From NCBI GenBank assembly GCA_017640685.1, contig JAEPQF010000028.1:1-34180 (forward strand): DNA of 34,180 nucleotides, written 5' to 3'. The DNA is from Hyphomicrobiales bacterium. GTDB lineage: Bacteria > Pseudomonadota > Alphaproteobacteria > Rhizobiales > HXMU1428-3. Of this stretch, positions 1-34,180 are shown one piece after another. Both the position numbers and the translations under genes were made by a program. The notes under the pieces were generated by a model. The model was not told where the DNA came from and made no database searches. It worked only from the letters and a program-made list of their open reading frames with translations. Positions within the stretch are counted from its first letter, which is position 1. The number at the start of each line of letters is the position of its first letter.

Positions 1-253
1 GAAACAAATTGAGCGTTCCAGCTTGATCAACATAAGCATAATAACCAGCGACACCAATAGTCATCACTATGAGCATTTCTAAAAGGCGGTAGCAGCCATT
101 TAAAACAATAGGAGAGATCAGCGAAGAGGTCTCGCTTAATTTTAAGCTGTGCAACTTGGGGTTATCATCATTTGAGGCAACAATCCGAGGAGCGGATTGC
201 TCTTCAGGTTTTTCTTCAAAGTCATTATCAATTTTTAGATTCTGATCAGTCAT
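1..253 (-). CDS. Sugar-phosphate transferase, N-terminus (partial)
   Basis: This open frame starts with ATG at 253 and runs off the left edge of the window, so only 84 residues are visible. After a polar N-terminus of about 50 residues comes SPIVLNGCYRLLEMLIVMTI, followed by a hydrophobic stretch typical of the first membrane segment of undecaprenyl-phosphate sugar phosphotransferases (WcaJ/ExoY/PssA type). These load the first sugar phosphate onto the lipid carrier in exopolysaccharide synthesis. The catalytic domain is C-terminal in this family and lies outside the window. The neighbours on the same strand (a GT4 glycosyltransferase and a Wza-like exporter) support the call. An AAAGGGG stretch before the start may serve as ribosome binding site. 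The function is inferred from a short N-terminus and from context. Confidence 0.6.
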   Translation of the reverse strand, partial: MTDQNLKIDNDFEEKPEEQSAPRIVASNDDNPKLHSLKLSETSSLISPIVLNGCYRLLEMLIVMTIGVAGYYAYVDQAGTLNLF

Positions 254-614
254 ACCGATCAACCCCTTTACGCACTACAGGCCACAAATGTAGCAATACT
301 AAACTCGACAAACGAGATGGATAACACCTTATGAAAAAAAACCTTCAAAGAAATGAAAATATTTAAAGGTTATTTTAATTTCTCTCGTTCTTTAAAAACA
401 TAGTTAACAATCTGTTATAACAACAGTTAAAAATCTATTCAAATCAGTGAAATACACGATTTCTTTGACCAAAAACATCAGACTTAGTCACAATTGTGTG
501 AGAAGTGGCTCTTTTGCCCCAGTTCATTCGCGCTGAAGGGAATACTGAAGTGATATGTAGGGAATATGAAAAATAAGCAAGGACCACTTAAATTCTTAAA
601 ATAAGAAAAAGAAG
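254..614. other. Gene-free gap in the polysaccharide locus
   Basis: This 361-bp AT-rich gap separates two minus-strand genes and should hold the promoter of the sugar-phosphate transferase. I see no open frame worth calling. The one ordered feature is a perfect 10-bp palindrome, CACAATTGTG, at 489-498, inside a slightly longer TCACA-ATTG-TGTGA arrangement at 488-501. It could be an operator, but nothing ties it to a regulator. Confidence 0.3.
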
Positions 615-1748
615 TTATCTTTTAAGGGCTGACAAATAAAAGTCGGTAATGTCAGAGGCCATTTGCTCAACAGTAAATTTTTGTTTGATTGAAGCTTGAA
701 GTTGTTCAGCCTGCGCCATCATTCTACCGGGTTGAGAAAAGGCCAATTTCATTGCTGAAAATAAATCATCAACGTCGTCTGGTAAAATCAACTCAGTTGA
801 ACTGCCAGCAACGATTTCAGAAATTCCCCCTACATCAGTGCATATGAGAGGCTTTAATCCAGCTCCTGCTTCGAGCACGATATAAGGAAAACTTTCAGCT
901 CTTGAAGGAACCACCATAACAGCGCCAAGAGCAAAAGCTTCAGACGCTGGTAACCGCCCCCAAAACTTCACATTACTAGCAATGCCTAATTGAGAGGCCA
1001 AATCCTGAAACAGTTTCATGTCAGGCCCATCACCAACAATTGAAAGCCGTAAAGACGGAGCTTCTTTTAACAAGCGTGCAAAGGCTTCAAGCAATAAGTC
1101 AACACCTTTTAGGTGCCGAAGTTCTCCAATGAATAAAAAATCCGCTGCATCAGGGTGAAGAGGCGTAGAGACAAACTCATCAGCTTTCAGCCCATTTGGT
1201 ATAACCTTAACAGGGCAAAAGCCACGCCCAATAACTTTGCTATAAATGTTCGAAGAATAAGCACTTTCAAATATAATGCCGTTTGTTTTCTTAGCCAAAG
1301 CGCGTTCAAGTCCTAAAAACAATTTTCCCTTAAAACTTGTTGGAGAGTAATGGAGGCTACCGCCATGTGGAGTGTAAAAACTCAGACAGTTTCGCTTTGA
1401 ACGTTTTAAAGAGGAAGCTGCAAGCCGCGCATAAGCACCGCCCTTAGCACCATGGCCATGTAAAATTTGAGCGTCCGCATCAATCGCAAATTTTTTAACA
1501 GCCCGAAACGCAGTGTAATCATTAAAATGTAAGAGACGAGACATCGTCACAGATCGAACACCAAGAGAACACCTTTGATTGAGTAACTCAAGTTGAGAAG
1601 CAATGGCAGGGCTAACTGTTGAGCGGTCATAAATCACCCCAACTTCATGCCCAACTAATGATTGCTCAACCGCTAAATCAACAACATGCCTGAATAGCCC
1701 ACCAACAGGCGCGCGCAAACAATGGAGTATCCGCAAATTCCGGCTCAT
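615..1748 (-). CDS. GT4-family glycosyltransferase
   Basis: This 377-residue protein is a retaining GT-B fold glycosyltransferase (family GT4), which transfers a nucleotide-activated sugar to a growing lipid-linked oligosaccharide at the cytoplasmic membrane. The N-terminal half has the donor-independent domain (RILHCLRAPVGGLFRHVVDL, with a GG loop). The C-terminal half shows the GT4 signatures: IPNG before the linker, FIGELRHLKGVDLLLEAF, IVGDGPD, and the E-x7-E motif in ESFPYIVLEAG. Length is normal for the family. It lies between a sugar-phosphate transferase and a Wza-like exporter on the same strand, so it probably adds one sugar of an exopolysaccharide repeat unit. No strong Shine-Dalgarno precedes the ATG. 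The specific sugar cannot be told from sequence. Confidence 0.85.
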   Translation of the reverse strand: MSRNLRILHCLRAPVGGLFRHVVDLAVEQSLVGHEVGVIYDRSTVSPAIASQLELLNQRCSLGVRSVTMSRLLHFNDYTAFRAVKKFAIDADAQILHGHGAKGGAYARLAASSLKRSKRNCLSFYTPHGGSLHYSPTSFKGKLFLGLERALAKKTNGIIFESAYSSNIYSKVIGRGFCPVKVIPNGLKADEFVSTPLHPDAADFLFIGELRHLKGVDLLLEAFARLLKEAPSLRLSIVGDGPDMKLFQDLASQLGIASNVKFWGRLPASEAFALGAVMVVPSRAESFPYIVLEAGAGLKPLICTDVGGISEIVAGSSTELILPDDVDDLFSAMKLAFSQPGRMMAQAEQLQASIKQKFTVEQMASDITDFYLSALKR

Positions 1749-1776
1749 AAAATATCTCGCAAGCTAGGGGCTGAAA

Positions 1777-1825
1777 TAATAAGAGTTATAGCCTCATTTT
1801 AAAAAGAGACTATAACAACTTATTA
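1777..1825. repeat. Inverted repeat between exporter and GT4 genes
   Basis: Arms TAATAAG-A-GTTATAG (1777-1791) and CTATAAC-AA-CTTATTA (1810-1825) are complementary over 14 pairs apart from a small bulge, with an 18-nt loop. It sits in the short gap just upstream of the GT4 gene, downstream of the export gene on the same strand. It could be an mRNA processing or stability hairpin, or a protein-binding site. There is no T-run, so it is not a standard terminator. Confidence 0.4.
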
Positions 1826-1868
1826 TGTAAAGAAATAAAAGTTTAACAACCAATGTATTTCATGACTT

Positions 1869-1906
1869 AAGTCAGAAAGGCAAGACAGAAGTCAGAAGGG
1901 CAAGCA
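1869..1906. repeat. Two-copy 20-bp direct repeat
   Basis: AAGTCAGAAAGGCAAGAC and AAGTCAGAAGGGCAAGCA follow each other with a period of 20 bp, immediately past the stop codon of the Wza-like gene. This is a simple tandem duplication; no function is suggested by the sequence. Confidence 0.45.
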
Positions 1907-1916
1907 AGGGGATTAT

Positions 1917-2741
1917 TTAAAAGAACCGCTCGCGCACATATACGGTGTCACCCGGGAAAATCGGGAAGTTTTTAGAAACCAGTAATGTATAACGGCGCCC
2001 TTTATAAACCCGGCTCACCCGGAACTTGCGCTCATTTGCACGGCTGGTGAACCCGCCAGCAATTGCTGCAGCCACTTCAGCTGTCATACCAACAACATAA
2101 GGATATTGTCCTGCTGTTTGAACTTGGCCAAGTACGAAAAACGGGCGATAAGTTGCAACTTCAACAGAAACTTTAGGATCACGTAAGTATTTAGCTCTTA
2201 ATCGTGCAGCAATTCTGCGCTGCACTTGTTTCGTGCTCACACCACGGGCTTTCACCTGACCAACCAGTGGTACAGAAATATAACCGCTATCATCAACGGT
2301 ATAGATGCGCGTTAAAGTCCTCTGACTATATACAATCACCCGAAGGCGATCACCAGTATCTAAGCTATAGCGAAGGGGCCATTGCCCTGTTCTGCGATAA
2401 ATCTCAATTGGGTTTTTGTCATATGAAATAGATTTAAATTCATCGCGGGCAGCATGGGTGTAGGTTGTCTCCCAATCACGATCGCTAACTGAAGGGCGAA
2501 TGGCATGAGCAACACGGGTGCGCCAACCAACAGTTTCCTCAGAGCTGAAGCTTTCGCTCAAGCCAAATCGAAACCCACTATCTTTAAGGGAGCTTATTCG
2601 TGAGCTTTCATCAACCGGCTCAGGAATAACATCTTGGTCACCAATTAGTTCAAATTGGTTTTTAAATTCTCCATCCCTATGGCTACAACCTGTAAAAATG
2701 ACCATAAGAGAGATCAATAGGCAAAACCTAAATACACTCAT
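1917..2741 (-). CDS. Wza-like polysaccharide export lipoprotein
   Basis: This 274-residue protein belongs to the outer-membrane polysaccharide export family (Poly_export followed by an SLBB-type domain), which forms or gates the channel through which capsule or exopolysaccharide leaves the periplasm. The N-terminus is a lipoprotein signal peptide with Cys19 in the IFTGC lipobox. After a roughly 100-residue variable stretch comes the Poly_export core (YSLDTGDRLRVIVYSQ to about residue 200, including DDSGYISVPLVGQVKA). Then comes the SLBB-like segment (FFVLGQVQTAGQYPYVVGMT), ending with GDTVYVRERFF. It lies divergent from a Wzz/GumC-like gene, and the pair would form the export machinery. The long insertion between the lipobox and the core resembles many alphaproteobacterial members. 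Confidence 0.85.
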   Translation of the reverse strand: MSVFRFCLLISLMVIFTGCSHRDGEFKNQFELIGDQDVIPEPVDESSRISSLKDSGFRFGLSESFSSEETVGWRTRVAHAIRPSVSDRDWETTYTHAARDEFKSISYDKNPIEIYRRTGQWPLRYSLDTGDRLRVIVYSQRTLTRIYTVDDSGYISVPLVGQVKARGVSTKQVQRRIAARLRAKYLRDPKVSVEVATYRPFFVLGQVQTAGQYPYVVGMTAEVAAAIAGGFTSRANERKFRVSRVYKGRRYTLLVSKNFPIFPGDTVYVRERFF

Positions 2742-2966
2742 AACGCTACAAACCCATACAAATACATTAAACTTGAGGGTAAATATGAGCCAACATAGTT
2801 AAAATTTATCTAATATTGTTCTAAAATTGTACGAATATAAATTTTTCTTGGCTTTTATACTGATATGTAACCTTTATTAAGCTAATTAAGGTTAAGTGAT
2901 ATCATGTGCTGAGGAAGTCTCCTCAATAAATGAGTTTTAGTGCGATTAAGTAGAACGGAATTTAAT

Positions 2967-4421
2967 ATGTCAAACACAAACGAACTTAGTATTGGCAGTC
3001 TCATAGGAGCCATAAAAAACTCCTGGATGAAAATGGTTTTGCTTAGTTTGCTTTGCGCCATTGGCACATTCTTTCTAACCAGTAACATGAAACCGCGCTA
3101 TGTATCAGAAGCAAGAGTTCTAGTCGCCCCTGTTGCAAGTTATCAAAATCCCGTTGCAGGCCGAAACCAAGAAACAACATTGGTTGATAAAGCCTCTATC
3201 TTCAGCCAAATTCAGGTCATTCAGTCAAGAGATATTCTCTCCAAGGTCATAGATGAATATGGCTATCTAAAAAATGAAGAATTCCTCAATAGTCTCAAAT
3301 CGAAAACAACTGGCTTTTTCTCAAAATTGAAAAACCCAAGTCTGCCAAAATATGAAGATATGAGCGAAGAAGTAAAACGCCAGTTCGCCATCGACATGAT
3401 CAGCGGAGATATCCAAGTCGTACCGTTGGCTGAGTCCCGTGTAATCGGCATTCGTTATCACAGTACAGATCCAAAAGAAACAGAAGCCATCGCCAATGGT
3501 TTGGCCAAAGCATATATAGAATGGCAAAGATCAGAAAAGGTCTTGCAAAACCAAGACGACTCTATTCGCCTTGCTCGCTTGATTGATGACTTTAAAAAAG
3601 AAGTCAAAGCCTCTGAAGCCGCCGTTGCAAAATACCGCGCTCAAAAAGGTTTGTTTAAAACCAGCAGCTCTAATGTCACGTTAGATCGCCAGCAACTTAC
3701 CGAGCTTAATAGCCGCATCATTGCCGCAAGAGAGCGCAGAGCAGATTCAGAAATTCGCGCAAAACTCATCCGCGAAATGTTAGAGCGCGACGGCGAAGTT
3801 GCCAATGCGACAGAAACCATGCGCTCCCCGCAAATCCAGCGCCTGTTCGAACAAAGAAGCCGCATACAGCGCTCACTAGCAGAACTTGGCGCAACATTGC
3901 TACCATCACATCCTCGTCTCGTTCAGGTGCGTTCAGAATTGCGCGGTGTGAACACACAAATCAGATCAGAAATGCGCCGCATCGTCCGCACAATGGAAAA
4001 TGATGCCAAAATCGCCAGAGCCAGAGAAGAATCGCTGATCAAAAGCCTCAACGATTTGAAAAACCAATCAACCCAATCAGATGGTGACGAAATTCAGCTA
4101 AGAGCGCTTGAGCGCGAAGCCCGCACAAACAGAGATCTGTTGAATACCTACCTCGCCCGCTTCCGCGATGCTGAAGCAAGAAAAGACAGTGCCATCGCGC
4201 CAGCCTATGCTACAATTGTTTCAAAAGCGCATGTGCCAAGCACACCCAATTCCCCAAATCCATTGACTTATAGTCTCTTGATATTCGTGGCGATGTTCCT
4301 CATTTCAATGGCCCTGGTTATCCTAAGAGCGGTCATTTCAGAAGCAGAAGACGTTGAAATTGCTGAAAGGGAAGAAAGAAAAGAGGGCTCCCTTAGCAAA
4401 GAAACAGAAGCCGAAGCTTAA
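2967..4421 (+). CDS. Wzz/GumC-like chain-length determinant, no kinase
   Basis: This 484-residue protein is a polysaccharide co-polymerase that sets chain length and couples polymerisation to export at the inner membrane. There is a transmembrane segment at the start (about residues 20-45, MVLLSLLCAIGTFFLTS) and a Wzz domain (YVSEARVLVAP). A long coiled-coil periplasmic region (about 180-420, rich in R, E and A) contains a GNVR-like segment. A second membrane segment lies near the end (TYSLLIFVAMFLISMALVIL). It stops about 30 residues later with an acidic tail, so the Walker-type tyrosine kinase domain found in ExoP or Wzc is absent. A GTG at 2940 is an alternative start, but the ATG at 2967 gives the usual N-terminus. 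The gene is divergent from the exporter and upstream of a deacetylase. Confidence 0.85.
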   Translation: MSNTNELSIGSLIGAIKNSWMKMVLLSLLCAIGTFFLTSNMKPRYVSEARVLVAPVASYQNPVAGRNQETTLVDKASIFSQIQVIQSRDILSKVIDEYGYLKNEEFLNSLKSKTTGFFSKLKNPSLPKYEDMSEEVKRQFAIDMISGDIQVVPLAESRVIGIRYHSTDPKETEAIANGLAKAYIEWQRSEKVLQNQDDSIRLARLIDDFKKEVKASEAAVAKYRAQKGLFKTSSSNVTLDRQQLTELNSRIIAARERRADSEIRAKLIREMLERDGEVANATETMRSPQIQRLFEQRSRIQRSLAELGATLLPSHPRLVQVRSELRGVNTQIRSEMRRIVRTMENDAKIARAREESLIKSLNDLKNQSTQSDGDEIQLRALEREARTNRDLLNTYLARFRDAEARKDSAIAPAYATIVSKAHVPSTPNSPNPLTYSLLIFVAMFLISMALVILRAVISEAEDVEIAEREERKEGSLSKETEAEA

Positions 4422-4426
4422 AGAAA

Positions 4427-4452
4427 GAGCCCAAATGATATAATTTGGGCTC
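4427..4452 (+). terminator. Hairpin terminator after the chain-length gene
   Basis: GAGCCCAAAT and ATTTGGGCTC form a perfect 10-bp stem with a 6-nt loop, starting five bases after the stop codon of the Wzz-like gene. The following T-run is weak (ATTTTT some 14 bases later), so it may act as a terminator or as a 3' mRNA-stabilising hairpin. Confidence 0.55.
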
Positions 4453-4678
4453 ATCAATCGCCATTTTTCTCCAAAACCCGCGGTTTTAGTCATCACTGGT
4501 TAAATTACCAGCGAATTTATCATGGAATATTAAGACAGCCGTGCTAGTGTAAGAGCCAATAATAAACAAAAAACATTAAAGCACCCGCTTTAAGCTCCAA
4601 CAGTTTCATTTATAAATCGCCTTTAATGACGAAGTAACCGTCATTTCAAAGGTCTAGGGTTCAAGTAACGCAAGTGGC

Positions 4679-5734
4679 ATGGCAAGTTTAGTTTTAGTTT
4701 TATACAAAGCTGCGTTAAACGTCCTCTATTATAGTGGGCTTTATAAGCTCCTGTCTCCAGCCACCCGCGGCGAAGGCATCATCTTCACGTTGCACCAAAT
4801 CAACAATGACCCAGTGGAAGATTTCTCACCAAACTCAATCCTGCGCGTCACACCAGAGTTTTTAGAAAGCACCATACAAACGGTAAAAGCAGAAGGCTAT
4901 GACATCATCTCACTAGATGAACTTCATGACCGCTTAAAAACGGGCAACAAATCCAATAAACCATATGCCGTCTTCACAGCTGATGACGGCTATAAAGACA
5001 ATCGTGACCTCGCGCTCCCGGTTTTGAAAAAACACAACGTGCCCTTGGCTATTTATATCGTCTCTGACTATAGCAATCATCAAGGCGAACTCTGGTGGTT
5101 TGCCTTGGAAGACATCATTAAAAACTCAAGCGCCATCCAAAATCCATATAACAAGGGCGAAGTGCTAGAGGCGGTGACAACCGAGCAAAAATTCAGAGCG
5201 TTTGATAAAATCTATTGGCCCATGCGCAGAAGCAACCAGCATGAGCAACGCGCAACCATTCGCGAAATGGCAAAAGCACATGACTACGACATCGACGCGC
5301 TGAGTAAAAATCTGGTCATGAACTGGGAAGAATTGCGAGAGCTAAATAAAGAACCGCTGATTACACTGGCCGCTCACACAAAGTCTCACTTCGCCATCGC
5401 AACTTTGAGCGAAGAAGAAGCGGATGAGCAAATTAAAATCGGCATGGACATCATGGAAAAAGAGCTGGGTGAAAAAGCCACTCATTTTTCCTTTCCCTAT
5501 GGCAGCAATTGCGCCGCGAACAAAAGAGACTTTGAGCTTGTAAAAAAATTCGGCTTCAAAACAGCGGTGACCACAAGAAAAGCCGTGCTTTATAAAGAGC
5601 ACAAAGACCACATGATGGCCCTGCCACGCGTATCCCTCAACGGCGAATACCAACACCAACGCTACATAAAAACCTTCCTCTCCGGCTTGCCTTTCAGACT
5701 GAAAAACAAATGGCAAAAACTAGATGTGGAGTAA
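4679..5734 (+). CDS. NodB-type polysaccharide deacetylase
   Basis: This 351-residue protein is in the carbohydrate esterase 4 (NodB homology) family, which removes N- or O-acetyl groups from polysaccharides with a bound metal. Motif 1 is TADDG at residues 100-104 (Asp103 is the likely catalytic base; the first position is A where T-F-DDG is usual). Motif 2, H-x3-H, is at His233 and His237 in AAHTKSHF, and FSFPYGS near 279 matches the next conserved loop. There is no signal peptide, so it may act on a cytoplasmic lipid-linked intermediate or be anchored by its hydrophobic N-terminus. The position at the end of the exopolysaccharide cluster suggests it modifies that polymer. The ATG at 4679 lacks a strong ribosome binding site. 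Confidence 0.8.
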   Translation: MASLVLVLYKAALNVLYYSGLYKLLSPATRGEGIIFTLHQINNDPVEDFSPNSILRVTPEFLESTIQTVKAEGYDIISLDELHDRLKTGNKSNKPYAVFTADDGYKDNRDLALPVLKKHNVPLAIYIVSDYSNHQGELWWFALEDIIKNSSAIQNPYNKGEVLEAVTTEQKFRAFDKIYWPMRRSNQHEQRATIREMAKAHDYDIDALSKNLVMNWEELRELNKEPLITLAAHTKSHFAIATLSEEEADEQIKIGMDIMEKELGEKATHFSFPYGSNCAANKRDFELVKKFGFKTAVTTRKAVLYKEHKDHMMALPRVSLNGEYQHQRYIKTFLSGLPFRLKNKWQKLDVE

Positions 5735-5736
5735 TT

Positions 5737-5853
5737 TTTCTCTCACGGCTATTCCTCGCTCCGCTCGGGCCTACGAGGTGCGGCGCAACGCGCCGGGCTG
5801 CGCTGGCGCTTCGCCATGTCCCTCAGCCTGAAGTAGGCTGAGCTCCTTCTTCG
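5737..5853 (-). repeat. Long structured repeat, copy A
   Basis: This is the only minus-strand copy of the long repeat family. Read on the minus strand it starts CGAAGAAGGAG. Hairpin 1 follows (CTCAGCCT-ACTTC-AGGCTGAG), then TGGCG-AAG-CGCCA (hairpin 2), CGGCGC-GTT-GCGCCG (hairpin 3), and a final stem holding GGAATAGCC before GTGAGAGA. Its 3' end lies two bases after the stop codon of the plus-strand deacetylase gene. It faces copy B across a palindromic element, so the gap 5737-6291 is one large imperfect inverted repeat. Confidence 0.75.
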
Positions 5854-5940
5854 TTTTGAGAGATAACGCCTGTGGGAATAAGTTGATGGTGAGTATTCTT
5901 CTTAACTAAAAACTCTGCTCTCCCACCCGCCTATCACACT

Positions 5941-6092
5941 CCGTCATCCCGGGCCCGACCCGGGATCCACCTCTCCACGAGTCCGATAGTTAAGTGATAC
6001 TGCCAACTCCCCAAACCCCACTTAACTCACCGCATACCATCATTATCCAGCCCAGCCAAAATGGATCCCGGGTCAAGCCCGGGATGACTACG
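5941..6092. repeat. Palindromic GTCATCCCGGG element
   Basis: The left arm (5941-5969: GTCATCCCGGGCCCGACCCG with flanks) is the near-complement of the right arm (6061-6092: GGATCCCGGGTCAAGCCCGG with flanks). A second, inner pair, GTTAAGTG and CACTTAAC, brackets the middle. Repeats of the form GTCATCCCGGG(C/A)TTGACCCGGGATCC are widespread in alphaproteobacterial gaps and are often misread as a short SHPGLDPGS peptide. This copy looks like a 150-bp miniature element made of two facing repeats. It carries no gene. Confidence 0.7.
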
Positions 6093-6109
6093 GAGAGTAA
6101 GGTTAACTA

Positions 6110-6291
6110 CACGAAGGAGGAGTGACGCCACTTCGGTGTCAGGACATGGCAGCAGGGCTGCCCGGCGCGAGCGCCGCACAGTGCGGTTGCTTTGCGGATG
6201 CCTAGTGGGCATCTGAAGCACAAAAAATGGCAACCGAAGCACAACAAAAAAAGTAGGCCCGAGCGTAGCGAGGAATAGCCGTGAGAGAAAA
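6110..6291 (+). repeat. Long structured repeat, copy B, with nested hairpins
   Basis: This copy begins ACACGAAGGAGG and keeps hairpin 1 (GACGCC-ACTTC-GGTGTC, with one G-T pair). Hairpin 2 is damaged (GGCAGCAGGGCTGCC). Hairpin 3 is CGGCGC-GA-GCGCCG, and the end is GAGGAATAGCCGTGAGAG. Between hairpin 3 and the final stem, after CGCAC, a short-family hairpin is inserted at the same place as in copy D. That hairpin itself holds another hairpin (see 6183-6243). Confidence 0.75.
6183..6243 (+). repeat. Short hairpin repeat nested inside another
   Basis: The outer unit reads GTGC-GGTTGC-TTT ... GGCAACC-GAA-GCAC. Its apical loop has been split by a complete second unit, TGC-GGATGC-CTAGTGG-GCATCT-GAA-GCA plus an A-rich tail (about 6193-6228). 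Both stems of each unit pair properly. The arrangement shows the inner copy arrived after the outer one. Confidence 0.8.
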
Positions 6292-6478
6292 CAAACTACT
6301 CCTCTCCACTCGATAGATCTCCCCGTATTCCTCCACCACACCCTCACCCAGCCAACAAAATACAACACTCCCCCAAAATAACTCACCGCAATACTCTAAC
6401 CATTTGACATCAATGCAAACTTTACTTTGAGTGAAGAAGTAAAAACAAAAGAGCCAAAGAAAAACCTCGAGCAAAATC

Positions 6479-8407
6479 ATGTCAGAGCCCAAAACACCTG
6501 AAAGCCAAGAAGCAAAGCCTATCCGCGAAATAGACGAACAAACTCAAAAACACATTGATCGGTTTTTAGAAGGGCGTGAGGTCTGGAATAAATGGGCCGA
6601 AGACATGTTGGTAAGAAAGGAGGAGCTAGAAAAAGCGGGGAAATGGAAAGTAGACAGAGATGTCTTGTATGGCAATATTAGGAGTTTGGATAAGAGAGAG
6701 CCCAAAATTCAATCTTGGCTTGATGAAGCATTTGTCAATTTCTCAAATCTAAAATTTAAGAACAGTCAAGTCTCTGTTATTAGGGAATTTGGGGGCGTTA
6801 AAGAGAAAAACTTTACTGGAGGGTTTCGGTCACAACCTTATCCAGGTAAATATATAGATTTTGATGGGTTTATTTTTCCTAGTGATGTAAGTTTTGAGAA
6901 CAGTCTTTTTAATGAAGATGTTTACTTCTGTAACGCAATTTTTAAGGCAGTGGTATCCTTCAGCAAGGCAATATTTGATGGTGGAGCACATTTTGGTGAT
7001 ACCAGATTTATCGATGTATCTATATTTGAAGAGGCAATATTTATAGGAAGTGCATATTTCAATGAAGCAAAATTCATCTCAAATGTTAGTTTTCGTGGGG
7101 TGATTTTTGAGCATGGTATGCAATTCAGTAAAGTTAGATTCAAAGGGGTTTCGATTTTTAAAAAAGCAGTAACCGAAGATAATGCTTTTTTTGGAAACGC
7201 AAGGTTTTTCAAATCAGCTGATTTTTCTGAGATTGTTTTTAAGAGAAGGGCTTTTTTTGGTGACGTTGTTTTTAAATCAAAAGCGATTTTTCATAAGTCA
7301 GTGTTCTTAGGTGATGCATATTTCCATAAGATTTGTGTTTCGGGTAATGCACACTTTTCAAATGCTGATTTTGAGAAAAATCTCTACTTTGCGCATTCAC
7401 AATTTAAAAGTAGTACAAACTTTGAAGCAATATTAGTAAAACGTTCTTTTAATTTAGAAAAAGCGAATTTTATTTTTAATATTCCAGATTTTTCTCAAGC
7501 CAATTTCGCAGAAAGTCCTCGTTTAGATAATATCCAGCTGCTACCAGCACCTTCATATGAAGACTATCCAGTCCCATCAAAAAAAATACAAAGTCCTTTG
7601 AAATGGCAACGATATTGGTGGAATTTACTATTCAGAGCTTTCCTGTTCAGAGCTTTTTGGAGAAGTGTATATAAATTAACGCCTTCAAATTATCGCAAGC
7701 TCTATCACAAGGGTGAAGTTCTCAAACACATCTGGAACAAATTCACCAACAATCGTCGTAACCCAAATGAAGAAGCCCATTACCGCGCTTTAAAACGCCT
7801 AGCCATTCAGGCTCATGATCATGAAAATGAAATGAAGTTCTTTGCCGGTGAAATCCGTTCGCGTAGACACATCACGGACTGCCTTTTCCCTTGGAAAAAA
7901 GGGTTTGCAAGTTCTGCTCGCTATTGGGCAGGCGTCTTTTACGAACTCTTCTCAGACTTCGGCCGCTCTTTCATTCGTCCAACCCTCTGGTGGTTTGCGT
8001 GCCTCTGGCTCTTTGCAAATCTAACCCTCTCAGGCGCTGGGCTGGTGGATAAAACCAAATGCCACAACAGTCAGCTCACCCCAAAAGAAGCCGCCTACAC
8101 AATCGGGCTAAAAAACTCATTGCTGATCTTAGGGCTCACCAAAACAAACATCGTCAAACAAGCCGAGCTCTGCCTCTACGGACTTAACAAAAATGGCGCG
8201 AACAAAAACGTAGAAGTTGCTAGCAACCCAAAACCATACGACCTAAAAATCAAAAGAACTTACGAGGCAAAGTCAGCTAAGGTGGAAAATACAAAAACAG
8301 ACATCCCCTTCAAAGCCGCCGTCCAAGGCATAGTCCACTCACTCTTGAGCTTGCTCTTTATATTCTTACTCCTGCTCGCAATCCGCAACCAGTTCAAGAT
8401 TAAGTAG
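6479..8407 (+). CDS. Pentapeptide-repeat membrane protein with 11-residue period
   Basis: This 642-residue protein has three parts. Residues 1-135 are polar and charged with no repeat. From Phe139 to Phe331 an aromatic or aliphatic residue (nearly always Phe) recurs at alternating steps of 5 and 6, giving about 17 uninterrupted 11-residue units of the form F-x-x-A-x-F-x-x-x-A-x. This is the pattern of the Phe-centred (Pentapeptide_3-like) branch of pentapeptide repeats, predicted to fold as a beta-helix. The C-terminal part has basic and amphipathic stretches and two membrane segments (about 501-522, WWFACLWLFANLTLSGAGLV, and about 612-637) ending in RNQFKIK. A role in membrane-localised sensing or scaffolding is possible, but no function is known. 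The repeat region is clearly richer in A+T than the C-terminal part. Confidence 0.75.
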   Translation: MSEPKTPESQEAKPIREIDEQTQKHIDRFLEGREVWNKWAEDMLVRKEELEKAGKWKVDRDVLYGNIRSLDKREPKIQSWLDEAFVNFSNLKFKNSQVSVIREFGGVKEKNFTGGFRSQPYPGKYIDFDGFIFPSDVSFENSLFNEDVYFCNAIFKAVVSFSKAIFDGGAHFGDTRFIDVSIFEEAIFIGSAYFNEAKFISNVSFRGVIFEHGMQFSKVRFKGVSIFKKAVTEDNAFFGNARFFKSADFSEIVFKRRAFFGDVVFKSKAIFHKSVFLGDAYFHKICVSGNAHFSNADFEKNLYFAHSQFKSSTNFEAILVKRSFNLEKANFIFNIPDFSQANFAESPRLDNIQLLPAPSYEDYPVPSKKIQSPLKWQRYWWNLLFRAFLFRAFWRSVYKLTPSNYRKLYHKGEVLKHIWNKFTNNRRNPNEEAHYRALKRLAIQAHDHENEMKFFAGEIRSRRHITDCLFPWKKGFASSARYWAGVFYELFSDFGRSFIRPTLWWFACLWLFANLTLSGAGLVDKTKCHNSQLTPKEAAYTIGLKNSLLILGLTKTNIVKQAELCLYGLNKNGANKNVEVASNPKPYDLKIKRTYEAKSAKVENTKTDIPFKAAVQGIVHSLLSLLFIFLLLLAIRNQFKIK

Positions 8408-8427
8408 GTAAACTATATTGGGAGTTT

Positions 8428-8670
8428 TTACAATTTCACATCAACAAGCAACGCTTTAAACAAGGCATCAGGCTCATGGCCAAGGGCAGACGCATATTCA
8501 ACGAATTCTGCAATGTCCAAGCGGCGCTCGCACCCTTCAATCTTCGCGATGTAAGGTTGAGGTTTGTCTAAGCGCTCAGCCAGTTCCACTTGAGTAAGAT
8601 CAGCATCAAGACGAGCTTGCTTCAAGCCTGCGATCAACTGCGTGTAGAGAGTGGAATGAACAGAATTCAC
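8428..8670 (-). CDS. Small XRE-family HTH regulator
   Basis: This 80-residue protein is mostly one Cro/C1-type helix-turn-helix (LIAGLKQARLDADLTQVELA, then ERLDKPQPYIAKIEGCERRL). A longer frame reaches ATG at 8700, but the start at GTG 8670 is preferred: AAGGAG lies six bases before it, at 8677-8682. It is divergent from the unknown membrane protein at 8777. A perfect 9-bp inverted repeat stands between the two genes, which suggests the regulator represses itself and perhaps its neighbour. There is no toxin or phage gene beside it. Homologues of this size (HTH plus a short tail mentioning a family-wide DALFKALL-like end) are common stand-alone regulators. Confidence 0.8.
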   Translation of the reverse strand: MNSVHSTLYTQLIAGLKQARLDADLTQVELAERLDKPQPYIAKIEGCERRLDIAEFVEYASALGHEPDALFKALLVDVKL

Positions 8671-8717
8671 TGAGTGCTCCTTAAAAAACATGGAGCACAT
8701 CCATTAATCTTACTTTC

Positions 8718-8742
8718 AAAATATACCAAAATCGTATATTTT
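8718..8742. promoter_or_regulatory. Candidate operator between divergent genes
   Basis: AAAATATAC (8718-8726) and GTATATTTT (8734-8742) are perfect inverse complements with a 7-nt spacer. The site lies 48 bp upstream of the XRE gene start and 35 bp upstream of the membrane protein start, where an XRE dimer would control both promoters. The link to the regulator is inferred from position. Confidence 0.5.
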
Positions 8743-8776
8743 ATTGTAGTCGGTTAATAGGAAAGTTGGACACATC

Positions 8777-9199
8777 ATGCAAAATATTGAGTTCTGGAAG
8801 GAGTTGTTTGATACCTATCAATCCTTAGGCGAGAGCATAAAAGTCTTGATGATTGTGGTGCCACCCTTGTTTTTCCTCAGCTGCTTAGCACTCTTCTTTT
8901 GGTATCAAATTGCTATGAAAAAAATAGACGCCAAAAATCAGACCCAAAAACAAAGATGTTCAGAAATAAACACCTCTAATACCACAAGCTCAGATAAGGA
9001 GGAGGGGGCAGATAACTCTGGAGCGCTACCATTTCGAGGAGATTTGCTATTTCGAGTTTACCGGGAAAAAAGCGAAGCCATTACTGTTTATCAAGATCAA
9101 CACCCAGAAAAACCAACCATCGCCATAAAACTAATTCAGCACGTTTTCAGAACCAGCCCTGGCGTCACTTTTCATGAGCAAAAACAAACTAAAAACTAA
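8777..9199 (+). CDS. Small membrane protein of unknown function
   Basis: This 140-residue protein is not recognised. It has one strong membrane segment at about residues 22-47 (VLMIVVPPLFFLSCLALFFW), then a polar region rich in Lys, Asn, Ser and Thr, and a C-terminal soluble part (residues 90-140) that looks like a small folded domain (DLLFRVYREKSEAITVYQDQ). An AGGA at 8760-8763 could be the ribosome binding site, though spacing is long. Its stop codon overlaps that of the convergent DUF2842 gene by two bases. It is divergent from an XRE regulator and may be controlled by it through the inverted repeat at 8718. Confidence 0.6.
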   Translation: MQNIEFWKELFDTYQSLGESIKVLMIVVPPLFFLSCLALFFWYQIAMKKIDAKNQTQKQRCSEINTSNTTSSDKEEGADNSGALPFRGDLLFRVYREKSEAITVYQDQHPEKPTIAIKLIQHVFRTSPGVTFHEQKQTKN

Positions 9200-9396
9200 C
9201 TACCATTCATCCACTTGATAATCATCGCAGCCGGGATCACCCAAATTGTCCCCGCAACCGCCATATATATAATTTGCACAAGCTGTGACGTGCCAGGCAA
9301 AATGCCATAGGCCAGCGCGATCACGAATGTAATGTGAAAAATAAGAAATAGGGCAAATAGCAGTGATCCGATTATTCGTCTTAGCTTGGGGTTCAT
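9196..9396 (-). CDS. DUF2842 small membrane protein
   Basis: This 66-residue protein begins MNPKLRRIIGSLLF and has two membrane segments, the second containing the AGTIWVIPAAMIIKWM motif typical of DUF2842. The family is confined to alphaproteobacteria and is often found beside ctaA, as here. A TTG 24 bases upstream extends the frame, but the ATG at 9396 gives the family N-terminus. No biochemical role is established. The link to heme A synthase or cytochrome oxidase assembly is inferred only from gene neighbourhood. Confidence 0.8.
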   Translation of the reverse strand: MNPKLRRIIGSLLFALFLIFHITFVIALAYGILPGTSQLVQIIYMAVAGTIWVIPAAMIIKWMNGS

Positions 9397-9751
9397 GTAA
9401 GAAAAGGCCTTTAAATTCAAAAATTGGACGAAATATAAGTTTATCCGCTCCTCTTATAATGAACAAGCCTGAAGAGCGCCATACCTATAATACGTTTAAC
9501 AGGCCATAAAAGATCAACCCACCACTCACCGCGCCATTATGTCCCATCATAAAAAATCAAGGATATAGCTATACGAGCGCAAAACACTGCGCTATAAACC
9601 CCATCTGTGAGGATTAAAATGTTTGTCCAAAGCCCAAAAAAGCCCAAGGCAAACTGATGTTTGGGAAAAGCTGTAATCGCCCCGATTGCTATGCGGAAGC
9701 TAGCCTAAATGCTTTCTGAGCATCAGCAAAGGCCGCACTAAGTAGTGAGCT
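9397..9751. other. Gene-free gap before ctaA
   Basis: This gap has no credible open frame. A hairpin at 9576-9593 (AGCGCA-AAACAC-TGCGCT) can alternatively pair through TATAGC (9564) and GCTATA (9591). No T-run follows, so it is not a clear terminator. From about 9690 the sequence resembles worn copies of the short hairpin repeat, leading into the intact copies at 9752-9840. I see no convincing promoter, although one must lie here for ctaA. Confidence 0.3.
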
Positions 9752-9840
9752 TAAGGGGCATCAACGCCCCGGTAGCTTGTAGGCAACCTGAAGGGGCATC
9801 AACGCCCCGGTTGCTTGTGGGCAACCTGAAGGGGCATCAA
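9752..9840 (+). repeat. Short hairpin repeats in tandem upstream of ctaA
   Basis: Two and a partial unit repeat with a period of 38 bp. Each unit has outer stem GCCCC/GGGGC and inner stem GGTTGC/GCAACC around the loop TTGTGG, with bulge TGAA. The first intact unit is 9766-9797 and carries GGTAGC, a one-base mismatch; the second is 9804-9835. The second unit ends with GGGGCATCAA just before the possible leader ORF of ctaA. The outer stem would pair the purine-rich AAGGGG stretch. Confidence 0.8.
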
Positions 9841-9842
9841 AA

Positions 9843-9857
9843 ATGGATTTACTATAG
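9843..9857 (+). CDS. Possible four-codon leader ORF of ctaA
   Basis: ATG-GAT-TTA-CTA-TAG (MDLL, stop) ends one base before the ctaA ATG at 9859. It follows the AAGGGG of the upstream hairpin repeat at 9829-9834 with a spacing of 8 bases, normal for translation initiation. The ctaA ATG itself has no ribosome binding site at the usual distance. This suggests translation of ctaA is coupled to the micro-ORF, but there is no direct proof it is translated. Confidence 0.3.
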   Translation: MDLL

Positions 9858-9858
9858 A

Positions 9859-10938
9859 ATGGTACTGTCAGTAACCAACGCTCCAACAGAAAAACAAATC
9901 AAAGCACGCCCAGCTATTCAAATTTGGCTATTTATGATCTGCGCTCTTATCTTTGCGATGGTCATCGTTGGCGGTGCCACACGCCTCACAGGTTCAGGTC
10001 TTTCAATTACTGAATGGAAACCAATTGTCGGCGCCATTCCTCCTTTGAATATTGAGGATTGGAATAAAGCGTTTGAGAAATACAAACAAATCCCACAATA
10101 TAAAGAAATCAACGAAGGCATGAGCCTTGATGAGTTCAAATCCATTTTCTGGTGGGAATGGGGACATCGCTTTTTAGGCCGCTTTATTGGTCTTGCGTTC
10201 TTTGTGCCGTTCTTATTTTTCTTGATCACAAAGCGTGTTGAAAGTTCTTTGAAGCCAAAATTCTGGCTGATGTTTTTAGGCGGCGGGCTGCAAGGCTTTG
10301 TCGGGTGGTACATGGTTGCAAGCGGTCTCACTGAGCGGGTTGATGTCAGCCAATATCGCCTCGCCGCTCACTTAGGGTTAGCCGTTCTGTTGTTCTCATA
10401 CATCTTCTGGGTCGCCATTGGCTTAAGGCGGGATGATAACAATGCGGTTTCTGGTGGGCAACTGAAGGCGCACTTAAAAAGCCCAGCCTATTTCATCACC
10501 GGTTTGATCTTCTTTCAAATTATCGCCGGCGCATTCGTAGCTGGCCTAAAAGCAGGCAAAGCTCACAACACCTGGCCTCTGATGGATGGCCGCTTCATTC
10601 CAAATGGCCTGGATGTTATGACACCGTTTTGGAAAAACCTCTTTGAAAATGTCCTCACCGTTCAATTCAACCACCGCATGATCGCTTACGTGATTGCCAT
10701 CGTTGTGCTGTTGCATTTCATCCAATGTTTGATTTCTAAAAGCGGACTTGCGAACAAAGGATTGGCCATCAAAGGAGCAGGACTGTTGCTTCTATTTACG
10801 TTGGCTCAAATCGCGCTGGGGATTGTAACGCTCTTGCAGTTCGTGCCACTAGACCTTGCCCTCTATCACCAAGGTGGCGCCGTTATCCTCCTAAGCGCCA
10901 GCCTCTGGCACAGTCGGAATTTATATGGCGGTTGCTAG
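9859..10938 (+). CDS. ctaA: Heme A synthase (COX15/CtaA)
   Basis: This 359-residue membrane protein oxidises the C8 methyl of heme O to the formyl of heme A, which is needed for aa3-type cytochrome oxidase. About eight membrane segments are visible, with the family signatures GGATRLTGSGLSITEWKP near the N-terminus. Conserved heme-ligand histidines lie in WEWGHRFLGR, RLAAHLGLA, NHRMIAY and YHQGGAV. The longer GTG-initiated frame (9745) merely translates the upstream repeats; the ATG at 9859 matches the family length. The final residues (YGGC) and the TAG stop are encoded by a short hairpin repeat that begins at 10926. The DUF2842 gene next to it is the usual alphaproteobacterial neighbour. Confidence 0.95.
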   Translation: MVLSVTNAPTEKQIKARPAIQIWLFMICALIFAMVIVGGATRLTGSGLSITEWKPIVGAIPPLNIEDWNKAFEKYKQIPQYKEINEGMSLDEFKSIFWWEWGHRFLGRFIGLAFFVPFLFFLITKRVESSLKPKFWLMFLGGGLQGFVGWYMVASGLTERVDVSQYRLAAHLGLAVLLFSYIFWVAIGLRRDDNNAVSGGQLKAHLKSPAYFITGLIFFQIIAGAFVAGLKAGKAHNTWPLMDGRFIPNGLDVMTPFWKNLFENVLTVQFNHRMIAYVIAIVVLLHFIQCLISKSGLANKGLAIKGAGLLLLFTLAQIALGIVTLLQFVPLDLALYHQGGAVILLSASLWHSRNLYGGC

Positions 10939-11092
10939 TAGGCAACCTGAAGCCAAGCTAAAAAAAGCGGTTGCTAGTGGGCAACTGAAGCCGCGCTAAA
11001 ACGGCGTTTGCTTGTAGGCAACCTAAAGCCGAACTAAAAAGCGCGGATGCTTAGTGGGCATCTGAAGCGCCACTAAAAAGCGGTTGCTAGTT
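10926..11092 (+). repeat. Array of short hairpin repeats after ctaA
   Basis: There are four full units and a fragment in tandem: 10926-10966 (outer TGGC/GCCA), 10967-11001 (GCGG/CCGC), 11002-11040 (CGGC/GCCG) and 11041-11079 (GCGC/GCGC, inner GGATGC/GCATCT), with a truncated start at 11080-11092. Each outer stem differs yet pairs. The loops are TAGTAG, TAGTGG, TTGTAG and TTAGTGG, and the bulge is TGAA, TAAA or GAA. The first unit overlaps the last codons of ctaA. Tails run into A-tracts (CTAAAAA). Confidence 0.85.
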
Positions 11093-11108
11093 GTTTTTAA
11101 ATCTCACT

Positions 11109-11232
11109 AGACGAAGGAGGAGTAACGCCACTTCGGCGTTAGGACATGGCGAAGCGTCAGCGTAGCCCGGCGCTTAGCGCCGCACCTTGTTGGGCCCGCT
11201 GCTTCAGCAGCGGAATAGCCCGTGAGAGAAAA
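11109..11232 (+). repeat. Long structured repeat, copy C
   Basis: This copy is complete and has no internal insertion. Hairpin 1 is TAACGCC-ACTTC-GGCGTTA, hairpin 2 TGGCG-AAG-CGTCA, hairpin 3 CGGCGC-TTA-GCGCCG, and the final inner stem CCGCTGC-TTCA-GCAGCGG followed by AATA and the outer GGGC/GCCC pair. It ends GTGAGAGAAAA directly at the stop codon of the minus-strand dehydratase gene. Confidence 0.8.
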
Positions 11233-12207
11233 CTAAACTACAGGCGTGTTCCCTGAGAGCACATCTTTGTAAACGGAAACATCCACATTCGAGCCAGATA
11301 AAATAACACCAACATTCTTGCCAGCATATTTTTCTTGCTCGCGCATCAATCCAGCAAGTCCAGCTGCAGCGGCCGGTTCTGCAATATTATGAGTGTCAGA
11401 ATAAAAAACGCGCATAGCAGCAGCGATCTCATCCTCACTTAATTGAAGAACCCGAGAGGCACCATTATTGATAATGTCAAAGGCATGTTGGTCTGGCGCA
11501 CGGCAAGCAATACCATCAGCAAAGGTTGAAACCGTTTCTGTTCCAACAATCTCACCAGCATCAAATGACAGACCATAAGAAGGTGCATTCTTAGCAACCA
11601 CGCCGATGATTTCAGTATCAAGTCCGAGCAAATCCCGCACGGTTATAAGGCCGCAAATACCTGAGCCCATACCAATCGGAACATAAACAGCGGCAAGGGG
11701 AGGAGTAGATTGAAAAAGTTCATAAGCATAAGTCGCAACGCCTTTGACAATGTCAGAATGAAAGGGAGGGACCATATGAAAGCCGCGCTCATCACCAATC
11801 TCTGCAGCCACGCGCCGGCTGGCTTCAAAGTCAGCTCCTGAGATAATAACTTCACCTCCAAATGCTTCCATAGCAGCGTTCTTTTCAATAGAGTTGCCTT
11901 CAGGCACAACAATCACACTGGGAAGTCCATGTTTCGTTGCAGCTAATGCTACAGCTTGCCCATGGTTACCACGTGTAGCGGTGACCAAACCATTGAGAGA
12001 AATTCCAGATTGAGCAAGTTCATGAACAAACAGCGGAACACCTCGAGCTTTGAACGCGCCAATTGGTGTGTGGTTTTCATGCTTTACATAGACGCTTGCG
12101 CCTGTTCGTTTTGATAAAAGAGGCCAATGATGGGTCGGCGTTTTTGGCACAAGTGTTTCAACAAAGCGAATAGCTTGGTGTAAATCATCTAATGAAAATA
12201 AAGGCAT
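11233..12207 (-). CDS. Threonine/serine dehydratase-like PLP enzyme
   Basis: This 324-residue protein is a fold-type II PLP enzyme, most like catabolic threonine dehydratases, which deaminate threonine to 2-oxobutanoate or serine to pyruvate. Lys53 in PIGAFKARG is the Schiff-base lysine. The Asn-Gly-type loop ATRGNHGQAVA binds the substrate carboxylate, and GMGSG near 178 binds the cofactor phosphate. There is no C-terminal ACT regulatory domain, so isoleucine feedback as in biosynthetic IlvA is not expected. It is divergent from an AraC regulator 150 bp away, which may control it in response to an amino acid. A related activity on hydroxyaspartate or ectoine-derived substrates cannot be excluded. 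Confidence 0.8.
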   Translation of the reverse strand: MPLFSLDDLHQAIRFVETLVPKTPTHHWPLLSKRTGASVYVKHENHTPIGAFKARGVPLFVHELAQSGISLNGLVTATRGNHGQAVALAATKHGLPSVIVVPEGNSIEKNAAMEAFGGEVIISGADFEASRRVAAEIGDERGFHMVPPFHSDIVKGVATYAYELFQSTPPLAAVYVPIGMGSGICGLITVRDLLGLDTEIIGVVAKNAPSYGLSFDAGEIVGTETVSTFADGIACRAPDQHAFDIINNGASRVLQLSEDEIAAAMRVFYSDTHNIAEPAAAAGLAGLMREQEKYAGKNVGVILSGSNVDVSVYKDVLSGNTPVV

Positions 12208-12357
12208 GAAGAAGCTCCATATATTTTGGAAAATGATCTTAGGAAATAAAATATATCTACTAATGAATAAAAATAAGTTCGTCTTTCAAAAAACAGACCT
12301 AAAATGGACACAAGCACTTGAAAGTTTATTAGCAAAAGAGATAGTGTTTAAAAAATC

Positions 12358-13185
12358 ATGCACAAGTCATATGAAACAGAGCAATCGAACAGAAAGCTAA
12401 GACGTCATAATTTAGTTCCTCAAATTATGACAGTTGGTGACTATGAGCTGAGTTTATTACCTCCTCAAAAATATGATGTGAATTATATACCTTCATTCCC
12501 CATCATAGGTTTTGCCTTTGATAGTCAAGAAGGCATGCACGGGTTCGCCTCAGATAAAATTATGCCCTTTCGCGCGCGGGCGAATGGCGTGGCTTTTCTC
12601 CCTAAAGGGTGTGAAGTGACATCAAAATCTCAACGGGGAGGGGAGTATCTGAATATAAAAATCTTGGGAGAAAAATTTAGCGATCAGTTACCGCAAAACC
12701 AATTTACAGACCTCATAGAACCAAGAGCGATCCCAACAGCTGAATGTCTGAGGCGTATGGTGATTTCAAGAGATGTGTTTGACCCGTTAGAATATGAAGA
12801 GCAGATCGTAAAACTTTGTTCTTTCCTTTCAAGCTCGCAAGAATGTGTAAAAGAAAAGTCAATTGGTCGCTGGATGACGAAACGTAGATTGAAATGCGTG
12901 GATGAATTTATCGAAGCGAAAATGTCCGGGACATTAAAGGTCAAAGATTTAGCAGGTATGCTAAATTTATCAGAAGGCTTTTTTAATCGATCGTTCAAAG
13001 CAGCAATGGGAAAAACGCCTCACAGCTATATTTTAGATCGGCGCATGGCAAAGGCCCGCAATCTAATCATCACAACGGATCAAAAATTATCAGACATTGC
13101 AGCCATATGTGGTTTCGCGTCTCAATCACATATGACCTCCAAGATGAAAAGGTCCATCGGCATCACACCAGGAGAACTCCGCTAA
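12358..13185 (+). CDS. AraC-family transcriptional regulator
   Basis: This 275-residue protein has a variable N-terminal half with no recognised sensor domain and a C-terminal AraC double helix-turn-helix (about residues 185-275). Helix 1 lies in LKVKDLAGMLNLSEGFFNRSFK, with PHSYILDRRMAKA between the two. The second half is LSDIAAICGFASQSHMTSKM, ending ITPGELR. It is divergent from the threonine-dehydratase-like gene across a 150-bp gap and is a candidate regulator of it. No clear Shine-Dalgarno precedes ATG 12358; an internal ATG at 12427 is a possible alternative start. Confidence 0.85.
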   Translation: MHKSYETEQSNRKLRRHNLVPQIMTVGDYELSLLPPQKYDVNYIPSFPIIGFAFDSQEGMHGFASDKIMPFRARANGVAFLPKGCEVTSKSQRGGEYLNIKILGEKFSDQLPQNQFTDLIEPRAIPTAECLRRMVISRDVFDPLEYEEQIVKLCSFLSSSQECVKEKSIGRWMTKRRLKCVDEFIEAKMSGTLKVKDLAGMLNLSEGFFNRSFKAAMGKTPHSYILDRRMAKARNLIITTDQKLSDIAAICGFASQSHMTSKMKRSIGITPGELR

Positions 13186-13224
13186 ATTTTAAAATAACCG
13201 TGAGAGGTTAATACGTCTGCCATA

Positions 13225-13549
13225 CCGGTTGCATCGTGAGTGGTCTGAAGGCACATTACGCGCCGGTTGCTAGTGGGCAACCTGAAGGCGCATTAAAAAG
13301 AAAGCATCTGAAGCATAAAAATGCTTTGTGATAATTCACACATCTATTCTTTTCGCAATCTCCTATTGTCAAATCATCAACAGCGCGGGGCAAGAAAAAA
13401 AGCGAAGCGCAGTAAACTAAGATGAAAACACAAAACAGCGCGGTTGCTTCTTGCGGATGCCAAGTGGGCATCTGAAGCACAGAGAAGCCATCTGAAGCGC
13501 AACTAAACAGCGCGGATGCCTAGTGGGCATCTGAAGCGCAACTAAAAAT
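13225..13549 (+). repeat. Short hairpin repeats after the AraC gene
   Basis: The array has a worn unit (13225-13258) and a good unit with outer stem CGCC/GGCG and inner GGTTGC/GCAACC (13261-13299). Next comes a nested pair: the outer unit spans 13438-13507 (GCGC/GCGC), and its loop holds a second unit with TTCTTGC/GCACAGAGAA flanks and GGATGC/GCATCT (about 13448-13485). The last unit is 13510-13549 (GCGC/GCGC). A small hairpin AAAGCAT/ATGCTTT (about 13302-13328) lies between. Positions 13330-13430 contain neither repeat nor gene. The final unit ends ten bases before the small secreted protein's start codon. Confidence 0.8.
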
Positions 13550-13560
13550 GGAGAAATACA

Positions 13561-13830
13561 ATGAACACTTTAAAAACAATGATCATCAGCGCAATCGCAG
13601 TTCTAACAATCAGCTTCACAGCACTAACCGCTTCAGCAAGCGACGCCAATGCAGGCGGATGGAAAAAACACTATTATGGCCATAACCACTATTACGGTCA
13701 TAACTATGGTTACAAATATAAGCGCGGTTACTATGGCAAGAAGTTCTACAAAAGAGGCCACTTTAAATTTAAGAAGTTCAACAAAGGGCGTAAATTCCGC
13801 AGAAACTTCCGTCGTAACTTCCGCCGCTAA
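13561..13830 (+). CDS. Small secreted Gly/Tyr/His then Lys/Arg-rich protein
   Basis: This 89-residue protein has a clear signal peptide (residues 1-26, with ASA or ANA as cleavage sites). The mature part is about 60 residues of very unusual composition. First comes a Gly/Tyr/His block (HYYGHNHYYGHNYGYKYKRG), then a Lys/Phe/Arg block ending in FRRNFRRNFRR. There are almost no acidic residues, so the mature form is strongly basic. GGAG at 13550-13553 gives a good ribosome binding site, and a strong terminator follows at 13862, so it is a single-gene unit. I do not recognise a family. The composition would suit binding to polyanions such as polysaccharide, or metal ions through the histidines. 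Confidence 0.7.
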   Translation: MNTLKTMIISAIAVLTISFTALTASASDANAGGWKKHYYGHNHYYGHNYGYKYKRGYYGKKFYKRGHFKFKKFNKGRKFRRNFRRNFRR

Positions 13831-13861
13831 GTGAGTTAGGAACGGATAGGTAAGAAACAAG

Positions 13862-13896
13862 AAAACCGGTCTCAAAAGGGACCGGTTTTTTTATTC
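13862..13896 (+). terminator. Rho-independent terminator
   Basis: AACCGGTC and GGACCGGTT form a stem of about 8 bp with a short A-rich loop, followed by TTTTTTATT. It lies 32 bp after the small secreted protein gene. Confidence 0.9.
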
Positions 13897-13907
13897 TTAG
13901 TTAGGTT

Positions 13908-14066
13908 CTACACGATGAAGGAGCCTAGCCCACTTCGGGCTAGGAGACATGGCGAAGCGCCAGTGCAGCCCGGCGCGTTGCGCCGCACAATGCGGTTGCT
14001 AGTGGGCAACCTGAAGCACATCAAAGAAGTAGGCCCGCAGCGACAGCTGCGGAATAGCCCGTGAGT
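13908..14066 (+). repeat. Long structured repeat, copy D
   Basis: Hairpin 1 is CCTAGCCC-ACTTC-GGGCTAGG, hairpin 2 TGGCG-AAG-CGCCA, hairpin 3 CGGCGC-GTT-GCGCCG. The final inner stem is CCGCAGC-GACA-GCTGCGG, then AATA and GCCC. A short hairpin is inserted after CGCAC, as in copy B. The element ends GTGAG five bases from the stop codon of the minus-strand metY gene. Confidence 0.8.
13990..14028 (+). repeat. Short hairpin repeat inside long copy D
   Basis: TGC-GGTTGC-TAGTGG-GCAACC-TGAA-GCA with an A-rich tail (CATCAAAGAA) is embedded between hairpin 3 and the final stem of the long repeat. The flanks match copy B (CGCACAxTGC on the left, AAGTAGGCCC on the right), so the two long copies share one insertion event. 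Confidence 0.8.
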
Positions 14067-14070
14067 TATT

Positions 14071-15348
14071 TTAGAGATTCCCATCCAAATCCGCGATAAT
14101 ATCTGCAGCATCCTCAATGCCCACAGATAGCCGAACCACATCATCACCAGCACCAGCCGCTTTTCGGTCTTCATCGGCAAGTTGACGGTGCGTGGTAGAG
14201 GCTGGGTGAATAATCAGACTGCGCGTGTCTCCAACATTAGCCAGATGACTAAAGAGATTAACAGAGTTCACCAAATTCACACCGGCATCATAGCCACCTT
14301 TAAGGCCAAAAGTGAAAACAGACCCGGTACCCCGAGGGCAGTAGATTTTAGCGCGCTCGTGATAAGCATTGTCAGGCAGGCCTGCATAATTCACCCAAGC
14401 TACTTTTTCATGGGTCTTTAAAAAGTTCGCAACCTCAAGCGCGTTGGCACAATGTTGTTTCATGCGAAGAGGCAAGGTCTCCATACCAGTTGCAATCATG
14501 AACGCATTAAAAGGCGAAATACAAGGGCCGAGATCTCGAAGACCAAGAACACGGCAAGCAATCGCAAATGCAATAGGGCCAAAAACTTCACCTAAAACCA
14601 TGCCATGATAACTATCGCAAGGTGTAGAGAGGGTTTTATATTTACCAGATCCCATCCAGTCGAACGTGCCGCAATCAACAAGTACTCCACCAAGCGAGTT
14701 ACCATGTCCTCCTAAAAATTTTGTCATGGAATGTACGATGATATCAGCCCCATGTTCTTTCGGTTGGCAGAGATAAGGAGTGGCAAGAGTGTTGTCTACG
14801 ATAAGCGGAACGCCAGCCGCTTTGGCTATTTCTGAAATCGCTTTGAGATCAGTGACGATACCACCAGGGTTAGCAATCGACTCAACAAAAATAGCTTTGG
14901 TTTTTTCTGTAACTTGTGCTTGGAAACTTTGAGGGTCATCAATATCTGCAAATTTGGCAGTCCAACCAAATTTCTTAAAACTATGGGCAAACTGGTTGAG
15001 AGAACCACCATATAATTGTTTGGCAGCAATAAATTCATCGCCAGGTTCTAGCAAGGTGTGAAAAACAAGCAATTGCGCACCATGACCAGAAGCCGTGGTA
15101 AGAGCCGCGGTTCCACCTTCAAGTGCTGTAATGCGCTCCTCAAGTACATTACTATTGGGGTTCATCAGGCGTGTATAGATATTGCCAAAGGCTTCAAGGT
15201 TAAAAAGAGAGGCTGCGTGATCAACATCATCAAACACATAGGAACTCGTTTGGTAAATAGGAGTGGCACGAGCGCCAGTCGTCGGATCAGGAGCAGCACC
15301 GGCATGAACGGCAAGCGTGGAAAATTTCTGGTTTGGTCCTTCAGTCAT
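14071..15348 (-). CDS. metY: O-acetylhomoserine sulfhydrylase
   Basis: This 425-residue enzyme of the Cys/Met-metabolism PLP family (fold type I) makes homocysteine from O-acetylhomoserine and sulfide in methionine synthesis. Lys210 in HSMTKFLGGHG binds the cofactor; the N-terminal TLAVHAGAAPDPTTGARATP and the ASGHGAQL segment are typical of MetY rather than of cystathionine enzymes. A longer frame reaches 15522, but ATG 15348 has GAGGGAAG just upstream and gives the family length. It shares the window with hom, which supplies homoserine. Its 3' end touches long repeat D. A palindrome at 15505 lies in its probable promoter region. Confidence 0.9.
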   Translation of the reverse strand: MTEGPNQKFSTLAVHAGAAPDPTTGARATPIYQTSSYVFDDVDHAASLFNLEAFGNIYTRLMNPNSNVLEERITALEGGTAALTTASGHGAQLLVFHTLLEPGDEFIAAKQLYGGSLNQFAHSFKKFGWTAKFADIDDPQSFQAQVTEKTKAIFVESIANPGGIVTDLKAISEIAKAAGVPLIVDNTLATPYLCQPKEHGADIIVHSMTKFLGGHGNSLGGVLVDCGTFDWMGSGKYKTLSTPCDSYHGMVLGEVFGPIAFAIACRVLGLRDLGPCISPFNAFMIATGMETLPLRMKQHCANALEVANFLKTHEKVAWVNYAGLPDNAYHERAKIYCPRGTGSVFTFGLKGGYDAGVNLVNSVNLFSHLANVGDTRSLIIHPASTTHRQLADEDRKAAGAGDDVVRLSVGIEDAADIIADLDGNL

Positions 15349-15504
15349 TTGTCTTCCCTCATAATTGTTTTGTGCATAGCAGCAATCTATAAAGCCAATG
15401 GCAAGGGGTTTCGTGACAAAAACTGGTAAAAAGTACTTATTGAATACTAATTTTGCGAAAGAGTTTGGTTCTGCAATAGAGAATAATAGGTTAAAAATAA
15501 CTAA

Positions 15505-15518
15505 GGTATTAAAATACC
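15505..15518. promoter_or_regulatory. 14-bp palindrome upstream of metY
   Basis: GGTATTAAAATACC is a perfect palindrome located 157 bp upstream of the metY start and 43 bp from the candidate rplM promoter. It could bind a regulator of either gene. Nothing in the sequence shows which protein uses it. Confidence 0.3.
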
Positions 15519-15560
15519 ACATTATTAAGGTGTTGAAAAATAAGGAGTATTATTATTTTG

Positions 15561-15589
15561 TTGACACGAAGATGAGCTTTGTCTAAAAA
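15561..15589 (+). promoter_or_regulatory. Candidate sigma70 promoter of rplM-rpsI
   Basis: TTGACA at 15561-15566 is a consensus -35. With a 17-bp spacer it is followed by TAAAAA at 15584-15589 as a weak -10. Transcription would start near 15596 and leave a leader of about 165 nt before rplM. Confidence 0.45.
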
Positions 15590-15604
15590 GCGCTATCGAC
15601 TTTT

Positions 15605-15752
15605 GGCGCTGGTATTTTTCAGCGCGTTTTGAAATTTTAAATCAGCTAAATTTTAAAAGAAATAAGCCTGGCTCTCAGCGGGGTGGTTTTATTTTTAGCA
15701 AGTTAAAATTAGCACACTTTAAGTTTTGGCACTGACAGAACAGTGCAAAAAG
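15605..15752 (+). promoter_or_regulatory. Candidate structured leader of rplM-rpsI
   Basis: Two hairpins are visible. The first, GCGCTG-GTATTTTT-CAGCGC (about 15606-15625), is followed by GTTTTG; its left arm could also pair with an AGCGC further upstream (about 15588-15593) if that is transcribed. The second, GCACTG-ACAGAA-CAGTGC (about 15729-15746), lies against the AAAAAGGA ribosome binding site of rplM, and flanking TTTTG/AAAA can extend it. In other bacteria L13 or S9 leaders act in autoregulation. That this leader does so is an inference. Confidence 0.35.
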
Positions 15753-15761
15753 GAAAAAATA

Positions 15762-16226
15762 ATGAAAACCTTTACGGCAAAACCCTCAAATATTGAGAAA
15801 AAATGGGTTTTGATTGACGCAGAAGGCCTTGTTCTTGGTCGCCTTGCATCTATCATTGCCTATCGTTTGCGCGGTAAGCACCTAGCGACTTTCACACCAA
15901 ATATGGATTGCGGTGACAACATTGTTGTGATCAACGCTGACAAAGTTGTGCTTACGGGCAAAAAACGTGAAAACAAAACATATTACTGGCACACAGGTCA
16001 CCCAGGTGGCATCAAATCAAGAAAAGCAAATCAAATTCTTGATGGTCGCTTCCCAGAGCGTGTTTTGCAAAAAGCTGTTGAGCGCATGATGCCAGGCGGT
16101 CCTTTGACAAGTAAGCAAATGACAAATCTACGCATTTTCGCTGGCGGTGAGCACACTCACGAAGCACAAGATCCACAACCGTTGGATGTTGGCGCCATGA
16201 ATGATAAAAACAATCGGAAAGGCTAA
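15762..16226 (+). CDS. rplM: 50S ribosomal protein L13
   Basis: This 154-residue protein is L13 of the large subunit: [20 protein letters not shown] near the start, then THxxxMDCGD-type [22 protein letters not shown], and [14 protein letters not shown] in the middle. The ATG at 15762 is chosen because AAAAGGA precedes it and the protein then begins MKTF as in relatives. A TTG 36 bases upstream is only a frame extension. The C-terminus is about ten residues longer than in E. coli, as usual for alphaproteobacteria. It is followed by rpsI after five bases. Confidence 0.97.
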
Positions 16227-16231
16227 TCTAG

Positions 16232-16714
16232 ATGGCTGAAGAAATTAAATCCCTAGAAGAGCTGGGCGGTAACAGCGAAGAAACAGTAAGCTCAGACGCA
16301 CCTGTTTATGTTCAAAAACTAGATGCACAAGGCCGTGCATACGCAACAGGTAAAAGAAAAGACGCGGTTGCTCGCGTTTGGGTAAAGCCTGGTAGCGGTA
16401 AAATCATCATCAATAAGAAGATTGATACTGATTATTTCGCACGCCCTGTTTTGCAAATGATCATCCGTCAGCCGCTTAAAGCTGCTGATCGCGAAACTCA
16501 GTTTGACATTGTGGCAACTGTTCACGGTGGTGGCCTTTCTGGCCAGGCTGGTGCGATCCGCCATGGCATTTCAAAAGCGTTGACAAATTACGAACCAGCT
16601 CTTCGCCCGGTTCTGAAAAAAGGTGGCTTCCTAACTCGTGATAGCCGCGTTGTTGAACGTAAGAAATACGGTAGAGCAAAAGCCCGTCGTAGCTTCCAGT
16701 TCTCGAAACGTTAA
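16232..16714 (+). CDS. rpsI: 30S ribosomal protein S9
   Basis: This 160-residue protein is S9, which sits in the small-subunit head with its C-terminal tail touching the P-site tRNA. Core motifs are [39 protein letters not shown] and the basic tail [17 protein letters not shown]. The first 30 or so residues are an acidic extension found in alphaproteobacterial S9. It forms an operon with rplM. Two further elements follow the stop codon: a short hairpin repeat at 16718 and a standard terminator at 16771. Confidence 0.97.
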
Positions 16715-16717
16715 GTT

Positions 16718-16747
16718 GGCGGATGCTTTGTGGGCATCTGAAGCCCT
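16718..16747 (+). repeat. Short hairpin repeat after rpsI
   Basis: GGC-GGATGC-TTTGTGG-GCATCT-GAA-GCC, a single unit placed three bases after the rpsI stop and before the terminator. It would be carried in the 3' end of the rplM-rpsI mRNA. Confidence 0.75.
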
Positions 16748-16770
16748 TAAAGCAAACTTGAGTTTTCAAA

Positions 16771-16804
16771 AAGGGCTTTGCAGATTGCAAGGCCCTTTTT
16801 TATT
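16771..16804 (+). terminator. Rho-independent terminator of rplM-rpsI
   Basis: AGGGC-TT-TGCA-GAT-TGCA-A-GGCCCT forms a long interrupted stem followed by TTTTTATT. It ends the ribosomal operon. Confidence 0.85.
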
Positions 16805-16823
16805 GTACATAAATACGATCTTT

Positions 16824-16952
16824 CGACATGAAGAAGGAGATCAGCCCACTTCGGGCTGAGGGACATGGCGAAGCGCCAGCGCAGCCCGATGCCTAGCATC
16901 GCACCTCGTGGGCTCAATTGCGATAGCACTTGAAATAGCCGTGAGAGAGAAC
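16824..16952 (+). repeat. Long structured repeat, copy E
   Basis: This copy is the most diverged in its stems yet keeps every hairpin. Hairpin 1 is TCAGCCC-ACTTC-GGGCTGA, hairpin 2 TGGCG-AAG-CGCCA, hairpin 3 CGATGC-CTA-GCATCG. The final stem is TCAA-T-TGC-GATA-GCA-C-TTGA, then AATA and GCC. It lies between the ribosomal terminator and argC, with its 3' end toward argC. Confidence 0.8.
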
Positions 16953-17035
16953 CAACTTCCTTTTTTTATTGTCCAAATCACTTGTTCATTATAAAGAAAC
17001 AAGAAAATTTATTTGCTTTTCAAAAGAGAAAAATC

Positions 17036-18085
17036 ATGTCAGCACAAAAAATACGCACAGTTATCATCGGCGCCTCAGGTTATACGGGCGGTGACTTTAT
17101 GCGATTGGCTGTGCCACATGAGAATATTGAGCTAACAGGTCTTGTTGCAAATACACACGCAGGCAAACCAGTTGCAGATGTGTTCCCTCATCTTCGTATG
17201 GCAAACCTGCCAGATATGGTCACATCAGATGATATCAATTGGGATGAGGTTGACGCCGCTATTTGCGGGTTGCCACACGGCACTGCGCAAGACATCATCT
17301 CTACTTTGCCATCGAGTGTAAAAGTTATTGATATGTCAGCAGATTTCCGCTTGAGAGATACAGCCGTCTATAGCGAATGGTATGGCCGCTCGCACGATCA
17401 TGCTGATCTTTATAAAGAAGTGGCTTACGGCCTCACTGAACATAACAGAGACGACATTAAAAACGCACGGATCATCGCCTGCCCAGGGTGTTACCCAACA
17501 GCTGTGCTAATGGCAATGCTGCCATTGGTAAAATCAGGTGTGATCGAAACTGAGAATATGATCTTAAACGCGGCCTCTGGTGTCTCTGGAGCAGGGCGGG
17601 GCTTGAAGCAAAACACACTCTTTTGCGAAGCTGGTGAAGGTTTTAGTCCATATGCGATTGGTAATCATCGCCACACACCTGAAATCGAGCAAGAGATCAA
17701 CAAAGCCGCTGGTGTAAGCGATCTTCAAGTCACGTTCACCCCCCACCTTGTGCCAATGAGTAGAGGTGAGCTCATCACTTGTTACCTCACGTTAAAAGGG
17801 GGGCAAACCATTAAAGACGCTAGAGCAGCTATGGAAGAGGCTTACAAAGATGAAGCTTTCATTCATGTTGCACCAGATGGCGTCACACCCGGCACACAAC
17901 ATGTAAGAGGTTCAAACCATTGCCTGATCGGCTTGTTCGAAAGCAGAGTGAAAAATCAGCTGATTGTCATTTCAACCATTGATAATTTGGTGAAAGGGTC
18001 TGCTGGCCAAGCGCTGCAAAATTTCAATATCGCATTTGGATTGAGCGAACAAACAGGCCTGGAGCAATTGCCGCTCTTTCCATAA
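17036..18085 (+). CDS. argC: N-acetyl-gamma-glutamyl-phosphate reductase
   Basis: This 349-residue enzyme makes N-acetylglutamate semialdehyde with NADPH in arginine synthesis. The nucleotide loop GASGYTG is at residues 12-18 and the catalytic Cys152 lies in ACPGCYPTA; the HxxRHxPE-type segment is NHRHTPEIEQ. The length fits the long (type 1) form. The ATG at 17036 gives MSAQKIRTVIIGASG; an upstream ATG at 16982 only adds 18 unrelated residues. Near rplM-rpsI is a common place for argC in Rhizobiales. It ends three bases from the convergent Lrp-family gene. Confidence 0.95.
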   Translation: MSAQKIRTVIIGASGYTGGDFMRLAVPHENIELTGLVANTHAGKPVADVFPHLRMANLPDMVTSDDINWDEVDAAICGLPHGTAQDIISTLPSSVKVIDMSADFRLRDTAVYSEWYGRSHDHADLYKEVAYGLTEHNRDDIKNARIIACPGCYPTAVLMAMLPLVKSGVIETENMILNAASGVSGAGRGLKQNTLFCEAGEGFSPYAIGNHRHTPEIEQEINKAAGVSDLQVTFTPHLVPMSRGELITCYLTLKGGQTIKDARAAMEEAYKDEAFIHVAPDGVTPGTQHVRGSNHCLIGLFESRVKNQLIVISTIDNLVKGSAGQALQNFNIAFGLSEQTGLEQLPLFP

Positions 18086-18088
18086 AGT

Positions 18089-18541
18089 TCAGCCTCTTTC
18101 ATCTTTCGCTGAAGCCATGCAGATGTAAGATGTGATGCTACTCACCTGAGGTACAGTGCCAAGAACTTCAGTGTGAAAATATTTATAAGCTTCAAGATCA
18201 GCCACTTCGACCCGTAAAAAATATTCAATAGCGCCAGAAACATTATGGCACTCACGCACTTCTGGCGCCGCCTTCATAGCTTTTTCAAAAGCTTCTTGAT
18301 CAGTTTTAAGATGCCGAGACAAGCCAACGGTAACAAGCACCGTAAAACCGCCCCCCACGTAAGAGCGATCTAAAACCGCTTTGTAACCAAGGATGATTTT
18401 TCGCCGCTCTAATTCTTGAACACGGCGCAAGCAAGCAGATGGTGAAAGCCCAACTCTGGTCGCCAAATCAGCATTGCTGATCCGTCCATCAAGCTCAAGC
18501 TCGCGCAATATTCTGCGATCTATTTTGTCAATATCCGTCAT
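18089..18541 (-). CDS. Lrp/AsnC-family regulator
   Basis: This 150-residue protein has the N-terminal winged helix (IDRRILRELELDGRISNADL, then LSPSACLRRVQELERRKII) and the C-terminal RAM/AsnC ligand domain (GGFTVLVTVGLSRHLKTDQE onward). Such proteins form octamers and respond to an amino acid. It is divergent from a LysE-family exporter, an arrangement seen in many proteobacteria where the regulator activates the exporter when its substrate builds up. A TTG three codons upstream is an alternative start; the ATG at 18541 is preferred although no Shine-Dalgarno is seen. Confidence 0.9.
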   Translation of the reverse strand: MTDIDKIDRRILRELELDGRISNADLATRVGLSPSACLRRVQELERRKIILGYKAVLDRSYVGGGFTVLVTVGLSRHLKTDQEAFEKAMKAAPEVRECHNVSGAIEYFLRVEVADLEAYKYFHTEVLGTVPQVSSITSYICMASAKDERG

Positions 18542-18571
18542 ATGTTGCAAAATAATATATTAGAGCAGAAT

Positions 18572-18592
18572 AAAAGCAAGGTAATTGCTTTT
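18572..18592. promoter_or_regulatory. Candidate Lrp-type operator
   Basis: AAAAGCAA (18572-18579) and TTGCTTTT (18585-18592) are perfect inverse complements with spacer GGTAA. The site stands between the divergent Lrp-family and LysE-family genes, 22 bp before the exporter start, a usual place for an AsnC-family site. Confidence 0.45.
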
Positions 18593-18613
18593 GTGTCGCA
18601 CTAACATCAGCTC

Positions 18614-19225
18614 ATGACATACGATCTTTTAATATCACTATTTTTATTCGCGTTAATTTCAACCTGCACGCCCGGGCCGAACAACATCATGCTGTTGGCC
18701 TCAGGCATGAATTATGGAGTGGTACGTACCATACCGCATATGCTGGGAATTGGGCTTGGTTTCCCAATCATGGTGTTTCTGGTCGGAATGGGAATTTCTA
18801 AGGTTTTTGAAATTGTTCCTCATAGTTATCTGGCACTGAAAATTACTTGTACCATTTATTTTCTTTATCTGGCCTGGAGAATAGCCACAGCAACGAAGCC
18901 AAATAAAGAAGCGATTGAGGGAAATACCTCTCAAAACAGGCCGCTTACTTTCTTGGAAGCCGTTGCATTTCAATGGATCAACCCCAAAGCATGGACAATG
19001 GCACTAACGGCCATCAGCCTATACACTCCAGTAAACCAACCGGTTAGTAATGTCGCAATTGTTGCACTCGCCTTTGTTGTAGCAAGTATTTTTTCAACGA
19101 ATATTTGGGCAACCATGGGAGAAACAATGAGGAAAATAATACAAAATGAGGTGAGCAGAAAAACATTTAACTATCTCTGCGCATTACTTCTGTTAGCTTC
19201 GCTCTATCCAATCTTAAGAGGCTAA
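18614..19225 (+). CDS. LysE/RhtB-family amino acid exporter
   Basis: This 203-residue inner-membrane protein has about six membrane segments and the family motif TPGPNN at residues 19-24. The central YFLYLAWRIA and the FQWINPKAWTMAL segment are characteristic of RhtB-type exporters. The family exports amino acids such as lysine, homoserine or threonine by proton antiport. Its substrate is not evident. The divergent Lrp/AsnC regulator is probably its controller. Confidence 0.85.
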   Translation: MTYDLLISLFLFALISTCTPGPNNIMLLASGMNYGVVRTIPHMLGIGLGFPIMVFLVGMGISKVFEIVPHSYLALKITCTIYFLYLAWRIATATKPNKEAIEGNTSQNRPLTFLEAVAFQWINPKAWTMALTAISLYTPVNQPVSNVAIVALAFVVASIFSTNIWATMGETMRKIIQNEVSRKTFNYLCALLLLASLYPILRG

Positions 19226-19398
19226 TATTTATAAGAGATCAAGTAGTATAAAAAATCTCTAATGTGGTAAAAATTAACTTATCTTTCAGATTTCCCTTGG
19301 GCTTATTAAAAGAATCAAATAATAGCCATATTTAGTGAACAATGTTACGCTACTAAAATATTTCGTGTGCGTATTCAATTTTACCTAAGCAGAAGATA

Positions 19399-19683
19399 AT
19401 GAAACCAGGTCTGAAAAATAGAAGCCTAAAAAATAAAGGCATTTTCAACAACCGTCTTTTCAATAAAATCAGACAACCTCTCATCATTCTCATGTCTGCC
19501 TTTAGCCTTATGACACTTGCAGGGTGCTCCACCACAACTCTGCCATGGCCAGATATGTCTATTTCTCGTGACGAAGCCAATGAAGCGCTCACAGCCAAAG
19601 AGCAAGATCTACTATCTGAGCTATTGGACACACAGAAAAAAACTCACAGACAACAGGCCGTTAAAGAGATTGAAGGCAGATAA
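19399..19683 (+). CDS. Small putative lipoprotein
   Basis: This 94-residue protein has a long basic N-terminus (residues 1-26), a hydrophobic segment and the lipobox LAGC with Cys43. The mature part is about 50 polar residues, ending in a Lys/Glu-rich helix. An AGAAG stretch stands before the ATG. The n-region is unusually long, but the only later ATG (Met32) would leave too short a signal peptide. The gene is upstream of alaC by 190 bp and I do not recognise a family. It may be restricted to close relatives. Confidence 0.55.
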   Translation: MKPGLKNRSLKNKGIFNNRLFNKIRQPLIILMSAFSLMTLAGCSTTTLPWPDMSISRDEANEALTAKEQDLLSELLDTQKKTHRQQAVKEIEGR

Positions 19684-19870
19684 ATCTGCACCTTACGCTT
19701 ATCCGTCAGAAAAAAAAGAGCGACTTAGCTAAGATTTTTATTTTCTATTCTTCAAAAAATTATATAAACTCACTCAAATTTAGTGAGTATGCATTTAATG
19801 ACTGAATGTCTACAAAAGTCATCTTAAAAGCACTCATATCTTTCAACCAATAAATCAATGAGGAATTCTC

Positions 19871-21085
19871 GTGCTCGACGATTTTCACCGTATCAAACGG
19901 CTCCCCCCCTATGTATTTGCTGAAGTTAACCGCTTAAAGCAAGATGCACGAGCGGCCGGCGCCGATATCATTGATTTCGGTATGGGAAATCCGGATGGAG
20001 CAACACCAGAACATATCGTTGAAAAAATGGTTGAAGCTGTGCGTGATCCACGTGCACATCGTTATTCAGCATCTAAAGGCATTCCAGGGCTTCGCAAAGC
20101 ACAAGCTGCTTATTATGAGCGCCGTTTTGGTGTGAAATTAAACGCAGACACAGAAATAGTGGCAACGCTTGGCTCAAAAGAAGGCTTTGCAAATATGGCT
20201 CAAGCGATCACCGCACCTGGTGATGTTGTGCTTGTGCCTAACCCAACTTATCCGATCCATGCCTTTGGTTTTATCATCTCTGGTGGCGTGATCAGACATT
20301 TGCCAGTAGAGCCTGATGACAAATTCATGGAAGCTCTTGATCGAGCTATGCATTTTTCAGTGCCAAAACCTGTGGCTTTGGTCCTGAATTATCCATCAAA
20401 CCCAACGGCAAAAGTAGCTAGCCTTGATTTTTATAAAGAGGTTGTTGCCTACGCTAGAAAGAATGACCTCATCTTACTTTCAGATTTGGCTTATTCTGAA
20501 GTTTATTTTGATGACAATCCGCCGCCTTCGATCCTTGAGGTCGATGGGGCTAAAGATGTTGCCGTTGAGTTCACCTCAATGTCGAAAACATATTCAATGC
20601 CAGGTTGGCGTATGGGATTTGCGGTTGGTAATGAACGCCTGATCGGGGCCCTTGCCCGCGTGAAATCATACCTTGATTATGGCGCTTTTACCCCCATTCA
20701 AGTTGCAGCAACAGCAGCCCTAAAAGGAGATCAATCCTGTGTTGATGACATGCGCGCGCTCTATAAAAAACGCAGAGACTGCTTAGTTGATAGTTTCGCG
20801 CGTGTTGGCTGGGACATACCATCCCCACCTGCAACTATGTTTGCATGGGTGCCAATTCCTGAAAGTTGCAAGGAAATGGGCTCATTAGAATTTTCAAAAC
20901 TTTTACTTGAAAAAGCTGATGTAGCTGTCGCCCCTGGTATTGGTTTTGGAGAATATGGAGAAGGCTTTGTTCGCATTGCACTTGTGGAAAATGAACAAAG
21001 AATTCGCCAAGCTGCCAGAAATGTAAAAAGATTTCTCGCCGAAGAACCTAAAAACATGCATAACGTTGTGCCAATCGCACGTTAA
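19871..21085 (+). CDS. alaC: AlaC-like aminotransferase (class I/II)
   Basis: This 404-residue protein is a fold-type I PLP aminotransferase very similar over its full length to E. coli AlaC (glutamate-pyruvate aminotransferase), and often labelled LL-diaminopimelate aminotransferase in databases. Visible landmarks are LPPYVFAEVN, IIDFGMGNPDGATPEHIV, NPTYPIHAFG, LNYPSNPT and the Schiff-base Lys239 in SMSKTYSMPGWRMGF. The start is GTG at 19871 with GAGG at 19860-19863. It is 17 bp ahead of hom and probably co-transcribed, the usual pairing in Rhizobiales. Alanine or branched-chain donors are both possible. Confidence 0.85.
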   Translation: MLDDFHRIKRLPPYVFAEVNRLKQDARAAGADIIDFGMGNPDGATPEHIVEKMVEAVRDPRAHRYSASKGIPGLRKAQAAYYERRFGVKLNADTEIVATLGSKEGFANMAQAITAPGDVVLVPNPTYPIHAFGFIISGGVIRHLPVEPDDKFMEALDRAMHFSVPKPVALVLNYPSNPTAKVASLDFYKEVVAYARKNDLILLSDLAYSEVYFDDNPPPSILEVDGAKDVAVEFTSMSKTYSMPGWRMGFAVGNERLIGALARVKSYLDYGAFTPIQVAATAALKGDQSCVDDMRALYKKRRDCLVDSFARVGWDIPSPPATMFAWVPIPESCKEMGSLEFSKLLLEKADVAVAPGIGFGEYGEGFVRIALVENEQRIRQAARNVKRFLAEEPKNMHNVVPIAR

Positions 21086-21102
21086 TACGGAAAATAATTA
21101 AA

Positions 21103-22443
21103 ATGAATGAGCCTTTAAAAATTGGGCTAGCTGGCCTAGGAACAGTAGGCTGCGGCGTTATCCGCATGCTAAATAACAGCAATGGCGAAGATATTGCCCG
21201 CAAACTTGGCCGCCCACTTAAGGTAACCGCTGTTTGCGCACGGGATAAAAGCAAAGACCGCGGCGTAGATATCAGTGGTTATAGCTGGTTTGACACCCCA
21301 GAAGAGCTGGCCCAATCTGGTGATATTGATGTTTATGTTGAGCTAACCGGTGGCACAGATGGCCCAGCCCTTGAAGCCACCAAAATAGCGCTTAAACGAG
21401 GCTTAGATGTAGTAACTGCAAACAAAGCCATGTTGGCAGTTCACAGCACAGAGCTTGCTAAACTGGCTGAAGAAAATGGCTGTGCTTTATTGTTTGAAGC
21501 AGCTGTCGCTGGTGGCATTCCTATTGTGAAGTCCTTAAAAGAAAGCCTTTCAGGCAATCCGATCCAAAGGGTTTATGGCATTTTAAATGGCACATGTAAT
21601 TACATGATGACGGCCATGCAAAATGAGGGAAAGCCATTTGACGAAATTCTAAAAGCCGCACAAGAAGAAGGTTATGCGGAAGCAGATCCTTCGTTTGATG
21701 TAGGCGGGATTGATGCGGCCCATAAACTGGCCTTGCTAACGACATTGAGCTTTGGCACGGAAACTTCGTTTAAAGATATCTACATCGAAGGTATAGAGAA
21801 AATCACACCGGAAGATATCAAGGCGGCTGAAGATCTTGGCTATAGAATTAAATTGCTTGGTGTTGCTTTAAAAACAGACGAAGGCATTGAGCAGCGGGTT
21901 CATCCGACACTTGTTCCAAGTGAATCTGCCATTGGTCAGGTTTCTGGTGTGACAAACTGCGTTTGTGTTGATGGGGATTTTGTTGGCAAAATTATGCAAG
22001 TTGGACCAGGCGCAGGTGAGGGCCCAACAGCCTCAAGTGTGGTAGGAGATTTAATCGAAACCGCACGAATTGAGAAATCAGAAAATAATGTGCGCCCAGT
22101 CTTCACCATGCCGGTTGAGAAGTTAGCTCCTTACCAGCGAGCACCTTTAAGAGCTCATGAAGGCGGCTATTATGTACGCTTGAACCTCTCAGATCGCCCA
22201 GGCACTTTCGCAGCGGTTGCAACTAGAATGGCAGAGTTTGGCATTTCGCTAAAGAGTATTGTTCAAAGAAGTCATGGACCTGAGGCAGAAGAGTTGGTTG
22301 ACGCAGCTGGCGTTGTCGCAGCGCCTGTTGTGATAATTACACATGACACAACAGAGCTTGCTGTATCGCAAGCCCTAAAAGCCATAGAAGAAGATGGGCA
22401 TATAGTTGGTCAGCCAAATATGATCCGCATCGAACGCTTGTAA
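21103..22443 (+). CDS. hom: Homoserine dehydrogenase
   Basis: This 446-residue enzyme reduces aspartate semialdehyde to homoserine, the branch point to threonine and methionine. There is an N-terminal NAD(P) loop (GLAGLGTVGCGV, about residues 7-18), then TANKAMLAVH and the catalytic domain with GILNGTCNYMMTAM. The C-terminal ACT domain (YYVRLNLSDRPGTFAAVATR onward) is the usual site of threonine feedback. It follows alaC closely and is probably in the same operon. Homoserine made here is the precursor of the MetY substrate encoded at 14071. Confidence 0.95.
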   Translation: MNEPLKIGLAGLGTVGCGVIRMLNNSNGEDIARKLGRPLKVTAVCARDKSKDRGVDISGYSWFDTPEELAQSGDIDVYVELTGGTDGPALEATKIALKRGLDVVTANKAMLAVHSTELAKLAEENGCALLFEAAVAGGIPIVKSLKESLSGNPIQRVYGILNGTCNYMMTAMQNEGKPFDEILKAAQEEGYAEADPSFDVGGIDAAHKLALLTTLSFGTETSFKDIYIEGIEKITPEDIKAAEDLGYRIKLLGVALKTDEGIEQRVHPTLVPSESAIGQVSGVTNCVCVDGDFVGKIMQVGPGAGEGPTASSVVGDLIETARIEKSENNVRPVFTMPVEKLAPYQRAPLRAHEGGYYVRLNLSDRPGTFAAVATRMAEFGISLKSIVQRSHGPEAEELVDAAGVVAAPVVIITHDTTELAVSQALKAIEEDGHIVGQPNMIRIERL

Positions 22444-22493
22444 TAAAGCCGCGTTAATAACAAACACAATTTAAGTTGAGAAAAAACTTCAAT

Positions 22494-22522
22494 TTGAGAA
22501 AAAACAATGGCATGAGTTATAT
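22494..22522 (+). promoter_or_regulatory. Candidate promoter of glpX
   Basis: TTGAGA (22494-22499), a 17-bp spacer and TTATAT (22517-22522) fit a sigma70 promoter in the 124-bp gap before glpX. The -35 lies in the second of two direct repeats of TTGAGAAAAAAC (22476-22487 and 22494-22505), 18 bp apart. Confidence 0.4.
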
Positions 22523-22567
22523 GGCTTAGCCGTAAATTCAAAATAGAAAGACTAAAGAGTTAATAAA

Positions 22568-23533
22568 ATGTCAGAACCATTAAACCAAGGCCTAGTTTGG
22601 GATGTATTGCGTGTAACGGAAGTTGCAGCAATTGAGGCTGCTAAATTGCGTGGGCGCGGCGATGAAATGGCCGCAGATAAAGCCGCTGTAGACGCAATGC
22701 GAAGTGAATTAAATGGTCTAGATATTGATGGCCGTGTTGTCATCGGTGAAGGTGAGCGTGATGAAGCGCCAATGCTTTTCATCGGTGAAGAAATCGGCAC
22801 CAAAAACGGCCCAAAAGTAGACATCGCTGTTGATCCACTGGAAGGAACAACACTTTGCGCAAAGTCAATGCCAAATTCTTTAGCTGTGCTCGCCATGGCA
22901 GAAGGCGGCAGCTTGCTCCACGCACCAGATATCTACATGGAAAAAATTGCTATTGGCCCTGGTTTTGAGCCAGATTTGGTCAGCCTTGAGCAATCACCAA
23001 CAGAGAATTTAAAAGCCCTAGCTGATGCCAAAAAAGTTTCTGTGAACGATCTAACAGTCTGTATCCTGGACAGATCTCGTCACAGCAAACTCATTGAAGA
23101 AGTAAGAGAAGCTGGTGCTGCCGTGAAACTAATCGGTGATGGTGATATTGCCGGTGTTATTCAAACAACAGACCCAAATGAAACTGGTATTGATATGTAT
23201 ATGGGGGTTGGCGGTGCGCCTGAAGGGGTGCTTGCAGCCTCAGCTCTACGCTCAATTGGTGGCCAAATGCAAGGCCGCCTAGCACCATTGCATGAAAGTC
23301 ACTATGAACGCGCCGCAAAAGTAGGCATTGAAGATTTGTCAAAAATCTACAGCATTGATGACATGGTCAAAGGTGATGTGATTTTCGCAGCAACCGGTGT
23401 CACAACGGGCCAAATGCTTGATGGTGTTCGCCGCGATGGAGATATGATCGAGACAGAAACATTGATCATGCATGTCGGCAGTTCTTCAGTGCGCTGGGTA
23501 AAAACCCAAAGGCAAGTAAACAGCGAGGCGTAA
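22568..23533 (+). CDS. glpX: Class II fructose-1,6-bisphosphatase
   Basis: This 321-residue enzyme hydrolyses fructose 1,6-bisphosphate in gluconeogenesis and needs a divalent metal. The class II signatures are RVVIGEGERDEAPMLFIGEE, then DIAVDPLEGTTLCAKSMPNS, with CILDRSRHSKLIEEVREAGA and GVGGAPEGVLAASALRSIGG further on. The length is normal. It lies between hom and recJ, the common Rhizobiales order, and ends with its own terminator. The same fold covers sedoheptulose bisphosphatase activity, so a Calvin-type role cannot be excluded, but no such genes are near. Confidence 0.95.
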   Translation: MSEPLNQGLVWDVLRVTEVAAIEAAKLRGRGDEMAADKAAVDAMRSELNGLDIDGRVVIGEGERDEAPMLFIGEEIGTKNGPKVDIAVDPLEGTTLCAKSMPNSLAVLAMAEGGSLLHAPDIYMEKIAIGPGFEPDLVSLEQSPTENLKALADAKKVSVNDLTVCILDRSRHSKLIEEVREAGAAVKLIGDGDIAGVIQTTDPNETGIDMYMGVGGAPEGVLAASALRSIGGQMQGRLAPLHESHYERAAKVGIEDLSKIYSIDDMVKGDVIFAATGVTTGQMLDGVRRDGDMIETETLIMHVGSSSVRWVKTQRQVNSEA

Positions 23534-23578
23534 AGCCTCACTGTTTTATCAAGCGTTATTGTCTATAAGATTTGTTTA

Positions 23579-23617
23579 AAAGAGCACTTCAGGGTAACCA
23601 GAAGTGCTCTTTTTATT
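23579..23617 (+). terminator. Rho-independent terminator of glpX
   Basis: AAGAGCACTTC and GAAGTGCTCTT form an 11-bp stem with an 11-nt loop, followed by TTTATTT. It separates glpX from the recJ promoter region. Confidence 0.9.
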
Positions 23618-23764
23618 TCAAAAGCGGGTATTCCTTATCATAGAGTTATAAACACTCTATTTTTCTCAACTATTGCTCTCTTAATCGAATGAGCTATGCT
23701 CGTTTACAAGGCGTAATTATTCTAAACTCAAGACTATAATGAGGATTATAACTAGAGGGTTTGC

Positions 23765-24064
23765 TGCACGAAGAAGGAGCTCAGTCCTTATCCCCGTTTG
23801 CTTGGTTGGAAACTGAAGTGAAGAAAATGCAACTGAAGGCAAGGCTAACGCGGCGGTTTCTGGTGGGAAACTAAATCCGCATTATGCGACTGTTGCTTTT
23901 ACGGATGCTTGGTAGGCATCCGAAGTAAAGAAAATACAGCTTGAAGGAGCATTATGCGACTGTTGCTTTTACGAGTACTTGGTGAGCATCTGAAGTAAAG
24001 AAAATGCAACCTGAAGGAGCATCACGCGACGGTTGCTTGTGGGCAACCTGAAGGAGCATCAAAA
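23765..24064 (+). repeat. Hairpin repeat array ending in the recJ ribosome site
   Basis: A fragment of the long repeat (GCACGAAGAAGGAG, 23765-23788) opens the array. Short units follow: a worn one (about 23794-23816), one with GGTTTC/GAAACT (23850-23885), and three tandem units sharing GCGAC-x-GTTGC on the left and GAAGGAGCAT on the right. The first two (about 23886-23952 and 23955-24020) contain another unit in their loop, TTTTAC-GGATGC-TTGGTAG-GCATCC-GAA-GTAAAG, or a mutated form of it. The third (24025-24060) has a plain TTGTGG loop, and its GAAGGAG is the recJ ribosome binding site. Positions 23618-23764 hold nothing I can name. Confidence 0.8.
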
Positions 24065-25897
24065 ATGACAAAAGCATTAGCTGAAAATTTAGAAGAGACC
24101 GGCTTTCTTGGTATCAGCAAATCTGCCAAAGGTCTTATATGGCGCCAGCGCTTGGATGAGCAGGGCCGCAACCAAGGATTAGCTCTTTCTCAGATTGCCG
24201 GCATTCCCGAAATTCTAGGCCGTGTTTTAGCGGCAAGAGGCGCAACTATAGATACAGTTGAAAATTGGTTGAACCCTTCTTTGAAAGAATTCATGCCAGA
24301 CCCACATGTGATGCAGCATATGGAATTAGGCGCTAAACGCTTGGCTGAAGCCATAAAGAAAAAGCAAAAAATAGCAATCTTTGGTGACTATGATGTCGAT
24401 GGCGCGGTTTCTAGCGCTTTGATGAAATTGTTCTTAAATGCTCACAAGATTTCAGACACCCAAATTTATATTCCTGATCGTATCTTTGAAGGATACGGCC
24501 CAAACCCTGATGCCATAAACAGTCTCGTTGATAATGGCGCTGAATTAATTGTCACTGTTGATTGCGGTACAGTGAGCCACGATGCCTTAGGTGAAGCAAC
24601 CAAAAGGAACATCGATGTTATCGTGGTAGACCATCACCTGGCAGGTGAAACCTTGCCGGACGTTACCGCCGTGATCAATCCAAACCGGCAAGATGATTTA
24701 TCTGACCTTGGTCATCTTTGTGCAGGCGGTGTTGTTTTCATGCTGCTGGTCGCAGCAAAAAGAGTTCTATCTCAAGAAGGGTACTATAAAGACGAAGGAG
24801 TAACACCTCCTGATTTAATGGCCTATCTTGACCTAGTCGCCCTTTCAACCATTTGCGATGTTGTGCCTTTAAAAGGCTTAAACAGGGCCTTTGTAGCCAA
24901 GGGACTGCAAGTCATGCATAAGCGCCACAATGTTGGCTTAAGAGCTTTGGGAGATGCCGCAGGCCTGACCACAGCGCCAACACCATATCACCTAGGTTTC
25001 TTACTCGGCCCACGCATTAACGCAGGTGGGCGCATAGGCTCATCAGAGCTCGGTGCTAAGCTTTTGTCAGAGCAAGATGACATTGAAGCAGACCGCATCG
25101 CAGCCTTGCTGAATAAGTTAAATGATGAACGCAAGGAAATGGAAAAACTCACTTTAGAGGAAGCAACAACCAGAGTAAGCGATCTCATTGATGAGAACCC
25201 AGAGATGTCGATTATTTTCGCAGGCTCAAAAGATTGGCACAAAGGCTTGGTTGGCCTCGTTGCAAGCCGGTTAACTGATAAATTCCGCCGCCCCTCTTGT
25301 GTGCTAAGTATTGATGAAAAGTCCAAAACGGCAACTGGTTCTCTGCGTTCAATTTCAAGCGTTGATATTGGCCGTGTTGTTCAAAAGGCAAGAGATGAAG
25401 GCATGATCTTAAAAGGAGGGGGCCATGCTATGGCAGCTGGCCTTACTTTAGAAATAGATCGATTGGCTGAAGTTGAGGCTTATTTTGCAAAAGAGCTTAG
25501 CAAAGCCGTAACAACGGAACGCGCTAGAATGGGGTTAGACATAGACGGGGCACTAACAGCCAACGGTATTTCACCTAATTTTATGGATCAGCTCGAGCGA
25601 GCAGGCCCATTTGGCGCAGAGAACCCACCACCACGCTTTGTGTTGCCATCACATAGGGTGAAATTCTCTAAAATTGTTGGCGACAATCATGTCAAATGCA
25701 CTTTGGAAGCCAGTGATCAATCTCGTATAAACGCCATTGCCTTTCGTGCGGCAAACACTGATTTAGGGGAGTTGTTGCTTGACCGAACAGGCGAACCATT
25801 GCATATAGTGGGGCAATTACGACGCAATAGTTGGAATGGCCGCGAAACCATTGAGCTAACAATTGAAGATGCCGCAAAACCGGTAAAGTCGTTTTAA
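24065..25897 (+). CDS. recJ: Single-strand-specific exonuclease RecJ
   Basis: This 610-residue protein is the 5'-3' single-strand DNA exonuclease of recombinational and mismatch repair. The DHH-superfamily motifs are present: GDYDVDG (Asp108-Gly113 region), DCGT, DHH at 189-191, and the DHHA1 motif GGGHAMAAG near residue 457. The C-terminal OB-type domain (LERAGPFGAENPPPRFVLPS and after) is complete. Length is normal for alphaproteobacteria (about 600). The ATG at 24065 is set by AAGGAG at 24051-24056, eight bases upstream. That ribosome binding site belongs to a dispersed hairpin repeat whose outer stem is broken in this copy. Confidence 0.95.
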   Translation: MTKALAENLEETGFLGISKSAKGLIWRQRLDEQGRNQGLALSQIAGIPEILGRVLAARGATIDTVENWLNPSLKEFMPDPHVMQHMELGAKRLAEAIKKKQKIAIFGDYDVDGAVSSALMKLFLNAHKISDTQIYIPDRIFEGYGPNPDAINSLVDNGAELIVTVDCGTVSHDALGEATKRNIDVIVVDHHLAGETLPDVTAVINPNRQDDLSDLGHLCAGGVVFMLLVAAKRVLSQEGYYKDEGVTPPDLMAYLDLVALSTICDVVPLKGLNRAFVAKGLQVMHKRHNVGLRALGDAAGLTTAPTPYHLGFLLGPRINAGGRIGSSELGAKLLSEQDDIEADRIAALLNKLNDERKEMEKLTLEEATTRVSDLIDENPEMSIIFAGSKDWHKGLVGLVASRLTDKFRRPSCVLSIDEKSKTATGSLRSISSVDIGRVVQKARDEGMILKGGGHAMAAGLTLEIDRLAEVEAYFAKELSKAVTTERARMGLDIDGALTANGISPNFMDQLERAGPFGAENPPPRFVLPSHRVKFSKIVGDNHVKCTLEASDQSRINAIAFRAANTDLGELLLDRTGEPLHIVGQLRRNSWNGRETIELTIEDAAKPVKSF

Positions 25898-25967
25898 AAT
25901 TAAAGCCTTTGAAAAAACAGAAAAAAGTAAAAAAGCGTAAAAAAAGTGATTTTTTTCAAATCAAGGC

Positions 25968-25996
25968 TTGCAAAGCACGTAAAACTTTTTTATAGC
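25968..25996 (+). promoter_or_regulatory. Candidate promoter of tRNA-Glu
   Basis: TTGCAA (25968-25973), 17 bp, then TATAGC (25991-25996). The tRNA begins 20 bp after the -10. The A/T-rich stretch just upstream (25898-25960) could act as an UP element. Confidence 0.45.
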
Positions 25997-26015
25997 AGGT
26001 GCTTCAGAACTTTAA

Positions 26016-26090
26016 GCCCCCTTCGTCTAGTGGTTAGGACGCAAGATTTTCATTCTTGAAACAGGAGTTCGATTCTCCTAGGGGGTGCCA
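26016..26090 (+). tRNA. tRNA-Glu (anticodon TTC)
   Basis: This 75-nt cloverleaf has acceptor stem GCCCCCT/AGGGGGT (first pair G-T), D arm with TCTAGTGGTTAGGA, anticodon stem CAAGA/TCTTG with loop TTTTCAT (TTC at 26049-26051), and T arm CAGGAGTTCGATTCTCCTA. CCA is encoded. TTC is the only Glu anticodon normally needed. Confidence 0.97.
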
Positions 26091-26165
26091 CTTTCTTAAA
26101 GCCAATTTTGAAGTCATAGGCTTTATCTTCTCCATATCATCATAAACATTTGAATAGTCATTACT

Positions 26166-26642
26166 CTATGGAAGAAATGGTTTAAGAGCCTCTATATGTT
26201 CTGGATAAAGCTTGGCTATCTCATCTCTATTCGCTATTTCCCAATCTCGATAATCAAACCCAGGGCTCACAGCTTCCCCAACCAGCCCATAATCACCTGA
26301 GAGCAACTCACTCGCCTTCCAAAAGCCTCCAGGAACAGTCAATTGGCGCTCATGGCCTTCGCCAAGCAATGTCTCTGAAAGCTCACCCTCAGGTGAAACT
26401 GTCACATAGCGCAGCAAACCACCCCCTTCATAAAAATGAATAATCGGAGATTTGTTCCGATGTAAAAGGCCATGTGGCCTCTCTTGGTCAAGCATATAAT
26501 GAATGGTTGTAAGAAGAGAGCGCTTCCCACCCTCTCTATCTGGGCAGTCAATCTCTTCGGGCGAGCGATAAGTTTCTTTAAACCATCCCCCTTCTTCATG
26601 GCGAATAAGATCTAATTTTTTGATAGTTTCTTCAGCGCTCAT
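26166..26642 (-). CDS. Cupin, DUF985 family
   Basis: This 158-residue protein is a small beta-barrel cupin (DUF985/Cupin_5). Landmarks are the N-terminal EEGGWFKETYRSP, then LLHRNKSPIIHFYEGG, and VPGGFWKASEL, with a closing GLVGEAVSPGFDYRDWEIAN. The family has no agreed function; some members bind metal or sugar-like ligands. The ATG at 26642 is chosen because GGAG lies nine bases before it; the longer frame to 26681 adds an unrelated hydrophobic leader. It is a single gene between a tRNA and a permease. Confidence 0.85.
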   Translation of the reverse strand: MSAEETIKKLDLIRHEEGGWFKETYRSPEEIDCPDREGGKRSLLTTIHYMLDQERPHGLLHRNKSPIIHFYEGGGLLRYVTVSPEGELSETLLGEGHERQLTVPGGFWKASELLSGDYGLVGEAVSPGFDYRDWEIANRDEIAKLYPEHIEALKPFLP

Positions 26643-26886
26643 AAAGTCAGTCTCCGAGATTAATAATAGGGCATGAAACAAACAACTTAACCAAACTCTA
26701 TTTGAGTTTAAATACGAAAAACTCTTTACACCCGAATTCCCGCGCGTATAAATAAAACTGCACTAAAGATGAAGAAAATAAAATCTTTAACTAGAATTCA
26801 ATTTTACAGTCACTTTTTAAAGCACATTATAAATGCTTGAAGTGAAAATAAAAAATAAAGAAGAATGAACAAGGCGTAAAATTGAT

Positions 26887-27852
26887 ATGGCAGGCCTCTT
26901 AAATAATATCGTCCCATTTTTTGGTTTGATCATTCTAGGCTTCATTGGCGGACGCATTTTCAGGCATGAAGAAAACAGTCTTTTGTGGCTTAACAGATTT
27001 ATTATCTATGCTGCATTGCCTCCATTGATTTTCCAAATCATCAGAAAAGCCCCGCCAGAAGGGTTATTGAACCTGCCATTTTTTATGGGCACAACCCTCA
27101 GCACATTCATCATTTTTGCTGCAACCGCTATAATCATGCGATTTGCCTATCACGCCTCATTAACCAAAATGGGTATTCAAGGTGCGGCTGCAAGCTATGG
27201 CAATATCGGCTATATTGGCTTACCCTTGTGCTTAGGCGTTTTTGGAACCGAAGCGGCCATACCGGCCATCCTGGTTTTTTGTTTTGATAATACGCTCCAA
27301 TTCGTACTCGTCCCGTTATTCAATGCGCTAGATAATGAGGGGCCAGTAAAGGTGAGAGAACTAGTCAAAAAGATTATGCTAAAAGTCTTTTTGCACCCTT
27401 TCTTACTGGCAACAATGGCAGGAATATTGTTTTTAGCCGGCGATATCCCAGTGCCAGTGCCGTTAGATAGATTGCTTTCAATGCTTGAAGGAGCAGCGGG
27501 CCCATGTGCGTTATTTGCGTTAGGGGTAACGGTTGCTCAGCAACCAGCTCTTAGGTTTAAGATGGAATTTTCAATCATCATCTTGGCTAAAATTATCATC
27601 CATCCGCTCTTAACATTTCTGATTTTAAGTTATATCGGCGGGTTTGATAAAATCTGGATGGGGGTCGCCATTCTTATGGCAGCATTGCCAACAGCATCAA
27701 ATGTGTTTGTTATGGCATCAGACTACAAGACCTATGTCGATGGTACATCGAATAGCATTTTAATAAGCACTGTCATTTCTTTTGTTACAATTTCAGCACT
27801 GCTCTTATTATTTCAAAATGGTCTCATTCCCTTAAATTTGTTTGCTAGATAA
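26887..27852 (+). CDS. AEC-family transporter
   Basis: This 321-residue protein has about ten membrane segments in two inverted halves, the layout of the auxin efflux carrier (AEC) family. It begins LLNNIVPFFGLIILGFIGGR, has SYGNIGYIGLPLCLGVFG in the middle (the conserved N-x-G-x-x-G-L-P motif), and ALPTASNVFVMASDY near the end. Bacterial members carry malonate, malate or other carboxylates. The substrate here is not clear. No adjacent metabolic gene gives a hint, and the start lacks a strong ribosome binding site. Confidence 0.85.
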   Translation: MAGLLNNIVPFFGLIILGFIGGRIFRHEENSLLWLNRFIIYAALPPLIFQIIRKAPPEGLLNLPFFMGTTLSTFIIFAATAIIMRFAYHASLTKMGIQGAAASYGNIGYIGLPLCLGVFGTEAAIPAILVFCFDNTLQFVLVPLFNALDNEGPVKVRELVKKIMLKVFLHPFLLATMAGILFLAGDIPVPVPLDRLLSMLEGAAGPCALFALGVTVAQQPALRFKMEFSIIILAKIIIHPLLTFLILSYIGGFDKIWMGVAILMAALPTASNVFVMASDYKTYVDGTSNSILISTVISFVTISALLLLFQNGLIPLNLFAR

Positions 27853-28018
27853 TAAAGATGCATGAAGAGAACTCATAACTAGATAAAAAAAAGTGATTAA
27901 GTTGTGAACACACTTTTGCCCCTCAATCTTGACCAATAGTCTCTAATATGTCACCAACAGAAGCAAAAGAAGCCATATAAACGTAATGGATAACGATAAA
28001 TAAAGAGGGTTCCTTTCA

Positions 28019-29017
28019 ATGTCTGATCAAGTCAAGCAGCTGGCGAAGCATTGTCTAAAATATAGAGAGTCAAGCTCAGCGCGGGCTAATTTTCAGCTTG
28101 TTACCACGGTAGCTCTTTTTATCATTTCATGTTTGGCTATGTATCAAAGCTTGATAAATATCGGCTATTGGCTCACTCTCATTTTGGCTTTACCAACTGC
28201 AGGTTTGGTGTTGCGTCTTTTTATCATTCAGCATGATTGTGGTCATGGCTCTTTTTACAACAATAATAAGTTAAATGATCGAGTTGGCAGGTGCATGTCC
28301 CTGTTCACCATCACACCTTATGCGTATTGGAGGCGGTTACACGCACTTCATCATGCCGGTTCCGCCAATCTAGATAAGCGCGGTTATGGTGACATAGATA
28401 CATTGACAGTCAAAGAATATTACGCATTGTCGAAATTGAAACGACTGGGGTATAGAATTTATAGAAACCCGTTTTTCTTGATGCTCATTGGTGGCCCAGT
28501 ACATTTTGCACTATTACAACGATGGCCTCTATCCTTTTCAAAACCATCTTTGCAAATGTGGGGCAGTGTTATGGGGCTGAACCTGTCAATGATACTCTTT
28601 TATGGGGCCATTATTTGGTACATCGGTTGGCTCCCATTTTTAATGCTGGCTATTCCGGTAACTTTGATTGCAAGCTCTATTGGGGTTTGGTTATTTTATA
28701 TTCAGCATCAGTTCGAAGACACTCACTGGGAAACCAGCCAACACTGGGATCGTAAAACGGCGGCACTCTATGGTAGCTCGTACTACGCCCTACCAAAAGT
28801 CCTGCAATGGTTCACAGGCAATATCGGCATTCACCATGTCCATCATTTGTGCAGTGCTATTCCTAACTATCGTCTGCAAGAATGCGTGGATGATGAACCA
28901 GAGTTGAAAAAGATCAACTATCTAACCATCCGCCAAAGTTTAAAATATGCAAATTTATCTTTGTGGGATGAAGAGTTAAAGAAACTTGTTTCTTTTTCAA
29001 CTGCCGCAAAAGCGTAA
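28019..29017 (+). CDS. Membrane fatty acid desaturase
   Basis: This 332-residue membrane protein has the three histidine clusters of acyl-lipid desaturases that bind a di-iron centre: HDCGH at 72-76, HALHH at 108-112 and HHVHH at 272-276, with further histidines in HQFEDTHW (230-236). Four membrane segments fall between the clusters. It probably introduces a double bond in membrane lipids, often raised in the cold. GAGGG upstream of the ATG may serve in initiation. The position of the double bond cannot be told, and the family also includes hydroxylases with the same boxes. Confidence 0.88.
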   Translation: MSDQVKQLAKHCLKYRESSSARANFQLVTTVALFIISCLAMYQSLINIGYWLTLILALPTAGLVLRLFIIQHDCGHGSFYNNNKLNDRVGRCMSLFTITPYAYWRRLHALHHAGSANLDKRGYGDIDTLTVKEYYALSKLKRLGYRIYRNPFFLMLIGGPVHFALLQRWPLSFSKPSLQMWGSVMGLNLSMILFYGAIIWYIGWLPFLMLAIPVTLIASSIGVWLFYIQHQFEDTHWETSQHWDRKTAALYGSSYYALPKVLQWFTGNIGIHHVHHLCSAIPNYRLQECVDDEPELKKINYLTIRQSLKYANLSLWDEELKKLVSFSTAAKA

Positions 29018-29196
29018 AAGCAATTTCGGCAAATGAAACGAAGTTTAATTTCGCTTTTAAATATCCATCATTTGGAAAGGCATATCCTAGCAAAAGGGTG
29101 CGTTTAACCTCAGTTTACAACCAAGGAAAAGCCTGAGCTTAGTGGCTTTACATATTGGTAGCTTTAACTTGGTTGCTTCAACTCATAGATAAGAAC

Positions 29197-30057
29197 ATGC
29201 TGAAATCAGCCCTTATAATGGTATTGGGAATGCTCTGCATTCCCCTAGGAGATGCCGCTGGTAAACTTTTGAGTAATGTCCATGGGATAGAGCCATTTTT
29301 CATTGCTTGGAGCCGTTTTTTTCTGGGTGCTTGTATGTTTATGCTGCTAATGGCAGGGAAAAACCTCAATTTAAAACTATTACTTGATTGGCGCATTTGG
29401 TTAAGAGGAAGTTTAATAACAGGTGGCATCCTTTCAATTTTAACAGCCCTTCAAACTGAACCCATTTCAAATGTGTTTGCAGCCTTTTTCATCGGGCCAA
29501 TTGTCTCTTACTTTGGGTCTGCGTTGTTTTTAGGTGAAGCGATAACAAAAAGCAGAACGGTTCTTTTATTCATTGGTTTTTGTGGCGTGTTATTGGTCGT
29601 AAAACCAGGGATAGATATGTCTCCAGGCATGGGGTTTGCTTTTCTGGCAGGAGTATTTTACGGAAGCTTCTTGATATCAAGCAAATGGTTGGCAGAAAGA
29701 GCAAGCTCAAGACAATTGCTTTTGTCCCAATTGTTAGTTGGTACGATCTTGCTTATGCCAGTTGGTGTGCCATCAATGCCAGAACTTGGTGTAGAGAGCT
29801 TATTGCTGGTTCTCTTAAGCGCTGGGGCTTCAGCAATAGGGAATTTATTGCTCATTATCGCCAACCAAAGGGAAGATGCCAGCAAATTGGCTCCGCTCAT
29901 TTACACGCAACTTTTAGCTGCAACGGTTTATGGCATCTTCATTTTCAACACCTATCCAGATAAGTGGAGCTTGTTAGGCTTGGGAATTATATGTTTTTCA
30001 GGTTTTGCAGCCTTTTTCATTTCAAGAGAAAGAAAAAGCTCAAAAATATCGGCCTAA
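29197..30057 (+). CDS. EamA/DMT-family transporter
   Basis: This 286-residue protein has about ten membrane segments in two EamA repeats; the family exports metabolites and amino acids. The first repeat begins LKSALIMVLGMLCIPLGDAA and holds the usual Arg-Phe-hydrophobic motif (WSRFFLGACMFML). The second begins near PGMGFAFLAGVFYGSF. A TTG at 29155 would add 14 residues; the ATG at 29197 places the first membrane segment at the N-terminus as usual. No substrate can be given. Confidence 0.8.
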   Translation: MLKSALIMVLGMLCIPLGDAAGKLLSNVHGIEPFFIAWSRFFLGACMFMLLMAGKNLNLKLLLDWRIWLRGSLITGGILSILTALQTEPISNVFAAFFIGPIVSYFGSALFLGEAITKSRTVLLFIGFCGVLLVVKPGIDMSPGMGFAFLAGVFYGSFLISSKWLAERASSRQLLLSQLLVGTILLMPVGVPSMPELGVESLLLVLLSAGASAIGNLLLIIANQREDASKLAPLIYTQLLAATVYGIFIFNTYPDKWSLLGLGIICFSGFAAFFISRERKSSKISA

Positions 30058-30130
30058 GTAGCTTTGGTTAATAATGAAAGCCGACATATTCTTAAACGTT
30101 ACACTTTGAGCATGACGAGCTGGTTTCAAT

Positions 30131-30550
30131 TTACCATTTGCCAATATTTTTCATAGACGCCCAGGGCTCTTGCTTTTGCAAAGATGTTCCTTTTTGTAAA
30201 AGCTCAATAGAGATATTATCAGGCGAGCGAATAAACGCCATGCGACCATCTCTGGGTGGTCGGTTAATCACGACCCCCTGATCCATAAGCTTTTGGCATG
30301 TTTCATAGATGTCATCAACTTCATAAGCTAAATGCCCAAAATTCCGCCCTTCATCATAAGGCTCTGGATCCCAATTATAGGTCAGTTCTATTTGAGCATT
30401 TTCATCACCGGGCGCTGCGAGAAAGATCAAAGTGAAGCGCCCCGCCTGCGACTCTTTTCGTCTAAGTTCAACCAGGCCTAATTTATTACAATAAAAATCG
30501 AGAGATTGTTCAATATCGGTAACGCGAACCATAGTATGTAAATAACGCAT
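30131..30550 (-). CDS. gloA: Lactoylglutathione lyase-like (glyoxalase I)
   Basis: This 139-residue protein has the two beta-alpha-beta-beta-beta modules of the VOC fold. The metal ligands of glyoxalase I are all present: His5 (YLHTMVRV), Glu55 (QIELTYNW), His73 (FGHLAYEV) and Glu116 (ISIELLQ). It would isomerise the hemithioacetal of methylglyoxal and glutathione. The length matches bacterial GloA, with a small extra tail. A start at ATG 30550 fits the family exactly. Confidence 0.9.
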
Positions 30551-31051
30551 AAATTTATATCCCAGCCAAAAAGTGTGAAATCATCCTACATCAGATGATG
30601 GTGATAAGTTGTGCAAAGGTGAGTGATTCGTAAAAAATATGCCTTTGTCATAGCAAAAAGACTAAAAAACAGCCATTAGATAAAAAAACAAAAATTTATT
30701 AAGAGTTTTTTTACCCTTTTAAATTGCGTTGGTGAATAGCTTTTTTATCTATTAAAAACAGTAGTTTCAGTAGCAAGATGGAGTTGAAAACTCAATTTTT
30801 GAATGTGGAGAACAGGCCTCATCTTAAATTTTCTGCTGGTCTCTTTCATAGTTAATGCTATTTTCAAATGGCTAGAAATGGTTTGACGAACTTCATTTAA
30901 AGGGTCTAAACGGCGGCCTCTTTTCATTGAATGGTTTGATAGAAAATCAAACAAAGATTTTTTTAACTCAGTCCAAAATATGAAGAAGTGTAGCGTTTAA
31001 GAAGTAGCGTCAGATCTTGTTGTTAATTAGTTATTAGCGGGGGTAAGCGGC
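30551..31051. other. Gene-free gap before the cold-shock gene
   Basis: This 500-bp gap has no convincing gene. A 60-residue minus-strand frame (start ATG near 30927) has no ribosome site or recognised family and is left out. The region is A/T-rich in its middle (30650-30760). The last 200 bp could be a long 5' leader of the cold-shock gene, but no known cold box is visible. Confidence 0.25.
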
Positions 31052-31639
31052 ATGGCGGCGAAAATATCGCCACAAGTCACCGAAGGTGATATCACTCAGC
31101 TCGATGAAGATGGAGCGCTCGATGTCATAGAGGTTGCTGGGGCAATTAAATGGTTTGATGCTTCAAAGGGTTACGGGTTTATAGTGCCGGATAATTCGGC
31201 AATGGAAGACGTGTTGTTACACGTGACTTGCTTGAGAGCAGGTGGTTTCCAAACAGCTTATGAAGGCGCAAGGGTTGTTGTTGAAGTTCTTGATCGTCCA
31301 AAAGGGTTGCAAGCATTTCGCATTGTAAGCATGGATGAATCAACAGCTGTGCATCCATCTCAATTACCACAAAGAACACATGTTACTGTTGTTCCAGAAA
31401 GCGATTTTGAACGCGCTGCGGTAAAATGGTTTAACAGAGTGCGCGGCTTTGGTTTTTTAACGAGAGGCGAGGGCACAGAAGATATTTTTGTGCATATGGA
31501 AACACTTCGTCGTTTCGGGTTTGCTGAGCTTCGCCCAGGTCAAACAGTTATGGTTCGTTATGGATATGGCTCAAAAGGTCTTATGGCGGCTGAACTAAAA
31601 CCTGATGGTGCGCCAACAAACCTTCCTTTCTCACATTAA
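31052..31639 (+). CDS. Two-domain cold-shock protein
   Basis: This 195-residue protein has two cold-shock (OB-fold) domains, which bind single-stranded RNA and DNA and loosen RNA structure. Domain 1 is at about residues 30-92: [19 protein letters not shown], with RNP1 KGYGFI and RNP2 DVLLHV. Domain 2 is at about 126-190: [15 protein letters not shown], with RNP2 DIFVHM. A 25-residue N-terminal extension and the 30-residue linker are as in other alphaproteobacterial double-CSD proteins. A terminator follows at 31718. Confidence 0.93.
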
Positions 31640-31656
31640 GTGAATGAAGATTTTAG

Positions 31657-31681
31657 TATTACCGGTGTATGACTGGTAATA
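31657..31681 (+). other. Hairpin after the cold-shock gene
   Basis: TATTACCGGT and ACTGGTAATA pair over 10 bp with one G-T, loop GTATG. It lies 17 bp after the stop codon and before the terminator, perhaps a 3' stability element. Confidence 0.4.
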
Positions 31682-31717
31682 CGCGCTAAATCAATTTTTG
31701 ATAAAGCTGATAGATTG

Positions 31718-31746
31718 CGGGGTACATGTGTGCCCCGTTTTTTATT
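31718..31746 (+). terminator. Rho-independent terminator of the cold-shock gene
   Basis: CGGGGTACA and TGTGCCCCG pair with one G-T and a 2-nt central loop, followed by TTTTTTATT. After it, 31747-32034 holds no gene that I can support. Confidence 0.85.
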
Positions 31747-32034
31747 GCCAAAATTGAAATAGCCTAGATTGGTTTAAGTCATTTATGAGTTTACGGCCTA
31801 GTTGGTCAGCTCGTAAGCTTCATTTCTGCGACAAGTTACAATATTGAGATGAATGACGGTTTTGAGTTAGAATGACCTAGCCAACGCTTATTTGCTCTAT
31901 ATCTTCTTGAAATGAAGCGCAGGATTAGAGATAGCTGTGAAGATTTAATATTTTTATGATTATTTTTCATATAATGATAAAATAAGTCTTGCCGAACCTT
32001 AAAATTAAAGGTAATCAATGCCTCTCAGCAATTG

Positions 32035-32111
32035 CGGGGTATAGCTCAGCCTGGTAGAGCACTGGTTTTGGGAACCAGGGGTCGCGAGTTCGAATCTTGC
32101 TGCCCCGACCA
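32035..32111 (+). tRNA. tRNA-Pro (anticodon TGG)
   Basis: This 77-nt cloverleaf has acceptor stem CGGGGTA/TGCCCCG, the C1-G72 pair typical of bacterial tRNA-Pro, an anticodon stem CTGGT/ACCAG with loop TTTGGGA (TGG), T arm GCGAGTTCGAATCTTGC and an encoded CCA. It precedes the NDUFS4-like gene, a pairing common in alphaproteobacteria. Confidence 0.97.
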
Positions 32112-32218
32112 CGATGAATTAATCTAATAAGTTCAAATCGTGGTTTAATTGCTAGCAAAAGTTCAGTACATTCAAAGTGTGACAAACATTTATAAGCTGA
32201 ACGAAATGAGGAAATATA

Positions 32219-32524
32219 ATGGTCGCACGCATTTATCGCCCAAGTAAAAATGCTATGCAATCTGGAATGGGATCCACAAAATTGTGGTACCTAGAATATA
32301 CACCTGAATCTCCAAAAAGTTTCGATCATGTTATGGGCTATTGCAGCTCGTCAGATATGAAATCTCAAATCAAATTAAAGTTTGAAAGCCAAGAAGAAGC
32401 TATCGACTATTGTAAGCGACATGGCATTCCTTATGAAGTGATCACTGAACAATCTAGAAAACATCGCCCACGCACATACGCTGATAATTTCCGCTATGGC
32501 CGGATCGGCACGTGGACACACTAA
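32219..32524 (+). CDS. NDUFS4-like complex I subunit
   Basis: This 101-residue protein belongs to the ETC complex I conserved-region family, the bacterial counterpart of the mitochondrial 18-kDa (NDUFS4) accessory subunit that stabilises the N-module. The family pattern is ARIYRPSKNAMQSGMGSTKL, then WYLEYTP, FESQEEAIDYCKRHGIPYEV and the C-terminal YADNFRYGR-x-x-WTH. GAGG just upstream of the ATG is a good ribosome site. The gene is found in alphaproteobacteria as a stand-alone unit away from the nuo operon, as here. Confidence 0.93.
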   Translation: MVARIYRPSKNAMQSGMGSTKLWYLEYTPESPKSFDHVMGYCSSSDMKSQIKLKFESQEEAIDYCKRHGIPYEVITEQSRKHRPRTYADNFRYGRIGTWTH

Positions 32525-32596
32525 ACTTGCCTCTAGAATAGTCACATAAAACTATAAATTTCCTGTTGCGAATAAGTGTTATGAAACGTATATATA

Positions 32597-32876
32597 GCGC
32601 GGATGCTGTGACGGTTGCAGGTAGGCAATCTGAAGGAACACTAAAAAGTGGGTATCTAAAGCGCAACTTAAAACGCGGATTCTGTGATGGTTGCTCAGCG
32701 GCGTTTTCTGGTGGGAAACTGAAGCTGCATTAAAGAGGCAACCTGAAGGGCAACTAAATAGCCCGGTTGCTTGTGGGCAACCTGAAGGGCAACTAAATAG
32801 CCCGGTTGCTTGTGGGCAACCTGAAGGGCAACTAACAAGCGTGGATGCTTTGTGGGCATCTAAAGCGCAATCAAAG
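32597..32876 (+). repeat. Short hairpin repeat array before tRNA-Arg
   Basis: The array starts with a nested pair: the outer unit GCGC-GGATGC ... GTATCT-AAA-GCGC (32597-32671) holds another unit with GGTTGC/GCAATC (about 32607-32648). A diverged duplicate of its left half follows (about 32674-32694). Its GGTTGC/GGCAACC unit (32689-32760) is in turn split by GCGGC-GTTTTC-TGGTGG-GAAACT-GAA-GCTGC (32698-32728). Then come two near-identical units with a 39-bp period (32761-32799 and 32800-32838; GCCC/GGGC) and one with GCGT/GCGC and GGATGC/GCATCT (32839-32876). The last ends two bases before the tRNA. Confidence 0.85.
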
Positions 32877-32878
32877 AC

Positions 32879-32955
32879 GGTCCCATAGCTCAGCTGGATA
32901 GAGCAACTGCCTTCTAAGCAGTAGGTCCGAGGTTCGAATCCTCGTGGGATCGCCA
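32879..32955 (+). tRNA. tRNA-Arg (anticodon TCT)
   Basis: This 77-nt cloverleaf has acceptor stem GGTCCCA/TGGGATC with one G-T, D arm AGCTCAGCTGGATAGAGC, anticodon stem ACTGC/GCAGT with loop CTTCTAA (TCT), T arm CGAGGTTCGAATCCTCG, discriminator G and encoded CCA. A hairpin repeat abuts its 5' end, so its promoter must lie within or before the repeats. Confidence 0.97.
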
Positions 32956-32960
32956 TTCCT

Positions 32961-33713
32961 CTACTTTTTTGATTTCTCAATAATTTTCAAAATAGCTTTT
33001 TTATTATTCGCAGCATCTTTACTTGTAGGGTCAAGTTCCAGTGCTTTTGAAAAATCATTATAAGCGTCTTGGTGCTGGCCCAAAAGATAATGAGAAATTC
33101 CCCTGTTATAATACGTCGTTGAAACATTAGGTCTTAGCTCTAGTGAAGTATTGTAATCAGCAATAGCTTTGCGATAATTTTTCATTCGCTTATGAATTTC
33201 GGCGCGTTGCAAATAATCATAATCACTTCTAGGATCAGAAATAAGAGCGGCATTAAAGTCTTCTAATGCTTTATCTAGTTGCCCTTTGTTTCGATAAGCA
33301 ACACCTCGATTACTGAGAGCTAATGCATAATCTGGCGCGAGCTTCAATGCTTGGTTAAGGCTGGCAATAGCTAAATCATACTTCTTTATTCTTAAATAAA
33401 CAGAACCAAGATTATTGCTTGCTTTTACATTTTTAGGGTTGGCTCGAAGTGCACTTTCAAAATCGGAAAGAGCTTGATCATATTGCTCTTTCTTAAAATA
33501 TTGTAAGCCACGATTTTCGTACATAACAGACAAGTTGTGATTTGAAATTGGTTTCCCAAGATAGGTCTTTGTGGTGATAAATTTTGTGCAAGATTCAATA
33601 GCAATGTCACCAGTTTTCTTTTCACAAGCGCTACCGGCAAGTGTGCTTGACATAGAGAAAGTGAAAGTGAATGAGAATGCTGAGACAAAAATACCTAGAA
33701 TAATAAGCTTCAT
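32961..33713 (-). CDS. Secreted TPR-repeat protein
   Basis: This 250-residue protein has a signal peptide (about residues 1-28, ending LAGSA) and then a Cys-containing N-terminal segment. About five tetratricopeptide repeats follow (residues 65-240), each with the W/Y-x2-L-G/R-x5-Y-x2-A pattern, for example ALSNRGVAYRNKGQLDKALE. Such periplasmic TPR proteins scaffold protein complexes, often at the cell envelope. The ATG at 33713 is preferred to the TTG three codons upstream, since GGGGG lies at a workable distance. The stop is only six bases from the convergent tRNA-Arg. Confidence 0.82.
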   Translation of the reverse strand: MKLIILGIFVSAFSFTFTFSMSSTLAGSACEKKTGDIAIESCTKFITTKTYLGKPISNHNLSVMYENRGLQYFKKEQYDQALSDFESALRANPKNVKASNNLGSVYLRIKKYDLAIASLNQALKLAPDYALALSNRGVAYRNKGQLDKALEDFNAALISDPRSDYDYLQRAEIHKRMKNYRKAIADYNTSLELRPNVSTTYYNRGISHYLLGQHQDAYNDFSKALELDPTSKDAANNKKAILKIIEKSKK

Positions 33714-33840
33714 TTGATGCAATCCCCCAACCGTTAATTACAACACAGGTATTAATCGTAAAGCTGACTTTAGAAAAATAAAAGGGGGATAAATATTAAA
33801 TTTAGGTAATAGAAGGTCGTTTATTCATTCGGATCTAAAA

Positions 33841-34077
33841 TTAAACATTCATTTCCCAAATTAATTTGTCACCATTATTAGAAATTCTTACGCCATGTTT
33901 CTCTAGCGCAGAGAGAATTTTATCTAAAGTTTCGACCTTGGCTGTCAAAATTTGAGACTCCACTTCAACACGTCTCAAGGTAGAGATTGCAATTCCCGCT
34001 TCATCAGCAAGTTTTTGATGTGTCAGGCCAGCGGCAACTCGTGCAACTTTAATTTGTATTCCCTTAATAACGATCAT
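33841..34077 (-). CDS. XRE-family HTH regulator
   Basis: This 78-residue protein has a Cro/C1-type helix-turn-helix at residues 5-60: IKVARVAAGLTHQKLADEAG, then ISTLRRVEVES. The closing ALEKHGVRISNNGDKL matches a small-regulator family common in Rhizobiales (single HTH followed by a short strand with G-V-x-F/I). A TTG four codons upstream is an alternative start. It stands alone between a TPR gene and the window edge, and positions 34078-34180 hold no visible gene. The target is unknown. Confidence 0.78.
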   Translation of the reverse strand: MIVIKGIQIKVARVAAGLTHQKLADEAGIAISTLRRVEVESQILTAKVETLDKILSALEKHGVRISNNGDKLIWEMNV

Positions 34078-34180
34078 TTCTGTGTCCAACTAAATTAATA
34101 AGTTAAAGCTTATTCCATTTGAGTAATAAAAAATAGCGATTTTAAAGTAAAAAAATGTCTTTTAAGTGTATTAAATCACC

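Follow-up and report, generated by a model that had tools for sequence, protein, structure and literature searches.

A mobile hairpin subfamily probably supplies the Shine-Dalgarno sequence of recJ and of several other genes in one bacterial genus

Insertion sequences, MITEs and RU elements can alter the expression of the next gene, and a mobile sequence is thereby co-opted as an expression signal. The best-known cases deliver promoters or terminators, whereas in the genus described here one small-hairpin subfamily appears to deliver a Shine-Dalgarno sequence (SD), and to do so at several unrelated genes. Short hairpins that occur in many copies, both singly and in tandem, and that are suspected of moving as single strands are also typical of REP/REPIN elements (RAYT), as described in PMC3116915 and PMC6006769. 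Like the REP elements, the present hairpins are dispersed and mostly extragenic, with 132 of 164 arrays in our sample being intergenic. Unlike in the REP/RAYT system, no Y1 transposase was found in seven of eight genomes. On the hairpin strand, GTGG lies in the loop and the stem foot is variable. The letters of the outer stem also vary among copies, with pairing mostly retained. REPs of E. coli are found on both strands throughout the genome according to PMC12306157, in contrast to the 288 of 295 copies here that lie on the majority strand of their own contig. The strand preference has partial precedent in P. fluorescens, where tandem REP arrays are reported to take the forward orientation on one chromosome side and the reverse orientation on the other (PMC3116915). 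PMC6006769 further describes IS200/IS605 elements as targeting the lagging-strand template, and REP-like structures that do without GT[AG]G. The TAACTGA heptamers of marine Beggiatoaceae (PMC4679880) are simple direct repeats of 7 nt that bear little resemblance to an SD, unlike the SD-bearing and apparently mobile hairpin of this genus. In a limited literature check, none of the matches listed described the hairpin family, and a search on SD exaptation from bacterial transposable elements gave no papers.

The hairpin family and the recJ leader

The window, 34,180 nucleotides in length, is contig C151 of genome G000, and seven further genomes of the same genus served for comparison. Members of the hairpin family are about 36 nt long and combine the outer stem with an inner stem of the GGTTGC/GCAACC, GGATGC/GCATC or GGTTTC/GAAAC type, a short loop that usually contains GTGG, a 4-nt 3' TGAA bulge and an A-rich tail. 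Across 15 copies (14 distinct) the covariation score was 0.279, against 0.079 in shuffles, and both-side-changed cells numbered 19 against 7.4, scores that may be inflated by kinship among the copies. Other covariation measures were not clearly above shuffles: as many as 4 both-side-change pairs came up in 38 of 500 shuffles, and for further pair types the observed value was reached in 202 of the 500.

A regular-expression scan returned 295 copies from a 1.07-Mb sample, made up of the window, 400 kb of contig G002:C1 and stretches of G000 and G004 picked around strong hits, and none from a 254-kb shuffled control. Besides the intergenic arrays, 15 lay inside predicted ORFs and 17 were dropped for want of flanking ORFs on both sides. 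One copy in the window (10446-10467) sits within ORF 9745-10938, the frame of which is apparently unbroken and the product of which resembles heme A synthase. An array at 32608-32873 stops a few bases short of the tRNA gene at 32879-32952. Searches with model R1 gave at least 162 matches at E≤0.01 in G000 (150 of 2285 candidates scored). At E≤0.5 there were at least 176 in G004, 172 each in G003 and G002, 167 in G000 and 137 in G007, these larger counts being lower bounds because only 150 candidates were scored per genome, together with 43 in G006, 32 in G005 and 4 in G001. An order-wide draw of 150 genomes contained five with R1 matches at E≤1e-5, all of the same genus, and within the sensitivity of this search the family appears to be confined to the genus. 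A known RNA family (riboswitch, thermometer or ribozyme) was considered and discarded. An Rfam scan of the window at gathering thresholds returned three tRNAs and nothing else, and neither the recJ leader (23700-24110) nor a single copy of a larger repeat (16790-16990) had a match at E≤1.

An intact hairpin precedes the recJ start (Table 1). The initial annotation had placed a hairpin right half and tail before the recJ ATG, with AAGGAG at a spacing of eight, and both points stand. The 32-nt hairpin and its tail can be read directly at 24026-24064, the 3' side running GCAACC-TGAA-GGAGC into ATCAAAA and then the ATG. Its outer arms form G-C and C-G pairs, two G.A mismatches and a final C-G pair. 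Since the GGAG-to-ATG distance peaks at 7-8 nt among the 237 less ambiguous starts of the sample, the spacing at recJ is a usual one here. The start itself is sound, because ATG 24065 is the earliest start codon in the recJ frame and the N-terminus is common to G002, G003 and G004; it is the only plausible recJ start. The earlier description of recJ as an essential-type gene sits less well with RecJ being, to our knowledge, non-essential in model bacteria. Allowing up to three mismatches, GCAACCTGAAGGAGC occurs 13 times in the window, compared with 0.9 occurrences on average in shuffled sequence.

Table 1. Features of the recJ region, of the larger repeat and of hairpin-bearing loci elsewhere
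Feature	Position or locus	Strand	Basis
Conserved block upstream of all repeats	23644..23701	+	four-genome alignment
GAAGAAGGAG, 5' end of large composite repeat	23770..23779	+	invariant in four-genome alignment
Small hairpin, GGTTTC/GAAAC type	23850..23884	+	
Tandem duplicate of nested unit 23949..24020, 87% identical	23879..23948	+	family D9
Further GCGAC/GGAGC copy with another hairpin (~23966-24004) nested in its loop	23949..24020	+	sequence; family D9
Right half GCAACCTGAAGGAGC of that nested copy	24006-24020	+	read directly
Intact small hairpin, GCGAC/GGAGC class	24026..24057	+	read from sequence; model R1 match, 55.2 bits
Outer 5' arm GCGAC	24026-24030	+	read directly
Inner 5' stem GGTTGC	24031-24036	+	read directly
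Loop TTGTGG	24037-24042	+	read directly
Inner 3' stem GCAACC	24043-24048	+	read directly
3' TGAA bulge	24049-24052	+	read directly
AAGGAG, putative SD in bulge and 3' outer arm	24051..24056	+	sequence, spacing statistics, orthologue table
Outer 3' arm GGAGC	24053-24057	+	read directly
8-nt spacer CATCAAAA (final hairpin base and tail), abutting start codon	24057..24064	+	read directly
Tail ATCAAAA	24058-24064	+	read directly
recJ, 610 aa	24065..25897	+	TIGR00644, 523 bits vs cut-off 397
Larger composite repeat	6106-6297, 11103-11236, 13906-14065, 16822-16957	+	
Larger composite repeat	5722-5864	-	
Putative hairpin-supplied SDs at ycjX, moaD, moaE, DUF4336 gene, dnaQ	L074/L107, L084, L103, L106		
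Filled and empty nested sites	L125, L126, L127 (ycjX); L133 (dnaQ)		

The recJ leader differs between species in its repeats. In G000, G002, G003 and G004 it contains the conserved block, which is probably the recJ promoter region, followed by GAAGAAGGAG; no sigma-70 consensus promoter was detected in 23500-24080. In G002, G003 and G004 the rest of the leader, as far as the recJ start, is taken up by a larger composite repeat, GAAGAAGGAG ... GGACATGGCGAAGCGCCAGCGCAGCCC ... AATAGCCCGTGAGAG, which measures about 130-190 nt; in G000 an array of small hairpins stands in its place. Small hairpins are often inserted at one internal site of this larger repeat, and its exact core is present in at least two MAGs of a species collection. 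AAGGAG stands at this position in none of the six same-genus recJ genes (G001 yielded no recJ match). In five of the six no GGAG occurs within 24 nt of the start; the sixth, from the distant G006, carries GAGGAG. In G000 the hairpin-borne GGAG is the only one within 24 nt of the start. Taken together, the six recJ genes without AAGGAG and the larger repeat in the three closest relatives suggest that the hairpin probably brought AAGGAG with it, the small hairpin having presumably replaced the end of an older, larger repeat. The comparison of relatives thus shows no conservation of AAGGAG apart from the hairpin, and agrees with the earlier proposal, made from sequence, that a mobile element was adopted as the recJ translation signal.

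Recurrence at other gene starts

Copies of the GCGAC/GGAGC class or close variants were also found at the starts of ycjX, dnaQ, moaD, moaE and a DUF4336 gene, identified by the Pfam families YcjX, exonuclease (DnaQ-like), ThiS/MoaD, MoaE and DUF4336. The pattern GCAACCTGAAGGAGCN{3,9}ATG had 17 matches in four of the eight genomes, and the reversed pattern had none. Longer ORFs are opened by 11 of the 17. They comprise recJ (one match), ycjX (three), the DUF4336 gene (two), two genes resembling short-chain dehydrogenases by eye, an ORF of at least 501 aa that is truncated where the locus ends, another of 248 aa and a doubtful one of 49 codons. The other six run into ORFs of 8-12 codons, five of them within arrays. 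The dnaQ, moaD and moaE starts are further cases with slightly different letters.

This association was also seen in the sample counts. For 29 of the 295 copies, the 40 nt on the 3' side hold an ATG that opens an ORF of at least 80 codons, compared with 6 of 295 on the opposite strand. Arrays ending 5-14 nt before an ORF start, a test that relies on mechanically called ORFs, made up 5 of 21 arrays with a GGA arm and 1 of 143 others (p=1.2e-4). Leaving out one locus that had been known beforehand gave 4 of 20 (p=8e-4), and leaving out the window as well gave 3 of 19 versus 1 of 142 (p=0.005). At the level of single copies, right halves stood at starts for 6 of 47 GGA arms and 3 of 216 others (p=0.0013). 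These figures replace a looser right-half expression (9/54 vs 16/413, p=9e-4), which was abandoned because coding sequence was mixed in.

Orthologous sites point to mobility of the family. Upstream of ycjX the GCGAC hairpin is uninterrupted in G000, carries another hairpin in its loop in G002 and G004, and carries a different one in G003. Upstream of dnaQ it is uninterrupted in G002 and G004 and holds an insert in its loop in G003. GGAG is nevertheless retained at ycjX in all four genomes, despite nested insertions in three, and at dnaQ in G003 although the hairpin body is interrupted. The window has hairpins nested in hairpins at 6192-6227 as well, and the recJ leader contains them at 23879-24020.

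Chance could in principle account for such starts: a genome with hundreds of purine-tailed copies will place a few before start codons, where they look like SDs and go unused. The number of copies favors this reading, as does the loose SD (GGAG, GAGG or AGGA in range) present at 81 of 237 clear starts anyway. The enrichment of GGA-arm arrays at ORF starts and the retention of hairpin-supplied GGAG at orthologous starts, in four species for ycjX and three for dnaQ, argue against it, and we regard coincidence as unlikely. On the other side, 16 of the 21 arrays with a GGA arm end elsewhere than 5-14 nt ahead of an ORF start, which weighs against the reading of SD supply. Many genes here also lack a strong SD by the same loose count, so recJ might be translated without the hairpin-borne one, as the recJ genes of its relatives apparently are. 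We nevertheless consider it highly probable, judging from the sequences, that a mobile hairpin subfamily supplies the recJ SD and that this is one of several such events. Ribosomes would then use the SD that the hairpin supplies, and copies at gene starts may have survived because of the SD they carry.

The outer stem, its folding and the source of the SD

The initial annotation had described the outer stem as broken in this copy. The mismatch of GCGAC with GGAGC is real, but it is a trait of the subfamily and not a defect of one copy. Outer stems could be classified in 283 of 295 copies (12 were dropped), with 65 fully paired and 92 having four inner pairs. The tandem G.A pattern was present in 28 of the 283, 22 of them exactly GCGAC/GGAGC. 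None of the 30 GGAGC arms faces GCTCC, which makes the mismatch seen at recJ a class-wide feature; 22 of the 30 have GCGAC as their partner.

Folding with ViennaRNA separated the classes. The mean predicted probability of the outer 3' arm being unpaired was 0.04 in isolation and 0.15 in context for intact 5-bp stems (n=65), compared with 0.53 and 0.47 for the G.A class (n=24). For recJ itself the predictions are mixed. Mean predicted openness over AAGGAG was 0.53-0.55 in three contexts and, when the 5' arm was replaced by A's, fell to 0.35 and 0.47 from 0.53 and 0.55. A fully complementary arm is predicted to close GGAG in a short context. In a longer one, neighboring copies re-pair and GGAG reopens, with a mean of 0.67. 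The earlier view that a broken stem frees the SD and an intact stem hides it thus holds as a difference between classes; at recJ the SD is predicted to be only about half open, and replacement of the 5' arm by A's opens it no further.

A translational switch, in which the outer stem opens and closes over AAGGAG in a thermometer-like or protein-bound manner and so controls recJ, would draw on this predicted fold, which places the SD in an outer arm that intact-stem copies keep closed and that G.A-class copies leave about half open. It would also draw on the covariation of the outer stem across copies. That covariation was measured mostly on copies away from gene starts, and so belongs to the element and not to recJ. 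Conserved pairing over the SD was not found at the orthologous starts. Nested insertions part the two arms at ycjX in G002, G003 and G004 and at dnaQ in G003 while GGAG stays, and the predicted openness of GGAG spans 0.14 to 0.80 across 15 starts with a hairpin-supplied SD. These disruptions, together with the spread in openness, argue against a conserved switch, as does the re-pairing of neighboring copies in the longer context. We consider a switch at recJ very unlikely, and the possible control by hairpin folding raised earlier is unsupported. The tandem G.A mismatch probably keeps the SD partly open, with no need for regulated folding.

Orthologous starts were tabulated in 38 gene-by-genome rows for recJ, ycjX, dnaQ, moaE and moaD, genes picked because one genome has a hairpin at the start, with rows from related genomes that are not independent. 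A hairpin right half stands at the start in 12 rows, 11 of them with GGAG at 7-12 nt and one with GGAA. The spacing is 12 at moaD in G002 and G004 and at ycjX in G003. Among the 25 rows without a hairpin at the start, GGAG lies at 5-12 nt in three (dnaQ in G007, moaE in G004 and recJ in G006); moaE in G003, which also belongs to the 25, carries a hairpin farther upstream, with GGAG at a distance of 20 nt. In the remaining row, moaE in G002 (L142) has the hairpin tail AAGGAGCATTAAAA before ATC where its orthologues have ATG, leaving no usable start; the ATC may be a rare start, a mutation or an assembly error. The table fits SDs that arrived with the hairpin. A very unlikely reading is that the SDs were there beforehand, with hairpins inserting beside them or taking target letters as their 3' arm: outer arms that vary widely yet remain mostly complementary could be acquired locally, and moaE in G004 carries AAAGGAGC without a stem, but GGAG is in range in so few rows lacking a hairpin at the start, most GGA-arm arrays of the sample (16 of 21) stop elsewhere than 5-14 nt ahead of an ORF start, and GCGAC so regularly accompanies GGAGC.

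Arrival with the hairpin would proceed as follows. A lineage-specific mobile DNA hairpin of about 36 nt with an A-rich tail would have spread through the genomes of the genus. One subfamily has GGAGC as its 3' outer arm after TGAA, a copy reading TGAAGGAGC(ACTAAA), and any copy ending a few bases before a start codon would hand that gene an SD at the usual spacing.

Strand preference and spread

The strand count covers 27 contigs, one of them with a single copy, from sample loci L047-L106 and the window. AT skew is positive (A>T) on the hairpin strand in all 27, whereas GC skew relative to that strand is mixed (9 of 27, p=0.12). The 132 intergenic arrays lie between genes that are both on the opposite strand (37), both on the same strand (55), convergent (33) or divergent (7), so gene direction does not explain the hairpin strand. 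The core of the larger composite repeat shares the strand of the small hairpins in 31 of 32 sample copies. Among the matches listed, the preference is weaker in G002:C1 (30 plus, 7 minus), and both strands occur in G004:C1 and G004:C2. The ribosomal L2 gene is opposite to most hairpins listed in G002:C1 and G004:C3, and the hairpin strand is therefore probably the one read against the fork. Counter to this, the copies at 496760 and 496841 of G002:C1, the nearest to L2 among the matches listed, are on the L2 strand.

No Y1 transposase or reverse transcriptase common to the hairpin-rich genomes was found. Y1 (PF01797) had no match in seven of the eight genomes, G000 (96.7% complete) included, G004 having two. 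The family was not classed with RAYT-driven REPs on this ground and because no GT[AG]G foot was seen on the hairpin strand. Across 31 aligned copies read on that strand, the stem foot (columns 1-4) is variable and GTGG falls in the loop. Mobilization by a reverse transcriptase, hinted at by the A-rich tail and the strand bias, was likewise set aside, as four hairpin-rich genomes, G002, G003 (78% complete), G004 and G007, had no RVT_1 gene; matches were confined to G000 and G005.

A mobile repeat serving as an expression signal is of a known kind. What is new is the repeated delivery of an SD by one hairpin subfamily, and a near strand-locked spread with no Y1 transposase or reverse transcriptase shared by the hairpin-rich genomes. 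A bolder and less probable extension is a portable translation-start module. The family might be inserted enzymatically, in a single preferred orientation, into single-stranded DNA during replication, and the G.A subfamily might be selectively kept or spread for its strong start signal, rewiring the translation of several genes in one genus. The near strand-locked spread without a shared known mobilizer hints at an unrecognized movement of hairpins at replication forks. In this genus, instances in which a mobile repeat would supply ribosome binding sites can be counted and compared across the filled and empty sites of sister species. They make it possible to study how new translation signals originate and whether they are maintained by selection.
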